DNA of 64,000 bases from Lucinisca nassula (Eukaryota; Mollusca; Bivalvia; Lucinida; Lucinidae): assembly GCA_963580285.1 (NCBI GenBank), contig OY757026.1:62373396-62437395 (forward strand), written 5' to 3'. The translations under genes were made by a program, and so were the position numbers. Of this stretch, positions 1-64,000 are shown piece by piece. Positions within the stretch are counted from its first letter, which is position 1; each line of letters starts with the position of its first letter. Under the pieces are notes generated by a model, which was not told the origin of the DNA, did not search any database, and saw nothing but the letters and a program-made list of their open reading frames with translations.

Positions 1-510
1 AGTTAGAAGTATGATAGGCAATAAATGTTTTTTTCCGATACTTATCTCCAAGAAAAAATGTCAAAGGTATTTGTTAGAATCGTATCTTCATGAACTGATG
101 TTCCTAGCAGGGCCGTTATCAAACAAATGACCTTCTGATGACCAGCGAGACGCGCATCCGACGGATATATTTGACTTATTTTAATGCAAAATTTCTAAAG
201 CCGTACCTTGCCGAATAAATTAATCTAGTCACACCCATTTCTGACTGTCAAAGTACAAGCTATAACGTATTCATTCAAATAAAAAACAACGAGGCAAACA
301 ATTAGTACAAGCAGTGTAGATCCTGATATTACCGGCTTGGCAGTTACCTTACCTGGGATCACAAACAACAAGGCAAACAGTTTGTACAAGCTATGTAGAT
401 CCGGGTCCATCTATGAAATTTGTATAAAAAGGCAATAAAATCGTTTTTATTTCAGATGTTTCTCCCAAACTTGGTCATATTATCTGTTTACTTAGCATTT
501 AAACAGGTAT

Positions 511-1243
511 AGTCCGACAAGGAATTCCTGGCAGTTACGTCATAATTAGTTTACCCGAATATCCATATGATATGGCCTTTACTTGAAACCTAGGACTAAG
601 ATTATTGACATACCGCTAAACTTTTGTGGATTACGTGGCCGAAAGAGTAGAGGGGTTGTTCTTCAGACCAAGAAGTGGCTGGTTCGAAACCCACGTGTCG
701 AATGATTTTTTTTATCTTTTTTTTTTATTTATTTTTTTTTTATTATTATTTTATTTTTGACCTGTAATACACACATACACATGTGAAATCTGCTTTACCC
801 GTGTGGCATGTTAAAAGTGGACAATTACGACGTGTACAGTACATATTTCTTGTTCATTTTCAAGCACATAACACTTGACTGCATAAAACGTGTTTATGAG
901 AAATAAAGATGAAAAAAGTGAAATAGAAAAAAATATATATACATAATTTACTATAGATTTTAAACCAGTAAAATATAAAAATATGAAACAATGAACATTT
1001 AATTTACTATAAAAAGATAAATAATATATAATAAAAAAACCGTATTCAGTGAGATTCGAACTCGTACCGTCGGCATGACAAGCAGCGTTGGTATACCCTG
1101 GGCCGTTGTGACTGTTGTATATCCAGTGGGCGTGTTCTGTTCATACGATAAATCCAAGCGCAAATTTATACAGGAAAACCCTTTCTATTTTTAGCTTTGT
1201 TATTGATTGACGTCACTGCCAGACCTAGTTTGTTTACCTGTAT
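511..1243. mobile_element. 0.73-kb insertion with two opposed tRNA-like heads
   Basis: Copies 2 and 3 read straight through at 'aaacaggtatatatctaaatg' (as two joined halves), whereas copy 1 is interrupted here; TAT occurs at both junctions. Near 633-698 a plus-strand tRNA-like fold has a 6-bp closing stem (ACGTGG/CCACGT) and a B box GGTTCGAAACC at 681-691. Near 1053-1063 a B-box-like GAGTTCGAATC lies on the minus strand. The interior is AT-rich with T tracts. This suggests two SINE-type heads facing each other, or a tRNA-derived fold-back. The classification is inference. Confidence 0.55.
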
Positions 1244-1285
1244 ATATCTAAATGTACAATAATTATGGTATTATTGGTGATATAG

Positions 1286-1351
1286 TTTGTTTTCGGTTAT
1301 GAGAATTTGTTTTCGGTTATGAGAATTTGTTTTCGGTTATTTCCGGTAAAA
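1286..1351. repeat. 20-bp short tandem repeat
   Basis: Three near-identical blocks of TTTGTTTTCGGTTATGAGAA lie in a row, with a degenerate fourth (TTTGTTTTCGGTTTTCCC) just beyond. The same array is present in copies 2 (about 4,517-4,582) and 3 (about 9,000-9,066), so it predates the large duplication. Confidence 0.8.
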
Positions 1352-1665
1352 GTTTGTTTTCGGTTTTCCCCAATACCGATGTTAATATACAGTACCTAAA
1401 TCTACCGACTACGGGACTAGAGAAAACCACTTCGGGACCGCAGAGTTAATGACTATAGGTCTACTTGAGGGAACATTCACATAATAGGCTGACATATATG
1501 ATAATTTAGGGACTCGTTATCGCAAGATAAAATAAAGCTTAAGTAGCCTATGATATATAAGGGATCGATGAACAATGTGTGAAAAGGTTGCACTTGCCAT
1601 GAGTCAGTTAGGCCAGTTAAAATTGTACAACCCTACTGTAATTTTCTTCAGTTTTGGTTGTGAGT

Positions 1666-1698
1666 CGTTAGAACCGCCCCAATGAGGCGGTTCTAACG
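1666..1698. repeat. CGTTAGAACCGCC hairpin module
   Basis: A 33-bp near-perfect inverted repeat (arm CGTTAGAACCGCC, partner GGCGGTTCTAACG). Counterparts lie at about 4,897-4,929 and 9,386-9,418. The flanks (cacccacaa..ctatgttta) match the hairpins near 39,800, 42,300, 60,530 and 62,220, so this is one member of a dispersed palindromic family. Confidence 0.8.
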
Positions 1699-2202
1699 AG
1701 CACCCACAAGCTATGTTTAGAGTACAAATAAGAAAATATCACACGTTTTCATTAGAAAAGTTACCATTTGGAGACATTGCATCGCACTGATGACTGACCG
1801 CAATGGGAGATGTGTAGGTACAGCTTGGCATATACGACCTCAGCGTGAGCGCACATACAGCTACGTCATTAGGGGATAACTGTATTGAAAATTGTCATTT
1901 TGGCAGGTAAATCTGCGGTTTTACAGTAAAAATTTGCGTTTTGCGGCGATGGAATTCGCAACCGTAAATCCGACGGTTTATTGCCCCAAATGACATTTGT
2001 CAATATCCCAGTTATAATGCCCTTAATCAGTTGTTTTGTTACAAATTCTAATTTGCTCAAAACAAACTGCGTAAAAAATAGCAAGGTTAGCGTTGCTTTG
2101 AGCGTGTCATCATATTACATCACGAAAACACGCCTATATAATTTTGACCCCCTTGAACCCCACTTTTATATAGTAAAACTGGGGTTTACAGGGGTAAACC
2201 AT

Positions 2203-2320
2203 ATTTTTCTTATTTCTGCTTTAAAATATAGATTGTGGGTACCCGTTAGAACCGCCTCATCGAGGCGGTTCTAACGCGTATCCACAATCTATATTTTGAG
2301 CAGAAATAAGAAAAATATCC
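2203..2320. repeat. 118-bp palindrome with CCGTTAGAACCGCC core
   Basis: Read outward from the centre near 2,260, the arms GAGGCGGTTCTAACG.., TCCACAATCTATATTTT and GAGCAGAAATAAGAAAAATA each have their complement on the left side. The whole can fold as one long hairpin. Equivalent copies are at 6,687-6,803 and 9,929-10,048. The copy-2 version has one core mismatch (GAGGCGATT). Confidence 0.85.
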
Positions 2321-2967
2321 CAATAGGGGTGTTTTCGTAATGACACGCTAATGAAAGGAAAACCAATGCAAACCTCGCTTTGTATAGAAAAACATGGGAT
2401 TTACATGGGTAAACGTTATAATTCTAACGTCTTCCTCAAGACAATTTATGTGAACTCATTTAGAACCGCCTCTTCTAATAATGGGCATCCACAACCTGGG
2501 TTCATCAGAAAAGTAACCACTTTGGTTTGGATTGCTTATTGGATAGCCGTTTGGTCATTTTGTGTTCTGTTGGCTTTGCGCTTGCGATTTGTTGCATTAG
2601 GATTTAGTTATATCATCTTCGTATTTCTTTCCCTTGGTAGCTCTGGTGGGAGTTGTGAGGTAGTTGTATCGATTGCTGATCATGACCTGGATGCGACTAG
2701 TGGGTGCGCAGATTTGGGTTAGTCTTCGCTGGCCACACAAGCTAACTGAAACAGGCATAGATAAAAAAAAATCATTATACCTCATTTATATACATGAGCT
2801 ATTCTAGAATTCTGAATGGTCGAGAGCATGCCACACACAGGGCAATAAATTATCGTAGTCTACTGGAATATCTCTCTTTGAAGCCACTGCTCACAAGTGA
2901 ATAAATCAGAAGCATTCACTGAAAGAATCTCTAGAAGTCAATGTTCGGTATAATAAATAATTTGTTT

Positions 2968-3090
2968 CCCTTGTGTCAGGGGAATATGACGATTTGCCCA
3001 CCCTCGGCAGGTATATTGCCTTCGGGCTTCGCCTCGAGCAATATTATTTGATCGGGTGTACAAAATCGTCATATTCCCCACACACAAGGG
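2968..3090. repeat. Nested palindrome, GGGGAATATGACGATTT arms
   Basis: Outer arms CCCTTGTGTC and GGGGAATATGACGATTT pair with AAATCGTCATATTCCCC and CACACAAGGG. Inside, CACCC/GGGTG and ATATTGC/GCAATAT form an inner hairpin whose apex reads CTTCGGGCTTCGCCTCGA. The other copies are at 7,452-7,574 and 10,696-10,818. The apex resembles the GAGGC..GCCGAG apex of the palindromes at 10,889, 52,119 and 53,187. Confidence 0.85.
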
Positions 3091-3240
3091 CAATAAATGA
3101 ATACTGACCCATGTAAAATACCGTTAATACCACTCTTTACGACTGCAAGCAGATATATAGAGAATACCAGGTTCGTGTCTTTTGATATCAAGTTTATCAG
3201 GCAAGGCTTGGAGAACGCTTGTAGAATCGCGAGGCTTGCC

Positions 3241-3400
3241 GACTTTATCACAATATTTAATTACATGCGTTTTAATAGCAGTAAGACAGGAAGTTAATAA
3301 TTTAGAAAGTTCAGTTGTAGTGCAAGAGCTAGAATTTGCTATAAACCGTGCTTTGTAAGGTTTTTTATGAAATTTTTGTAACCAGTATAGCGTAGGAAGT
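3241..3400 (-). pseudogene. Penelope-like RT fragment (N-terminal)
   Basis: Minus-strand translation gives LPTLYWLQKFHKKPYKARFI and then SSSCTTTELSKLLTSCLTAI, ending VIKYCDKV. This matches the PLE copy at 25,387-25,560 in this window and is the start of the RT domain in that family. It begins exactly after the apex of the palindromic arm (GAGGCTTGCC|GACTTTATCAC). Only about 55 codons remain, so it cannot be functional. Confidence 0.8.
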
Positions 3401-3782
3401 CTGCATACAATAGCTAAGAGTTTTAATAAAACAAGGAACAGTTGGACTAAAATAAATAACATTTTATTCCGAACATTTGTTATGATTTTATTTTCTATAC
3501 TGTATATGCATCAGACACAAATACATTAACGTAGCACTAACATTTCTCAAACATAGATTTGCCATCACGAAAACTTTTGTCCCACTAATACGTAAAACGA
3601 TCGTTTACAGAGGTATTTATTATTTTATTTATTTCTTCTGAAAAGGCACTCGTAAGATACGCCTCGCAGAGGCGACCATCTCACAGGGGCGACTCTTACC
3701 AGAATCCGCAATCTATGGTTTAAACGGAAATATGGAACCATCAGAATTTTTTATCACAATATTCAAAAAAATTTTCAACAGG

Positions 3783-3809
3783 TGTTTTTTTTTTTTTTTT
3801 TTTTTTTTT
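3783..3809. repeat. Poly-T tract
   Basis: An uninterrupted run of T, matched by a run at about 8,274-8,296 in copy 2. Length differs between copies, as expected of a homopolymer. Confidence 0.9.
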
Positions 3810-4976
3810 CATTTCGGTGCAAAAATGAAGGAAATCATGCAAACCTTTGTAAACACATCTGGAATCTTTGTACAGAATAAACGATTTACAGTATAAAGGA
3901 CCCCCGCGAGTTGTTCCCTGACATTGTGCAGTTATAAAAAAAAATTGCCGTATTAAAAATCCCAGTTAGAAGTATGATAGGCAATAAATGGTTTTTTCCG
4001 ATACTTATCTCCAAGAAAAAATGTCAAAGGTATTTGTTAGAATCGTATCTTCATGAACTGATGTTCCTAGCAGGGCCGTTATCAAACCAATGACCTTCTG
4101 ATGACCAGCGAGACGCGCATCCGACGGATATATTTGACTTATTTTAATGCAAAATTTCAAAAGCCGTACCTTGCCGAATAATTTAATTTAGTCACACCCA
4201 TTTCTGACTGTCAAAGTACAAGCTATAACGTATTCATTCAAATAAAAAACAACAAGGCAAGCAGTTAGTACAAGCAGTGTAGATCCTGATATTACCGGCT
4301 TGGCAGTTACCTAACCTGGGATCACAAACAACAAGGCAAACAGTTTGTACAAGCTATGTAGATCCGGGTCCATCTATGAAATTTGTATAAAAAGGCAATA
4401 CAATCGTTTTTTTTTTCAAATTATTCTCCCAAACTTGGTCATATTATCTGTTTACTTAGCATTTAAACAGGTATATATCTAAATGTACAATAATTATGGT
4501 ATTATTGGTGATATAGTTTGTTTTCGGTTATGAGAATTTGTTTTCGGTTATGAGAATTTGTTTTCGGTTATTTCCGGTAAAAGTTTGTTTTCGGTTTTCC
4601 CCAATACCGATGTTAATATACAGTACCTAAATCTACCGACTACGGGACTAGAGAAAACCACTTCGGGACCGCAGAGTTAATGACTATAGGTCTACTTGAG
4701 GGAACATTCACATAATAGGCTGACATATATGATAATTTAGGGACTCGTTATCGCAAGATAAAATAAAGCTTAAGTAGCCTATGATATATAAGGGATCGAT
4801 GAACAATGTGTGAAAAGGTTGCACTTGCCATGAGTCAGTTAGGCCAGTTAAAATTGTACAACCCTACTGTAATTTTCTTCAGTTTTGGTTGTGAGTCGTT
4901 AGAACCGCCCCAATGAGGCGGTTCTAACGAGCACCCACAAGCTATGTTTAGAGTACAAATAAGAAAATATCACACG

Positions 4977-6224
4977 CAGGCGCGTAGCCAGGCGGAAGCC
5001 AGGAAGCCCGGGCTTCAACAATATTTGCCAAGTATGCCTTTACATAAGAATTTACAAAAAAAAATGTCACATTTTCAGAGGCACCTGCGACTACATCATG
5101 AAATCTGAATAAACTCTAGTATATAATCGAAAATGGCTATTGTCAGAGACGATTCTAAAAGGTGTTTCGAGTTTGCAGTTTATCTTGAAGTGTCGGGAAT
5201 CTTTAGTGTACAATATTTGTCTGCACTGCATGATTACAGCAACATTTTAATGAAATGGCCTTTAGAGTAACCACATGAAATAAATTCCTCAAAGTGTATT
5301 TTTTATCATTAGCCCCCAGTTCAGCAGGTCCTTAGTCTGCTTTATATACAGTCCATTTATATAATGAACATGCTCATTGTGTCATCGCGTCTCAACGAGC
5401 ATGTTAATGAAATAAATGCACTTCATGCATACAGTTAATATTACTTATTTGCAAAGCGTGGAAAACTCAATCAGTCTGTCAATGATAATAAGAAAGCCCA
5501 AAAAACAGCCACAGTCAAAGAACACAGCTCATCTCATGTATCAGGAGGAAGAATGAATTCGAAAATAACACTTAAAATTAAAGAAATGAAGATACCCAGG
5601 ACATGCCACAATCAAGGACACAAACCATCCAAGCCAACAACGGGATGGGAGAACACACATTGGAAGGGTGAGCAACAAAATCATTTGAGGGCTGCCTTAA
5701 AAGATCTTAGTACCTGACCCTCGTTGTGGTTCTGATGCAGCTCATCTAACCAGCAAATGTTCGGTCCGTATCGTGGCGCCCTTCTTCATATGAACCACCA
5801 AAACCCCAAAACTTAACAGCAAACGACCAACTCCTTCCCCGTAACAGGGGATCATAGTGCGACAACCAACTACTCCAACGACTCAGATGCACGAAACCAC
5901 AAAAGTAAACCACAAAAAGGCCTTAATCAGAGTGTTGGCTTTATTGAAGTGTGACTTCCATACACACGTAAAAGTAACCGAAAAATTCAAACAAATTGGC
6001 GAAAAAGTCGGATAAGAGATAAGTTAAAATACCTCTCCAGATGACACCAGTGGCCACCAAATCGTATTAAAATTTCAAAATTTTCCCGGGGGAGGCCCCC
6101 CGGACCCCCACCAACGAGAGGGGGGTGCCCCCCTCTCGTGCTCTCCCCCCACTCGTGCCTTCGGCACTCGACACACGCCTTCGGCGTGGGCTTCAACTTC
6201 AGCATTTGCCTGGCTACGCCCCTG
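4977..6224. mobile_element. hAT-like non-autonomous DNA transposon
   Basis: The insertion is precise relative to copies 1 and 3 and is flanked by a 5-bp duplication, ACACG (4,972-4,976 and 6,225-6,229). Ends are inverted: CAGGCGCGTAGCCAGGC on the left, and CAGGGGCGTAGCCAGGC when the right end is read on the minus strand. CAGGGGCGTAGCC ends and 5-8 bp duplications are typical of hAT elements. The right subterminal region is GC-rich with runs of G and C. I see no transposase; the frames across 5,987-6,287 are low-complexity shadows. Confidence 0.75.
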
Positions 6225-6686
6225 ACACGTTTTCATTAGAAAAGTTACCATTTGGAGACATTGCATCGCACTGATGACTGACCGCAATGAGAGATGTGTA
6301 GGTGCAGCTTGGCATATACGACCTCAGCGTGAGCGCACATACAGCTACGTCATTAGGGGATAACTGTATTGAAAATTGTCATTTTGGCAGGTAAATCTGC
6401 GGTTTTACAGTAAAAAATTGCGTTTTGCGGCGATGGAATTCGCAACCGTAAAACCGACGGTTTATTGCCCCAAATGACATTTGTCAATATCCCAGTTATA
6501 ATGCCCTTAATCAGTTGTTTTGTTACAAATTCTAATTTGCTCAAAACAAACTGCGTAAAAAATAGCAAGGTTAGCGTTGCTTTGAGCGTGTCATCATATT
6601 ACATCACGAAAACACGCCTATATAATTTTGACCCCCTTGAACCCCACTTTTATATAGTAAAACTGGGGTTTACAGGGGTAAACCAT

Positions 6687-6803
6687 ATTTTTCTTATTTC
6701 TGCTTTAAAATATAGATTGTGGGTACCCGTTAGAACCGCCTCATCGAGGCGATTCTAACGCGTATCCACAATCTATATTTTGAGCAGAAATAAGAAAAAT
6801 ATC
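6687..6803. repeat. 118-bp palindrome, copy-2 version
   Basis: Same structure as 2,203-2,320, with a mismatch in the core (GAGGCGATT instead of GAGGCGGTT), so the hairpin is slightly decayed here. Confidence 0.85.
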
Positions 6804-7451
6804 ACAATAGGGGTGTTTTCGTAATGACACGCTAATGAAAGGAAAACCAATGCAAACCTCGCTTTGTATAGAAAAACATGGGATTTACATGGGTAAACGT
6901 TATAATTCTAACGTCTTTCTCAAGACAATTTATGTGAACTCATTTAGAACCGCCTCTTCTAATAATGGGCATCCACAACCGAGGTTCATCAGAAAAGTAA
7001 CCACTTTGGTTTGGATTTCTTATTGGATAGCCGTTTGGTCATTTTGTGTTCTGTTGGCTTTGCGCTTGTGATTTTTTTTCATTAGGATTTAGTTATATCA
7101 TCTTCGTATTTCTTTCCCTTGGTAGCTCTGGTGGGAGTTGTGAGGTAGTTGTATCGATTGCTGATCATGACCTGGATGCGACTAGTGGGTGCGCAGATTT
7201 GGGTTAATCTTCGCTGGCCACACAAGCTAACTGAAACAGGCATAGATAAAAAAAATCATTATACCTCATTTATATACATGAACTATTCTAGAATTCTGAA
7301 TGGTCGAGAGCATGCCACACACAGGGCAATAAATTATCGTAGTCTACTGGAATATCTCTCTTTGAAGCCACTGCTCACAAGTGAATAAATCAGAAGCATT
7401 CACTGAAAGAATCTCTAGAAGTCTATGTTCTGTATAATAAATAATTTGTTT

Positions 7452-7574
7452 CCCTTGTGTCAGGGGAATATGACGATTTGCCCACCCTCGGCAGGTATAT
7501 TGCCTTCGGGCTTCGCCTCGAGCAATATTATTTGATCGGGTGTACAAAATCGTCATATTCCCCACACACAAGGG
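7452..7574. repeat. Nested palindrome, copy-2 version
   Basis: Same as 2,968-3,090; the arms are intact. Confidence 0.85.
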
Positions 7575-7724
7575 CAATAAATGAATACTGGCCCATGTAA
7601 AATACCGTTAATACCACTCTTTACGACTGCAAGCAGATATATAGAGAATACCAGGTTCGTGTCTTTTGATATCAAGTTTATCAGGCAAGGCTTGGAGAAC
7701 GCTTGTAGAATCGCGAGGCTTGCC

Positions 7725-7885
7725 GACTTTATCACAATATTTAATTACATGCGTTTTAATAGCAGTAAGACAGGAAGTTAATAATTTAGAAAGTTCAGTT
7801 GTAGTGCAAGAGCTAGAATTTGCAATAAACCGCGCGTGCTTTGTAAGGTTTTTTATGAAGTTTTTGTAACCAGTATAGCGTAGGA
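7725..7885 (-). pseudogene. Penelope-like RT fragment (N-terminal), copy 2
   Basis: Duplicate of the fragment at 3,241-3,400, again starting at the palindrome apex. A small insertion near 7,832 (CGCG) disrupts the reading frame relative to copy 1. Confidence 0.8.
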
Positions 7886-9928
7886 AGTCTGCATACAATA
7901 GCTAAGAGTTTTAATAAAACAAGGAACAGTTGGACTAAAATAAATAACATTTTATTCCGAACATTTGTTATGATTTTATTTTCTATACTGTATATGCATC
8001 AGACACAAATACATTAACGTAGCACTAACATTTCTCAAACATAGATTTGCCATCACGAAAACTTTTGTCCCACTAATACGTAAAACGATCGTTTACAGAG
8101 GTATTTATTATTTTATTTATTTCTTCTGAAAAGGCACTCGTAAGATACGCCTCGCAGAGGCGACCATCTCACAGGGGCGACTCTTACCAGAATCCGCAAT
8201 CTATGGTTTAAACGGAAATATGGAACCATCAGAATTTTTTATCACAAATATTCAAAAAAATTTTCAACAGGTGTTTTTTTTTTTTTTTTTTTTTTTCATT
8301 TCGGTGCAAAAATGAAGGAAATCATGCAAACCTTTGTAAACACATCTGGAATCTTTGTACAGAATAAACGATTTACAGTATAAAGGACCCCCGCGAGTTG
8401 TTCCCTGACATTGTGCAGTTATAAAAAAATTGCCGTATTAAAAATCCCAGTTAGAAGTATGATAGGCAATAAATGGTTTTTTCCGATACTTATCTCCAAG
8501 AAAAAATGTCAAAGGTATTTGTTAGAATCGTATCTTCATGAACTGATGTTCCTAGCAGGGCCGTTATCAAACCAATGACCTTCTGATGACCAGCGAGACG
8601 CGCATCCGACGGATATATTTGACTTATTTTAATGCAAAATTTCTAAAGCCGTACCTTGCCGAATAATTTAATTTAGTCACACCCATTTCTGACTGTCAAA
8701 GTACAAGCTATAACGTATTCATTCAAATAAAAAACAACAAGGCAAGCAGTTAGTACAAGCAGTGTAGATCCTGATATTACCGGCTTGGCAGTTACCTAAC
8801 CTGGGATCACAAACAACAAGGCAAACAGTTTGTACAAGCTATGTAGATCCGGGTCCATCTATGAAATTTGTATAAAAAGGCAATACAATCGTTTTTATTT
8901 CAAATTATTCTCCCAAACTTGGTCATATTATCTGTTTACTTAGCATTTAAACAGGTATATATCTAAATGTACAATAATTATGGTATTATTGGTGATATAG
9001 TTTGTTTTCGGTTATGAGAATTTGTTTTCGGTTATGAGAATTTGTTTTCGGTTATTTCCGGTAAAAGTTTGTTTTCGATTTTCCCCAATACCGATGTTAA
9101 TATACAGTACCTAAATCTACCGACTACGGGACTAGAGAAAACCACTTCGGGACCGCAGAGTTAATGACTATAGGTCTACTTGAGGGAACATTCACATAAT
9201 AGGCTGACATATATGATAATTTAGGGACTCGTTATCGCAAGATAAAATACAGCTTAAGTAGCCTATGATTTATAAGGGATCGATGAACAATGTGTGAAAA
9301 GGTTGCACTTGCCATGAAAAAGTTAGGCCAGTTAAAATTGTACAACCCTACTGTTATTTTCTTCAGTTTTGGTTGTGAGTACTCGTTAGAACCGCCCCAA
9401 TGATGCGGTTCTAACGAGCACCCACAATCTATGTTTAGAGTACAAATAAGAAAATATCACACGTTTTCATTAGAAAAGTCACCATTTGGAGACATTGCAT
9501 CGCACTGATGACTGACCGCAATGAGAGATGTGTAGGTGCAGCTTGGCATATACGACCTCAGCGTGAGCGCACATACAGCTACGTCATTAGGGGATAACTG
9601 TATTGAAAATTGTCATTTTGGCAGGTAAATCTGCGGTTTTACAGTAAAAAATTGCGTTTTGCGGCGATGGAATTCGCAACCGTAAAACCGACGGTTTATT
9701 GCCCCAAATGACATTTGTCAATACAGATATCCCAGTTATAATGCCCTTAATCAGTTGTTTTGTTACAAATTCTAATTTGCTCAAAACAAACTGCGGTAAA
9801 AAATAGCAAGGTTAGCGTTGCTTTGAGCGTGTCATCATATTACATCACGAAAACACGCCTATATAATTTTGACCCCCTTGAACCCCACTTTTATATAGTA
9901 AAACTGGGGTTTACAGGGGTAAACCATA

Positions 9929-10048
9929 TTTTTCTTATTTCTGCTTTAAAATATAGATTGTGGGTACCCGTTAGAACCGCCTCATCGAGGCGGTTCTAAC
10001 GCGTATCCACAATCTATATTTTGAGCAGAAATAAGAAAAATATCCCAA
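9929..10048. repeat. 118-bp palindrome, copy-3 version
   Basis: Same as 2,203-2,320, with intact complementary arms and core. Confidence 0.85.
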
Positions 10049-10695
10049 TAGGGGTGTTTTCGTAATGACACGCTAATGAAAGGAAAACCAATGCAAACCT
10101 CGCTTTGTATAGAAAAACATGGGATTTACATGGGTAAACGTTATAATTCTAACGTCTTTCTCAAGACAATTTATGTGAACTCATTTAGAACCGCCTCTTC
10201 TAATAATGGGCATCCACAACCGAGGTTCATCAGAAAAGTAACCACTTTGGTTTGGATTTCTTATTGGATAGCCGTTTGGTCATTTTGTGTTCTGTTGGCT
10301 TTGCGCTTGCGATTTGTTGCATTAGGATTTAGTTATATCATCTTCGTATTTCTTTCCCTTGGTAGCTCTGGTGGGAGTTGTGAGGTAGTTGTATCGATTG
10401 CTGATCATGACCTGGATGCGACTAGTGGGTGCGCAGATTGGGGTTAATCTTCGCTGGCCACACAAGCTAACTGAAACAGGCATAGATAAAAAAACAACAT
10501 TATTATACCTCATTTATATACATGAGCTATTCTAGAATTCTGAATGGTCGAGAGCATGCCACACACAGGGCAATAAATTATCGTAGTCTACTGGAATATC
10601 TCTCTTTGAAGCCACTGCTCACAAGTGAATAAATCAGAAGCATTCACTGAAAGAATCTCTAGAAGTCAATTTTCGGTATAATAAATAATTTGTTT

Positions 10696-10818
10696 CCCTT
10701 GTGTCAGGGGAATATGACGATTTGCCCACCCTCGGCAGGTATATTGCCTTCGGGCTTCGCCTCGAGCAATATTATTTGATCGGGTGTACAAAATCGTCAT
10801 ATTCCCCACACACAAGGG
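10696..10818. repeat. Nested palindrome, copy-3 version
   Basis: Same as 2,968-3,090. Confidence 0.85.
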
Positions 10819-10888
10819 CAATAAATGAATACTGACCCATGTAAAATACCGTTAATACCACTCTTTACGACTGCAAGCAGATATATAG

Positions 10889-11040
10889 AGAATACCAGGT
10901 TCGTGTCTTTTGATATCAAGTTTATCAGGCAAGGCTTGGAGAACGCTTGTAGAATCGCGAGGCTTGCCGAGCGATTCTAGATGCGTTCTCGAAGCCGAGC
11001 CTGATAAACTTGATATCAAATGACACGAATCTGGTATTCT
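10889..11040. repeat. 152-bp palindrome with GAGGCTTGCCGAG apex
   Basis: The left arm starts AGAATACCAGGTTCGTGTC; the right arm ends GACACGAATCTGGTATTCT. Between them TGATATCAAGTTTATCAGGC and its complement face each other. The apex GAGGCTTGCCGAG is at 10,959-10,971. A few mismatches (GCTTGT against ATGCG, TTTTGAT against ATCAAAT) show some age. Copies 1 and 2 keep only the left arm and apex, followed by PLE sequence. Confidence 0.88.
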
Positions 11041-12963
11041 ATTTATCAGTTTATCCCCTTCAACAGTCTTAAATCAACAATTCACGATCAGTTATTGTTG
11101 ATCCTCAGTGCATCCTAGCATTCTAGCGGTCGATATATTTTGTATCAGCTGACCATATTTTCCAATGATATTTGTTTTCAGGTAATTTTTCCAATTTTCC
11201 CAGTAATAATAACATTTTTGTCATTTTCCAGTAATCCGGTTCATTCGTAAAAGTGCAATGTCAAGTTGACGTGATAAAGCTCTCTTGTCCTGAGATAGCA
11301 ATTCTTTATCAGGTCAATGCGTTACAATGCAATATATATTGGGGGTAACTGATAAATTTCGAAAGCCTATGTGTGCGTGATTGACTTCACGCTAAGATGC
11401 TTCGACTTTAGTCATTTATCACTCTACTATCTCAAATTCAATACAACATGATACATATATATGATGGACGCATAAATCTTATTGCGTTAAAAGTTAACAT
11501 TTTCCTGACACCAAGAAGGTTCTTTTGTCTTGTCGGGTCAAATATGCAAATAGCCCATGTACAACAAAACATATAATAGCAAACTGTAAATGAAATTTGA
11601 GTGTTCGATTGCATGATTCATTGAGTATCAATTCGGTGTCGTTGACACGCCAATGGTATTGTTCCGTTACGGCTAGCGCATCGAGCCGCGACGTATTCAG
11701 AAAACATCTACAAAAGGAATATTATAAACATGTACTTTGCTTGTAATCTGTTCTATGGAAATAAACAGTCATCAGGGACCAATGAAATGAAACAACTAAG
11801 CAAAATGTAACTCATGAGTTGTGTCGTAAGTCAAAAACTTTGAATGTTTCTCGAAACTTTTGCGCTGGAATCTTTTACTAAACCTTGCACACTAAATAAA
11901 GTAAAATGTTAATCCGATTTGCTCATGAGAGTATTTATTTGCGTACATGTAAATTTGCTTACGTGTGCAACATGGCCGTTGTGCACGCTTTTTGTCGTGT
12001 GTGTAAACATTCCCCCATATAAATATGTTTTAAATCTGCTTTTGATGGGTCCCAAGTGCAAGTCGTTGTTTGCAAATATGCAAATAAAATACATATGAGT
12101 ATAGTGTGTAGTGTGTACCCTCTGTGAAATTAACCTACATGATTTGGTTATCCACACTGGTCAATTTGAACGCATAGGCTTCGGCTTCTGGTTTTGAATG
12201 CATAGGCTTCTTAGGAACGTAAGTAGGCAATATTTGAAGCTGACTGACTGATCATTCATTGGTTTTACAGTTATCCGTCAATGTACAAAAGAAACACTTG
12301 CCTTAAAGAATAAAACCTTTATTTGCCTTTCCATCTACAGTATAGCGAAGTCTGTATATCATGTATATTACAAAATGAAAAAAGACCTTAATCAAAATCA
12401 GGAGGAAAATGTAATTTCTCATATTTTGTTTTCGCGCATTGCTTCGGAAGTGCATGGTCTACGACCGTTTATTGTCACTGGAATTGTAAACGAAAATTAT
12501 AAGATGGAAAGGTATTCACATATTTTTTTCTTGGAATTATCAAAACAGCGTTAGTGGCCTCAAAATAATTTATAACGCTGAGGCTTCTAAGACAATTTAC
12601 AATTCAAATTTGAACGTCATTTTCCATAAATTTTGAAATAAAATAGGGGCAGACAATGTTGACATTACCACTGCAATGATAGAACAAATGTTGCCGCTGC
12701 CTGAGTCCATGATTGATTTACCTTGAGTTTTGTTAATATTGTATTTTGATGCCTTTCGTCCCAACAGTTTTACGCCATTCTCTCCGGGGAATGACACATG
12801 CTTTAAGCCGACATTTTATTGTATTATCGTATCTGGGTGTTTCAACTCCTTCAAGCTGGCTTTTAACTCACGAAAAAAAAAATCGTCAAATTTTTACTTT
12901 GTTTGCCTTTATTAATGATGGTATATAGTAGAAAATATCAAACAAGTAATATATTATCGGAAA
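11041..12963. other. No recognisable gene or element
   Basis: AT-rich sequence with only short chance open frames (such as those at 11,909-12,157 and 12,597-12,797). I found no repeated block shared with the rest of the window, no strong inverted repeat and no protein motif. It may be older unique DNA or a family with no second copy here. Confidence 0.5.
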
Positions 12964-13130
12964 ACAGAAGTGAAGGCAATGGTCAGGAGCCGATTCAATT
13001 ACCTGAAACCTCCAATCCAAGACATCAAAGGAAAACTAACATCAATTTACTTCACGTTACATCAGTCACCTTACCACAAAATGGCCGAACAACTATCCAA
13101 AATAAAAAAGATATTTGCAATACATACATT
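12964..13130 (-). repeat. Degenerate Penelope-like terminal fragment
   Basis: The order of motifs (AGAAGTGAAGGCAATGGTCA, GATTCAATTACCTGAAACC, ACCACAAAATGGCC, TATCCAAAATAAAA) parallels the PLE tail units at 17,803 and 26,541, with many substitutions. Called by similarity of order only. Confidence 0.45.
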
Positions 13131-13401
13131 AGTCAGTATATCCTGCCCTTGTAGAAAAGGCAAGGGACCTGGTACCGGATCTCTAGACTCTTGGTCCGGT
13201 ACTGGATCATTAACCAACGAGTTTTGAGGTCCGACCTCCAGCCACGTCTAAAACTTTAAGATATATTGCGGCAGTTTTTCCGTGTACTCAGGAAATAGTC
13301 GTTTGCTGTACATTTATTTTCACACTTGCTACAAACAACATTGTTATTATTATTTCTGTTGTGCAGAAATATTTCGATTATATAATAATACTTAAATAAT
13401 A

Positions 13402-13657
13402 CACTACAGCTATTGTCTGGGAATGTGTGGCGGCCGTAAAAAGTCTCCCTGCCATACATCATAGCGTAATTTATACTTTCTTGTCCTTTGGGATCATTGA
13501 TTCCATTGTGGAATTTTGAAAATATTTAAGGGGCACTGATGAGGCCTAATTGGCCGAAACTAGCTAGTCTGGCCCAGCAAAACATGTACACTCCATATTT
13601 TCCATTTCTGTGTTGTATTCTTTGCTTCCAAAGGCTAACCCTGTCTAGAATATATTT
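13402..13657 (+). mobile_element. Hammerhead-bearing retroelement, about one unit
   Basis: Starts near CACTACAGCT and ends TCTAGAATATATTT. It contains the same ordered blocks as the tandem copy at 35,270-35,660 (GGGAATGTGTGGCGGC, CTTGTCCTTTGGGATCATTG, ATTCCATTGTGGAATTTTGA, then the ribozyme, then TTGCTTCCAAAGG). Length is about one 261-bp unit, with the ribozyme in the middle, so the copy is permuted relative to the cleavage site. No protein is encoded. Confidence 0.8.
13530..13575 (+). ncRNA. Type I hammerhead ribozyme motif
   Basis: Stem I 5' strand GGGGCA (13,530-13,535); core CTGATGA; stem II GGCC with loop TAATT and GGCC; core GAAA (13,556-13,559); stem III ACT/AGT closed by AGCT; predicted cleavage after C13,569; stem I 3' strand TGGCCC. 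All invariant core positions are present. Stem I has one G-G mismatch compared with the 35,274 copy. Confidence 0.82.
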
Positions 13658-13767
13658 ATAACAAAAATAATGACAATAATCATTACAATATTGATAATTA
13701 TAAATGCAAGTTGTTTAACTCCCGGCAAATAAATAAAAAAGGTTAACTTTGGAAGCAATTTTATAAG

Positions 13768-14375
13768 GTAAAGTAGAAGTAAAACAAAGATCAGGAATCG
13801 ATAGAATTAACTTACTCCACCCATCAAAGACACCATAGGGAAAGAAACACAAACATGAAGCGACCAGACCATAATGTAATGGAAACCTAAACAAAAGAGA
13901 GCCATAAGGACAGTTACTTTCCCACAAAATGGCCAAATGGCCATCCAAAATAAAAAGACACAAGTGATACACACAGTGAGTAGTAACAAACAACAACATG
14001 AATAAACCGCAACAGAAGAACCGCCTTGGAACGGTCAGTGAAGAATTCCACTGGGGTGGGGTGGGGGCTTAAATCGATTTTACGTGGCCACAATCCTCGC
14101 CCTTACTTCCGTCGCAATTTAGACAAATAATTTGTTCAGTCCGCATGAAGGCCTCCTAACTCATCAGTGCAACATCTCCGTGAACACAAATAATCAAAGA
14201 ACCACAGAGGTGAGACAACGATGAGGGCTCGACAGAAAAAAAAACACTGAATTGCTGGAGCAAAAGAAAACCAACAGTTAGACTCCGATGGGCCCGACCA
14301 GAGACAGAGCATCAGGCACAAACCAACATTACCTTGAATTAGATCTTTCTAATTCTCAATAAGCCTTTACGTTGG
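13768..14375 (-). mobile_element. Solo Penelope-like terminal unit
   Basis: This block, from GTAAAGTAGAAGTAAAAC to CTCAATAAGCCTTTACGTTGG, is the region downstream of the PLE RT stop codon in the copies at 20,739, 22,972 and 49,187 (there reversed). Here it stands alone with no RT. It contains a G-rich stretch (GGGGTGGGGTGGGGGC), the ACGTGGCCACAATCCTCGCC block and one copy of the 98-bp monomer amplified at 18,245-20,341. Confidence 0.8.
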
Positions 14376-14934
14376 AAAGCATTTTATTACCGTATTCAGG
14401 AGTTTCTCTTTCCATCTGGGGGCTAAGTACCGAAAAAAATGTTACTGTATTTTTCCTTCATTAATGGCGTTAAATAGGGGAAAAAGACAACAAGTAATAC
14501 TATACCGGATCTTTCGCCTGCCTTAGAAGGAATGGCCAGAGATCCGCAACTGGACATCAAGACTCCGGGGTTACCTGCTTTTGCAGGATTCCCCAGTCGG
14601 AAGATCAAAATGCATGCCACTGAAAATAAGATGTCTTCGTCTTTTCATTGCAAAGTTTACAGCCTACATTCAAGTTTATAAATTTTTAAATTGTGTTAGA
14701 ATCTCAGCCATGTAAATTATTTAGGAGCCACTAACGTTGTACTGAATATTCCGAAAAACAATATCAAGCAGAGATCTAACATATAATGAGCGAATACCTT
14801 TCGATCTGCTAATCTTCCTTTTATAATTTCCTATTCAGTGAACGAGCTCAAATTACGTACTTCAGAAGGAAACCCGAGCAAACATTGGCAATTTATGAGA
14901 AATTACACTCCCGTTCAGATATGGTTAGTTTTTT
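14376..14934. other. No recognisable feature
   Basis: AT-rich; one modest inverted repeat near 14,560-14,595 (ACCTGCTTTTGCAGG). Nothing shared with other parts of the window that I can identify. Confidence 0.45.
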
Positions 14935-16691
14935 TAGCTCACCTGAGCCGAAGGCTCATGTGAGGTATTAGTATACCACGAGCCGGCGTCCGTCGTCCGT
15001 CGTCCGTCGTCCACACTTTCAACGAAGTATATCTCTGGAACCAGTGGGCCGGCCTTGATCAAATTTCATATGAACCATCATCAGGTAGGGGGAAAGGCTG
15101 TATTAGGTTTTCGTGCAGATCGGATGAGAACTCTGGTTGCCACAGCAACAAAGAGCTCCCATAGGCTTAACATAGGAAAAAGCTTGTCATCACTCTAGCT
15201 CCGTCAATTTTTTTCTGATCGACTTCATTCTTGCAGATAACGAGGACAGGCATGAAATCTCGATCAATTTCGATTTTGGGCTGAATCGGATTATTCACTC
15301 AGGCGTTACGTGCCCTTGAGCGTTGAAAAAATTGCCTATTGACTTAACATGGGAAGAATGTTGTCATCACCGTAGCTGCTTCAGTTATTTTCAGATTGGC
15401 TTTATTCTTGCAGATAACCAGCACAGCCATGAAATCTCGGTCAAGTTCGATAACTGGCAGAATCGGATCATTCACTTAGGAGTTACCTGCCCTTGTGTGT
15501 TTTTGCATTAGGGTTAATGGGAATTTCAAAAATGTATATCTTAAAGACTACTTGGCCAACTTTGATCAAATTTCATGTGTCGCATTATTGGGCAAGTGGA
15601 AAGGCTTCATTAGGTTTTCAGGCAGATCTGAGTGGAACTCTGGTTGCCATGGCAACATCAAGCTCCCATAGACTTCACATAGGAAAAAGCTTGTCATCAG
15701 TCTAGCTCCGTCAATTTTTTTCTGATCGACTTTATTCTTGCAGATAACCAGTACAGGCATATAATCTCGGTCAAGTTCGATTTTGGGCCGAATCAGATAA
15801 ATCACTCAAGAGTTACGTCCCCTTGAGCGCCCGAAAAATTGCCTATCGACTTATCATGGGGAAAATGTTGTCATCACTGTAGCTAGTAACGAGGACAGGC
15901 ATAAAATCTCGGTTAAGTTCGATTTTGGGCAGAATCGGACTATTGACCTCGGAGTTACGTGACCTTGAGCGACAAAAAATTTGCCCATAGACTTAACATA
16001 GGGAAAATGTTGTGACTACGATAGCGACTTGAATTTTTTTTCAGATCAGCTTCAAACTTGCAGGTAACGAGGACAGACATAAAATCACGGTTAAGTTCGA
16101 TTTTGGGCCGAATCGGATTATTTGCCTTGGAGTTACCTGCCCTTGAGCATGAAAAAATACGTTGTGACCACGATAGCAACTTTATTTTTATTCAGATCAG
16201 CTTCAAACTTGCAGGTAACGAGGACAGGCATAAAATCCCGGTTAAGTTCGATTTTGGGTCGAATCGGAATATTGACCTCGGAGTTACGTGACCTTGAGCG
16301 ACAAAAAATTTGCCCATAGACTTAACATAGGGAAAATGTTGTGACTACGATAGCGACTTGAATTTTTTCAGATCAGCTTCAAACTTGCAGGTAACGAGGA
16401 CAGACATAAAATCTCGGTTAAGTTCGATTTTGGGCCGAATCGGAATATTTGCCTTGGAGTTACCTGCCCTTGAGCATAAAAAAATACATTGTGACCACGA
16501 TAGCAACTTTATTTTTATTCATATCAGCTTCAAACTTGCAGGTAACGAGGACAGGCATAAAATCTCGGTTAAGTTCGATTTTGGGCCGAATCGGAATATT
16601 GACCTCGGAGTTACGTGACCTTGAGAGACAAAAAAATTTGCCCATAGACTTAACGTAGGGAAAATGGTGTGACAGAAATAGCGACTTGAAT
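14935..16691 (-). mobile_element. Pearl/Helentron-like tandem-repeat element
   Basis: On the minus strand the end reads GAGCCTTCGGCTC (hairpin), then AGGTGAGCTAA, matching the ends at 30,622 and 51,326. Then (plus strand) GTCCGTC repeats and a tandem array follow: TAACGAGGACAG(A/G)CATAAAATC recurs at about 16,067, 16,217, 16,394 and 16,544, with older monomers from 15,238. Period is about 150-180 bp. Elements with this architecture are known in bivalves (pearl family) and resemble Helentron-derived non-autonomous elements. It encodes no protein. Confidence 0.7.
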
Positions 16692-17310
16692 TTTTAGCTC
16701 ACCTGAGCCAAAGGCTCCAGTGAGCTGATAGTATACCAAGGCTCCGGAGTCCGTCGTCTGTCGTCCGTCCATCCGTCGTCCACACTTTCAATGAAGCATA
16801 TCTCAGAAGGCAGTCGACCAATCTTATTTAAATTTTATGTGTAGCACCATTTGGCAAGAGGAAAGGCTGCATTAGGTTTTGGAGCTAGTCTGGTTCATTT
16901 GTTCCTTCATTCTTCTTTCTCTCCATATAGAGATAATAGACCAATGTTAAATTTTTAATCAAAGATTTCTCAGGAACTTTAAAAGCTAGAAGCATCAAAT
17001 TTGGTATTCAATAGAATAATGATGACTTATTTTGTGTAAGAGACATTGGACTTTCTCAGCTTATTTGTTCATCTGTTCTTTCATTCTTCTTTCCCTCCAT
17101 TTTGACCAATGTTAAATTTTCGTCAAAGATTTCTCAGGAACTATAGAAGCTAGAAGTCTCAAACTTGGAATGCAATGCAATAATGATGACTTATATCCTG
17201 TAAGGGTCAGTGGGCTGGATTCTATTAGCAGATTTAGTAGTCAAGTCTGTGAATTGTTAAAACTTAAGTTCCTCAGGTGAGCGGTTTAGGCTCATTGAGC
17301 CTCTTGTTTT
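16692..17310 (-). mobile_element. Short complete pearl/Helentron-like element
   Basis: A second terminal motif begins here (minus strand: GAGCCTTTGGCTCAGGTGAG then CTAA). The opposite end at 17,310 reads ACAAGAGGCTCAATGAGCC on the minus strand, like the 5' end at 44,293. This looks like one complete 0.6-kb element abutting the array to its left, which lacks its own 5' end. Confidence 0.65.
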
Positions 17311-17802
17311 ATTTTCTAATCTAGAAACTTCGCCTTTCTGTAGGAAAAAAAGGGCAAATCAATTTTAGCTTCCGTAAGGAATGTGTCTCTTTTGAACATC
17401 GATTGATAACTGTAAGACAAATAAATAATCTGTCAGTTACATTCAAATGATGCCAATTTACGTCATTTGTCTCAAAAGCCGATGTGTTCAAAACTAGAAA
17501 CCGATGCGTTTGTCCCGTAGCCAGTGCGTTTTTATTGATCAGTATGGTAAGCGATTCAGTATCAATGTATTACTTCTGATATGCCTTGTTTTTTTTTTCT
17601 TTTTGTTGTTGTTATTGTTGTTTTCAAAACTTTATCATTTTCTAATGCACTATGAAATGCATACTAACACATTGAGTTTAACATAAATAAAGTAAAATGT
17701 TAATCCGGATATATTTTCAGAAGAAAACTATGCCCCCCTCCATCATTAACATGCGCCTTAAATATGTGACCGTGAAGGGGTCAGGGTCATCAAATGACAA
17801 TT
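17311..17802. other. No recognisable feature
   Basis: AT-rich with T runs near 17,588-17,620. No motif or internal repeat seen. Confidence 0.4.
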
Positions 17803-18244
17803 AAAAAATAGAAGTGAAGGCAATGATCAGGAATGGATACAATTAACCCACAGCTTCCATCGGAGACACCAACGGGAAAGAAACACAAACACGAAACAAC
17901 ATACCCTAATGGAAACATCAATACCAGAATGCCAAAAGGAAATTTACTTTCCCACAAAATGGCCAATTGGCTATATAAACAAAATAATATAAGCGATACA
18001 TACACTCAAAGACAAACCATAACAAAACTAAACAGCAACTGAAGTACCGCCTTGGAACGGTCAGTGAAACTTATATTCCACTTGGGGGGGGGGGGTGCTT
18101 AAATCGATTTTACGTGGCCACAACCCTCGCCCTTACTTCTGTCGCGATTTATTTAGAAAAAAAATATTTGTTCAGTCCGCATGAAGGCCTCCTAACTCAT
18201 CAGTGCAACATCTCTGTGAACACGAAAAATCAAATAACCACAGA
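17803..18244 (-). mobile_element. Penelope-like terminal unit adjoining a minisatellite
   Basis: Same block order as the solo unit at 13,768 (AATAGAAGTGAAGGC.., TTACTTTCCCACAAAATGGC, CGCCTTGGAACGGTCAGTGA, G run at 18,084-18,095, TTTTACGTGGCCACAACCCT). It then runs into the 98-bp array where other units carry a single monomer. No RT follows. Confidence 0.75.
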
Positions 18245-20341
18245 GATGAATTAACGCTGATGACTCGACACCAAGAAACTACTGAAATGCTGGGGCAAAA
18301 GAAAACCAACAGATAGACTCCGATAGGCCCGACCAGAGACAGAGATAATTAATGGTGGTGACTCGACACCAAGAAACTACTAAAATGATGGAGCAAAAGA
18401 AAACCAACAGGTAGACTCCGATGGGCCCGACCAGAGACAGAGATTATTAACGGTGATGACTGGACAGCAAGAAACTACTGAAATGCTGGGGCAAAGGAAA
18501 ACCAACAGATAGACTACGATGGGCCCGACCAGAGAAAGAGATAATTAACGGTGATGACTCGACACAAAGAACTACTAAAATGCTGGGGCAAAAGAGAACC
18601 AATAGATAGACTCCAATGGGCCCGACCAGAGACAGAGATAATTAACGGTGATGACTCGACACCAAGAAACTACTGAAATGCTGGGGCAAAAGAAAACCAA
18701 GAGATAGACTCCGATGGGCCCGACCAGAGACAGAGATAATTAACGGTGAAGACTCGACACCAAGAAACTACTGAAATGCTTGGGCAAAAGAAAATCGAGA
18801 GATAGACTCCGATGGGTCCGACCAGAGACAGATATAATTAAGGGTAATGACTCGACAACAAGAAACTACTGAAATGCTGGGGCAAAAGAAAACCAACAGA
18901 TAGACTGATAATTAACGGTGATGACTCGACACCAAGAACTACTAAAATGCTGGGGCAAAAGAAAACCAATAGATAGACTCCGATGGGCCCGACCAGAGAC
19001 AGAGATAATTAACGGTGATGACTCGACACCAAGAAACTACTGAAATGCTGGGGCAAAAGAAAACCAAGAGATAGACTCCGATGGGCCCGACCAGAGACAG
19101 AGATAATTAACGGTGATGACTCGACACCAAGAAACTACTGAAATGCTTGGGCAAAAGAAAACCAGAGATAGACTCCGATGGGCCCGACCAGAGACAGAGA
19201 TAATTAACGGTGATGACTCGACACCAAGAAACTACTGAAATGTTGGGACAAAAGAAAACCAAGAGATAGGCTCCGATGGGCCCGACCAGAGACAGAGATA
19301 ATTAACGGTGATGACTCGACACCAAGAAACTACTGAAATGCTGGGGCAAAAGAAAACCAACAGATAGATTCCGATGGGCCCGACCAGAGACAGAGATCAT
19401 TAACGGTGATGACTCGACACCAAGAAACTAATGAAATGCTGGGGCAAAAGAAAACCAGAGATAGACTCCGATGGGCCCGACCAGAGACAGAGATAATTAA
19501 CGGTGATGACTCGACACCAAGAAACTACTGAAATGTTGGGACAAAAGAAAACCAAGAGATAGGCTCCGATGGGCCCGACCAGAGACAGATATAATTAAGG
19601 GTAATGACTCGACACCAAGAAACTACTGAAATGCTGGGGCAAAAGAAAACCAACAGATAGACTGATAATTAACGGTGATGACTCGACACCAAGAACTACT
19701 AAAATGCTGGGGCAAAAGAAAACCAATAGATAGACTCCGATGGGCCCGACCAGAGACAGAGATAATTAACGGTGATGACTCGACACCAAGAAACTACTGA
19801 AATGCTGGGGCAAAAGAAAACCAAGAGATAGACTCCGATGGGTCCGACCAGAGACAGAGATAATTAACGGTGATGACTCGACACCAAGAAACTACTGAAA
19901 TGCTTGGGCAAAAGAAAACCAGAGATAGACTCCGATGGGCCCGACCAGAGACAGAGATAATTAACGGTGATGACTCGACACCAAGAAACTACTGAAATGT
20001 TGGGACAAAAGAAAACCAAGAGATAGGCTCCGATGGGCCCGACCAGAGACAGAGATAATTAACGGTGATGACTCGACAACAAGAAACTACTGAAATGCTG
20101 GGGCAAAAGAAAACCAACAGATAGATTCCGATGGGCCCGACCAGAGACAGAGATCATTAACGGTGATGACTCGACACCAAGAAACTACTGAAATGCTGGG
20201 GCAAAAGAAAACCAAGAGATAGACTTTGATGGGCCCGACCAGAGATAATTAACGGTGATGACTCGACACCAAGAAACTACTGAAATGCTGGGGCAAAAGA
20301 AAACCAAGAGATAGACTCCGATGGGCTCGACCAGAGACAGA
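18245..20341. repeat. 98-bp minisatellite with 757-bp higher-order repeat
   Basis: About 22 monomers: GATGACTCGACACCAAGAAA, then CTACTGAAATGCTGGGGC, AAAAGAAAACCAA, TAGACTCCGATGGGCCCGAC, CAGAGACAGAGATAATTAACG. Most are 97-98 bp; two are shortened to about 72 bp (at 18,850 and 19,606). The shortened monomers and shared variants (GTTGGGACAAAAG, AGGCTCCGATG) recur at 757-758 bp, so blocks of about eight monomers were themselves duplicated. The monomer is the PLE tail sequence, present once in the other tails. Confidence 0.92.
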
Positions 20342-20738
20342 GCATCAGGCCCCAATCAACAGTATTTGTTGGTATAAGCATTTTGTTTCCGTGTACCAAT
20401 TTTGTCAGAATTCTTCAATCTGTTAAAGAAAGAAGCAAATCTTTTGCACAGTGTGACCTTGAAAATTAGGTCAAGATTATCAAAATCGGATTAAGAAATC
20501 TGCATGTTAATCTATTTTATTCTGGTTGGCTTGTGAAAAATTTGAAAATCTGGGCACTCTTTTTATCTTAAAATGGAAGTCAAGGTATTTGGTATGTTAG
20601 AATTAAATATTAAACCAAGTTTAACCACACATCATTGTATAATTCAAGAGATATGGTGCAGACAGGCAAAGTTTTGTCCATGATTGACGGTTTTTGAAAG
20701 CCAGTGATCTTAAAATAACATCGATGTCACCAAATCAA
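20342..20738. other. No recognisable feature
   Basis: Begins with the PLE-tail remnant GCATCAGGCCCCAATCAAC, then plain AT-rich sequence without motifs. Confidence 0.4.
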
Positions 20739-21325
20739 AGTAGAAGTAAAACAAAGATCAGGCATCGATACAATTAACTTACTCCACCCACCAAATACAC
20801 CAAAGGGAAAGAAACACAAACATTAAGCGACCAGACTATAATGGAAACCTAAACAAAGGAAGGCCACAAGGACAGTTACTTTCCCACAAAATGGCCATAT
20901 GGTCATCCAAAATAAAAAAACACAAGTGAAACACACAGTAAGTAACAAACAACAACATAAATAAATCGCCACAGAGGAACCGCCTTGGAACGGTCAGTGG
21001 AAAGATTTCAACTGGGGGGCTTAAATCGATTTCACGTGGCCACAATCCTCGCCCTTACTTCCGTCGCCATTTAGACAAATAATTTGTTCAGTCCGCATGA
21101 AGGCCTCCTAACTCATCAGTGCAACATCTCCGTGAACACAATGAACACAAATAATCAAAGAACCACAGAGGTGAGACAACGGTGAGGACTCGACAGCAAG
21201 AAACCACTGAAATGCTGGCGCAAAAGAAAACCAACAGTTAGACTCCGATGGGCCCGACCAGAGACAGAGCATCAGGCACAAACCAACATTACCTTGAATT
21301 AGATATCTTTAATTCTCAATAAGTC
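20739..21325 (-). mobile_element. Penelope-like tail of the RT copy at 21,326
   Basis: Lies directly downstream (minus strand) of the RT stop codon and has the same blocks as the solo units. It carries a small duplication, GTGAACACAATGAACACAAA, near 21,133. Confidence 0.78.
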
Positions 21326-22308
21326 TTACGTTGGAACCGTCATAGAATCTGAGGCCTGACCCACCGGCGTGCAATTAAAGAGGGAAGCAAAGTAGCCAAC
21401 CGTGATTGGGTTAACTACCATGCATGCAGTCTGTCGTATAACATCCATGTTGTACCCAATCTTTTTATATCGAAGAATGATTTTACGAAATAAGGTGCTG
21501 AAGTCATTGCGGTTATATATTTTTCTGAATTTATATACTAAGTCACCATTAAATTCGGGTTCCGATAGACCATGTTGCAGAAGAGATTTAAGTCCAATAT
21601 TGAATTTTGAAATTAAATTAGAATGGCGTCTATAAAATTTTGAAAAGGCTTTGCGTAGTTTATGGTACCGATAACCCTGATTAAGAAGTTTAGCCGTAAA
21701 TAATTTATTACGAGTGTTGAAGTCAGTTACATGACTACACACTCTAGCAAATCGAATTAATTGCGAAATATAAACGCCATAGGATGGCGCACGAGGAACA
21801 TCACCATCCAAAAAAGGAAAATTTACAATCTAAAAATCAAAGTCATCGCGTTTATCATAAATTTTGCACGAAACAAACCCATATACAATAGATAGATGTA
21901 AATCCAAAAACGGGGCCTCGGTAACAGAAGAATTTGCATTATTTAACTGAAGTTCTGGGGGTAAATCTGACTGATCAAACCATCGAAATAGGTATTATCA
22001 ATATTTAATAAATCATCTAAATATCTAGAATGGGAGCTAAAAGCTTCAATAATTTCAGATTGGTTATCAATGGAAAGCGACAACATGAAGTCTCTTTCAT
22101 AACAATACAAGAACAGATCAGCAACAAGAGGTGCGCAATTCGTACCCATCGGAATGCCCACAATTTGTCTAAATAACTTTTTACCGAATCTAATATAAAT
22201 ATTGTCAAGTAGAAAGGTGAGGGCATCACACACTTTCTGACATGACCAAAGTGTATAAGTTTTATGCTCTTTATAAGTGAAAAATGCATTTCTGACATTA
22301 CATGCAAG
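21326..22308 (-). pseudogene. Penelope-like reverse transcriptase, 5'-truncated
   Basis: In order on the minus strand: the RT B-region IVGIPMGTNCAPLVADLFLY, the catalytic motif RYLDDLLNI, then the long C-terminal domain ending in CTPVG..SDSMTVPT. A 1-bp loss near 21,957 (ACCCCCAG against ACCCCCTAG) shifts frame after ISQIYP. A GAG-to-TAG change near 21,831 stops the C-terminal frame. The 5' edge is cut at ATGCAAG (22,308), within the palm. No GIY-YIG endonuclease is visible. Confidence 0.85.
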
Positions 22309-22449
22309 TCTTTAGTAAGTTGAAGCAATGTAATATAGCAAATTCGACCACCTTTCTTTTTCATTTCAAAAGATGGGATGCAGACAAGCTATATTGGTCT
22401 ATTTATTGTTTAAAATGCGGTCATGGTATCCTAAAATCTCATCAATGCA

Positions 22450-22960
22450 TTCATGTTTATGCCCCCGCCATTTTTAAATGGGGGTGTGCATATAGTATCG
22501 CCGCTGAACGAACGTACGCGTCTACGTCCCGTTCGCAATGGTTTCAGTGTGATACCTTTAGGAAAGTTTGGTGGATTGGATTCAAATTTCAAACACAGGT
22601 ATGAAATCATGTAATACAGGTCAAGTTCGATTTCAGGAAAAATCCGCATATTATTATGCAAATTATGGCCCTGTTTCAACTTAATTTTTCCCTCAAAAAT
22701 GGTTCCCGTGCGATATCTTCTGAAATCCTCGATGGTTTGGATTATATTTAATACACATGTATATAATCATAAAATACAAGTCAAAGTTGATTTTGGGTAA
22801 AATCCGCCAATTATTATGAGAGTTATGGCCCTTTTTCAACTTTATTTTACTTGAAAAAAAAAATGGTTTCCGTGTGATATCTTTTGAACAACTTGGTGGA
22901 CTGGATTCAAATTTCATACATATGTATAATATTATAACACGCACGTTACATTAAATTTCG
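22450..22960. repeat. 164-bp tandem monomers of a bivalve-type element
   Basis: ATGGTT(T/C)C(A/C)GTG(T/C)GATA recurs at about 22,537, 22,699 and 22,865, and ATTATGGCCCT near 22,660 and 22,823, so the period is about 164 bp. It starts with an inverted repeat, GCCCCCGCCATTTTTAAATG with GGGGGTG. The style matches pearl-like elements, but neither terminus is present. Confidence 0.6.
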
Positions 22961-22971
22961 GGTAAAGTAGA

Positions 22972-23546
22972 AGTAAAACAAAGATCAGGAATCGATACAA
23001 TTAACTTACTCCACCCACCAAAGACACCAAAGGGAAAGATATACAAACATTAAGCGACCAGACCATAATGGAAACCTAAAAAAAAGGAAGGCCATAAGGA
23101 CAGTTACTTTCCCACAAAATGGCCATATGGCCATCCAAAATTAAAAGACAAAAGTGATACACACAGTAAGTAGCAAACAACAACATAAATAAATCGCCAC
23201 AGAAGAACCGCCTTGGAACGGTCAGTAGAAAGATTTCCACTGGGGGGGGGGGGGGGGGGGCTTAAATCGATTTTACGTGGCCACAATCCTCGCCCTTACT
23301 TCCGTCGCGATTTAGACAAATAATTTGTTCAGTCCGCATGAAGGCCTCCTAACTCATCAGTTCAACATCTCCGTGAACACAAAAAATCAAAGAACCACAG
23401 AGGAGAGACAACGATGAGGACTCGACAGCAAGAAACCACTGAAATGCTGGAGCAAAAGAAAACCAACAGTTAGACTCCGATGGGCCCAACATCAGGCACC
23501 AACCAACATTACCAAGAATTAGATCTCTCTAATTCTCAATAAGCCT
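22972..23546 (-). mobile_element. Penelope-like tail of the RT copy at 23,547
   Basis: Same blocks as the other PLE tails, including a long G run at 23,241-23,260. It directly follows the RT stop on the minus strand. The 98-bp monomer is present once with a small internal deletion. Confidence 0.8.
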
Positions 23547-24311
23547 TTACGTTGGAGCCGTCATAGAATCTGAGGCCTGACCCACCGGCGTGCAATTAAA
23601 GAGGGAAGCAAAGTTGCCAACCGTGATTGGGTTAACTACCATGCATGCAGTCTGTCGTATAACATCCATGTTGTACCCAATCTTTTTATATCGAAGAATG
23701 ATTTTACGAAATAAGGTGCTGAAGTCATTGCGGTTATATATTTTTCTGAATTTATATACTAAGTCACCATAAAATTCGGGTTCCGATAGACCTTGTTGCA
23801 GAAGAGATTTAAGTCCAATATTGAATTTTGAAATTAAATCAGAATGGCGTCTATAAAATTTTGAAAATGCTTTGCGTAGTTTATGGTACCGATAACCCTG
23901 ATTAAGAAGTTTAGCAGTTAATAATTTATTAAGAGTGTTGAAGTCAGTTACATGACTACACACTCTAGCAAATCGAATTAATTGCGAAATATAAACGCCA
24001 TAGGATGGCGCACTAGGAACATCACCATCCAAAAAAGGAAAATTTACAATCTCAAAATCAAAGTCATCGCGTTTATCATAAATTTTGCACGAAACAAACC
24101 CATCTACAATAGATAGATGTAAATCCAAAAACGGGGCCTCGGTATCAGAAGAATTTGCTTTATTTAATTGAAGTTCTGGGGGGGGTAAATCTGACTGATC
24201 AAACCATCGAAATAGGTATTATCAATATTTAATAAATCATCTAAATATCTAGAAGTGGAGCTAAAAGCTTCAATAATTTCAGATTGGTTATCAATGGAAA
24301 GCGACAACATG
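23547..24311 (-). pseudogene. Penelope-like RT, C-terminal part
   Basis: Minus-strand translation starts FMLSLSIDNQSEIIEAF, then RYLDDLLNIDNTYFDGL, and ends SLFNCTPVGQASDSMTAPT. Extra G residues at 24,178-24,184 shift frame after SQIYP. The 193-residue C-terminal domain (23,547-24,128) is open. The coding sequence continues on the far side of the insertion at 24,312-24,963. Confidence 0.87.
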
Positions 24312-24963
24312 AAAAGTAGAAGTAAAACAAAGATCAGGAATTGATACAATTAACTTACTCCACCCATAAAAGACACCAAAGGGAAAGAAATACAAACATT
24401 AAGCGACCAGACCATAATGGAAACCTAAACAAAGGAAGGCCATAAGGACAGTTACTTTCCCACAAAATGGCCATATGGCCATCCAAAATTAAAAGACACA
24501 AGTGATACACACAGTAAGTAACAAACAACAACATAAATAAATCGCAACAGAAGAACCGCCTTGGAACGGTCAGTAGAAAGATTTCCACTGGGGGGGGGGG
24601 GGGGGGGGGCGGGGGGGGCTTAAATCGATTTTACGTGGCCACAATCCTCGCCCTTACTTCCGTCGCGATTTAGACAAAATAATTTGTTCAGTCCGCATGA
24701 AGGCCTCCTAACTCATCAGTGCAACATCTCCGTGAATCGATTTTACGTGGCCACAATCCTCGCCCTTACTTCCGTCGCGATTTAGACAAATAATTTGTTC
24801 AGTCCGCATGAAGGCCTCCTAACTCATCAGTGCAACATCTCCGTGAACACAAAAATCAAAGAACCACAGAGGTGAGACAACGGTGAGGACTCGACAGCAA
24901 GAAACCACTGAAATGCTGAAGCAAAAGAAAACCAACAGTTAGACTCCGATGAGCCCGACAAGA
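24312..24963 (-). mobile_element. Penelope-like terminal unit inserted into a Penelope-like RT
   Basis: The RT reading GACAACATGA|AGTCTCTTTC seen intact at 22,081-22,098 is split here by a PLE tail beginning AAAGTAGAAGTAAAAC. GA(A) occurs at both junctions. Inside, about 114 bp from ATCGATTTTACGTGGCC to CATCTCCGTGAA is tandemly duplicated (24,624 and 24,738), and a G run spans 24,591-24,618. Confidence 0.82.
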
Positions 24964-25560
24964 GAAGTCTCTTTCATAACAATACAAGAACAGATCAGCC
25001 ACAAGAGGTGCGCAATTCTTACCCATCGGAATACCCACAATTTGTCTAAATAACTTAGTACCGAATCTAGTATAAATATTGTCAAGTAGAAAGGTGAGGG
25101 CATCACACACTTTCTGACATGACCAAAGTGTATAATTCTTATGCTCTTTAGAAGTGAAAAATGCATTTCTGACATTACATGCAAGATAGAGAGAATCTTC
25201 TCTGTGAAAAGCCCATTCAATTAAATCATTAAGCTTTTCTTTTATAAGATTATGAGGAAGTGTAGTGTAAAGAGTGGAAAAATCGTAAGTAGACAGACTT
25301 GAAGCACGAAAATGTCTGGATTTCAATTTATTTAAAACCTCATTTGATTTTTTTATAGACCAAAACAGATTTCTTCCTGATCTCTCAAAGACTTTATCAC
25401 AATATTTAATCACATGCGTTTTAATAGCAGTAAGACAGGAAGTTAATAATTTAGAAAGTTCAGTGGTAGTGCAAGAGCTAGAATTCTCAATAAACCGTGC
25501 TTTGTTATGTCTTTTATGAAGTTTTGGTAGCCAGTATAGCGTAGGAAGCTTGTCTTGGCC
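24964..25560 (-). pseudogene. Penelope-like RT, N-terminal part
   Basis: Minus-strand translation gives LSKLLTSCLTAIKTHVIKYC, SGRNLFWSIKKSNEVLNKL, YDFSTLYTTLPHNLIKEKL and IVGIPMGKNCAPLVADLFLY. These are the finger and palm motifs of the family. The frame is open from 25,413 to the insertion joint. Together with 23,547-24,311 this is one RT split by a PLE tail. The protein start is not present. Confidence 0.87.
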
Positions 25561-25654
25561 TTAAAATCCACTGATATTATGAGAGTTATGACCCTTTTAA
25601 CCCCCTCGCACAACGAAGTTGGGAGGGGAGGGGGATATAGCATTTGTTCCGTTT

Positions 25655-25795
25655 GTCTGTTTGTTTGATTTGAGGTTTAACGTCCCCGTCAACACTGTAA
25701 AGGTCATTTTTAGACGTTGCTTCCAATTCTGTGGGACTTTTACCCGACATTGAGATGAAATGACATCTCAAACCCTGTCGCCCTATGAAACCTTC
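25655..25795 (-). mobile_element. SINE fragment, (AAAC)n-tail family
   Basis: Reversed: the tail GTTTGTTTGATTTGAGG and body TTTAACGTCCCCGTCAACAC match the full SINEs at 42,755, 62,660 and 63,300. Only the 3' half is present. Confidence 0.75.
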
Positions 25796-25915
25796 ACTTC
25801 TATTTTTGAGAAAGAATTTTATACCGTATGGCGATATGGCATATTGAAGAATCTGCATAAGTGGTTTGAAATGTAGATTACCCAGTTTCATTCAAAGTTT
25901 TTAGGGGTTTAGGGC

Positions 25916-26540
25916 AGCGCTTGTTTCAGGTGCGAGTGGGATATACCCTGTCAGATCTTTTAAAAATATGAAAACATTTAAACGAAGGCTGCAACAAAAT
26001 TTTAACAGAATTGAAGCTTGGGCAGATAAAAAATGGTTTCAAGTTCTACAAGCCGAAGAAACATGGACATCCTTCCATGTTTCTTGTACAGATCACAAAG
26101 TCCTGTGACAGAACAAGCCAAATTTCTTGAGGTCATATTTGTTAAAGATCTTACGGCTAAATTCTTACAAAAATGATCTTTTGAAGGTATTAGCTCATAC
26201 AAGTTGGAGAGCAGATCGGAATACGTTATTACATCTTTACAGGTCTTTAATAAGATCTCAATTAAAGTATGGGTCTGTTGTGTATGGTTCTGCAAGAAAG
26301 TCATATTTAAATTTTTGGATACTATCCATCTCTAAGGACTTCGTCTGGCTATGAGAGCCTTTTGTCTGCCATCTTTGTTTATTCGGTGTATTCTTTGCTT
26401 CCAAAGGATCTAACTTTTCTTCTGCAGCAAGCCTTTATATTGAAGCAGGTGAACCATCTATAACTTCGCGCAGTGAAACACTTTCTCTTCAGTATGCTGA
26501 TATATCAGACTTGTTGCTAATCCATTTAGCCCGACTTTAA
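25916..26540 (+). pseudogene. I-type LINE RT fragment, part 1
   Basis: Closely related to 36,590-37,350 of the LINE described below: GTTTCAGGTGCG, then (after an internal loss of the catalytic region) ATATGAAAACATTTAAACGA, GTATTAGCTCATACAAG, GGGTCTGTTGTGTATGGTTC, and CTTCAGTATGCTGATATATC. It has many frameshifts. It stops at 26,540 where a PLE begins and resumes at 28,116. Confidence 0.8.
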
Positions 26541-27159
26541 AAATAGAAGTGAAGGCAATGATCAGGAATCGGTACAATTAACCCACAGCTCTCATCATAG
26601 ACACCAAAGGGAAAGAAACACAGACATGAAACAACTAGACCGTAATAGAATCATCAACAGCGGAAAGCCAAATGGGCAGTTACTTTCCCACAAAATGGCC
26701 AATTGGCTATCCAAAACAAAAATATAAGCGATACACACACTCAAAGACCAGCCATAAAAATAAACCGCGACAGAAGACCCGCCTTGGAACGGTCAGCGAA
26801 ACGAATAAATAAAACAAATCACATTTGCGGGCGGGGGGGGGGGGGGGGCTCTTAAATCGATTTTACGTGGCCACAATCCTCGCCCTTTCTTCCGTCGCTA
26901 TTAAGACTATTAACTTGTTCAGTCCGTATGAAGACCTCCTAACTCATCAATGCAACATCTCCGAGATAACAAAAATCAAACAACCTCAGAGATGAAACAA
27001 CGGTGAGGACTCGACAGCAAGAAACCACTGAAATACTGGAGTAAGAGAAGACCAACAGTTAGACTCGGATGGGCCCGACCAGAGACAGAGCATCAGGCAT
27101 CAACTAACATTACTTTAAATTAGATACGCTCTATTTCTCAGTAAGCCTTTACGCTGGAA
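26541..27159 (-). mobile_element. Penelope-like tail inserted in a LINE
   Basis: Starts AAATAGAAGTGAAGGC directly after LINE sequence (AGCCCGACTTTA). Same tail blocks, with a G run at 26,831-26,847. It belongs to the degenerate RT copy at 27,160-28,115. Confidence 0.75.
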
Positions 27160-27364
27160 CCGTCATAGAATCTGAGGCCTGATCCACTCGCGTGCAATTA
27201 AATAGAGAAGTAAAGTTGTTAACCGTGATTTGATTAACTACCCTGCATGCAGTCTGTCGTATGACCTTTATATTGCACCCTATCTTTTTATATCGAAGAA
27301 TAATTTTACGAAATTTGGTGCTGAAGTCATTGCATTTATATATTTTTCTGATTTTGATTTATAT

Positions 27365-27546
27365 CAGTCTTTGAATCGACTGCCTATTCGAAATTCGCAA
27401 AATTGCAGTATGTTTCCTCTGGCTTTCTTTGCCCGATCATTACAGGGTCACTAATGAGGCTTTATTAGCCGAAACTACGTAGTATGACCCATCTTCGTTC
27501 TTATGAATATTTTCATTGCTCTTAAAGGAACTCATTTTTTATTTTT
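27365..27546 (+). mobile_element. Second type of hammerhead-bearing insertion, 182 bp
   Basis: The undisturbed PLE at 23,739 reads TTTTTCTGAATTTATATACT. Here about 0.2 kb lies between TTTTTCTGA and ATATACGAAG, flanked by ATTTATAT on both sides, which looks like an 8-bp target-site duplication. The inserted sequence is unlike the 261-bp family apart from the ribozyme layout. It ends in an AT-rich stretch (CTCATTTTTTATTTTT). Confidence 0.72.
27445..27490 (+). ncRNA. Hammerhead ribozyme motif, probably inactive
   Basis: Stem I GGGTCA (27,445-27,450) pairs fully with TGACCC (27,485-27,490). The core reads CTAATGA, where the usual CTGATGA G5 is replaced by A. Stem II is GGCT, loop TTATT, AGCC; the core GAAA is intact; stem III ACT/AGT has loop ACGT; residue 17 is A. 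Stem II and stem III differ from the 261-bp family yet stay paired. The G5 change should abolish cleavage. Confidence 0.75.
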
Positions 27547-27894
27547 ATTTATATACGAAGTCACCATAAAATTCGGGTTCCGTCAGTCCTTGTTTGCAGA
27601 AGAGATTTAAGTCCAGCATTGAATTTTGAAATTAAATCGGAATGTCGTCAATAAAGTTTTGAAAAGACTGTGCGTATTTTATGATACCGATAACCCTGAT
27701 TAAGTTAAGCAGTTAATAATTTATTACGAGTGTTGAAGTCAGTTACTTGACCAGACAATCTGGCAAATCGAATAAATTGCGAAATATAAACGCCATAGGA
27801 TGCCGCACGAGGAACATCACCATCTAAGAAAGGAAAATTTACAATCTCAAAATCAAAATCATCGTGTTCATTATAAATTTTGCAAGAAACAAAA

Positions 27895-28027
27895 TAGAAG
27901 TGAAGGCAACGATCAAGAATCGATACAATTAAGCCACAGCTCCCATCGGAGACACCAAAGGGAAAGAAGCACAAACATGAAACAAGTAGACACTAATGGA
28001 AACATCAATAGCGGAAAGCCAAAGGAA
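27895..28027 (-). mobile_element. Short Penelope-like tail piece inserted in RT
   Basis: The intact reading GAAACAAACCCATCTAC is split by ATAGAAGTGAAGGC...AAAGCCAAAGGAATG. ACAAA is present on both sides, suggesting a 5-bp duplication. It is the second PLE-in-PLE insertion in the window. Confidence 0.68.
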
Positions 28028-28115
28028 TGACAAACCCGTCTACAATAGGCAGATGTAAATGCAAAACCGGGGCCTCGGTATCAGAAGAATTTGCTTTATT
28101 TAACTGAAGTTCTGG

Positions 28116-29012
28116 TTATTTCCACCAAAAATAGTAGATAAGTGTGCTATTAAACCCACAGCAATTAGCCATTTGGATTACGTACAATACCATTGCTAGA
28201 AAATTCAGTTACCGACCATAAAATATTCAAAATCATCAAACCGACGAAGTACCATCCTGGTGTATTAAAAAAACAAACAGTTCCCTTTGAATTACACGAT
28301 GGCAAAAAAACTCCGATTCAAACCGAGTACTACTCAAAACGTTATGGTATTGCAGTCACGTTACAGTGATTACCAGCAAGTCTATAGTGATGGTTCCAAA
28401 GAAGGCGAGAAAGCAAAGGAATCTTGATTCCCGTCTGGTATTAAGATTAATTTAATGATTTTAACCCATTTATCAACAAATACATCTTGTGTAAAGATTC
28501 CTTTAATGATTTAACCTATTTATCAACAAATACATCTTGTCTGAATGGCAAGATGAATAGGACGGTGCAATAGTTAATTCCGTGCCCTTAAGCCTCACGT
28601 CTGAACAAAATGCTCTCCTCCACAATGTGACAGGAAAGAGCTAGGATGTAGTATTGACTCGACCGCGCTAGCCATACTACAGTTACTCATTTTTGCGTTC
28701 TTAACGGCGAGGATCGGATTTCACTTTCTGCAACATATCTTAATTGGCTGTGTTGGCTTTACACCGTCACGTAACATGAACTTCAAAACTGATGCTTTGC
28801 AACAATTATTTTAAAATGTACCTGTTGATAATATTATCTTATTCTAAACAGATATTGGACTTTTTAGGTTTAATTTTCCAGGTTTTTATACATTATCATT
28901 CCAACAACTTTACTTTTTACATCTCATAACACTACATATATTTTGATCATTAACCGTTTGAGGCTTATTGCCCACAAAGAGGGTTGACACTTCGATAAAC
29001 ACAAAATCACCA
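28116..29012 (+). pseudogene. I-type LINE 3' part (RNase H region), part 2
   Basis: Continues the LINE of 25,916-26,540. It contains AAACCCACAGCAATTAGCC, TACTACTCAAAACGTTATGG, the RNase H start YSDGSKEG, then (after a large internal loss) the C-terminal zinc-finger region, and the 3' end with GCCCACAAAGAGGGTTGACA and ATCACCATCATCA. It lacks the hammerhead insertion present at 37,586 in its relative, so it shows the empty site. Confidence 0.8.
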
Positions 29013-29802
29013 TCATCAAAACAGATTTTGAACTGAATAGAATGTTCCCCTTTCAGCAGAAATCTATTTCCCAATGTAGGGGTGCCAGGTTCATTTATTG
29101 TTAGAAACCCTGGGGCTGCACTGTTTGCCAGGGGCATGTTTTCCATATAAATTTACGTCATTTGTCCCAGGCATGGCTGCAAGCACTTAATTAAAGACTG
29201 TGTCTAAATAACAAGCCATGAATTGACAAATTCATATTCAGTGCTTACTGGTATGTAAATAGACCGAAACAAATGCCCGAAAATAAATGGCGCATATTTT
29301 GTTTTTTATAGAGAAATGGATAAAGCTTAAGGGAAGGCGAAATTTTCAACCACGTTGGACCCTCTTAGTCATAGCTTAATTAAAGGGGTCTACCATTATT
29401 GTTACATTTTTCCGTTTTGCATATTTTTGTGACTTGCAAATTCGATTTTTACCCAACTTTTAAAAGTAGCTAATATTATAGTTCAATTCATTTACATGGA
29501 AGAATTCTAACACGAGTTGCTTACATGATCTCTCAATAGAACTGTGTATTTTTCTTGCAGTTGCATAGACACTCTGTGAAAAGTAAGATTGGTTTTGATT
29601 ATTTTTGATTCAATATTAAAAGATTCTTTTAGGGATATTTTAAGGGTACGATTTTGTAATGGAAGTTGTGTTTCAAACTTGTCAACTTGTACATTTTGCT
29701 ATGCATTGACATTGGACGCGATCCACGCTCAATATACTAACTTAACAAGAAAAATGCCTAATGGCATTATGGACGGGTTTTTTTTTCAGTACGGTTAGGA
29801 TG
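29013..29802. other. No recognisable gene
   Basis: AT-rich sequence. Near 29,771 it contains GGACGGGTTTTTTTTTC, whose complement AAAAACCCGTCC lies near 31,199-31,210. This may mark the ends of a 1.4-kb element enclosing the G-rich and Helentron-like parts, but I cannot confirm it. Confidence 0.4.
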
Positions 29803-30117
29803 GTGGTGGCATGGGTGGGGTAGGGTGGGGTGTGCTGGTGTGGGGTAGGGTGTGGTGGGGTGGGATGGGTTAGGAGTCGGGTGGGGGTGGAATTTGTGGT
29901 GGGGTGGGGTGTTGGGTGGGATGGGGTGTGGTGGGGTTGTGGGGTGGGGTGGGGTGGGTTGGGGTGGGCTTGGGTGGGTGGGATGGGGTGAGGTCGGGTA
30001 AGGTGGGGAGTGGTGGGATGGGGTGGGGTTTGGGGTGGATTGGGGTTGTTTTGGGATGGGGGTGGGTGGGGTTGTGGGGTAGGGTATGCTAGGGTAGGGT
30101 GGGGTAGGTAGGGTATG
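29803..30117. repeat. G-rich minisatellite (GGGGT/GGGTGT)
   Basis: About 315 bp built from GGGGTGGGGTGTG-like units with almost no C on the plus strand. Runs of three or four G at short spacing could form G-quadruplexes. The frame open across it (WGGVGWVG..) is a low-complexity artefact. Confidence 0.88.
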
Positions 30118-30650
30118 TATGTAAAACTAAGTATGCATGTATGTACAGAACAAATGCAATATCCTAACCCAGTAACAACTTTTTGTGGAGGAGGGGGGTA
30201 TGATTTGTTTATGTGTTTTAGGAAGAAGAAAAAAAAAAGTTTTTTTTTTTTCTATTTTTAGCTCTGGTGGACACTGATTTTAGCGATTTTGAAAAAGGGT
30301 CACCTAATGAACATTTCTGTATGTATGTAAAACTATGTATGCATGTATGTACAGAACAAATGCAATATCCTAACCCAGTAACAACTTTTTGTGGAGGCTG
30401 GGGGGTTGATTTGTTTATGTGTTTTACAAAGAAAAAAAAAGTAAAGTTTTTTTTCTATTTTTAGCTCTATTTTTAGCTCTAGTGGCCACTGATTTTAGCA
30501 ATTTTGAAAAAGGGTCACCAAATGAACATTTCTGTAAAATAATTTTGAAATCGGGCCATTATCCCAGGAGGAGATGTCGTTTAAAGAAATTGTTGACGGA
30601 CGATGGACATCAACTCACCTTGAGCACTTTGTGCTCAGGTGAGCTAAAAA
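30118..30650 (+). mobile_element. Pearl/Helentron-like 3' end with tandem duplication
   Basis: A block of about 200 bp (ATGTATGTAAAACTA..GCATGTATGTACAGAAC..AGCTCTGGTGG) is duplicated at 30,114 and 30,318. The last monomer carries AGGAGGAGATGTCGTTTAAA as in the array at 45,540-46,918. The end has GAGCACTTTGTGCTC (30,622-30,636), AGGTGAG and CTAA. Confidence 0.7.
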
Positions 30651-30835
30651 AGAACGAAAAAAAAAAAGAAAATTCCATGCCTGTGCATGCATGTATGTAT
30701 TATTACTAGCAACTATCAGGGGAGGAAGATAATAATTGTTCATATGTGTTTATGGAGAAGAAAAGAAAAATAAAGAAAAAAAAAGAATGAAAAAAAGAAA
30801 GAAAAAAAAAGAACAAAAAAAAAGGGATATCTCCA

Positions 30836-30915
30836 CCGGGGTTTGAACTCACGCCCCTCAGATTCATAGTCAACAATAGGATTCGTGGTCCAGCACTCTA
30901 TCCACTACACTGGCA
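30836..30915 (-). other. tRNA-like SINE head
   Basis: On the minus strand TAGTGGATAGAGTGCTGGAC (A-box-like) is followed by GAGTTCAAACCCCGG (B-box-like) at tRNA spacing. An A-rich simple stretch lies beside it (30,750-30,825). No proper acceptor stem is evident, so this is a SINE head or tRNA relic. Confidence 0.55.
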
Positions 30916-31239
30916 TTTGAAAAAAGGTTAACCAAAAGGTAAACCAGAAAAACACCAGTTTGAAAAATGACAATTTCCGCCAAAAGTTTAGTCTTTTGCG
31001 CCATTTATGGATAATACATGAAAGCGGTACCTCCATTTATGCATCAGTCCTGATATTAAAACAATCTGCTAGAGAATAGATGAAAAATATCACTTTGAAA
31101 AAAAGGTTAACCAAAAGGTAAACCTGGGACGACGCCCGCCCGCCCGCAGGACGCCCGCCCGCCCGGACATCGCTATTTTAAAGGACGGATTTTTTTTAAA
31201 AACCCGTCCAAAAATGTAGCACTTTAGTCGCAGCACTTT

Positions 31240-31290
31240 AGTTTAGAAGACTCGTGGTGCAGTGGTTATGCTTCTCGTCCGCAAGATATT
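31240..31290 (+). other. Partial tRNA-like SINE head
   Basis: CTCGTGGTGCAGTGGTTATG and CTTCTCGTCCGCAAG resemble the 5' half of the tRNA-like head at 56,098-56,262 (GTGGTGCAGTGGTTACGC on the minus strand). No B box follows. Confidence 0.4.
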
Positions 31291-32340
31291 GTTTTATTCT
31301 CTTTCTTGCAATATATTTTTAGTTATTTGCTTCAAATGAAGTTTATGACGGAACAGAAAATAATTTCCAATTAAGCCATATTTATGCTGTGTAAATGGCT
31401 TTTTTGTAACGATTCAATTGCAGGTAAATTTCGGGTTAAAATGTAAAACTTGTTTTTCATGACAAAAAATCGGGAGTTATAAGGGCATTAAATGAGTAGC
31501 TAACGTGATGAAAACAAAATTGGACTATAATAATTACAGGATAATGATAATAATGAAACATACAAGACCGTTAAAACCAATAACCTAACTAATAACCTGG
31601 CTTGGCTTCTGCCAATAACGGGGGTGTTGGGCTACTTTAATGAGCTGTGAACGGCCTAACCCCTGGCCCCTGCGGGGCAACCTGGTGGTGAGGCCTTGCT
31701 CAATTTAGGGAAAGATCTGCTCAGAGCAGGCGTTAAGTCTGCAATAAGGGAGTCCGCACATTTGCATATTTTCGAGGAATTTTATGATATATGAATAGGA
31801 ATTATGGTAAGGAAATATGGATTATGTATAGAATTTATCTAATCGGAGCATTTTGTAACTGGATTTACTGGACCGAAAAATAGGAAAGCTATATATGCAA
31901 TCAATTTAAAGCTAGATTATCGCGGCGCCCATGGTGGCCTCTGGATCCAGTTCCAGCGTCCATAAAACCCCATTTTAATGTGGATACTGATAGTAATAGC
32001 TTCGGATGATTATCATACTGATTTTAGACATGTTTCATATGTTGATGTATTTTATTGGAAATTGGAATTGGAAGTAATAAATGATCAAAATGCTATATGT
32101 TGTTTGCTGTCAGTCTCCTAAAATAATAATAATAATTATTTTAAATACAATTATTATTCTATTACTTCTTCTCCCACTAGTACTACTATTGTGTCCCTGC
32201 GATCGGGGCTTTGGCTGCATGATGCTTCCAAGCAGAGCTGAAACTAACCGCACATGAGTACTGGTAAACCACCCAGGAGATCTTATCCTGCCATCTCAAT
32301 GTCCACAAGGTATTAGACTTCCTGCCTTGCCGTGGCCCTG
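31291..32340. other. No recognisable gene
   Basis: AT-rich with short AAT/ATT runs near 32,120-32,160. The stretch 31,600-31,740 is GC-richer and includes CCCCTGGCCCCTGCGGGG, but I do not recognise it. Confidence 0.4.
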
Positions 32341-32360
32341 GGGGCTCAATTCCCACTGGG

Positions 32361-32770
32361 CACATTGCCGCTGTGGTCTTTGTGCCCACTGGGAAGACCT
32401 AAAGAAAGTACCACCCGTTTGCCGTAGGGTGGCGTTCTGTAATCCGGAAGAAGGGATCCTGGATGTTGAGGGTTGCCTGAGGTGGCGATGCTTCAGGTAC
32501 CCAACACGCCTCTTTGGTCTGGCTTATCGGTGCAGACGGGTGGCCGTGCGGTCCGGCACGGTCATATTGCCGCTGTGGTCTCTGTGCCCACTGGGAAGAC
32601 CTAATGGAGGTACCACCCGTTTGCCGTAGGTTGCGTTCTGTAGGCCGGAAGACGGGATCCTGGAGGTTGAGGGTTGCCTGAGGTGGCGGTGCTTCAGGTA
32701 CCCAACACGCTTCTTTGGTCTGACTTTTCGGTGTAGACGGATGGCCGTGTGGTCCGGCACGGTCAATCGG
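32361..32770 (+). promoter_or_regulatory. LINE 5' UTR tandem monomers (about 205 bp, two copies)
   Basis: ATTGCCGCTGTGGTCT, GTGCCCACTGGGAAGACCTA, TACCACCCGTTTGCCGTAGG, GATCCTGGA, GGTTGCCTGAGGTGGCG, TCAGGTACCCAACACGC and GTGGTCCGGCACGGTCA occur twice, starting about 32,361 and 32,567. They lie upstream of a LINE ORF1. Repeated GC-rich monomers ahead of ORF1 are a common promoter arrangement in LINEs. Promoter function here is inference. Confidence 0.65.
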
Positions 32771-33054
32771 CTGGTCGCGCCGAACTCTAGAGATACCTCT
32801 TTGCTTTCTTTTCCATTCTTTTTTGTATCTTTCCTGATACCAACCATATGCCCATTTACCTTACCCCTTTCTGTCTTTTTATCTCTAGAAGGCGGTGGCC
32901 AAACGGACCAATCGTGTAGGCTTTTTGTTTATGCGAGAATATCTCACGTGTACCTCTAACACCTGCGAGTCGGAAAACCACTCCATCATGGTGTTCCCTT
33001 GTAGGGCTCCAAGGAGGGCGGAGAGCACTTGGGACGAACCTTAAAGCTTTCTTC

Positions 33055-34085
33055 ATGGCGAAGAACAAAACCATAACCGCAACGCACCCAAACGTAAAAA
33101 AGATGAGGATTCAGCCGAATCGGATGAACCCAGTCAGCAGTCAAGTCAGCAGTCTAGTCAGCAGTCTGAAACTCCAAAGCTCAACAATATTCCACGCTTC
33201 TTGGTGATGACATCACGTGATGATACACGTATGGTGTCAGATTTATCATCTTTTGTAATCGAAAAGAGTATAGTGTCCATTGTCGGACATCCAAAAAGTA
33301 TCAAAGAGCTGAAGTCAGGTGTCTCCTCTTGGAAGTCGAGAGAGAACAGCGGGTTAAGCGGGCTTAGTACCACAAAAATATTCGATCTCAACGTCAAAAT
33401 ATCGTTGCACAAAACACTCAATTCATGTAAAGGTGTCATCCGCAGCCCAGAGCTACGTCCGTGCAACGATACCGAGAGTATTGCGAATTAGAGAGATGAA
33501 GGCGTCATTGGTGTACGTAACATCCAAGTTCGTAGAGGTGGTGTATTGAAGCCAAAATGTACCTACGTGTTGACATTTAATACACCAGTTCTGCCCAAGA
33601 AAATAAAAGTTGCATATCTGTCTGTTAACGTAGAGGTGTATATAACAAACCCTCTCAGATGTTATCATTGTCAGGTTTTTGGTCACCACGAAGCAGATGT
33701 CAGAAGAATCAACTCTGTCCAAACTGTGGTGGAGAAAAACATGTCGATATGCATAAAATCTGCAAGAATGAGGCCAAGTGGTGGAGAAAAACATGTCGAT
33801 ATGCATAAAAACTGCAAGAATGAGGCCAAATGCGTCAATTGTGGTGGCAAGCATGCTGTTTTCTCTCGAGATTGTCCGGCATGGGAAAAAGAAAAAGAAA
33901 TACTCACTGTCAAATACCAAAGGGGGATAACATTCCCAGAAGCGCGAAAAATTGTTGATGAGCGATACACAACACCAACCACCAGTTACGCCAGCATCAC
34001 AAAGAGTGCTGGTGTAAAAATTTCCAGCTCCGGGACAATAACTGCTGAATCATACATAGCTGAACTGAAAAAAGCTGGTGCATGA
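33055..34085 (+). pseudogene. I-type LINE ORF1 (gag-like, zinc knuckles), broken
   Basis: Starts at ATG 33,055 (MAKNKTITATHPNVKKM). It shifts frame before MTSRDDTRMVSDLSSFVIEK (33,207), shifts again near 33,490, and ends with NEAKCVNCGGKHAVFSRDC and ITFPEARKIVDERY. The first knuckle reads CYHCQVFGHHEADV with its last Cys lost. A 52-bp tandem duplication (33,726 and 33,778) breaks the second. The product would be the RNA-binding protein of the retrotransposon. Called I-type because ORF2 carries RNase H. Confidence 0.85.
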
Positions 34086-34436
34086 AGTAAATCCACTCCA
34101 GCACCACAAAGTTCAACCAATTTATCAAATGGCGCAATCCAGGTTGCTCCGGATCGATCGACGGCGACCGTACCGAAGCCAGCGCCGCATGTAAAAGAGA
34201 AAGTCGACTCCGGTCGAACCACTCAAACAGACAGGCAACGTAAAATGGAAAGAGACAATATAGAATATTAGAACAGATTTGGATGTTTGAGTGATAGTGA
34301 TTTGGAGTTCACTGAAACTCTGTCGCCGCGGGGTGATAAAACAGATCGAGGTCAACAACACCAAGAAGTGGTAATAACAGATCGATATCACCAATTGCAG
34401 CTCCAAAATAGTTTCTAGTCTTAATCTCTCCATAAA

Positions 34437-35269
34437 ATGGATTTAAAACACAAAATAATACAATTGAATTGTTGAGGTCTTAAATCAAATTATAATGAAC
34501 CTTTATTACTTATTTCTTTATTAAACCCATCGGTTTTTTGTTTGCAAGAAACTTTTTTAAAAACTAATGACAACATTGATGTCAGGGGTTTCAATACATA
34601 TAACTATATCTATTCTGATGGTAACAAACCATCTGGTGGCAGTTCAATTTTTGTTAAATCATGTTTACCACAAAGAGAGATCAAATTAAAAACAGACCTA
34701 CAAGCTGTAGCAGTATCGGTTTCTCTGCATAAAGAATCTACAATTTGCTCTCTATATATCCCACCCTCATTTTCTTTAAAACCCGAACATCTTGAATCAT
34801 TGCTGGATCAACTTCCGTCGCCAAATCTGTTAGTTGGCGACCTCAATGGTCACAACATTCTATGGGGTTGCAAATATAACAACAACAGAGGAGTACTTAT
34901 TGACGATTTTATTGCAGGGAATGATCTTTGTTTGATGAATGATAAATCTTATACTTATCTTCACCCTGCAACAGGTTATTTATCTTCTTTAGATCTCTCT
35001 TTGTGTCACCCATCCCTCTTCTTAGACTATGGCTGGTATATTCATGATGGAAAATGAATAAGGCCAACTGGGAATTATTCCATAATTTGTGTGAACAAGA
35101 GTTATAAATTGATCACTTTAATGGATCATCTGACATTGTTTCTGATTTCACCGATACACTTATTGATATATCAGAACAATGCATTCTAAAGACCTCCACA
35201 AATACTAAGACAAACAAGCCTTGGTTTAATAATGACTGTAAAGAAGCTATTCAAATGCGCAAACAGGCA
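34437..35269 (+). pseudogene. I-type LINE ORF2, endonuclease domain
   Basis: ATG at 34,437 gives MDLKHKIIQLNC then a TGA where related elements have Arg, then LKSN. Endonuclease motifs follow: VFCLQETFLK, NLLVGDLNGHNILWG, SSLDLSLC. The segment that should carry the terminal SDH motif is lost after YGWYIHDGK (stop at 35,055). A linker to the RT (KPWFNNDCKEAIQMRKQA) runs up to the hammerhead insertion at 35,270. Confidence 0.86.
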
Positions 35270-35273
35270 CTGA

Positions 35274-35319
35274 GGGTCACTGATGAGGCCTAATTGGCCG
35301 AAACTAGCTAGTCTGGCCC
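35274..35319 (+). ncRNA. Type I hammerhead ribozyme, complete core
   Basis: Stem I GGGTCA (35,274-35,279) with TGGCCC (35,314-35,319), one G-U pair. Core CTGATGA (35,280-35,286). Stem II GGCC, loop TAATT, GGCC. Core GAAA (35,300-35,303). Stem III ACT, loop AGCT, AGT. Cleavage is predicted after C35,313. The ten bases ACTAGCTAGT form a perfect palindrome, so two molecules could share a 10-bp stem III, as in dimeric hammerheads with short stem III. Confidence 0.9.
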
Positions 35320-35534
35320 AGAAAACATATACACTCCATATTTTTCAGTTCTGTGGTGTATTCCTTGCTTCCAAAGGATAACCCTTTTATAGAACATATT
35401 TAACTTCACTACAGCTGGTGTGTGGGAATGTGTGGCGGCGGTAAAACGTCTCCCTGCCCTACATCATAGTGTAGATTGTATTTTCTTGTCCTTTGGGATC
35501 ATTGATTCCATTGTGGAATTTTGAAAATATCTGA

Positions 35535-35580
35535 GGGTCACTGAGGAGGCCTAATTGACCGAAACTAGCTAGTCTGGCCC
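35535..35580 (+). ncRNA. Type I hammerhead ribozyme, second tandem copy
   Basis: Stem I GGGTCA/TGGCCC is intact. The core reads CTGAGGA (the change is at the tolerated N7 position). Stem II is GGCC/GACC, with one C-A mismatch. GAAA and the palindromic stem III ACTAGCTAGT are unchanged. Predicted cleavage after C35,574. Probably weaker than the first copy. Confidence 0.86.
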
Positions 35581-35660
35581 AGAAAACATATACACTCCAT
35601 ATTTTTCAGTTCTGTGGTGTATTCCTTGCTTCCATAGGATAACCCTTTTATAGAACATAT

Positions 35661-37585
35661 CTAAATAAGTTTTGCAAAAGTCGCACTTCAGAGAAGCTAA
35701 ATGACGTAAAAGTTTTTAGAGTTAAAGCTCGGCGAGCAATCCGAGCTTCAAAACGAAAGTCATGGAGAGAATATGTCTCTAAATTGAACTACAAAACCCC
35801 CATTGAAAAGGTTTAGGATATGGTACGAAAAATTTCAGAAAAAAACAAAAACCTCTAGTTTTACACATTTAAACACTGGTTTTGACACAAAAGCTTCAAC
35901 TAAAAGATATTTCAAATCCTCTTGGTAGCACATTCTTGAGAAATTCATCATCGCGAAATTATTCTGACACTTTTAGAAATTTCAAAAAGGACCAAGAGAA
36001 AAGAAATCTAAACTTCAAATCCCTCAAACACGAAGAATACAACAAACCTTTTAACTTATCCAAACTAGTTGAAGCCATTGAAAAATCACACGATACGGCA
36101 ACCAGCCCCGATGAAATTCATTATCAGATGCTTAAGCATCTGCCAAAAGTTCTCTTTCAACACTTTTAGATATCTTTAATAATAACGGGGGTCTGTCCTG
36201 AGAGCTGGTGTTTAGCTACAGTTGTACCAATTCCAAAACCAGGGAAAGATCATGCAGAACTTACGAATTATCGACCGATAGCTTTGACAAGTTGTTTGTG
36301 TAAAACATTGGAGAGAATGATAAACAAGAGATTAGACTGGTACTTAGAGTCCAACAACCTCATTTCAGAATATCAGTCAGGTTTTCGTTCGGAACATAGT
36401 ACCAATGACAATACAATAAGACTAGAAACATTTATACGAAATGCTTTTATTAACAGAGAACACGTAGTAGCTGTCTTTTTCGACTTGGAGAAAGCGTATA
36501 ATACTACATGGCGTTATGGAATATTGACAGATCTCCATAACTTAGGCTTAAGGGGAAAACTTCCCACTTTTATTCAAAGCTTTTTAGGTGAGCGCGCATT
36601 TCAAGTGCGTTAGGGATCTACTCTGTCAGGTACCTATGAACAAGAGCAGGGTGTCCCACAAGGTAGTATTCTCTCAACAACGCTATTTAACGTCAAAATA
36701 AATAATATTGTACAATGTTTGGACGACAAAACAGATTGTTCATTGTATGCTGATGTTTTTTGTATATGTTACCGTTCCAAAAATATGAAAACAATTGAAC
36801 GAAAGTCACAACAAAATTTAAAAAGAATAGAAGAATGGACTGATGAAAATGGTTTCAAGTTCTCCAAGTCGAAAACGCAGTGTGTTCATTTTTGTAAGCT
36901 ACGGAAGAAACACGAACATCCTTCCCTATTTTTATACGGATCACAAATTCCTGTTGTTGAAGCAGCCAAATTTCTTGGGGTCATATTTGATCAAAAGTTA
37001 TCTTTTATTCCCCATATTAAATATCTTAAAGCGAAATGCTTAAAAGCTTTGAATCTTTTGAAAGTTTTAGCTCATACAAGATCGGTACACTTTATTACAT
37101 CTTTACCGGTCTCTGAAAAGATCTAGATTAGATTATGGGTCTGTTGTTTATGGTTCTGCCAGAAAGTCTTATTTAAAATCTTTGGATACTATCCATCACC
37201 AAGGCCTTCGTCTGGCTATGTGAGCCTTCCGTACTTCCCCCGAATTTAGCCATTATGTAGAAGCAGGCGAACTATCCTAAACTTCGCGCAGAGAGAAACT
37301 TTCTCTTCAGTATGCTATCAGACTTGCTGCTAATCCATCTAACCCGGCATTCAAAATTTCATTTCCACCTGAATTTGTAGATAATTATAAAACTAAACCC
37401 ACAGCAATAAACCCTTTTGGATTACGTATATTACCACCGCTAGAAAATTCAGGTATTGACCTTAAAAATATTCAAAAACATGAAATCGCAGAAGTTCCAT
37501 CTTGGTGTATTAACAAACCTTCTGTTCTGTTTGACGTACATGATGGCTCAAAAACCGAATCAAATCCAATACTACTCAAACATTA
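35661..37585 (+). pseudogene. I-type LINE ORF2, reverse transcriptase domain
   Basis: In order: KLNDVKVFRVKARRAIRASK; DTATSPDEIHYQMLKHLPK; NYRPIALTSCLCKTLERM; LISEYQSGFRSEHSTND; VVAVFFDLEKAYNTTWR; EQGVPQGSILSTTLFN; SLYADVFCICYRS; then KFLGVIFDQKLSF. The catalytic YADD is YADV here, which should be inactive. Frameshifts lie near 36,170 and 36,230, and a stop falls after AFQVR (36,611). Length and order fit the RT of I-clade elements. Confidence 0.88.
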
Positions 37586-37769
37586 TATTTTCTTGTCCTT
37601 TGGGATCATTGATTCCATTGTGGAATTTTGAAAATATCTGAGGGTCACTGATGAGGCCTAATTGGCCGAAACTAGCTAGTCTGGCCCAGAAAATATGTAC
37701 ACTCCATATTTTTCACTTCTGTGGTGTTTTCCTTGCTTCCAAAGGATAACCCTTTTATAGAACATATTT
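37586..37769 (+). mobile_element. Hammerhead retroelement, 5'-truncated, in the RNase H region
   Basis: Runs from TATTTTCTTGTCCTTTGGG to TTTTATAGAACATATTT, about 0.7 unit, with the ribozyme inside. The related LINE at 28,320-28,380 lacks it. It shares its 3' end with the copies at 13,657, 35,660 and 51,940, but its 5' end differs. Confidence 0.85.
37642..37687 (+). ncRNA. Type I hammerhead ribozyme, complete core
   Basis: Same sequence as the 35,274 copy in all stems and core positions (GGGTCA, CTGATGA, GGCC/GGCC, GAAA, ACTAGCTAGT, C37,681, TGGCCC). Confidence 0.9.
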
Positions 37770-38597
37770 CAGTAGGCAGTCACTTTATGATGATTACCAG
37801 CAAGTCTATACTGATGGTTCCAAAGAAGGAGCAAAGGTTGGTTGTGCGTATGTTTCTAAAGATACGCACCAAACCTTGCGCCTCCAAGATGGTTCATCTA
37901 TTTTACAGCTAAAGCCAAAGCAATAGACATAGCTTTAGATTTTATCAGTTCTTCAACAATTCAAAAAGCAATTATATTTTCTGATTCACTTTCTGTGCTT
38001 AAGGCATTGGACCATTCATCATCTAAAAATCCTCAAATACAAAAATTGATCGAAAAACATCATGAAATTTCTATAATCTACCAAATCTTGTGTTGTTGGC
38101 TTCCGAGCCATGTTGGCATTGTCGGAGATGAATATGCTGACAAGAAAGCAAATGAATCGCTCAATCTTGATCCGTCTGTTTTTAAAATTCATTTTAATAA
38201 TTTTAAACCATTTATCAACAGATACATCTTGATCCTGTCGGAATGTCAAGAGGAATGGGACCGTACTGTCAATAACAAACCCCATGCCATTAAACCTGTT
38301 GTCGGGATAAAATGCTCTCCCCCACATTTTTCCAGGAAAGAGGATATAGCATTAACGCGATTGCGCGTTGGCCATACTAGAGTTACTCACTCTTATATTT
38401 TAAATGGTGAAGATCGGCCTACTTGTGTAGGCTGTGATCAGCCTTTCACTGTAAAACATATCTTAATTGACTGCGTTGACTTTTTACCCTCACGTAACTT
38501 ATTTTTTAAAATTGACACTTTGCAACGATTGTTTCAAGATGAGCCTATTGATAATACAATTTTATTCTTAAAAGATATTGGACTTTTTTTTTTATAA
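37770..38597 (+). pseudogene. I-type LINE ORF2, RNase H and C-terminal domain
   Basis: YTDGSKEGAKVGCAYVSKD is seen across two frames. FTAKAKAIDIALDFI has Lys where the family's catalytic Glu (AEAKAI) is expected. IFSDSLSVLKALDHSS and CWLPSHVGIVGDEYADKKA follow. The last domain has the zinc-finger-like CVGCDQPFTVKHILIDC. The terminal 200 codons (37,995-38,597) are open. Presence of RNase H places the element in the I group; a bivalve Nimb-like lineage is a guess. Confidence 0.87.
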
Positions 38598-38756
38598 GAT
38601 TTAACTTTTTCAGATTTTTATACATATCATACTGACTTTTTATTTCTAATACCCTCATAATTCTTAATGTCGTTTAACCATTAACCGCTTGACGCGTATG
38701 GCCCACAAAGAGGGTTGACGCGTCGTTAAACACAAAAAGCATTATCATCATCATTA
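38598..38756 (+). mobile_element. LINE 3' UTR and simple-repeat tail
   Basis: Matches the 3' end of the copy at 28,850-29,012 (ATTAACCGCTTGACGC, GCCCACAAAGAGGGTTGACG, AAACACAAAAAGC) and ends in an ATC-rich tail (ATTATCATCATCATTAT). No poly-A. Confidence 0.75.
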
Positions 38757-38830
38757 TCTCAATGTCGGGTAAAAGTCCAAAAAAATTGGAAGCAACGTCT
38801 CCAAAATGACATATACAGTGTTGACGGGAA
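38757..38830 (+). mobile_element. SINE fragment, (AAAC)n-tail family
   Basis: TCAATGTCGGGTAAAAGTCC, TTGGAAGCAACGTCTCC and GTGTTGACGGGAAC match the 3' third of the SINE at 63,300-63,600. Confidence 0.65.
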
Positions 38831-39487
38831 CAATAAACAACTATCGTCGGTCATTAAAACAAAACTGTGATATTTTTTTGTAGTAAACCTGATCAGGACT
38901 CATGTGCCGTGTAAGGCAAACAGCGTATGCCAACATGCGGAGTCTTATCAGGATCTACTTTATCTGCCTAGAGGAATGTTTGGTTGGAAATTAAAGGTTC
39001 AATCCAGCCTACATTCGGAGACAATAGATCCACTAGTGTTGTCAGTGCCTTGAAGGCAAACAAGAAGTCATGTGAACTGCACTCACTGTAAACAAAACAC
39101 TGAGAGATTGTCTCTGTGTGTACGCTGGGAAAATAGCCCTGGACTGAGAATTTGACTGTTTCGTTTAACCCGCAATTTTTAAAGACACATTTTTGTTTCC
39201 TTATATGAAAGGGGTGGCCTGTCTAATGATCTCCAATAAACATTTCCTTCGGACCATAGTGCACATCAAAGGCTTATCTTATCTAAGTGATTATGATGTG
39301 ATTATGAGCAGATTTCTTGTTTAATAGGGGGCTCAATAAGGGTACTTGAGTGATAGTATAATTTACTGAGATTGTTTCCAACAACATATTATTTAAATAA
39401 ATTCTTTTTTATTTTAAGATAAAGTAAAGAAAAACACTTATATCCATTGTTTCCTTTACTTAAAAGTGCAAAGAAGTAAACAAACAA
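38831..39487. other. No gene; decayed palindromic repeat
   Basis: Contains pieces of the GTGTAGACCC/TGATCAGG palindrome family (38,886-38,960: CTGATCAGGACTC, AAGGCAAACAGCG). Otherwise plain sequence. Confidence 0.4.
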
Positions 39488-39690
39488 GGTAAATGAATTG
39501 ATTAACCTCAAAATTTAATCAATCAATTTACCTTTATTTATATTTATTTATTTTTTTATTTATTTATTTATTTTATTTTGGTCGAAAGAATGTGATACAC
39601 TAATCATATAATGTCTAAAACATTAGCATTTTATAGTTTCAGTCAAGATGGAACTATAAAATGTTCTTTGTTTTAGACACAATTATATCA
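39488..39690. repeat. Two adjacent inverted repeats in AT-rich DNA
   Basis: GGTAAATGAATTGATTAA pairs with TTAATCAATCAATTTACC (39,488-39,532). TGTCTAAAACAT..ATTTTATAGTT pairs with AACTATAAAAT..TTTTAGACA (39,611-39,680). A TTTA-rich stretch separates them. Confidence 0.7.
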
Positions 39691-39795
39691 GAAAAGAGAG
39701 AGAGAAAAAAAAAAGAATTTTTTTTTTAGATTTTATTTTTCACCTTTTTAAGTTTAAAACTAAAATAACAAACACAATTAAATTTATTTTTCTTA

Positions 39796-40160
39796 TATTG
39801 CAAACATAGGTTGTGGGTGCTCGTTAGAACCACCTCATTGAGGCGGTTCAAACGAGTACCCATAACCCATGACTCAATGAGACGACTCTAACGAGCACCC
39901 GCAACCTATGACTTGGAGCAGAAATAAGGAAAATAATGTATACCACTTAAACCCCCATTTTCTCTATAGAAAGTGGGGTTTAGGGGATGTTCCTTTTTCC
40001 TCAAAAACATATATTGTGTGTCTCGTTAGAACCGCCTCATGGAAGCAGTTCTAACGACACTCACACTGTAAAAACAAATTGTGGGTACACATCTGAACTG
40101 CTTCGCCGAGGTGGTTCTAATGAGCACCCACAATATATGTTTAGAGCAGTAATAATAAAG
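39796..40160. repeat. Cluster of CGTTAGAACC hairpin modules
   Basis: Three or more partial hairpins in a row: 39,820-39,860, 39,872-39,905 and 40,020-40,055, plus a decayed one at 40,085-40,130. The flanks (AACATAGGTTGTGGGTGCTC, GGAGCAGAAATAAGGAAAAT, TAAACCCCCATTTTCTC) are those of the inverted ends of the element at 60,400-62,370. Confidence 0.75.
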
Positions 40161-40769
40161 TTATCAGGATTTTATCTGAAAAAAAAATCGTTTTTGGTGG
40201 AGAACATTTACCAATATATTTGAATTGGCATATTCTGTAATGATTACATATAATGACTACTAAATATAAAATCGGAAAAAGTCCTGTTGTTTCTTCCATG
40301 CAAATCAAAATAAGGACTTAGGTTTAAATGTTTAGATGTCATTTGTCAAAGTCATATCCATAGGTAATTTATTACCCTCTCTTGGTCCCCTACCTGTATG
40401 GCAGCCTGAATACCCCAAGTGTATTTCATCTCAATGCTGGATTCTTTAATAAACGGTCATTAGGATGTTATGTAATCGAAAAATGTGTCTTTAAGCAAAA
40501 AGTATAAATCCTGATCATAACGCAACTTCTGATCTGGGTCTACACTGTTTGCCAAGCCCAACCTATCATCCAAATCCAGATTCTATGGATAACCCTCTTA
40601 CGCATCGATAAGAATAGAGCGTCTATTTTCTATAAATAACCATTAACTGGATTTCCTTCAAATCAGTGAAAGTTACGTGGACTTTAGCGATGAAGACCGG
40701 TTGAAGACCTTCTAAGTAATACTACTAAAAATGGCGCATTCATTTTCTTGACGATTATCCAAGGTATCC
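40161..40769. other. No gene; minor repeat fragments
   Basis: Contains GATCTGGGTCTACACTGTTTGC (as two halves) near 40,532-40,553, a fragment of the palindromic family at 43,761-43,828. Nothing else recognised. Confidence 0.4.
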
Positions 40770-40939
40770 AAATTGTTTTCATCTCATTTTAAAATGGGAA
40801 CTACTTTAGCAAAGAAACAACAAAAACAAAAACAACAGAAAACAGCTTCCTCGTCCTTCGTTTATGCGTTTTCTGCTTCTGAACAAAGATAGTTAGTTAA
40901 TTTCTAAAACGGCTTTCATTCATTTTTACCAAGAGTCTT

Positions 40940-42480
40940 CATTCTCATTACGGTAACACACCCGTGCGAAATAGTACATTTGTTCACATCTTCAAAATGG
41001 CTATTTTTTTCTGATGGATAGCCTTGATTTTTTTTTTATTTATACCGCAAACATAGGTTGTGGGTGCTCGCGGTTCTAACGAGTACCCACAGCCTATGTC
41101 TTGGAGCAGAAATAAGAAAAATAATGTTTACCCCCTGTATAAAACTCCAGTTTTCTCTATATAAAGTGGGGTTTAGTGGGGTGTTCATTTCACAGAAAAT
41201 GAACACGGACTTGTTCATGTGATGTTATATATCAGGAGACCATTTCTAAATTTAGGAATGCAGATTTAAGGTATTTTAGGAATTTGTTTTGAAACTGATT
41301 GATTTTTTGTGTAAACTGTAAAAGTCTGATCTGGACCTGGAGTGTTTCCCGGTGTCTTGTTTGCAAAGTGGACTTCCAGTGTGTATGTTGGTTTCCAGTA
41401 TAAAATTGGTGAAACGGCAGCATTCGATGCGAAGCGGGCAAAAATGATATCTGTCACAAAGAATCATAAATTATCTCTAAAAAAACACCCTTTCATATGC
41501 GGCAAAATATCACTTTCATGATATTCTTAAAAATTCCGTCCTTTAAAAAATCTGGTTCCTGCTTCCAAATCTGAGCTCAGTCCGTCGTATACATGATCAT
41601 AGTTTTGATCTTTGTTGGAACACTGGAGCCCAGTTTATCGGAGATGGTAACCGTGCTGAGCCGAAAATCTTATTGGGTTAAGCTTACAACCCTATCACCA
41701 ACCATGCCTTTGCCTCCAGGTACTGACTGCAACTAGAATTAAAGAAAATAAAATAAATAAAAGAAGCATATATTATCTTACTTTCGGCGTCATACTGCAT
41801 CGTGTATTCAACACTGTTAATATAAACTAATTTAACCCATTCAGTACCAGAAACCCTTAAAGGGGTACCTTGGCAGATGGTGTTCTGCTAAAGGGGTTAG
41901 TTGAAGGAAAGGGGGTGGGGGTAAAAATATATAACAAGGAAGATTCCATTTGGTACAAAAAGGGTTAATATCCTGTTTTCTTCGAGGGTCAAGCAAACTG
42001 TCCTGTCATCAGGAAAGGAATTTGTTCAAAATTGAATTGTTTTTATTACAAACCTTGAAAGTGTTCGATTTTTTTTTTTTTTTGTAAATTTCAATTTTTT
42101 GTAATCTTTTAACTTTGTCGTGGAGTATATAAACTATCACAGTACGCCTATAAAGCCAATGGAAAGGAACTGTGATTTTTTTCTGCCATCACGTGAACAA
42201 GTCCGTGAAATGAACACCCCCTAAACCCCACTTTATACAGAGACAACTGGGGTTTAAGGGGGTGTACATTATTTTTCTTATTTTTGCTCCAAGACATAGG
42301 TTTTGGGTACTCGTTAGAACCACCTCAATGAGGCGGTTCTAACGAGCACCCAAAACCTATGTTTGCGGTATTTGTAAGCAAAATATCACAGATTTTCGCC
42401 AGAAAAGTAGCCATTTTGGGAGATGTGAAAAATGCACTATGCCGCACGGGTGTGTTATAGTAATGGGTAAGTCGCATACA
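40940..42480. mobile_element. Element with long inverted ends, copy A
   Basis: Left end: CGGTAACACACCCGTGCG..AAAATGGCTATTTTTTTCTG, hairpin module (partly deleted, 41,045-41,100), AAAACTCCAGTTTTCTCTA, GTTCATTTCAC, CATGTGATG. Right end on the opposite strand, 42,185-42,475: CATCACGTGAACAAGTCCG, AACCCCACTTTATACAGAG, complete hairpin module (42,313-42,345), GTAGCCATTTTGGGAG, CGCACGGGTGTGTTA. Each inverted end thus holds a self-complementary hairpin. No transposase seen. Confidence 0.72.
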
Positions 42481-42754
42481 CTAATAGCCGCCGTTCTATG
42501 ACGTTATTCCCGATATCTTTGACGTTAGATGGTGTAATATCATTTTCACGTATCGAAAACGTTACAAAAGGACTTAAATGCATGTGCTACAATCAATAAT
42601 TGATGTGGGATTTCCTCTAACAATGATAAAATGTTGGGAGAATTTGAAGGAAAACAATTACGTTATTGCCGATTTTCAGTGTGTTAGAATCGAAATAGAT
42701 CAACTCTTGTATGTAAATTGTTGAGTAATAAACCACAGTTTTTCGGTCAGTTAT

Positions 42755-43052
42755 TTTGTTTGATTTGAGGTTTAACGTCCCCGTCAACACTGTACAGGTC
42801 ATTTTGGAGACGTTGCTTCCAATTTTGTGGGACTTTTACCCGACATCGATACGAAACGACATCCCAAGCCCTGTCGCCCAATGAAACCAATAGGGTTTAT
42901 AAGCATGGACAGTCCGATTCGCACCGCTTTACCTGGGCAAGCTTAGTTCCTCTAAGCGGTTTACCAGTACTCGTGTGGGGTCGGATTTTAGCTCTGCGTG
43001 GAAGCACCATGCAGCTTATCTATTTCTTCAAGCCCCGGTGGGCGGGGGCCGA
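42755..43052 (-). mobile_element. SINE, (AAAC)n-tail family, full copy
   Basis: Flanked by TTCGGTCAGTTAT (42,742-42,754) and TTCGGCCAGTTAT (43,053-43,065), a 13-bp target-site duplication with one change. Minus-strand order: GGCCCCCGCCCACCGGGGCT, GCTTCCACGCAGAGCTAAAA, CACGAGTACTGGTAAACCGC, then ACGTTAAACCTCAAATCAAA tail. It sits at the same place in copy C, so it predates that duplication. Confidence 0.83.
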
Positions 43053-43320
43053 TTCGGCCAGTTATAAGTAGACACAAATCTTTCGCGTTATGCGCTCATG
43101 GTTTTTGTAAGCAGACAAATCATTCGCGCTACGAGCTTCGATTTGACATATTTTATAACTCACCTCCAAACTGTGATTTATTACTCAACTATTTACGTCT
43201 GAGATGATCTATTTCTTTAATCTGAGAAAAAGGCGCTGCCGAGAGATCATCATGTATTGTCTGTTTTGTTTTCCAGACAGTTTTTTTTTCTATTTAAGTC
43301 TAGGAAATAAAAATGACATG

Positions 43321-43496
43321 ACCCTTCCACTGATTCAAGAAGGGCAGTTGTCAGTTTCTGGTGAAAGAATGTACTCTGTACTGGTTACCCACTTACGTAT
43401 AAGCCTGCCCAGGAAAAGTGTGGATAGGTAAACTGACCGGCTCAAATATGACATAAAAAGTAATGACTGGGCCGTTAAACTCCAAATCAAACAAAC
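43321..43496 (+). mobile_element. Divergent SINE of the (AAAC)n-tail family
   Basis: Copy C has an empty site here (CATAAAAACGACATG). The insertion is flanked by AAAAATGACATG and AAAAACGACATG. It keeps GTACTGGTTACCC, AAGCCTGCCCAGG and a CCAAATCAAACAAAC tail. Confidence 0.7.
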
Positions 43497-43689
43497 AAAA
43501 ACGACATGAAAAACGGAAATGAAGGCAATGTTTAGGATTCGATACAATAACCTAAAACGTCCCAACCAATAAACAAACGGAAACAATCAAAGCACTGAGA
43601 GTACTGGTGGGTCGATTGTCTCTGGGTGTAATTAGGAAAAATGGGCCTGAGCGTGGACTGTTTCGTTTAACCCTTAAACTCCTTTACTG

Positions 43690-43828
43690 AAAGCAAACCG
43701 TGTAGACCCTGATCAGACGCTGCGTTTTTCGGCGCCTGACCCTTAAATTCCTATACTCTAAGCAAGCAGTGAAGACCCTGATCGGACGCCGCGCTCTGCG
43801 GCGTCTGATCTGGGTCTACACTGTTTGC
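43690..43828. repeat. Palindromic GTGTAGACCC / GATCAGACGCCGCG repeat
   Basis: At 43,761-43,828 GCAAGCAGTGAAGACCC, TGATCGGACGCCGCG face CGGCGTCTGATCTGGG and TCTACACTGTTTGC around CTCTG. A partial copy precedes it at 43,695-43,735. Relatives lie at 52,734-52,802, 54,991-55,045, 58,418-58,485 and 61,363-61,415. Confidence 0.78.
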
Positions 43829-44292
43829 CTAGCCCAACCCATGATTCCAGCCCAGATTTTACAGTTAACCTTTTCACGTAAACACGCTGACCTCACTGCG
43901 ATAAAATTCTATAAATAATCTGCGTGGATTCCTACAAATCAGTGATAGTCACGTGGACTCCAGCACTAACAGAGGTTTTGTCCTTTATACCTTTTGGTCG
44001 ATTGATAAACAATCAACCCAAAAAACACCATCACAGAATAACTTCATCATAATGAAAACGTCATAAGCGGAAAGCCAAAAGGACAGAGTTACTTTCCCAC
44101 AAAATTGCCAAATGGCTATCTGATAAGCGCCTGAATAACATTGATCAATGGTTTAGAACCGGTCACGCATTTTTCGAACAAACGCCGGGAGAATGAATTT
44201 TATTTTTTTTTTAAACGCATTTATTTGTTAAAAAGGATACGTTATAGTGAAATTTAGAAAGATCTTGAACATTTACGTAAAGAGATAAAAAA
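43829..44292. other. No gene; degenerate Penelope-like tail piece
   Basis: 44,040-44,125 has ATAAGCGGAAAGCCAAAAGG, ACTTTCCCACAAAATTGCC and AAATGGCTATC in the order seen in PLE tails. A T run lies at 44,200-44,211. Otherwise unremarkable. Confidence 0.45.
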
Positions 44293-44329
44293 AACAAGAG
44301 GTCCATGATGGCCCTGGATCGCTCACCTG

Positions 44330-45470
44330 ATCCACAGGGTAACAAGTGGGCCCCTGGTAGAGCCATTATTGGCCCCTGGCTATAATTTGAACTATCTTGG
44401 TAGTGGTCTAAAAAGTGAAGCTTCATACCAAATATCAAAGACCGGAGCCTTCTGGTTTCAGACAAGAAGATTTTTAAAGGTTTTCCTTATATAAGTCTAT
44501 ATAAATCTTGGAGTCCCTGGGCGGGCCATTTTTGACCCAAGAGCTATAATTTGAATAATCTTGGTAGAAATCAACAAGATGAAGCTTCATACCAAATATC
44601 AAAGACCTTGGCCTTCTGCTTTCAGAAAAAAAGATTTTCAAATGTTTTCATTGCCTTGACTTCTATTTCCTATGCCTATAATTTGAACAATTTGATAGAG
44701 GTCCACTAGATGAAGCTTTACACCAAATTATGAAATATCAAAGACCTGGGCCTTGCGGTTTCAGAGTAGAAGACTTTTTCAAATGTCCCTATATAAGTCA
44801 ATGTAAAACCAAAGGGCCCCGGGGCGAAGGCATTTTTGGGCCATTAGAGCTATAATTTGAACCAGCTTGGTAGAGGTCCACTATACACCAAATATCAAAG
44901 ACCTGGGCCATACGGTTTCGGAGAAGATTTGCCCTGTGTAAGCCAATGTAAAAGGGCCTGCAGGTGGGGGCATTTTTCGCACCAGGCCTATAATTTGAAC
45001 AATTTTGATAGAGGTCCACTAGATGAAGCTTCATACCAAATATCAAAGAACTGGGCCTTGGCGTTTCAGAGAAGAAGATTTTAAAGATTTTCCCTATATA
45101 AGCCTAGGTAAAACCAAATGGCCCAGGGTGGGGGCATTTTTGGCCCCTGGGCTATAATTTGAACAATCTTGGTACAGGTCCACTAGACGTAGCTCCATAC
45201 CAAATATCAAAGACCTGGACCTTGTGTTTCAGAGAAGAAGATTTTTAAATATTTTCCCTATATATGCCTATGAAAAACTAAAGGGCCCCGGGGCATGTGC
45301 ATTTTTGGCCCCAGGGCTATTATTTGAACAATCTTGATAGAGGTTCCCTAGATGAAGCTTCACACCAAATATCAAAGACCTCGGCCTTGCGGTTTCAGAG
45401 AAGATTTTTAAAGATTTCCCTATATAGGTCTATGTAAAACAAAAGGGCCCTTTAATTTGCTTACAATTCT
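44330..45470. repeat. Tandem array alpha of the Helentron-like element
   Basis: TATAATTTGAAC recurs at about 44,382, 44,549, 44,679, 44,850, 44,990 and 45,153, with a TATTATTTGAAC variant at 45,321. Each is followed by GGTAGAGGTCCACTAGATG, ACCAAATATCAAAGACC and CAGAGAAGAAGATTTT variants. About seven monomers of 130-170 bp. Confidence 0.85.
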
Positions 45471-45539
45471 GGTAGGGGGTCACCCTAGGAACATTTCTGT
45501 GAAATTATTTTGAAATCGGGCCAATTGGGTTGGCGATGT

Positions 45540-46918
45540 TGTTTAAAGGTTTTTTCTATTTTTAGCTCTGGTGGCCATTTTATTCAGCGGAGCAGAACCA
45601 TTTTAGCAATTTTGGTAGAGGGTCACCTCAGGAACATTTCTGTGAAATTGTTTGGAAATCGGGCCAAAAGGCATGGAGGAGATGTCATTTAAAGGTTTTT
45701 CTATTTTTAGCTCTGGCGGTCATTTTGTTCAGCAGAGCGGAACCATTTAAGCAATTTTGGTAAAGGGTTATCCAAGGAGCATTCCAGCGAAATTATTTTG
45801 AAATCGGGCCAAAGGGCTACTAGCCTAGGAGGAGATGTCGTTTAAAGATTATTTCTATTTTTAGCACTGGCGGCCATTTTGTTCAGCCGAGTGGAACCAT
45901 TTTAGCAATTTTAGTAGAGGGTCAACTTAGGAACATTTCTGTGAAATTATTTCGAAATCAGGCCAAAGGGCTTGGAGAAGATGTCGTTTAGAGGTTTTTC
46001 TATTTTTAGCTCTGGCGGCCATTTTGTTCAGCTGAGCGCCAACAATTTTAGCAATTTTGGTAGTGGTCATCCAAGGAACATTTCTGTGAAATTATTTTGA
46101 AATCGGATCAAAGGGCTAGGAGGAGATGACGTTTAAAGGTTTTTCTATTTTTAGCTATGGCGGCCATTTTGTTTAGCGGAGCTGAACCATTTAATCAATT
46201 TTGGTAGAGGGTCATCAAAGGAACATTTCCGTGAAATTATTTTGAAATCGGGTCAAAGGGCTAGGAGGAGAGGTCTTTTAAATGTTTTTCTATTTTCAGC
46301 TCTGGCGGCCATTTTGTTCAGCCGAGGGGAACAATTTTAGCAATTTTAGTAGAAGGTCAACTTAGGAACATTTCTGTGAAATAATTTCGAAATCAGGCCA
46401 AAGGGCTAGGAGGAGATGTCGATTTAAGGGTTTTTTCTATTTTTAGCTCTGGCGGCCATTTTGTTCAGCGGAGCAGAACAATTTTAGCAATTTTGGTAGA
46501 GGGTCATCCAAGGAACATTTCTGTGAAATTATTTTGAAATCGGATCAAAGGGCTAGGAGGAGATGTCGTTTAAAGGTTTTTCTATTTTTAGCTCTGGCGG
46601 CCATCTTGTTCAGCGGAGCGGAACCATTTTAGCAATTTTGGTAGAGGGTCGTCCAAGGAACATTTCTGTGAAATTATTTTGAAATCGAGCCAAAGGGCTA
46701 GGAGGAGATGTCGTTTAAAGGTTTTTTCTATTTTTAGCTCTGGCGGCCATCTTGTTCAGCGGAGCGGAACCATTTTAGCAATTTTGGTAGAGGGTCATCC
46801 AAGGAACATTTCTGTGAAATTATTTTGAAATCTGGTCAAATGGCTAGGAGGAGATGTCGTTTAAAGGTTTTTTTCTATTTTTAGCTCTGGTGGCCATCTT
46901 GTTCAGCGGAGCGGAACC
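45540..46918. repeat. Tandem array beta, left part
   Basis: TTTTAGCAATTTTGGTAGAG recurs every 145-150 bp (about 45,602 to 46,772), with GGAACATTTCTGTGAAATTA, TTTTGAAATCGGGCC, CTAGGAGGAGATGTCGTTTA and GCTCTGGCGGCCATTTTGTT. About nine monomers. The array stops at GCGGAACC, where the LINE begins, and continues at 51,010. Confidence 0.88.
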
Positions 46919-48106
46919 TTCATACCTTCATACCGGTCTGTTGAAGTAATGTAAGCCTGAAAAGGCTTGTCAACTTCTTCTTAAGTTCATCTCTAATTTT
47001 TTCCCCACTTCCGGTCGTTAGTATACTTGGTCTATCTCGAATCTCTCCCTATTCCACAGTGTATCAATTCTCGTTTTGAACTGTAAAACGGTTTCGCTCT
47101 CAACCACATCTTCTTGTAGGTTATTCCAATCGTCAATGCAACGTATTGGGAATGACTGAGCCCTGAGGGTTTTATTGCACCTTGGCTTATGAAGTTTAAA
47201 AATATGACCTCTCGTAATATTTTCATTAAAGGACAAACCGAATTTTTCCACACTTGTATCTTCAATGTTGGTCACAATTTTAAACAGCTGAATCATGTCA
47301 TATCATCTTTTACGACGGTAATACAAAGAGGGTAGATTTAGTGCTTTTAATCTTTCTTGGTAGCTTAAGACTTTTATTTCTGGGACTATTTTTGTAGCTC
47401 TTCTTTGCACATTTTCCAACATTTGCCTATGATTTTTAGTGCTCGGGTTCCACACTGGAGACCCGTAATCCAGGACAGATCGTATAAGGGACTTATAAAC
47501 TGTCAGGAACATATCTTTATTCATAAATGAGAATGTTCTTTTCACCATACCAAGCAGTCTATTTGCCTCTTTCACTGTTACTGCTATATGTTTATTAAAC
47601 TTCAAGTTTTCCTCAAAGGTAATCCCCAGATCTTTCTCTTCCACATCTTTCTTTAATGATTTAATTTCATTGTCTTTGTTTATCATTTTATATTCAAAGT
47701 CATATTTCACAGTTCCATATTGAATATATTTGCATTTGCTTATGTTGTGTTCCAATAACCAGTCTCGACCCCAATAACACGATTCATACAGATCGTCTTG
47801 TAATTCTTCTTGATATGAAGGCTCTCCAATCGCCGCAAATATCTTCGTATCATCGGCAAAGGTCTTGCATATTTTTCTGAGTTGATCTGGCATGTCATTT
47901 ATATATATGTTAAATAGCACAGGGCCCAATACTGAGCCCTGAGGAACCCCAGAGGTTACACTTTTCCAGTCTGAGTTTGTACCATTCAGCATTACTTTTT
48001 GACGTCTATCACTCAAAAAGTCTCTGACCCATTCTAAAACTTCACCATGAATGCCGTACCCTTCCAATTTCTGCAATAATCTTTTGTGTGGAATTGAATC
48101 AAAGGC
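46919..48106 (-). pseudogene. CR1-type LINE, RT C-terminal half and 3' end
   Basis: Minus-strand motifs: KAFDSIPHKRLLQKLEGYG, VTSGVPQGSVLGPVLFNIY, TFADDTKIFAAIG with an intact FADD, WLEHN-like LLEHNISKCKYIQYG, DLGITFEENLKFNKHI, then YKSLIRSVLDYGSPVWNP. One in-frame TGA follows YRRKR at 47,303; the frame then continues to IDDWNNLQEDVVES and ends ERFEIDQVY (47,018). The 3' end is a short GTATGAAG repeat. The domain order is that of CR1-type elements without RNase H. Confidence 0.86.
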
Positions 48107-49186
48107 TTTTCCACTCTTTACACTACACTTCCTCATAATCTTATAAAAGAAAAGCTTAATGATTTAATTGAATGGGCTTTTCACAGAGAAGATTCTCTCT
48201 ATCTTGCATGTAATGTCAGAAATGCATTTTTCACTTCTAAAGAGCATAAGAATTATACACTTTGGTCATGTCAGAAAGTGTGTGATGCCCTCACCTTTCT
48301 ACTTGACAATATTTATATTAGATTCGGTACTAAGTTATTTAGACAAATTGTGGGTATTCCGATGGGTACTAATGGCGCACCTCTTGTGGCTGATCTGTTC
48401 TTGTATTGTTATGAAAGAGACTTCATTTTGTCGCTTTCCATTGATAACCAGTCTGAAATTATTGAAGGTTTTAGCTCCACTTCTAGATATTTAGATGATT
48501 TATTAAATATTGATAATACCTATTTTGATGGTTTGATCAGTCAGATTTACCCCCTAGAACTTCAGTTAAATAAAGCAAATTCTTCTGATACCGAGGCCCC
48601 GTTTTTGGATTTACATCTATCTATTGTAGATGGATTTGTTTCGTGCAAAATTTATGATAAACGCGATGACTTTGATTTTGAGATTGTAAATTTTCCTTTT
48701 TTGGATGGTGATGTTCCTCGTGCGCCATCCTATGGCGTTTATATTTCGCAATTAATTCGATTTGCTAGAGTGTGTAGTCATGTAACTGACTTCAACACTC
48801 GTAATAAATTATTAACGGCTAAACTCCTTAATCAGGGTTATCGGTACCATAAACTACGCAAAGCCTTTTCGAAATTTTATAGACGCCATTCTGATTTAAT
48901 TTCAAAATTCAATATTGGACTTAAATCTCTTCTGCAACAAGGTCTATCGGAACCCGAATTTTATGGTGACTTAGTATATAAATTCAGAAAAATATATAAC
49001 CGCAATGACTTCAGCACCCAATTTCGTAAAATCATTCTTCGATACAAAAAGATTGGGTACAACATGGATATTATACGACAGACTGCATGCATGGTAGTTA
49101 ACCCAATCACGGTTGGCAACTTTGCTTCCCTCTTTAATTGCACGCCGGTGGGTCAGACCTCAGATTCTATGACGGCTCCAACGTAA
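48107..49186 (+). pseudogene. Penelope-like reverse transcriptase, longest open copy
   Basis: The frame is open for 359 codons from the cut edge: FSTLYTTLPHNLIKEKLND; YTLWSCQKVCDALTFLLDN; QIVGIPMGTNGAPLVADLF; RYLDDLLNIDNTYFDGL (catalytic YLDD); FLDLHLSIVDGFVSCKIYDK; LLNQGYRYHKLRKAFSKFY; ending VGQTSDSMTAPT. The usual NCAPL is NGAPL. The N-terminal part (about the first 85 codons seen at 25,387-25,560) is missing, so this is 5'-truncated. No GIY-YIG domain follows. Confidence 0.88.
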
Positions 49187-49771
49187 AGGCTTATTGAGAA
49201 TTAGAGAGATAATGTTGGTTGGTGCCTGATGCTCTGTCTCTGGTCGGGCTCATCGGAGTCTAACTGTTGGTTTTCTTTTGCTCCAGCATTTCAGTGGTTT
49301 CTTGCTGTCGAGTCCTCACCGTTGTCTCACCTCTGTGGTTCTTTGATTTTTGTGTTCACGGAGATGTTGCACTGATGAGTTAGGAGGCCTTCATGCGGAC
49401 TGAACAAATTATTTGTCTAAATCGCGACGGAAGTAAGGGCGAGGATTGTGGTCATGTAAAATCGATTTAAGCCCCCCCCCCCCCCCCCCCCCCAGTGGAA
49501 ATCTTCCACTGACCGTTCCAAGGCGGCTCTTCTGTGGCGATTTATTTATGTTGTTGTTTGTTACTTATTGTGTGTATCACTTGTGTCTTTTAATTTTGGA
49601 TGGCCATAAGGCCATTTTGTGGGAAAGTAACTGTCCTTATGGCCTTCCTTTGTTTAGGTTTCCATTATGGTCTGGTCGCTTAATGTTTGCATTTCTTTCC
49701 CTTTGGTGTCTTTTATGGGTGGAGTAAGTTAATTGTATCAATTCCTGATCTTTGTTTTACTTCTACTTTAC
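49187..49771 (+). mobile_element. Penelope-like tail, plus-strand copy
   Basis: Same blocks as the minus-strand tails but in the other orientation, from ACGTAAAGGCTTATTGAG to TTTGTTTTACTTCTACTTTAC. It includes a run of about 22 C (49,472-49,493) and a single 98-bp monomer. It joins CR1 LINE sequence at 49,772. Confidence 0.82.
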
Positions 49772-51009
49772 TTATGTCCAAATATATGGCATCGATCTGT
49801 TCATTATAATGCTTTTCTCAAATTTCCTCTTTGATGCCCTTGTAACCTTAGTACACACATTTCTCACCTTACAGTATTCAAAGTAGTCCCTTTGGTTCTG
49901 TGTATGTAAATACCTATTCCAGGCCCTATGTTTTTTCTTCACAGCTTCTAAGCATTTACTGTCCATCCACTTATGTTTCTTTTTAGACCGTCTCTTTAAC
50001 GGGATGTGCTTTTTTATAGCTTCTTGCAACTTATTCTGGAAAAAGTTCCAACTGTCTCCAATGTTTAATTTTTCCATTTGGCTCCAGTCAATAACTTGAA
50101 GCTCTGAATTGATAGCTATATAGTCTCCCTTATGAAAGTTATATTTGACTGTATTTGAGGTTCTCAATTCTGGGTTGCTATTTAAACATACACTAAATGC
50201 TATATGGTCACTAGCACCTAAGCCACTACTATATTGTATACTGTCAATTATTTCACTCCTATCCACCAATACTAGGTCCAATATCTTAGAAGTCTGTCCG
50301 GTTCTATATCTAGTAGGCCTAACCACCTCTTGAGACAAAAAATTGTCTCTGAGACATTCAATAAACTGAAATTCTGCATGTGCTTCATTGTGATCAGTAC
50401 TCCATTCATTCCAGTTTATACCAGGGTAGTTAAAATCTCCAAAAATCACTGTATAATTGTACTTTAGGCTCACTGCTGAAAATATAAGTTGATTTAACCT
50501 CATGTTATTTGCAATGCCACTACCTGGACTCCTATAAACACCACCAATCAACATACTTTAATTGTTCTTCATTTTCAGTTCACACCAGCAAGATTCCTTA
50601 AAGGGTTTATTATTCAATACTGAACAATCTACATATGTCAGGCTTTCTTTTATGTATATTCCCACACCTCTACTTTTGTCTTCAATTCTACTTGTACATA
50701 AATTGAAGCCATCAATCTGAAATTCGACTATACTCAAGTCAGTAGCTTTTACTGTCTTGGGAAATAACTCAGTTATCACAATTACATCTGGTTGGTTCAG
50801 TTCAATTTCCGCCAACATTTCATCTCTCTTATTCAGGTAACTATCTGCATTTGTATACCAAACTTTTATTCCTTCATTTCTCACTTGCAAGCTATCTGTA
50901 TAAGTATCTGATGATGCCCTACTATACAATACAGTACTTTCTGAATTTATTGAATTGCTATCATCTGAACTCTGATCAAATGCAAAGTCACTGTCTGTAT
51001 CATTTGAAA
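49772..51009 (-). pseudogene. CR1-type LINE, endonuclease and linker
   Basis: Minus strand: IKVWYTNADSYLNKRDEML, NQPDVIVITELFPK, DKSRGVGIYIKESLTYVD, a single in-frame TAA near 50,557, then MLIGGVYRSPGSG, YTVIFGDFNYPGINWNEWS, SSGLGASDHIAFSVCLN. These are the apurinic-type endonuclease motifs ending in SDH. The linker ends RSMPYIWT at the PLE joint. The residues between here and KAFDSIPH at 48,106 (roughly 230 in related elements) are missing. The 5' end is truncated at 51,009. Confidence 0.85.
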
Positions 51010-51250
51010 ACCATTTTAGCAATTTTGGTAGGGGGTCATCCAAGGAACATTTCTTTGAAATTATTTTGAAATCGGGCCAAAGGGCTAGGAGGAGATGTCG
51101 TTTAAAGCTTTTTCTATTTTTAGCTCTGGCGGCCATTTTGTTCAGCAGAGCGGAACCATTTTAGCAATTTTGGTAGAGGGTCACCCAAGGAACATTTCTG
51201 TGAAAGTATTTTGAAATCGGACCAAAGGGCTAGGAGGAGATGTCATTTAA
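51010..51250. repeat. Tandem array beta, right part
   Basis: Two further monomers (TTTTAGCAATTTTGGTAG at 51,015 and 51,163) continue the array interrupted at 46,918. AACC is present at both edges of the LINE. Confidence 0.85.
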
Positions 51251-52017
51251 GTGAATTGTTGACGCCGGACGCCGCACGACGCACGACGGACGCCGGACAA
51301 AAGGCGATCACAATAGCTCACCTTGAGCACTTCGTGCTCAGGTGAGCTAAAAAAAACAACCAAAAATGTAAGCGTTTCTCGCCAGTTTTCAATTCGCGAG
51401 ATCTCTTTACTTTGGGACGGATCAGCTGAGAGAGATGGGCTGGTGAAATGCACGCGCACGTTAACTATAGGCGTGCACGCCAAAGTTGCCTTCGGCAACT
51501 TTGTCCATGCCCGTATCAAATTACGAGAATCATTCATGACTATGGATTCGATTTGGGCATTTCCAACCCGAGGGAAGCCCAAGCCGCTCGGAATCGAAGC
51601 TAAACCTTGAGCTAAGAATTTATTCCATTGAAATTGTCGTTATAACGAGTTTTGCCGTAATAACGAATGTCTTATAACGCGGGTCCTCTGTACTACAGTC
51701 GGTCCACTAGTGTTGTCAGTGCCTTGAAGGCAAACAAGAACTGGAATCCCTTGTAAAAATAAAGGCTATGTCAGACCTGTGGGGGCGCAAAGTCAGTGAA
51801 CTATGAAATGTAGGTCAAGGTCAAACATGCCCGCATTAAAGTTGGCATCCCTAGATGCAAGTTGTACCAAGTATCATTAATGAAGCTCTTATAATTCTTG
51901 AGAAATGGACTTGAACATTAGGGTGATCTGTAGGGTAAATATGTTCTATAAAAGGGTTATCCTTTGGAAGCAAGGAATACACCACAGAACCAAAAATATG
52001 GAGTGTACATGTTTTCT

Positions 52018-52063
52018 GGGCCAGACTAGCTAGTTTCAGTCAATTAGGCCTCATCAGTGACCC
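52018..52063 (-). ncRNA. Type I hammerhead ribozyme, weakened stem II
   Basis: Minus strand: stem I GGGTCA/TGGCCC, core CTGATGA, stem II GGCC/GACT (one mismatch, one G-U), core GAAA, palindromic stem III ACTAGCTAGT, cleavage residue C (complement of 52,024). Core positions are intact. Confidence 0.85.
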
Positions 52064-52117
52064 TCAGATATTTTCAAAATTCCACTATGGAATCAATGAT
52101 CCCAAAGGACAAGAATA

Positions 52118-52484
52118 TAAGAATCTGATATGGGGTTCTGTTGTAGATGAGCGTTTCCAACCCGAGGGATGACCGTGCTGAGCGGAACCGAGGCTACGCC
52201 GAGGTTCCGTTCAGCACGGTCATCCCGAGGGTTGGAAACGCCCATCTACAACAGAACCCCATATTGGATTCTTTTTCTTGCACATCACCTCCGGTTAGTT
52301 TTGACAGCTCGCACATGAATATTGTTTACAAAATAAAAATAGTGCGGAAGTAGTTCCGGCAGTTGAATAGAATTGAAGCGTAATTATGTTAGTTGCCTGG
52401 GTCGGAACACTAGGGTCAGAACATAAATTTCTATCCCAGGGTAAAATCACGGATTTCCTTGTCTGGTGTGCCAGAAAATATAAT
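52118..52484. mobile_element. Variable-palindrome element 1
   Basis: Inserted in the hammerhead element with a likely AATATA duplication. The first part, 52,119-52,272, is one long palindrome: AAGAATC..ATATGGGG, TTCTGTTGTAGATG, CGTTTCCAACCCGAGGG, ATGACCGTGCTGAGCGGAAC, apex CGAGGCTACGCCGAGG, then the complement. The second part is shared with 53,330-53,595: GGTCAGAACATAAATTTC, TATCCCAGGGTAAAATCACG, CTTGTCTGGTGTGC. Confidence 0.8.
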
Positions 52485-52733
52485 CTACACTATGATGTAG
52501 GGCAGGGAGACGTTTTACCGCCGCCACACATTCCCACACACCAGCTGTAGTGAAGTTAAATATGTTCTATAAAAAGGTTATCCTTTGGAAGCAAGGAATA
52601 CACGAAATCATGACCCACAAAATATAGGTCAAGATCAAATATGAATGCTTGCATTAAAGTTGCCATCCCCAGATGCAAGTATGTATCAACTATCCTTAAC
52701 CCAGATATGCTTAGCTGCTCTTTTTGGGACAAT

Positions 52734-52802
52734 GGCAAACAGTGCAGATCCAGATCAGACGCCACAGAACGCGGCATCTAATCTGGGTCTACACTGTTAG
52801 CT
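52734..52802. repeat. Palindromic GTGCAGATCCAGATCAGACGCC repeat
   Basis: Member of the family at 43,761-43,828: GGCAAACAGTGCAGATC..CAGACGCC faces GGCATCTAATCTGGGTC..ACACTGTTAGC. Confidence 0.72.
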
Positions 52803-53186
52803 TTAAGTACATACATTTTTTGCAAAACTTTCCGCAAAAAAAAATAAACCTGGCACCCGTATAATTGGAAATGGACCGCTCCATTAGGTGGGAGGTTCCA
52901 TTGTCATATATGAGTAAATAAAGTTCTTGTAGTTCTTGAGAAATGGACTTAAGATCAGGGTGAGTGCTAGGGTTGATACAATAGTTCACAAACTCAGTGA
53001 ACCATGAAATGTAGGTGAAGCTTTGCATTCAATTTGCCATCCGTAGATGCAATACTGTACCAAGTAGCATTAATGAAGCTCTTATATTTCTTGAGAAATA
53101 GGCTTGAACATTAGGGTGAACGCAAGGGTCGACGCAATAGTTCCCAAAGCCAGTGAACCATGAAATGTATGTCAGGCTTGTATTAT

Positions 53187-53595
53187 AAGAATCTTATATG
53201 GGGGTGAGGGGTGGATGGAAAAATCCGTCCCGAGGGTCACTGTCCGGTATCACGAGGCTTGCCGAGTGATGCCGGACAGTGATCCCGAGGGACGGATTTT
53301 TCTATCCACCCCTCACACCCATATAGGATTCTTTTTCTTGCATACCTTCCATTTCTATTGCGAATTTTTAATGCTGCTGTCACTTCATTTACCGACGTCC
53401 GCCATTTTGTGATGACACAACAGGAATGTTTAGTGACGTCACGCATGACGACGCCGCGCATGAGGTTGTAATCAATCAGTGCATTTATCAAACACGCGAT
53501 TATATTCGATTTGGGGTCGGAACACCAGGGTCAGAACATAAATTTCTATCCCAGGGTAAAATCACGGATTTGCTTGTCTGGTGTGCAAGAATAAA
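53187..53595. mobile_element. Variable-palindrome element 2
   Basis: Palindrome at 53,187-53,332: AAGAATCTTATATGGG, TGAGGGGTGGATGG, AAAAATCCGTCCCGAGGG, TCACTGTCCGG, TATCAC, apex GAGGCTTGCCGAG, then the complement and CCCATATAGGATTCTT. The downstream half matches element 1. The arms have nothing in common with element 1 except AAGAATC..ATATGGG and the CCCGAGGG block. Confidence 0.8.
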
Positions 53596-53829
53596 TTTGC
53601 CATCCCTAGATGCAAGTCTACACCAAGTAACATTAATGGAGCTCTTATAGTTTTTGAACAATTAATTTGAACATTAGAGTGACCGCTAGGATGGTCGCCG
53701 TTGTTGACGGCCGGTAGACAAATGGACAGACGAACGGACGGAAATTTCGACTCCTATATCGTGCAATGCTAAAAGCAGGCGCGACAATGACATATTCATT
53801 TTTCTGAAGATGTCCCGAGGTATCCCAAG

Positions 53830-55640
<1,811 letters not shown>

Positions 55641-56097
55641 ACACGAATAACCGCCGTTTTGTCATGGCCAACTTTATCTGACATTTTACCTGACCACCTG
55701 TACCGTGACAGTCACACTAAAAGTCAATGTTGGGTTGTCTCCCTTTGACGGAGGCCAATGATAGATACCTATTGTGTAATCTCAAGTGTGTTATAATCCG
55801 GTTGTGTGTGAAAGTATTTTCGCCTTTATGAACCCGGGGTATATTGAACGAGAATCGCTCATGTCAATAGATGACTAGTTAATTTCGGACTGGCTGTTTT
55901 GGTGAGGCCTAAAGTTCTGTTCTGTTTTGTCGTTACTAAAGTCTTAACGAGCGAGAAAATCACTCTTTTTGTGAAACCGTTAAAAATGAGCCATTTTTTT
56001 TTGTGCTTAACTCAAAATATTATTGGTTCTCTCAAATCCTTTTTTTTTTTTTTTTTGTTTTGGAATGAAATATTCCACTTTAGAAATAAAAAGAGTG

Positions 56098-56262
56098 AGT
56101 GAGTGAGTTTTAGTTTTACGTCCCACCAACAGCTAAGGTCATACGGAGACGGGACCTCGATTTAAAGACTCGTCCGAAAGTCTGGAGAAGCCCGGGATCG
56201 ATCCTGCGACCCCTGGTTTACAAGGCGAGTAGCGTAACCACTGCACCACGAAGGCTTCTAGA
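56098..56262 (-). mobile_element. tRNA-derived SINE
   Basis: Minus strand: CTTCGTGGTGCAGTGGTTAC (A box), then CTCGCCTTGTAAACCAGG, then GGATCGATCCCGGGC (B box) at tRNA spacing. The body AGACTTTCGGACGAGTC and GTCCCGTCTCCGTATG runs to a (CTCA)n-type tail (CACTCACTCACTC). Head, body and tail make a SINE likely. The anticodon-position triplet reads TGT, which is weak support for a Thr-tRNA origin. Confidence 0.75.
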
Positions 56263-56287
56263 AATAAAAAGAAAAAAATCTTTTATA

Positions 56288-56912
56288 GTTTATGTACGGA
56301 ACCCGGGAAGGGGCATGATTTTTTATTTTTATTATGTTGTGCGAACAAGATAATATCTTGAGCGGACAATATATTATCTTGTTCTGACAACATATTATCT
56401 TGTGCGGACAAGATATTATCTTGTGCAGACAAGATATGATCTTGTTTGCACAACATAATATCTTATGCACACAAGATATTATCTTGTTCGCACAACATAT
56501 TATCTTGTTTGCACAACATAGATCTTGGGAAGTTGTGCAGACACAATATTATCTTGTGCGGACAAGATATTATCTTGTGCGGACAAGATAGTATCTTGTG
56601 CGGACAAGATAGTATCTTGTGCGGACAAGATAATATCTTGTGCGCACAAGATCTATGTTGTGCAGACAAGATATTATCTTGTGCAGACAAGATAATATCT
56701 TGTTCGCACAACTTAATATCTTGTGCGGACAAGATAATATCTTGTCTGCACAAGATAATATGTTGTCCTCACAAGATAATATCTTGTCCGCACAAAATAA
56801 CATGTTGTCCGCGCACAAGATAATATCTTGTCCGCACAAGATATTATCTTGTGCGCACAACTTATAAAAAAAAAAAAAAAAATCATGTCCCTTCCCGGGT
56901 TCCGTATTTATG
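56288..56912. mobile_element. Fold-back element made of palindromic microsatellite
   Basis: Ends are inverted repeats of about 30 bp (GTACGGAACCCGGGAAGGGG, CATGATTTTTT and the complement). Between them, about 56,341-56,866 consists of about 25 units of ACAAGATAATATCTTGT, itself a palindrome, spaced by GCGG/CCGC-like tetramers. Spacer orientation tends to GCGG in the left part and CCGC in the right. Long frames are open on both strands because the unit is 21 bp (7 codons); they are not genes. Confidence 0.88.
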
Positions 56913-56959
56913 GGTGTCAGTTGGATTATTTTTAATGACATTAGTTAGAAATGTTACAT

Positions 56960-57435
56960 ATTCACAAGTCCATGTAATGAAAAAGCCTCTAAACCCCACT
57001 TTACATAGAGGGATTTGTTTGTTTGTTTGATTTGAGGATTAACGTCTCCGTCAACACTGTAAAGGTCATTTTTGGAGACGTTGCTTCCAATTTTGTGGGA
57101 CTTTTCCCGACATTGAGATGAAATGACATCTCAAGCCCTGTCAATGAAATCCATTACGATAACATATCCGTGTTATATAGTGCATTTTTCAAACCTCAAA
57201 AAAAAAAAGATAAGTTTTCTGATGAAAATATGTTATATTTTTCTTATTTACACTCCAAACATAGGTTTTGGGTGCTCGTTAGGACCGCCACGTTGAGGCG
57301 GTTCTTACGAGTACCCACAACCTATGTCTAGGAGCAGAAATAAGGAAAATAATGTGTAGCCCCTAAACCCCAGTTTTCCTTAATAAAGTGGGGTTAGGGG
57401 GGGATCTTTATTTCACGCACTTGTTCGCGTTAGGG
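56960..57435. mobile_element. Hairpin-bearing inverted end, with SINE inside
   Basis: CACAAGTCCATGTAATG, TAAACCCCACTTTACATAG, then a SINE piece (57,003-57,140), CGATAACATATCCGTG, hairpin module (57,279-57,313: GTTAGGACCGCCACG/TGAGGCGGTTCTTAC), TAAACCCCAGTTTTCCT. These are parts of the inverted ends of the 60,400-62,370 element family. Confidence 0.62.
57003..57140 (-). mobile_element. SINE fragment, (AAAC)n-tail family
   Basis: Starts GTTTGTTTGTTTGATTTG and keeps the 3' half; cut at AAGCCCTGTCA. Confidence 0.75.
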
Positions 57436-57650
57436 TCATAAATCGATACGAAACGACATCCCAAGCCCTGTCGCCCAATGAAACTAATTAGGTTTATAAG
57501 CATGGACGGACCGACTCGCAACGCTTTGCCTGGGCAGACTTAGATCCTCTAAGCGATTTACCAGTACTCATGTGCGGTCGGTTTCAGCTCTGCGTGAAAG
57601 CATCATGCAGCCCATCTATTTCTTCAAGCCCCGATGGGCGGGGGCGGGTT
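57436..57650 (-). mobile_element. SINE fragment, 5' two-thirds
   Basis: CATCCCAAGCCCTGTCGCCC, GGTTTATAAGCATGGACGG, CTCTGCGTGAAAGCATCATG, CTTCAAGCCCCGATGGGCGG. It overlaps the 57,003 fragment by about 30 bp of the element, so these are two insertions rather than one split copy. Confidence 0.75.
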
Positions 57651-58060
57651 TACGGGGATTTACATTTTCTATTTTCTGCTCCAAGACCTAGGTTGTGAGA
57701 ACTCGTTGATGAGGGGGTTCTAACCTATGTCATTTCATCTCATTGTCGGATAAAAGTCCCACATATCTGGAGCACAGTGACGTCATTCCTGATATCTTTG
57801 ACGTTAGATGGTGTAATGTCATTTTCACGTATCGAAAACGTTACAAAAGGACTTCAATGCATGTGCTACAATCAATAATTAAGGTGGGATTTCTTCTAAC
57901 AATGATAAAAGGTATCTATGCATTGGACGATCTGGCTCACACCGGTTTGCCTGGGCAGGCTTAGTCCTTCTACCAATACTCGTGTGTGGTCAGATTCAGC
58001 TCTGCGTGGAAGCACCATGCAGCCAAACTATTTCTCCAAGCCACATAAGGCCCAGATGTA
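57651..58060. other. Mixed repeat fragments
   Basis: 57,660-57,735 is a decayed hairpin module; 57,776-57,907 is copy B of the segmental repeat (TTTTCACGTATCGAAAACG); 57,908-58,050 is another partial SINE (CGTGTGTGGTCAGATTCAGC, TGCGTGGAAGCACCATGCAG). Confidence 0.6.
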
Positions 58061-58668
58061 TAGTATGGTGCAAAGGTAAGTGGTCGCCTTCATAAATTCT
58101 GCCAACCATGCCTCTGGGGTCCAAACTGGACACTCCTAGGGGCTCATTAGCTCCCACAGACTTGTAATGGAACAAACTTAATAAAATCTTCTCTGAAACC
58201 GTAAGGCCCTGAGCTTAAATTTGATATTTAGACTGTAGCAATGTTATGTGGTCACCTACATAAATTAAGCCGACTATGCTCCTGCGATTTTGAATAAAAG
58301 ATCTTCAAAATTGTCAATTGGATGGTTCCTATTGTAATATAGAATGGACATTCCTTGGGTAGATCACTTGTTTTTTCTTTACCCATTGCATGCGGGAAAA
58401 CCCTAAATGGGTACCTTGGCAAACAGTGCTGGCACAGATCAGACCCCACAGAACACCATGTCTGATCAGGGCCTGCACTATTTGCTAACATAATTTTCCA
58501 TCAAAAATAGAAAAATAGGCCTGACACCCCTTATATGACAAATGGACTGGTCCAACATATAGCAATAGAAGAGTCCACTAGTATACAATTGGTTAATGTA
58601 ATAAATATGACAATTGTCTGAAGTTAGCCGGTGGAGCAACAGGCCCTCTTGGGCCTCTTGTTTTACAA
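58061..58668 (-). mobile_element. Pearl/Helentron-like fragment with 5' end
   Basis: The right edge on the minus strand reads ACAAGAGGCCCAAGAGGGCC, like the 5' ends at 44,293 and 17,310. Monomer-like pieces (TTCTCTGAAACCGTAAGGCC) resemble array alpha. A palindromic repeat (58,418-58,485) lies inside. The hairpin 3' end is not present. Confidence 0.58.
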
Positions 58669-58671
58669 ATT

Positions 58672-58889
58672 TATCCTGTGTGTACTCATTAGAATCGTCT
58701 CGATGAGGCGTTTCTAATGCGTACGCACAACATACATTTATAATATAGAACACCGACAAGATATCCCACAATTATCTCCATTATGCCTCCTGGTATGGCA
58801 CTAATAGTAACCCACAGTGGCTCGAACTACCACTGTCTCGAACAAACTCTCATGGTCCCAAAGGAGTTCAAGACATCCAAGTTCGACTG
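58672..58889. mobile_element. TA-flanked MITE (CAGTCGAACTT ends), right part
   Basis: The right end AAGTTCGACTG is followed by TA. It shares CCCACAGTGGCTCGAACTAC and CTGTCTCGAACA with 63,960-64,000. A hairpin (58,687-58,725: ATTAGAATCGTCTCGATGAG..TTCTAATG) lies inside. The ends and TA target suggest a Tc1/mariner-pogo-type MITE. Confidence 0.62.
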
Positions 58890-59019
58890 TATACCAAGAA
58901 AAGACGCCGCAGAAATCGTGTTCTTACATAAATCAGGGTCAACTTTGTTTACCTAAAGATCTGAAATTTCAAGGTTCATTGAAATAGTATGAGTACCACA
59001 CTCAGAGACAAACAAAGTA

Positions 59020-59383
59020 CAGAGGACCCGCGTTATAACGACGGTATCCGTTGCCTATTATTGTACCGTTATAATGAATTTGCCGTTAGGAGTACGATAG
59101 GATATAAAAGTTCTTTTCCACATCATTACTGCAAGAAACAAATGTTATAAACATTTGTTAGAATCGCCTCGATGAATAAATATCTATAACATTTGTTGCT
59201 TGGAGTATTAAATTACAAGAATCTTTCATGACTATGGATTCGATTTGGGAATTTCCAACCCGAGGGAAGCCCAAGCCGCTCGGAATCGAGGCTAAACCTT
59301 GAGCTAAGAATTCATTCCATTGAAATTGTTGTTATAACGAGTTTTGCCGTAATAACGAATGCCTTTATAACGCGGGTCCTCTG
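59020..59383. mobile_element. TA-flanked MITE (CAGAGGACCCGCGTTATAACG ends, in two parts)
   Basis: Left end CAGAGGACCCGCGTTATAAC and right end TTATAACGCGGGTCCTCTG are inverted and flanked by TA (59,018-59,019; 59,384-59,385). It is 364 bp with no coding. The inside carries AATTTCCAACCCGAGGGAAG and GCCGCTCGG, seen also at 51,556. The copy at 51,550-51,694 keeps only the right end. Consistent with a Tc1/mariner-pogo MITE. Confidence 0.78.
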
Positions 59384-59399
59384 TACTACAGTCGGTCCA

Positions 59400-60110
59400 T
59401 TAGTGTTGTCAGTGCCTTGAAGGCAAACAAGAACTGGAATCCCTTGTAAAAATAAAGGCTATGTCAGGCCTGTGGGGGTTCAAAGTCAGTGAACTATGAA
59501 ATGTAGATCAAGGTCAAACATGCCCGCATTAAAGTTGGAATCCCTAGATGCAAGTTGTACCAAGTATCATTGATAAAGCTCTTATACATGTTCTTCTTGA
59601 GAAATGGACTAGAACATTAAGGTGATCTGTAGGGTAAAGCAATAAATCACGAAATCAGTGACCCACAAAATATAGGTCAAGGTCAAATATGAATGCTTGC
59701 ATTTAAGTTGCCATCCCTAGATGCAAGTATGTATCAACTGCCATTATTTAAGCTCTTGTAGTTCTTGAGAAATTGACTTCATGATCAGTGTGAGTGCTAG
59801 GATTGATACAATTGTTCACAAAGTCAGTGAACCATGAAATGTAAATGAGGCTTTTCATTCAAGTTGTTATCCATAGATGCAAGACTGTACCAAGTATCAT
59901 GAATGAATCTTTTATAGTTCTTGAGAAATGGACTGGAATATTAGGGTGAAGGCAAGGGTTGACGCAATGGTTCACAGAGTCAGTGAACCATGAAATGTTT
60001 GTCAAGGTCAACTAGAGATGTTTGCATTAAAGTTTCCATCCCCAGATTAATGGAGCTCAACAATGGACTTTAACATTAGAGTGACCGCTAAGGTGGTCGC
60101 CATTGTTGAC
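59400..60110. repeat. About 160-bp tandem monomers, second copy
   Basis: AGATGCAAG recurs at about 59,547, 59,721 and 59,876, with TTCTTGAGAAATGGACT and CAGTGAACCATGAAATG. It ends at GACGGCCGCTAGACAAAAGG. Collinear with 51,710-53,720 and without that copy's insertions, so it gives the empty sites. Confidence 0.78.
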
Positions 60111-61478
60111 GGCCGCTAGACAAAAGGACCGACGAACGGACGGAAATTTCGACTCCTATATCGCGCCATGCTGAAAACAGGCGCGACAATGACATATTCA
60201 TTTTTCTGGAGATGTCCCGAGGTATCACAAGCGTTTTCATCCTCTTTTAAAATGGGAACAACTTTAGCAAAGAAACAAAAAAAAGCAACAACAACAACAA
60301 AACAACAGAAACAGTTTCCTTGTTCCTCGTTTATGCGTCTTCTTCTTCTGAACAAAAATTGTTTATTTCTGAAGCGGCTTTCATTCATTTTTACCAAGAA
60401 TCTTCCCCCTCATTATGGCGACACACCCATGCGATATAGTGCATTTGTTCAGATCTCTAAAATGGCTATTTTTTCTGATGATTTTGAATTTTGATTTTTT
60501 ATTTATTCTGCAAACATAGGTTGTGGGTGCTCGTTAGAACCGCCTCAATTGGGGCGGTTCTGACGAGTACCCACAACCTTTGTCTTAGAGCAGAAATAAG
60601 TAAAATAATGTTTACCCACTGTATAAAACTCCAGTTTTCTCCATATAAAGTGGGGTTTAGGAGGGGGGATGTTCATTCACAGAAAATGAACATGGACTTG
60701 TTCATGTGATGTTGTTTACCAGGAGACCATTTCTAAATTTAGGGATGCAGATTTAAGGTATTTTAGGAATTTGTTTTGAAACTGATTGATTTTTTGTGTA
60801 ATCAGTAAAAGTCTGATCTGGACCTGTAAAGTTTCCCAGTGTCTTGTTTGCAAAGTGGACTTCCAGTGTGTATGTTGGCCTGTAGTATAAAATTGGTGAA
60901 ACGGCTGCATTCGATGAGAAGCGGGCAAATGATATCTGCCACAAAGAATCATAAAATATCTTAAAAAAAAAAAAAAAACACTTTCATATGCGGCAAAATA
61001 TTACTTTCATGTTATTCTTAAAATTTCCGTCATTTAAAAATTCTGGTTCCTGCTTCCAAATCTGAGCTCAGTCCGTCCTATACATGATCATAGTTTTGAT
61101 CTTTGTTGGAACGCTTAAACCCACTCTGTCGGAGATGGTAACCGTGCTGAGCCGAAAATCGTATTGGGTTAACCTTACAACCCTATCACCAACCATGCCT
61201 TTGCCTCCAGGTACTGACTGCAACTAGAATTAAAGAAAATAAATTAAATAAAAGAAGCATATATTTTCTCACTTTCGGCGTCATACTGCATTGTGTATTC
61301 AACAGTGTTAATATAAACTAATTTAACCCATTCAGTAGCAGTAACCCTTAAAGGGGTACCTTGGCAAACAGTGCAGACCAAGATCAGGTCTGAGCAGGAC
61401 CTACACTGTTGGCAAAAAGTTAAGCCACAAATTTTTTAGGAAAACACAACCTGACATCCCTAAATTTCCAAATGGACT

Positions 61479-61608
<130 letters not shown>

Positions 61609-61714
61609 CCGTGACATCTTAACCTCCGTAGAGGACTTCAGATGGTGTTCTGCTAAAGGGGGTTAGTTGAAGGAAAGGGGTGGGGGATAGAAATATATAA
61701 CAAGGAAGATTCCA

Positions 61715-61821
61715 CCCTGCTAGCATTCTACATAAATCTACAGCGGGCCGTTAGCGGCCCGTCAGCTACCCTGACGGGCCGCTAACGGCCCGCTGTAGAT
61801 TTATGTAGAATGCTTACTGGG
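61715..61821. mobile_element. 107-bp near-perfect palindrome inserted in copy C
   Basis: Two 51-bp arms (61,715-61,765 and 61,771-61,821) match at 48 positions around CTACC. They hold TCTACATAAATCTACAGCGG and GCCGTTAGCGGCCCGTCAG. Copies A and B have an uninterrupted ATTCCATTTGGT here, so it is a discrete insertion; CA occurs at both edges. All three arm mismatches are within 7 bp of the outer ends. Confidence 0.88.
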
Positions 61822-62659
61822 CATTTGGTGCAGAAAGGGTTAATGCGAGGGTCAGGCAAACTGTTCTGCGAGGGTCAGGCAAACTGTTCTGTCATCAGGA
61901 AAGGAATTTGTTCAAAATTGAATTGTTGTCATAACAAACCTTGAAAGTGTTCGATTTTTTTTTTTTTTTTTTTTTTTTTTTGTGTAAATTTCAACATTTT
62001 TTTGTAATCTTTCAACTTTGTCGTGGAGTGTATATACCAACACAGCACACCTATATAGCCAATGGAAAGGAACTGTGATTTTTTTTCTGCCATCACGTGA
62101 ACAAGTCCGTGAAATGAACACCCCCCTAAACCCCACTTTATACAGAGAAAACTGGGGTTTAAGGAGGTGTACATTATTTTTCTTATTTTTGTTCCAAGAC
62201 ATAGGTTGTGGGTACTCGTTAGAACCACCTCAATGAGGCGGTTCTAACGAGCAACCACAACCTATGTTTGCAGTATTTGTAAGAAAAATATCACAGATTT
62301 TCATCAGAAAAGTAGCCATTTTGGGAGATGTGAAAAATGCACTATTTCGCACGGGTGTGTAATCGTAATGGGTAAGTCGCATACACGAATAGCCGCCGTT
62401 TTATGACGTCATTCCTGATATCTTTGACGATAGATGGTGTAATATCATTTTCACGTATCGAAAACGTTACAAAAGGACTTAAATGCATGTGCTACAATCA
62501 ATAATTGATGTGGGATTTCTTCTAACAATGATAAAATGTTGGGCGAATTTGAAGGAAAACAATTACGTTATTGCCGATTTTCAGTGTGTTAGAATCGAAA
62601 TTGATCAACACTTGTATGTAAATTGTTGAGTAATAAACCACAGTTTTTCGGTCAGTTAT

Positions 62660-62957
62660 TTTGTTTGATTTGAGGTTTAACTTCCCCGTCAACACTGTAC
62701 AGGTCATTTTGGAGACGTTGCTTCCAATTTTGTGGGACTTTTACCCGAAATCGATACGAAACGACATCCCAAGCCCTGTCGCCCAATGAAACTAATTAGG
62801 TTTATAAGCATGGACAGTCCGACTCGCACCGCTTTACCTGGGCAGGCTTAGTTCCTCTAAAAGGTTTACCAGTACTCGTGTGGGGTCGGATTTCAGCTCT
62901 GCGTGGAAGCAACATGCAGCCCATCTATTTCTTCAAGCCCCGATGGGCGGGGGCCGA
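62660..62957 (-). mobile_element. SINE, (AAAC)n-tail family, with 13-bp TSD
   Basis: Perfect 13-bp target-site duplication TTCGGTCAGTTAT at 62,647-62,659 and 62,958-62,970. Same site as the SINE in copy A, so a shared ancestral insertion. Confidence 0.85.
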
Positions 62958-63199
62958 TTCGGTCAGTTATAAGTAGACACACATCTTTCGCGTTATGCGC
63001 TCATGGTTTTTGTAAGCAGACAAATCATTCGCGCTACGTGCTTCGATTTAACATACTTTATAACTCGCCTCCAAACTGTGATTTATTACTCAACTATTTA
63101 TTTCTGAGATGATCTATTTCTTTAATCTGAGAAAAAGGCGCTGCCGAGAGATCATCTTGTATTGTATGTATTTTCCAGATAGCATAAAAACGACATGAA

Positions 63200-63695
63200 A
63201 AACGGAAGTGAAAGCAATGTTTAGGATTCGATACAATTACCTAAAACGTCCCAACCAATAAACAAAGGAGAAAGAAACATCATCATAGAATAACTTCATT
63301 AGCCCCCGCCCATCGGGGCTTGAAGAAATTTATGGGCTGAACGATGTTTCCACGAAGAGCTAAATCCGACCCGCACACGAGTACTGGTAAACCGCTTGCA
63401 GGATCTAAGCCTGCCCAGGCAAAGCGGTGCGAGTCGGACCGTCCATGCGTATAAACCCTATTGGTTTCATTGGGCGGCAGGGCTTGTGATGTCATTTCAT
63501 CTCAACGTCGGGTAAAAGCCCACAAAATTGGAAGCAACGTCTCCAAAATGACCTTTACAGTGTTGACGGGGACGTTAAACCTCAAATCAAACAAACAAAC
63601 AATAACTTCATCACAATGAAAACGTCAATAGCGGAAAACCAAAAGGGCAGTTACTTTCCCACAAAATGTCCAAATGGCTATCCAAAATAAAAATA
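63200..63695 (-). repeat. Degenerate Penelope-like tail split by a SINE
   Basis: GGAAGTGAAAGCAATGTTTAG, GATTCGATACAATTACC, then after the SINE ATAGCGGAAAACCAAAAGGG, TTACTTTCCCACAAAATG, CAAATGGCTATCCAAAATAA. Block order is that of the PLE tails (compare 27,895-28,027 and 44,040). Confidence 0.6.
63300..63600 (+). mobile_element. SINE, (AAAC)n-tail family, best-defined copy
   Basis: Flanked by AATAACTTCAT at 63,289-63,299 and 63,601-63,611 (11-bp TSD). The 5' end is TAGCCCCCGCCCATCGGGGC, the middle CGAGTACTGGTAAACCGC and CTAAGCCTGCCCAGGCAAAG, and the 3' part GTGTTGACGGGGACGTTAAA then CAAATCAAACAAACAAAC. About 300 bp, non-coding. The tail and TSD show LINE-mediated retroposition. I see no clear tRNA head. 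Confidence 0.87.
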
Positions 63696-63699
63696 GATA

Positions 63700-64000
63700 C
63701 AGTAAAACTTCGATGGCTCGGACACCGATGGCTCGTATACCATTACTGAGTCGAACCCGTTCTGGAGTCCCTAGAGAACCCCTCTACATAAGAAATAGTG
63801 CGGGATAATGAGGATTTTCGACTTTTTACTTGCAAATGTATGTTGTGTGTACTCATTGGAATCGCCTCGATGGGGCGATTCTAATGAGTATACACAGCAT
63901 ACATTTTTATTATAGAACATAGAAAAGATGTCCCAAAATTAACCCCGTTATACCTTCTGGCAGTAACCCACAGTGGCTCGAACTACCCCTGTCTCGAACA
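63700..64000. mobile_element. TA-flanked MITE, left part, cut by the window end
   Basis: Begins CAGTAAAACTTCGATGGC after TA (63,698-63,699). Contains the hairpin 63,850-63,892 (ACTCATTGGAATCGCC..GGCGATTCTAATGAGT) and ends in GGCTCGAACTACCCCTGTC. Same family as 58,672-58,889; together the two give both ends. Confidence 0.65.

Follow-up and report, generated by a model that had tools for sequence, protein, structure and literature searches.

The window analysed here is a stretch of 64,000 nucleotides from the bivalve Lucinisca nassula, and it contains a LINE interrupted by a non-coding insertion of 391 bp (copy A, positions 35269−35659, forward strand). A search for copies of the same LINE in the genome assembly (2.93 Gb, 696 contigs) gave 927 first-look candidates, of which 40 were scored and 30 loci returned, one being the window itself; the insertion is absent from all of the 29 others. 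These empty sites read directly from CAGGC into TCTAAATAAG across the insertion point, with CAGGC in 28 of the 29 and CAAGC in one (L066), and the comparison with them indicates a blunt insertion, with no target deletion and a duplication of 0−2 nt. The inserted DNA consists of 1.5 copies of a 261-bp unit, which are unlike each other at 4 of 134 positions, and none of the 29 open reading frames of at least 120 aa in the window overlaps it. An insertion in a LINE was already proposed in a preliminary description of this DNA, whose bounds differ by one base, within the ambiguity of the junctions.

Both parts of the tandem carry a motif with the layout of a type I hammerhead ribozyme, in which stem I is open and has 6 bp, stem II is a hairpin of 4 bp, and stem III is a 3-bp hairpin with four bases in its loop. 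The first motif (HHR1, 35274−35319, forward strand) possesses every core residue and 13 of 13 stem pairs, with cleavage predicted after C35313 (C17), and the second (HHR2, 35535−35580, same strand; predicted cleavage after C35574) has a G at N7, which the descriptor permits, and one mismatch in stem II. They lie where the preliminary description had placed them, exactly 261 bp apart, and its statement that the first is complete is borne out. Positions within the unit are given below as phases, numbered from the base that immediately follows the predicted cleavage site.

Other copies of the unit occur in the window. Copy B (13402−13658, forward strand; hammerhead at 13530−13575) comprises 0.98 unit with 89% identity and runs from phase 94 to 89, and copy C (37582−37769, forward strand; hammerhead at 37642−37687), located in the same LINE as copy A, comprises 0.72 unit with 96% identity and runs from phase 162 to 88. 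Copy D (51936−52603, reverse strand; hammerhead at 52018−52063) has about 1.2 units, split by a nested insertion at 52120−52472 into phases 43−173 and 166−89. In the alignment, copies A to D have their 3′ ends at phase 88−90. Copy E (approximately 27356−27539, forward strand) is a truncated and diverged member of a second family, described below, situated in a Penelope-like open reading frame and having one core mismatch (CTAATGA). Finally, a retrozyme-like fragment of 25 bp (26385−26409, forward strand; 24 of 25 bases identical) lies within a LINE, in a stretch missing from other LINE copies, whose matches cover just the sequence to its left and right. The insertion nested in copy D appears by eye to contain a long inverted repeat, and retrozyme phases 166−173 are found on both of its flanks, consistent with a short target duplication. 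In addition, a 24-bp match to the retrozyme tail occurs at 13736−13758, just past the 3′ end of a Penelope-like copy, and is perhaps a tiny fragment of a third family.

The preliminary description had also called for a motif better than chance, which holds for the strict descriptor and does not extend to the Rfam gathering score. With the descriptor, perfect-core motifs number five in the window and zero in ten order-1 Markov windows, in which five motifs with one core mismatch and 40 with two occur; the loose pattern CTGANGA...GAAA...TH matches the window 21 times against 17 expected, a number not above chance. At the gathering score, Rfam returned no hits for the window. In E-value mode, the best hammerhead match of HHR1 was HH9 (17.6 bits, E 0.3), that of HHR2 was RAGATH-1 (16.7 bits, E 8.5), and that of the second family was Hammerhead_3, a type III model (20.3 bits, E 0.2), all below the hammerhead cut-offs of 48−56 bits, which are far above every score obtained. 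Rfam by itself therefore makes a weak case for a hammerhead, and the assignment, which is a prediction, is carried by the descriptor together with the genome copies.

Among 147 complete motifs from family 1, the family of copy A, the core is kept in 131, and the core together with all 13 pairs in 114, and 132 of 146 stem III ten-mers are palindromic. Divergence from the family consensus (GC content 41.8%) is 1.75% in the motif and 1.30% at the 12 core sites, compared with 2.55% elsewhere in the unit. In the second family one stem II pair is changed on both sides, from C-G to T-A, and stem III is still palindromic. The covariation score of an alignment of 12 chosen rows, one of which (L016) is without stem I, was above those of all 500 shuffles. 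Two of five covariation measures beat nearly all shuffles, for which relatedness is also a reason, and in the same 12 rows the pair changes on both sides were matched by 332 of 500 shuffles and the further pair types by 453. The apparent support from covariation rests on few changes. As for folding, the isolated 46-nt motif has an alternative fold that is better than the hammerhead (−15.1 versus −13.3 kcal/mol), and the unit, folded as a circle, has a minimum free energy of −68.1 compared with −57.8 (sd 4.7) for shuffled sequences, a value reached by 3 of 200 shuffles.

Genome searches yielded 1515 first-look candidates for the 391-bp query (best 40 scored, 65 matches) and 2136 for the 261-bp query (best 40 scored, 95 matches); these counts should not be read as copy numbers, and it was the best matches that were scored. 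The recurrence of the ribozyme unit in tandem elsewhere, which the preliminary description had proposed as a check, was found: from 59 fetched arrays, two of which (L034 and L039) are the same locus, family 1 was examined at 58 independent places, where it forms dispersed head-to-tail arrays with between 1.1 and 8.7 or more units. In each of the 57 arrays whose 3′ end can be seen, that end falls at phase 84−93 (phase 86 in 13, 87 in 7, 88 in 7, 89 in 13, 90 in 10, and others in 7), a spread that includes chance matches between flank and unit; the remaining array (L038) leaves its fetched locus after 8.7 units. The 5′ ends vary from phase 2 to phase 249. Constant 3′ ends combined with scattered 5′ ends are what target-primed copying with a defined start and variable stops produces, and the fixed 3′ end argues against DNA circles opened at random, which would give none. 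An apparent clustering of 5′ ends at phase 130−163 (18 of 39) was discarded, as only one of 20 fell there in the next set and the first query had favoured it.

Regarding the target, there is a slight excess of duplication and no regular one: for the 57 arrays the mean best match between flanks is 3.47 compared with 3.14 (sd 0.12) for shuffled pairings, and matches of at least 7 nt number three versus 0.5 expected. A 24-bp flank match at one locus (L026), considered as a target duplication, proved to be a tandem repeat in the target. The motif RGNCTT before the 5′ junction, picked by eye from L001−L028, a set that contains it in 10 of 27 arrays, occurred in 0 of 11, 2 of 20 (a set in which the query end favoured C after the 3′ end) and, for the second family, 5 of 20 arrays of the later sets; out of sample this amounts to 7 of 51 against a background of 3.1% (P about 0.001), and it was rejected as a general target motif and retained merely as a weak preference at a minority of sites. 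Two family 1 arrays (L012 and L027) and two of the second family (L041 and L110) lie at, or a few nucleotides from, one satellite site. The window holds a 164-bp satellite (44887−45450) whose other strand reads GGCTTATATAGGGA, which is how a site that both families occupy elsewhere looks without an insertion.

The second family was first found in L041 and L036, where a related hammerhead recurs with unit spacings of 383 and 382. Its genome search gave 976 candidates, the best 40 of which were scored, with 142 matches at 89−100% identity, and one array contains eight full units (C6:10181157−10184220). In all 20 fetched arrays the 3′ end falls at phase 62−67, in 15 of them at 65 or 66, and this phase aligns to phase 87−88 of family 1, indicating a homologous position. 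BLAST aligns just two segments between the families at a comparable level, namely the hammerhead (87.5% over 40) and a block at phase 84−188 (78% over 113 alignment columns), which in copy A lies at 35397−35501 on the forward strand and begins at the predicted copying start; the remaining segments are 46−67% identical, two of them with large gaps. The best conserved parts are thus the ribozyme and about 105 nt from the copying start. The block can form a similar long stem-loop in both families, the basal stem of which has an A-U to G-C change, this being one changed pair in two sequences whose folds are each only about 1 sd above mononucleotide shuffles. All 327 hits to the block in the examined DNA are near such a hammerhead unit, with none elsewhere, and the block may be recognised by a reverse transcriptase. 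At a further locus (L116, G000:C3:126230054−126230203) a family 2 array stops at phase 67, and family 2 sequence in a different phase follows immediately, as though an element had landed at the 3′ terminus of an earlier one.

Units are more alike within an array than between arrays. The divergence is 2.72% within arrays (165 pairs) versus 4.40% between them (10566 pairs), and 2000 shuffles of the array labels never fell below 3.88%; the nearest unit is a sibling for 70 of the 138 units having one. Units at the same position diverge by 4.30% and units at different positions by 4.45%, which is little positional signal. Each array looks as though it had been copied from one monomer, as from a circle. 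In arrays with at least four complete units, the numbers of singleton and shared variants are 3 and 0 (L008), 9 and 10 (L038), 37 and 4 (L040, in which one deletion was counted base by base), and 1 and 1 (L041). L038, with its at least 8.7 units, displays a higher-order pattern of period 4, and 10 of its 19 variants are common to several units, a sign of later DNA amplification.

Metazoan non-LTR retrozymes were defined by Cervera and de la Peña in 2020 (PMC7229834), with circles shown in coral, mussel and axolotl and with cleavage and circular RNAs published for other metazoan retrozymes. Animal retrozymes have been proposed to move via reverse transcription of small RNA circles, which may be copied into more than one unit, and the review that proposes such copying states that no conserved motif reveals the helper (PMC7761336). 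The present anatomy fits the published metazoan elements, as the preliminary description had supposed. The units carry hammerhead motifs of type I layout (five perfect-core motifs in the window and the 131 core-bearing array motifs noted above, with scores under the Rfam cut-offs), the tandem units fall in the range of 150−450 bp and occur in multiple dispersed copies (261 bp in 58 arrays; 382 or 383 bp in the second family), the GC content is low, and there is no protein-coding region. Likewise, the mussel repeats of about 350−390 bp have the type I layout, short tandem units, dispersed multiple copies, a GC content below 50% and no long open reading frame seen (PMC7229834). The differences are that the units measured here are 261 and 383 bp, that a fixed internal 3′ end and a conserved block are documented, that no regular target duplication is seen whereas the published ones are long (>4 bp) when present, and that the Lucinisca elements are known from DNA. 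In the portions of the open-licence literature on retrozymes and Penelope-like elements considered here, no fixed internal 3′ end of retrozymes was seen.

Plant LTR retrozymes are also non-autonomous and hammerhead-bearing, with a proposed circular RNA intermediate, but they possess type III hammerheads, LTRs with a primer-binding site, 4-bp duplications and units of about 700 bp (features as given in PMC7229834); the present motif is not of type III, its open stem being stem I and its stem III a 3-bp hairpin. The W-elements of Schistosoma, described as satellite-like in PMC8490949, resemble the present units in their published description, being non-coding, tandemly repeated and dispersed, and containing hammerheads. 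Scans of viral contigs and genome contigs with a hammerhead pattern gave no matches, and blastn of copy A against phages found none.

Penelope-like elements are the other relevant group. Open reading frames of Penelope-like reverse transcriptases were recognised by eye in the window, among them three (48098−49186, forward strand; 23547−24218 and 21326−21829, reverse strand); three of the pieces were scanned and gave no Pfam hit, and no GIY-YIG domain was seen after the reverse transcriptase. For one of the proteins, 7663 of 7997 scored proteins were relatives, and the two named hits among the 120 relatives listed are assemblies of Candidatus Thiodiazotropha, a symbiont of lucinid clams. In the Penelope-like element PAc, which has a hammerhead, copying starts inside the RNA at +111−118 and the hammerhead cuts at +26, the first 172 nt of the open reading frame are needed, and hammerhead mutants still inserted in vitro (PMC11167929). 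By subtraction, the start of PAc lies 85−92 nt from the cut, close to the 84−93 of family 1; the family 2 start, at 62−67 nt, implies that this distance is not a rule. An internal start after the hammerhead and a tandem arrangement are common to PAc and the retrozyme unit, which differs in lacking an open reading frame for a reverse transcriptase or endonuclease (none of at least 120 aa in copy A).

Taken together, the two families are best regarded as members of an already known kind of element that bear a clear footprint of copying; the fixed 3′ end, the second family and the additional copies in the window go beyond the preliminary description. Quite probably, they are metazoan non-LTR retrozymes in kind, non-autonomous and non-coding, and copied from a fixed internal site, presumably on circular RNA. 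A multimeric transcript would be cut by the hammerhead of each unit, and the resulting unit-length RNAs would be joined into circles. The reverse transcriptase of an autonomous element would then bind the circle at the conserved stem-loop and begin copying from a single internal position immediately 5′ of that stem-loop, 84−93 nt past the cleavage site in family 1, with priming on nicked target DNA. The enzyme may go around the template more than once, and the place where it stops would vary. An internal start, repeated rounds and a variable stop would yield insertions whose 3′ end is fixed and whose 5′ end is not, with less than one to at least eight units and, usually, no target-site duplication.

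Different accounts can be given of what the unit is. It is extremely improbable that the resemblance to a hammerhead is accidental, or the motif dead, and the element a plain SINE-like repeat: the subthreshold Rfam scores, the better alternative fold and the 33 of 147 motifs that lack the full core or a pair all suit this account, which is contradicted by the absence of perfect-core matches from ten Markov windows, by the family 2 stem II pair altered on both sides with a palindromic stem III retained, and by the lower divergence of the motif relative to the rest of the unit. Alternatively, the units might be leftover pseudo-LTRs of an autonomous Penelope-like element, since such elements bear type I hammerheads in tandem pseudo-LTRs (PMC7761336) and the window contains the reverse transcriptase frames recognised by eye. 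Yet the 300-bp flanks of the arrays contain a mixture of repeats, satellites among them, whose offsets differ, with no common body seen from the junction, and all 327 hits to the block lie near a hammerhead unit, which makes this origin very unlikely.

Other accounts concern how the arrays arise. The template could be an uncut linear multimeric transcript, on which copying would begin at the fixed internal site of any one unit and continue across several, the ribozyme being incidental to insertion. PAc, which uses unprocessed RNA in vitro and still inserts when its hammerhead is mutated (PMC11167929), offers a precedent, and a homogeneous parent array would likewise yield homogeneous daughters; but 114 of 147 motifs are intact, and a working ribozyme should leave few long multimers uncut, the position signal is small, and L008 combines six units with three variants in common and few variable sites, so this route appears rather unlikely. 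Growth of the arrays as DNA, in the manner of ordinary satellites, with unequal exchange or slippage enlarging an insertion that was short at first, would explain the period-4 structure of L038 with its variants occurring in several units, and unequal exchange also yields homogeneity within an array. As a general account it is decidedly improbable, because a constant 3′ end with varying 5′ ends, seen at 57 places, calls for an insertion process that has a defined start, L008 has three singleton and no shared variants in five complete units, and exchange by itself cannot disperse arrays.

Within the preferred reading of reverse transcription from a circular RNA, a Penelope-like element suggests itself as the helper, with about an even chance of being the right one; the junctions of the Penelope-like element in the window are too few for 3′ ends or a target motif in common with the retrozymes to be found. 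A more specific proposal, held tentatively and with slightly less than even probability, is that the retrozyme circle mimics the part of the Penelope-like RNA that is read by its reverse transcriptase, that is, the hammerhead, the internal start and the conserved stem-loop just 3′ of it, and that copying round a closed RNA produces tandem insertions with a fixed 3′ end. If so, animal retrozymes would gain the conserved motif pointing to a helper that they lack according to PMC7761336. More generally, the two families appear to preserve a genomic footprint of the reverse-transcription step, in which copying begins within a range of a few nucleotides, at a distance from the ribozyme cut and at the beginning of the conserved block, and this footprint makes the question of the helper testable on a defined RNA of 261 or 383 nt.

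Some further repeats accompany these elements in the window. The three Penelope-like reverse transcriptase frames have nearly identical ends, DSMTAPT or DSMTVPT followed by a stop. Each unit of a 98-bp satellite (18240−20365) matches some 92 bp in the 3′ region of the Penelope-like element (49232−49323), so that the satellite seems to be derived from that element. Lastly, positions 1−10970 contain a segment of about 4.5 kb in tandem, with approximately 98% identity between its copies (e.g., 1741−4976 with 6225−9463).
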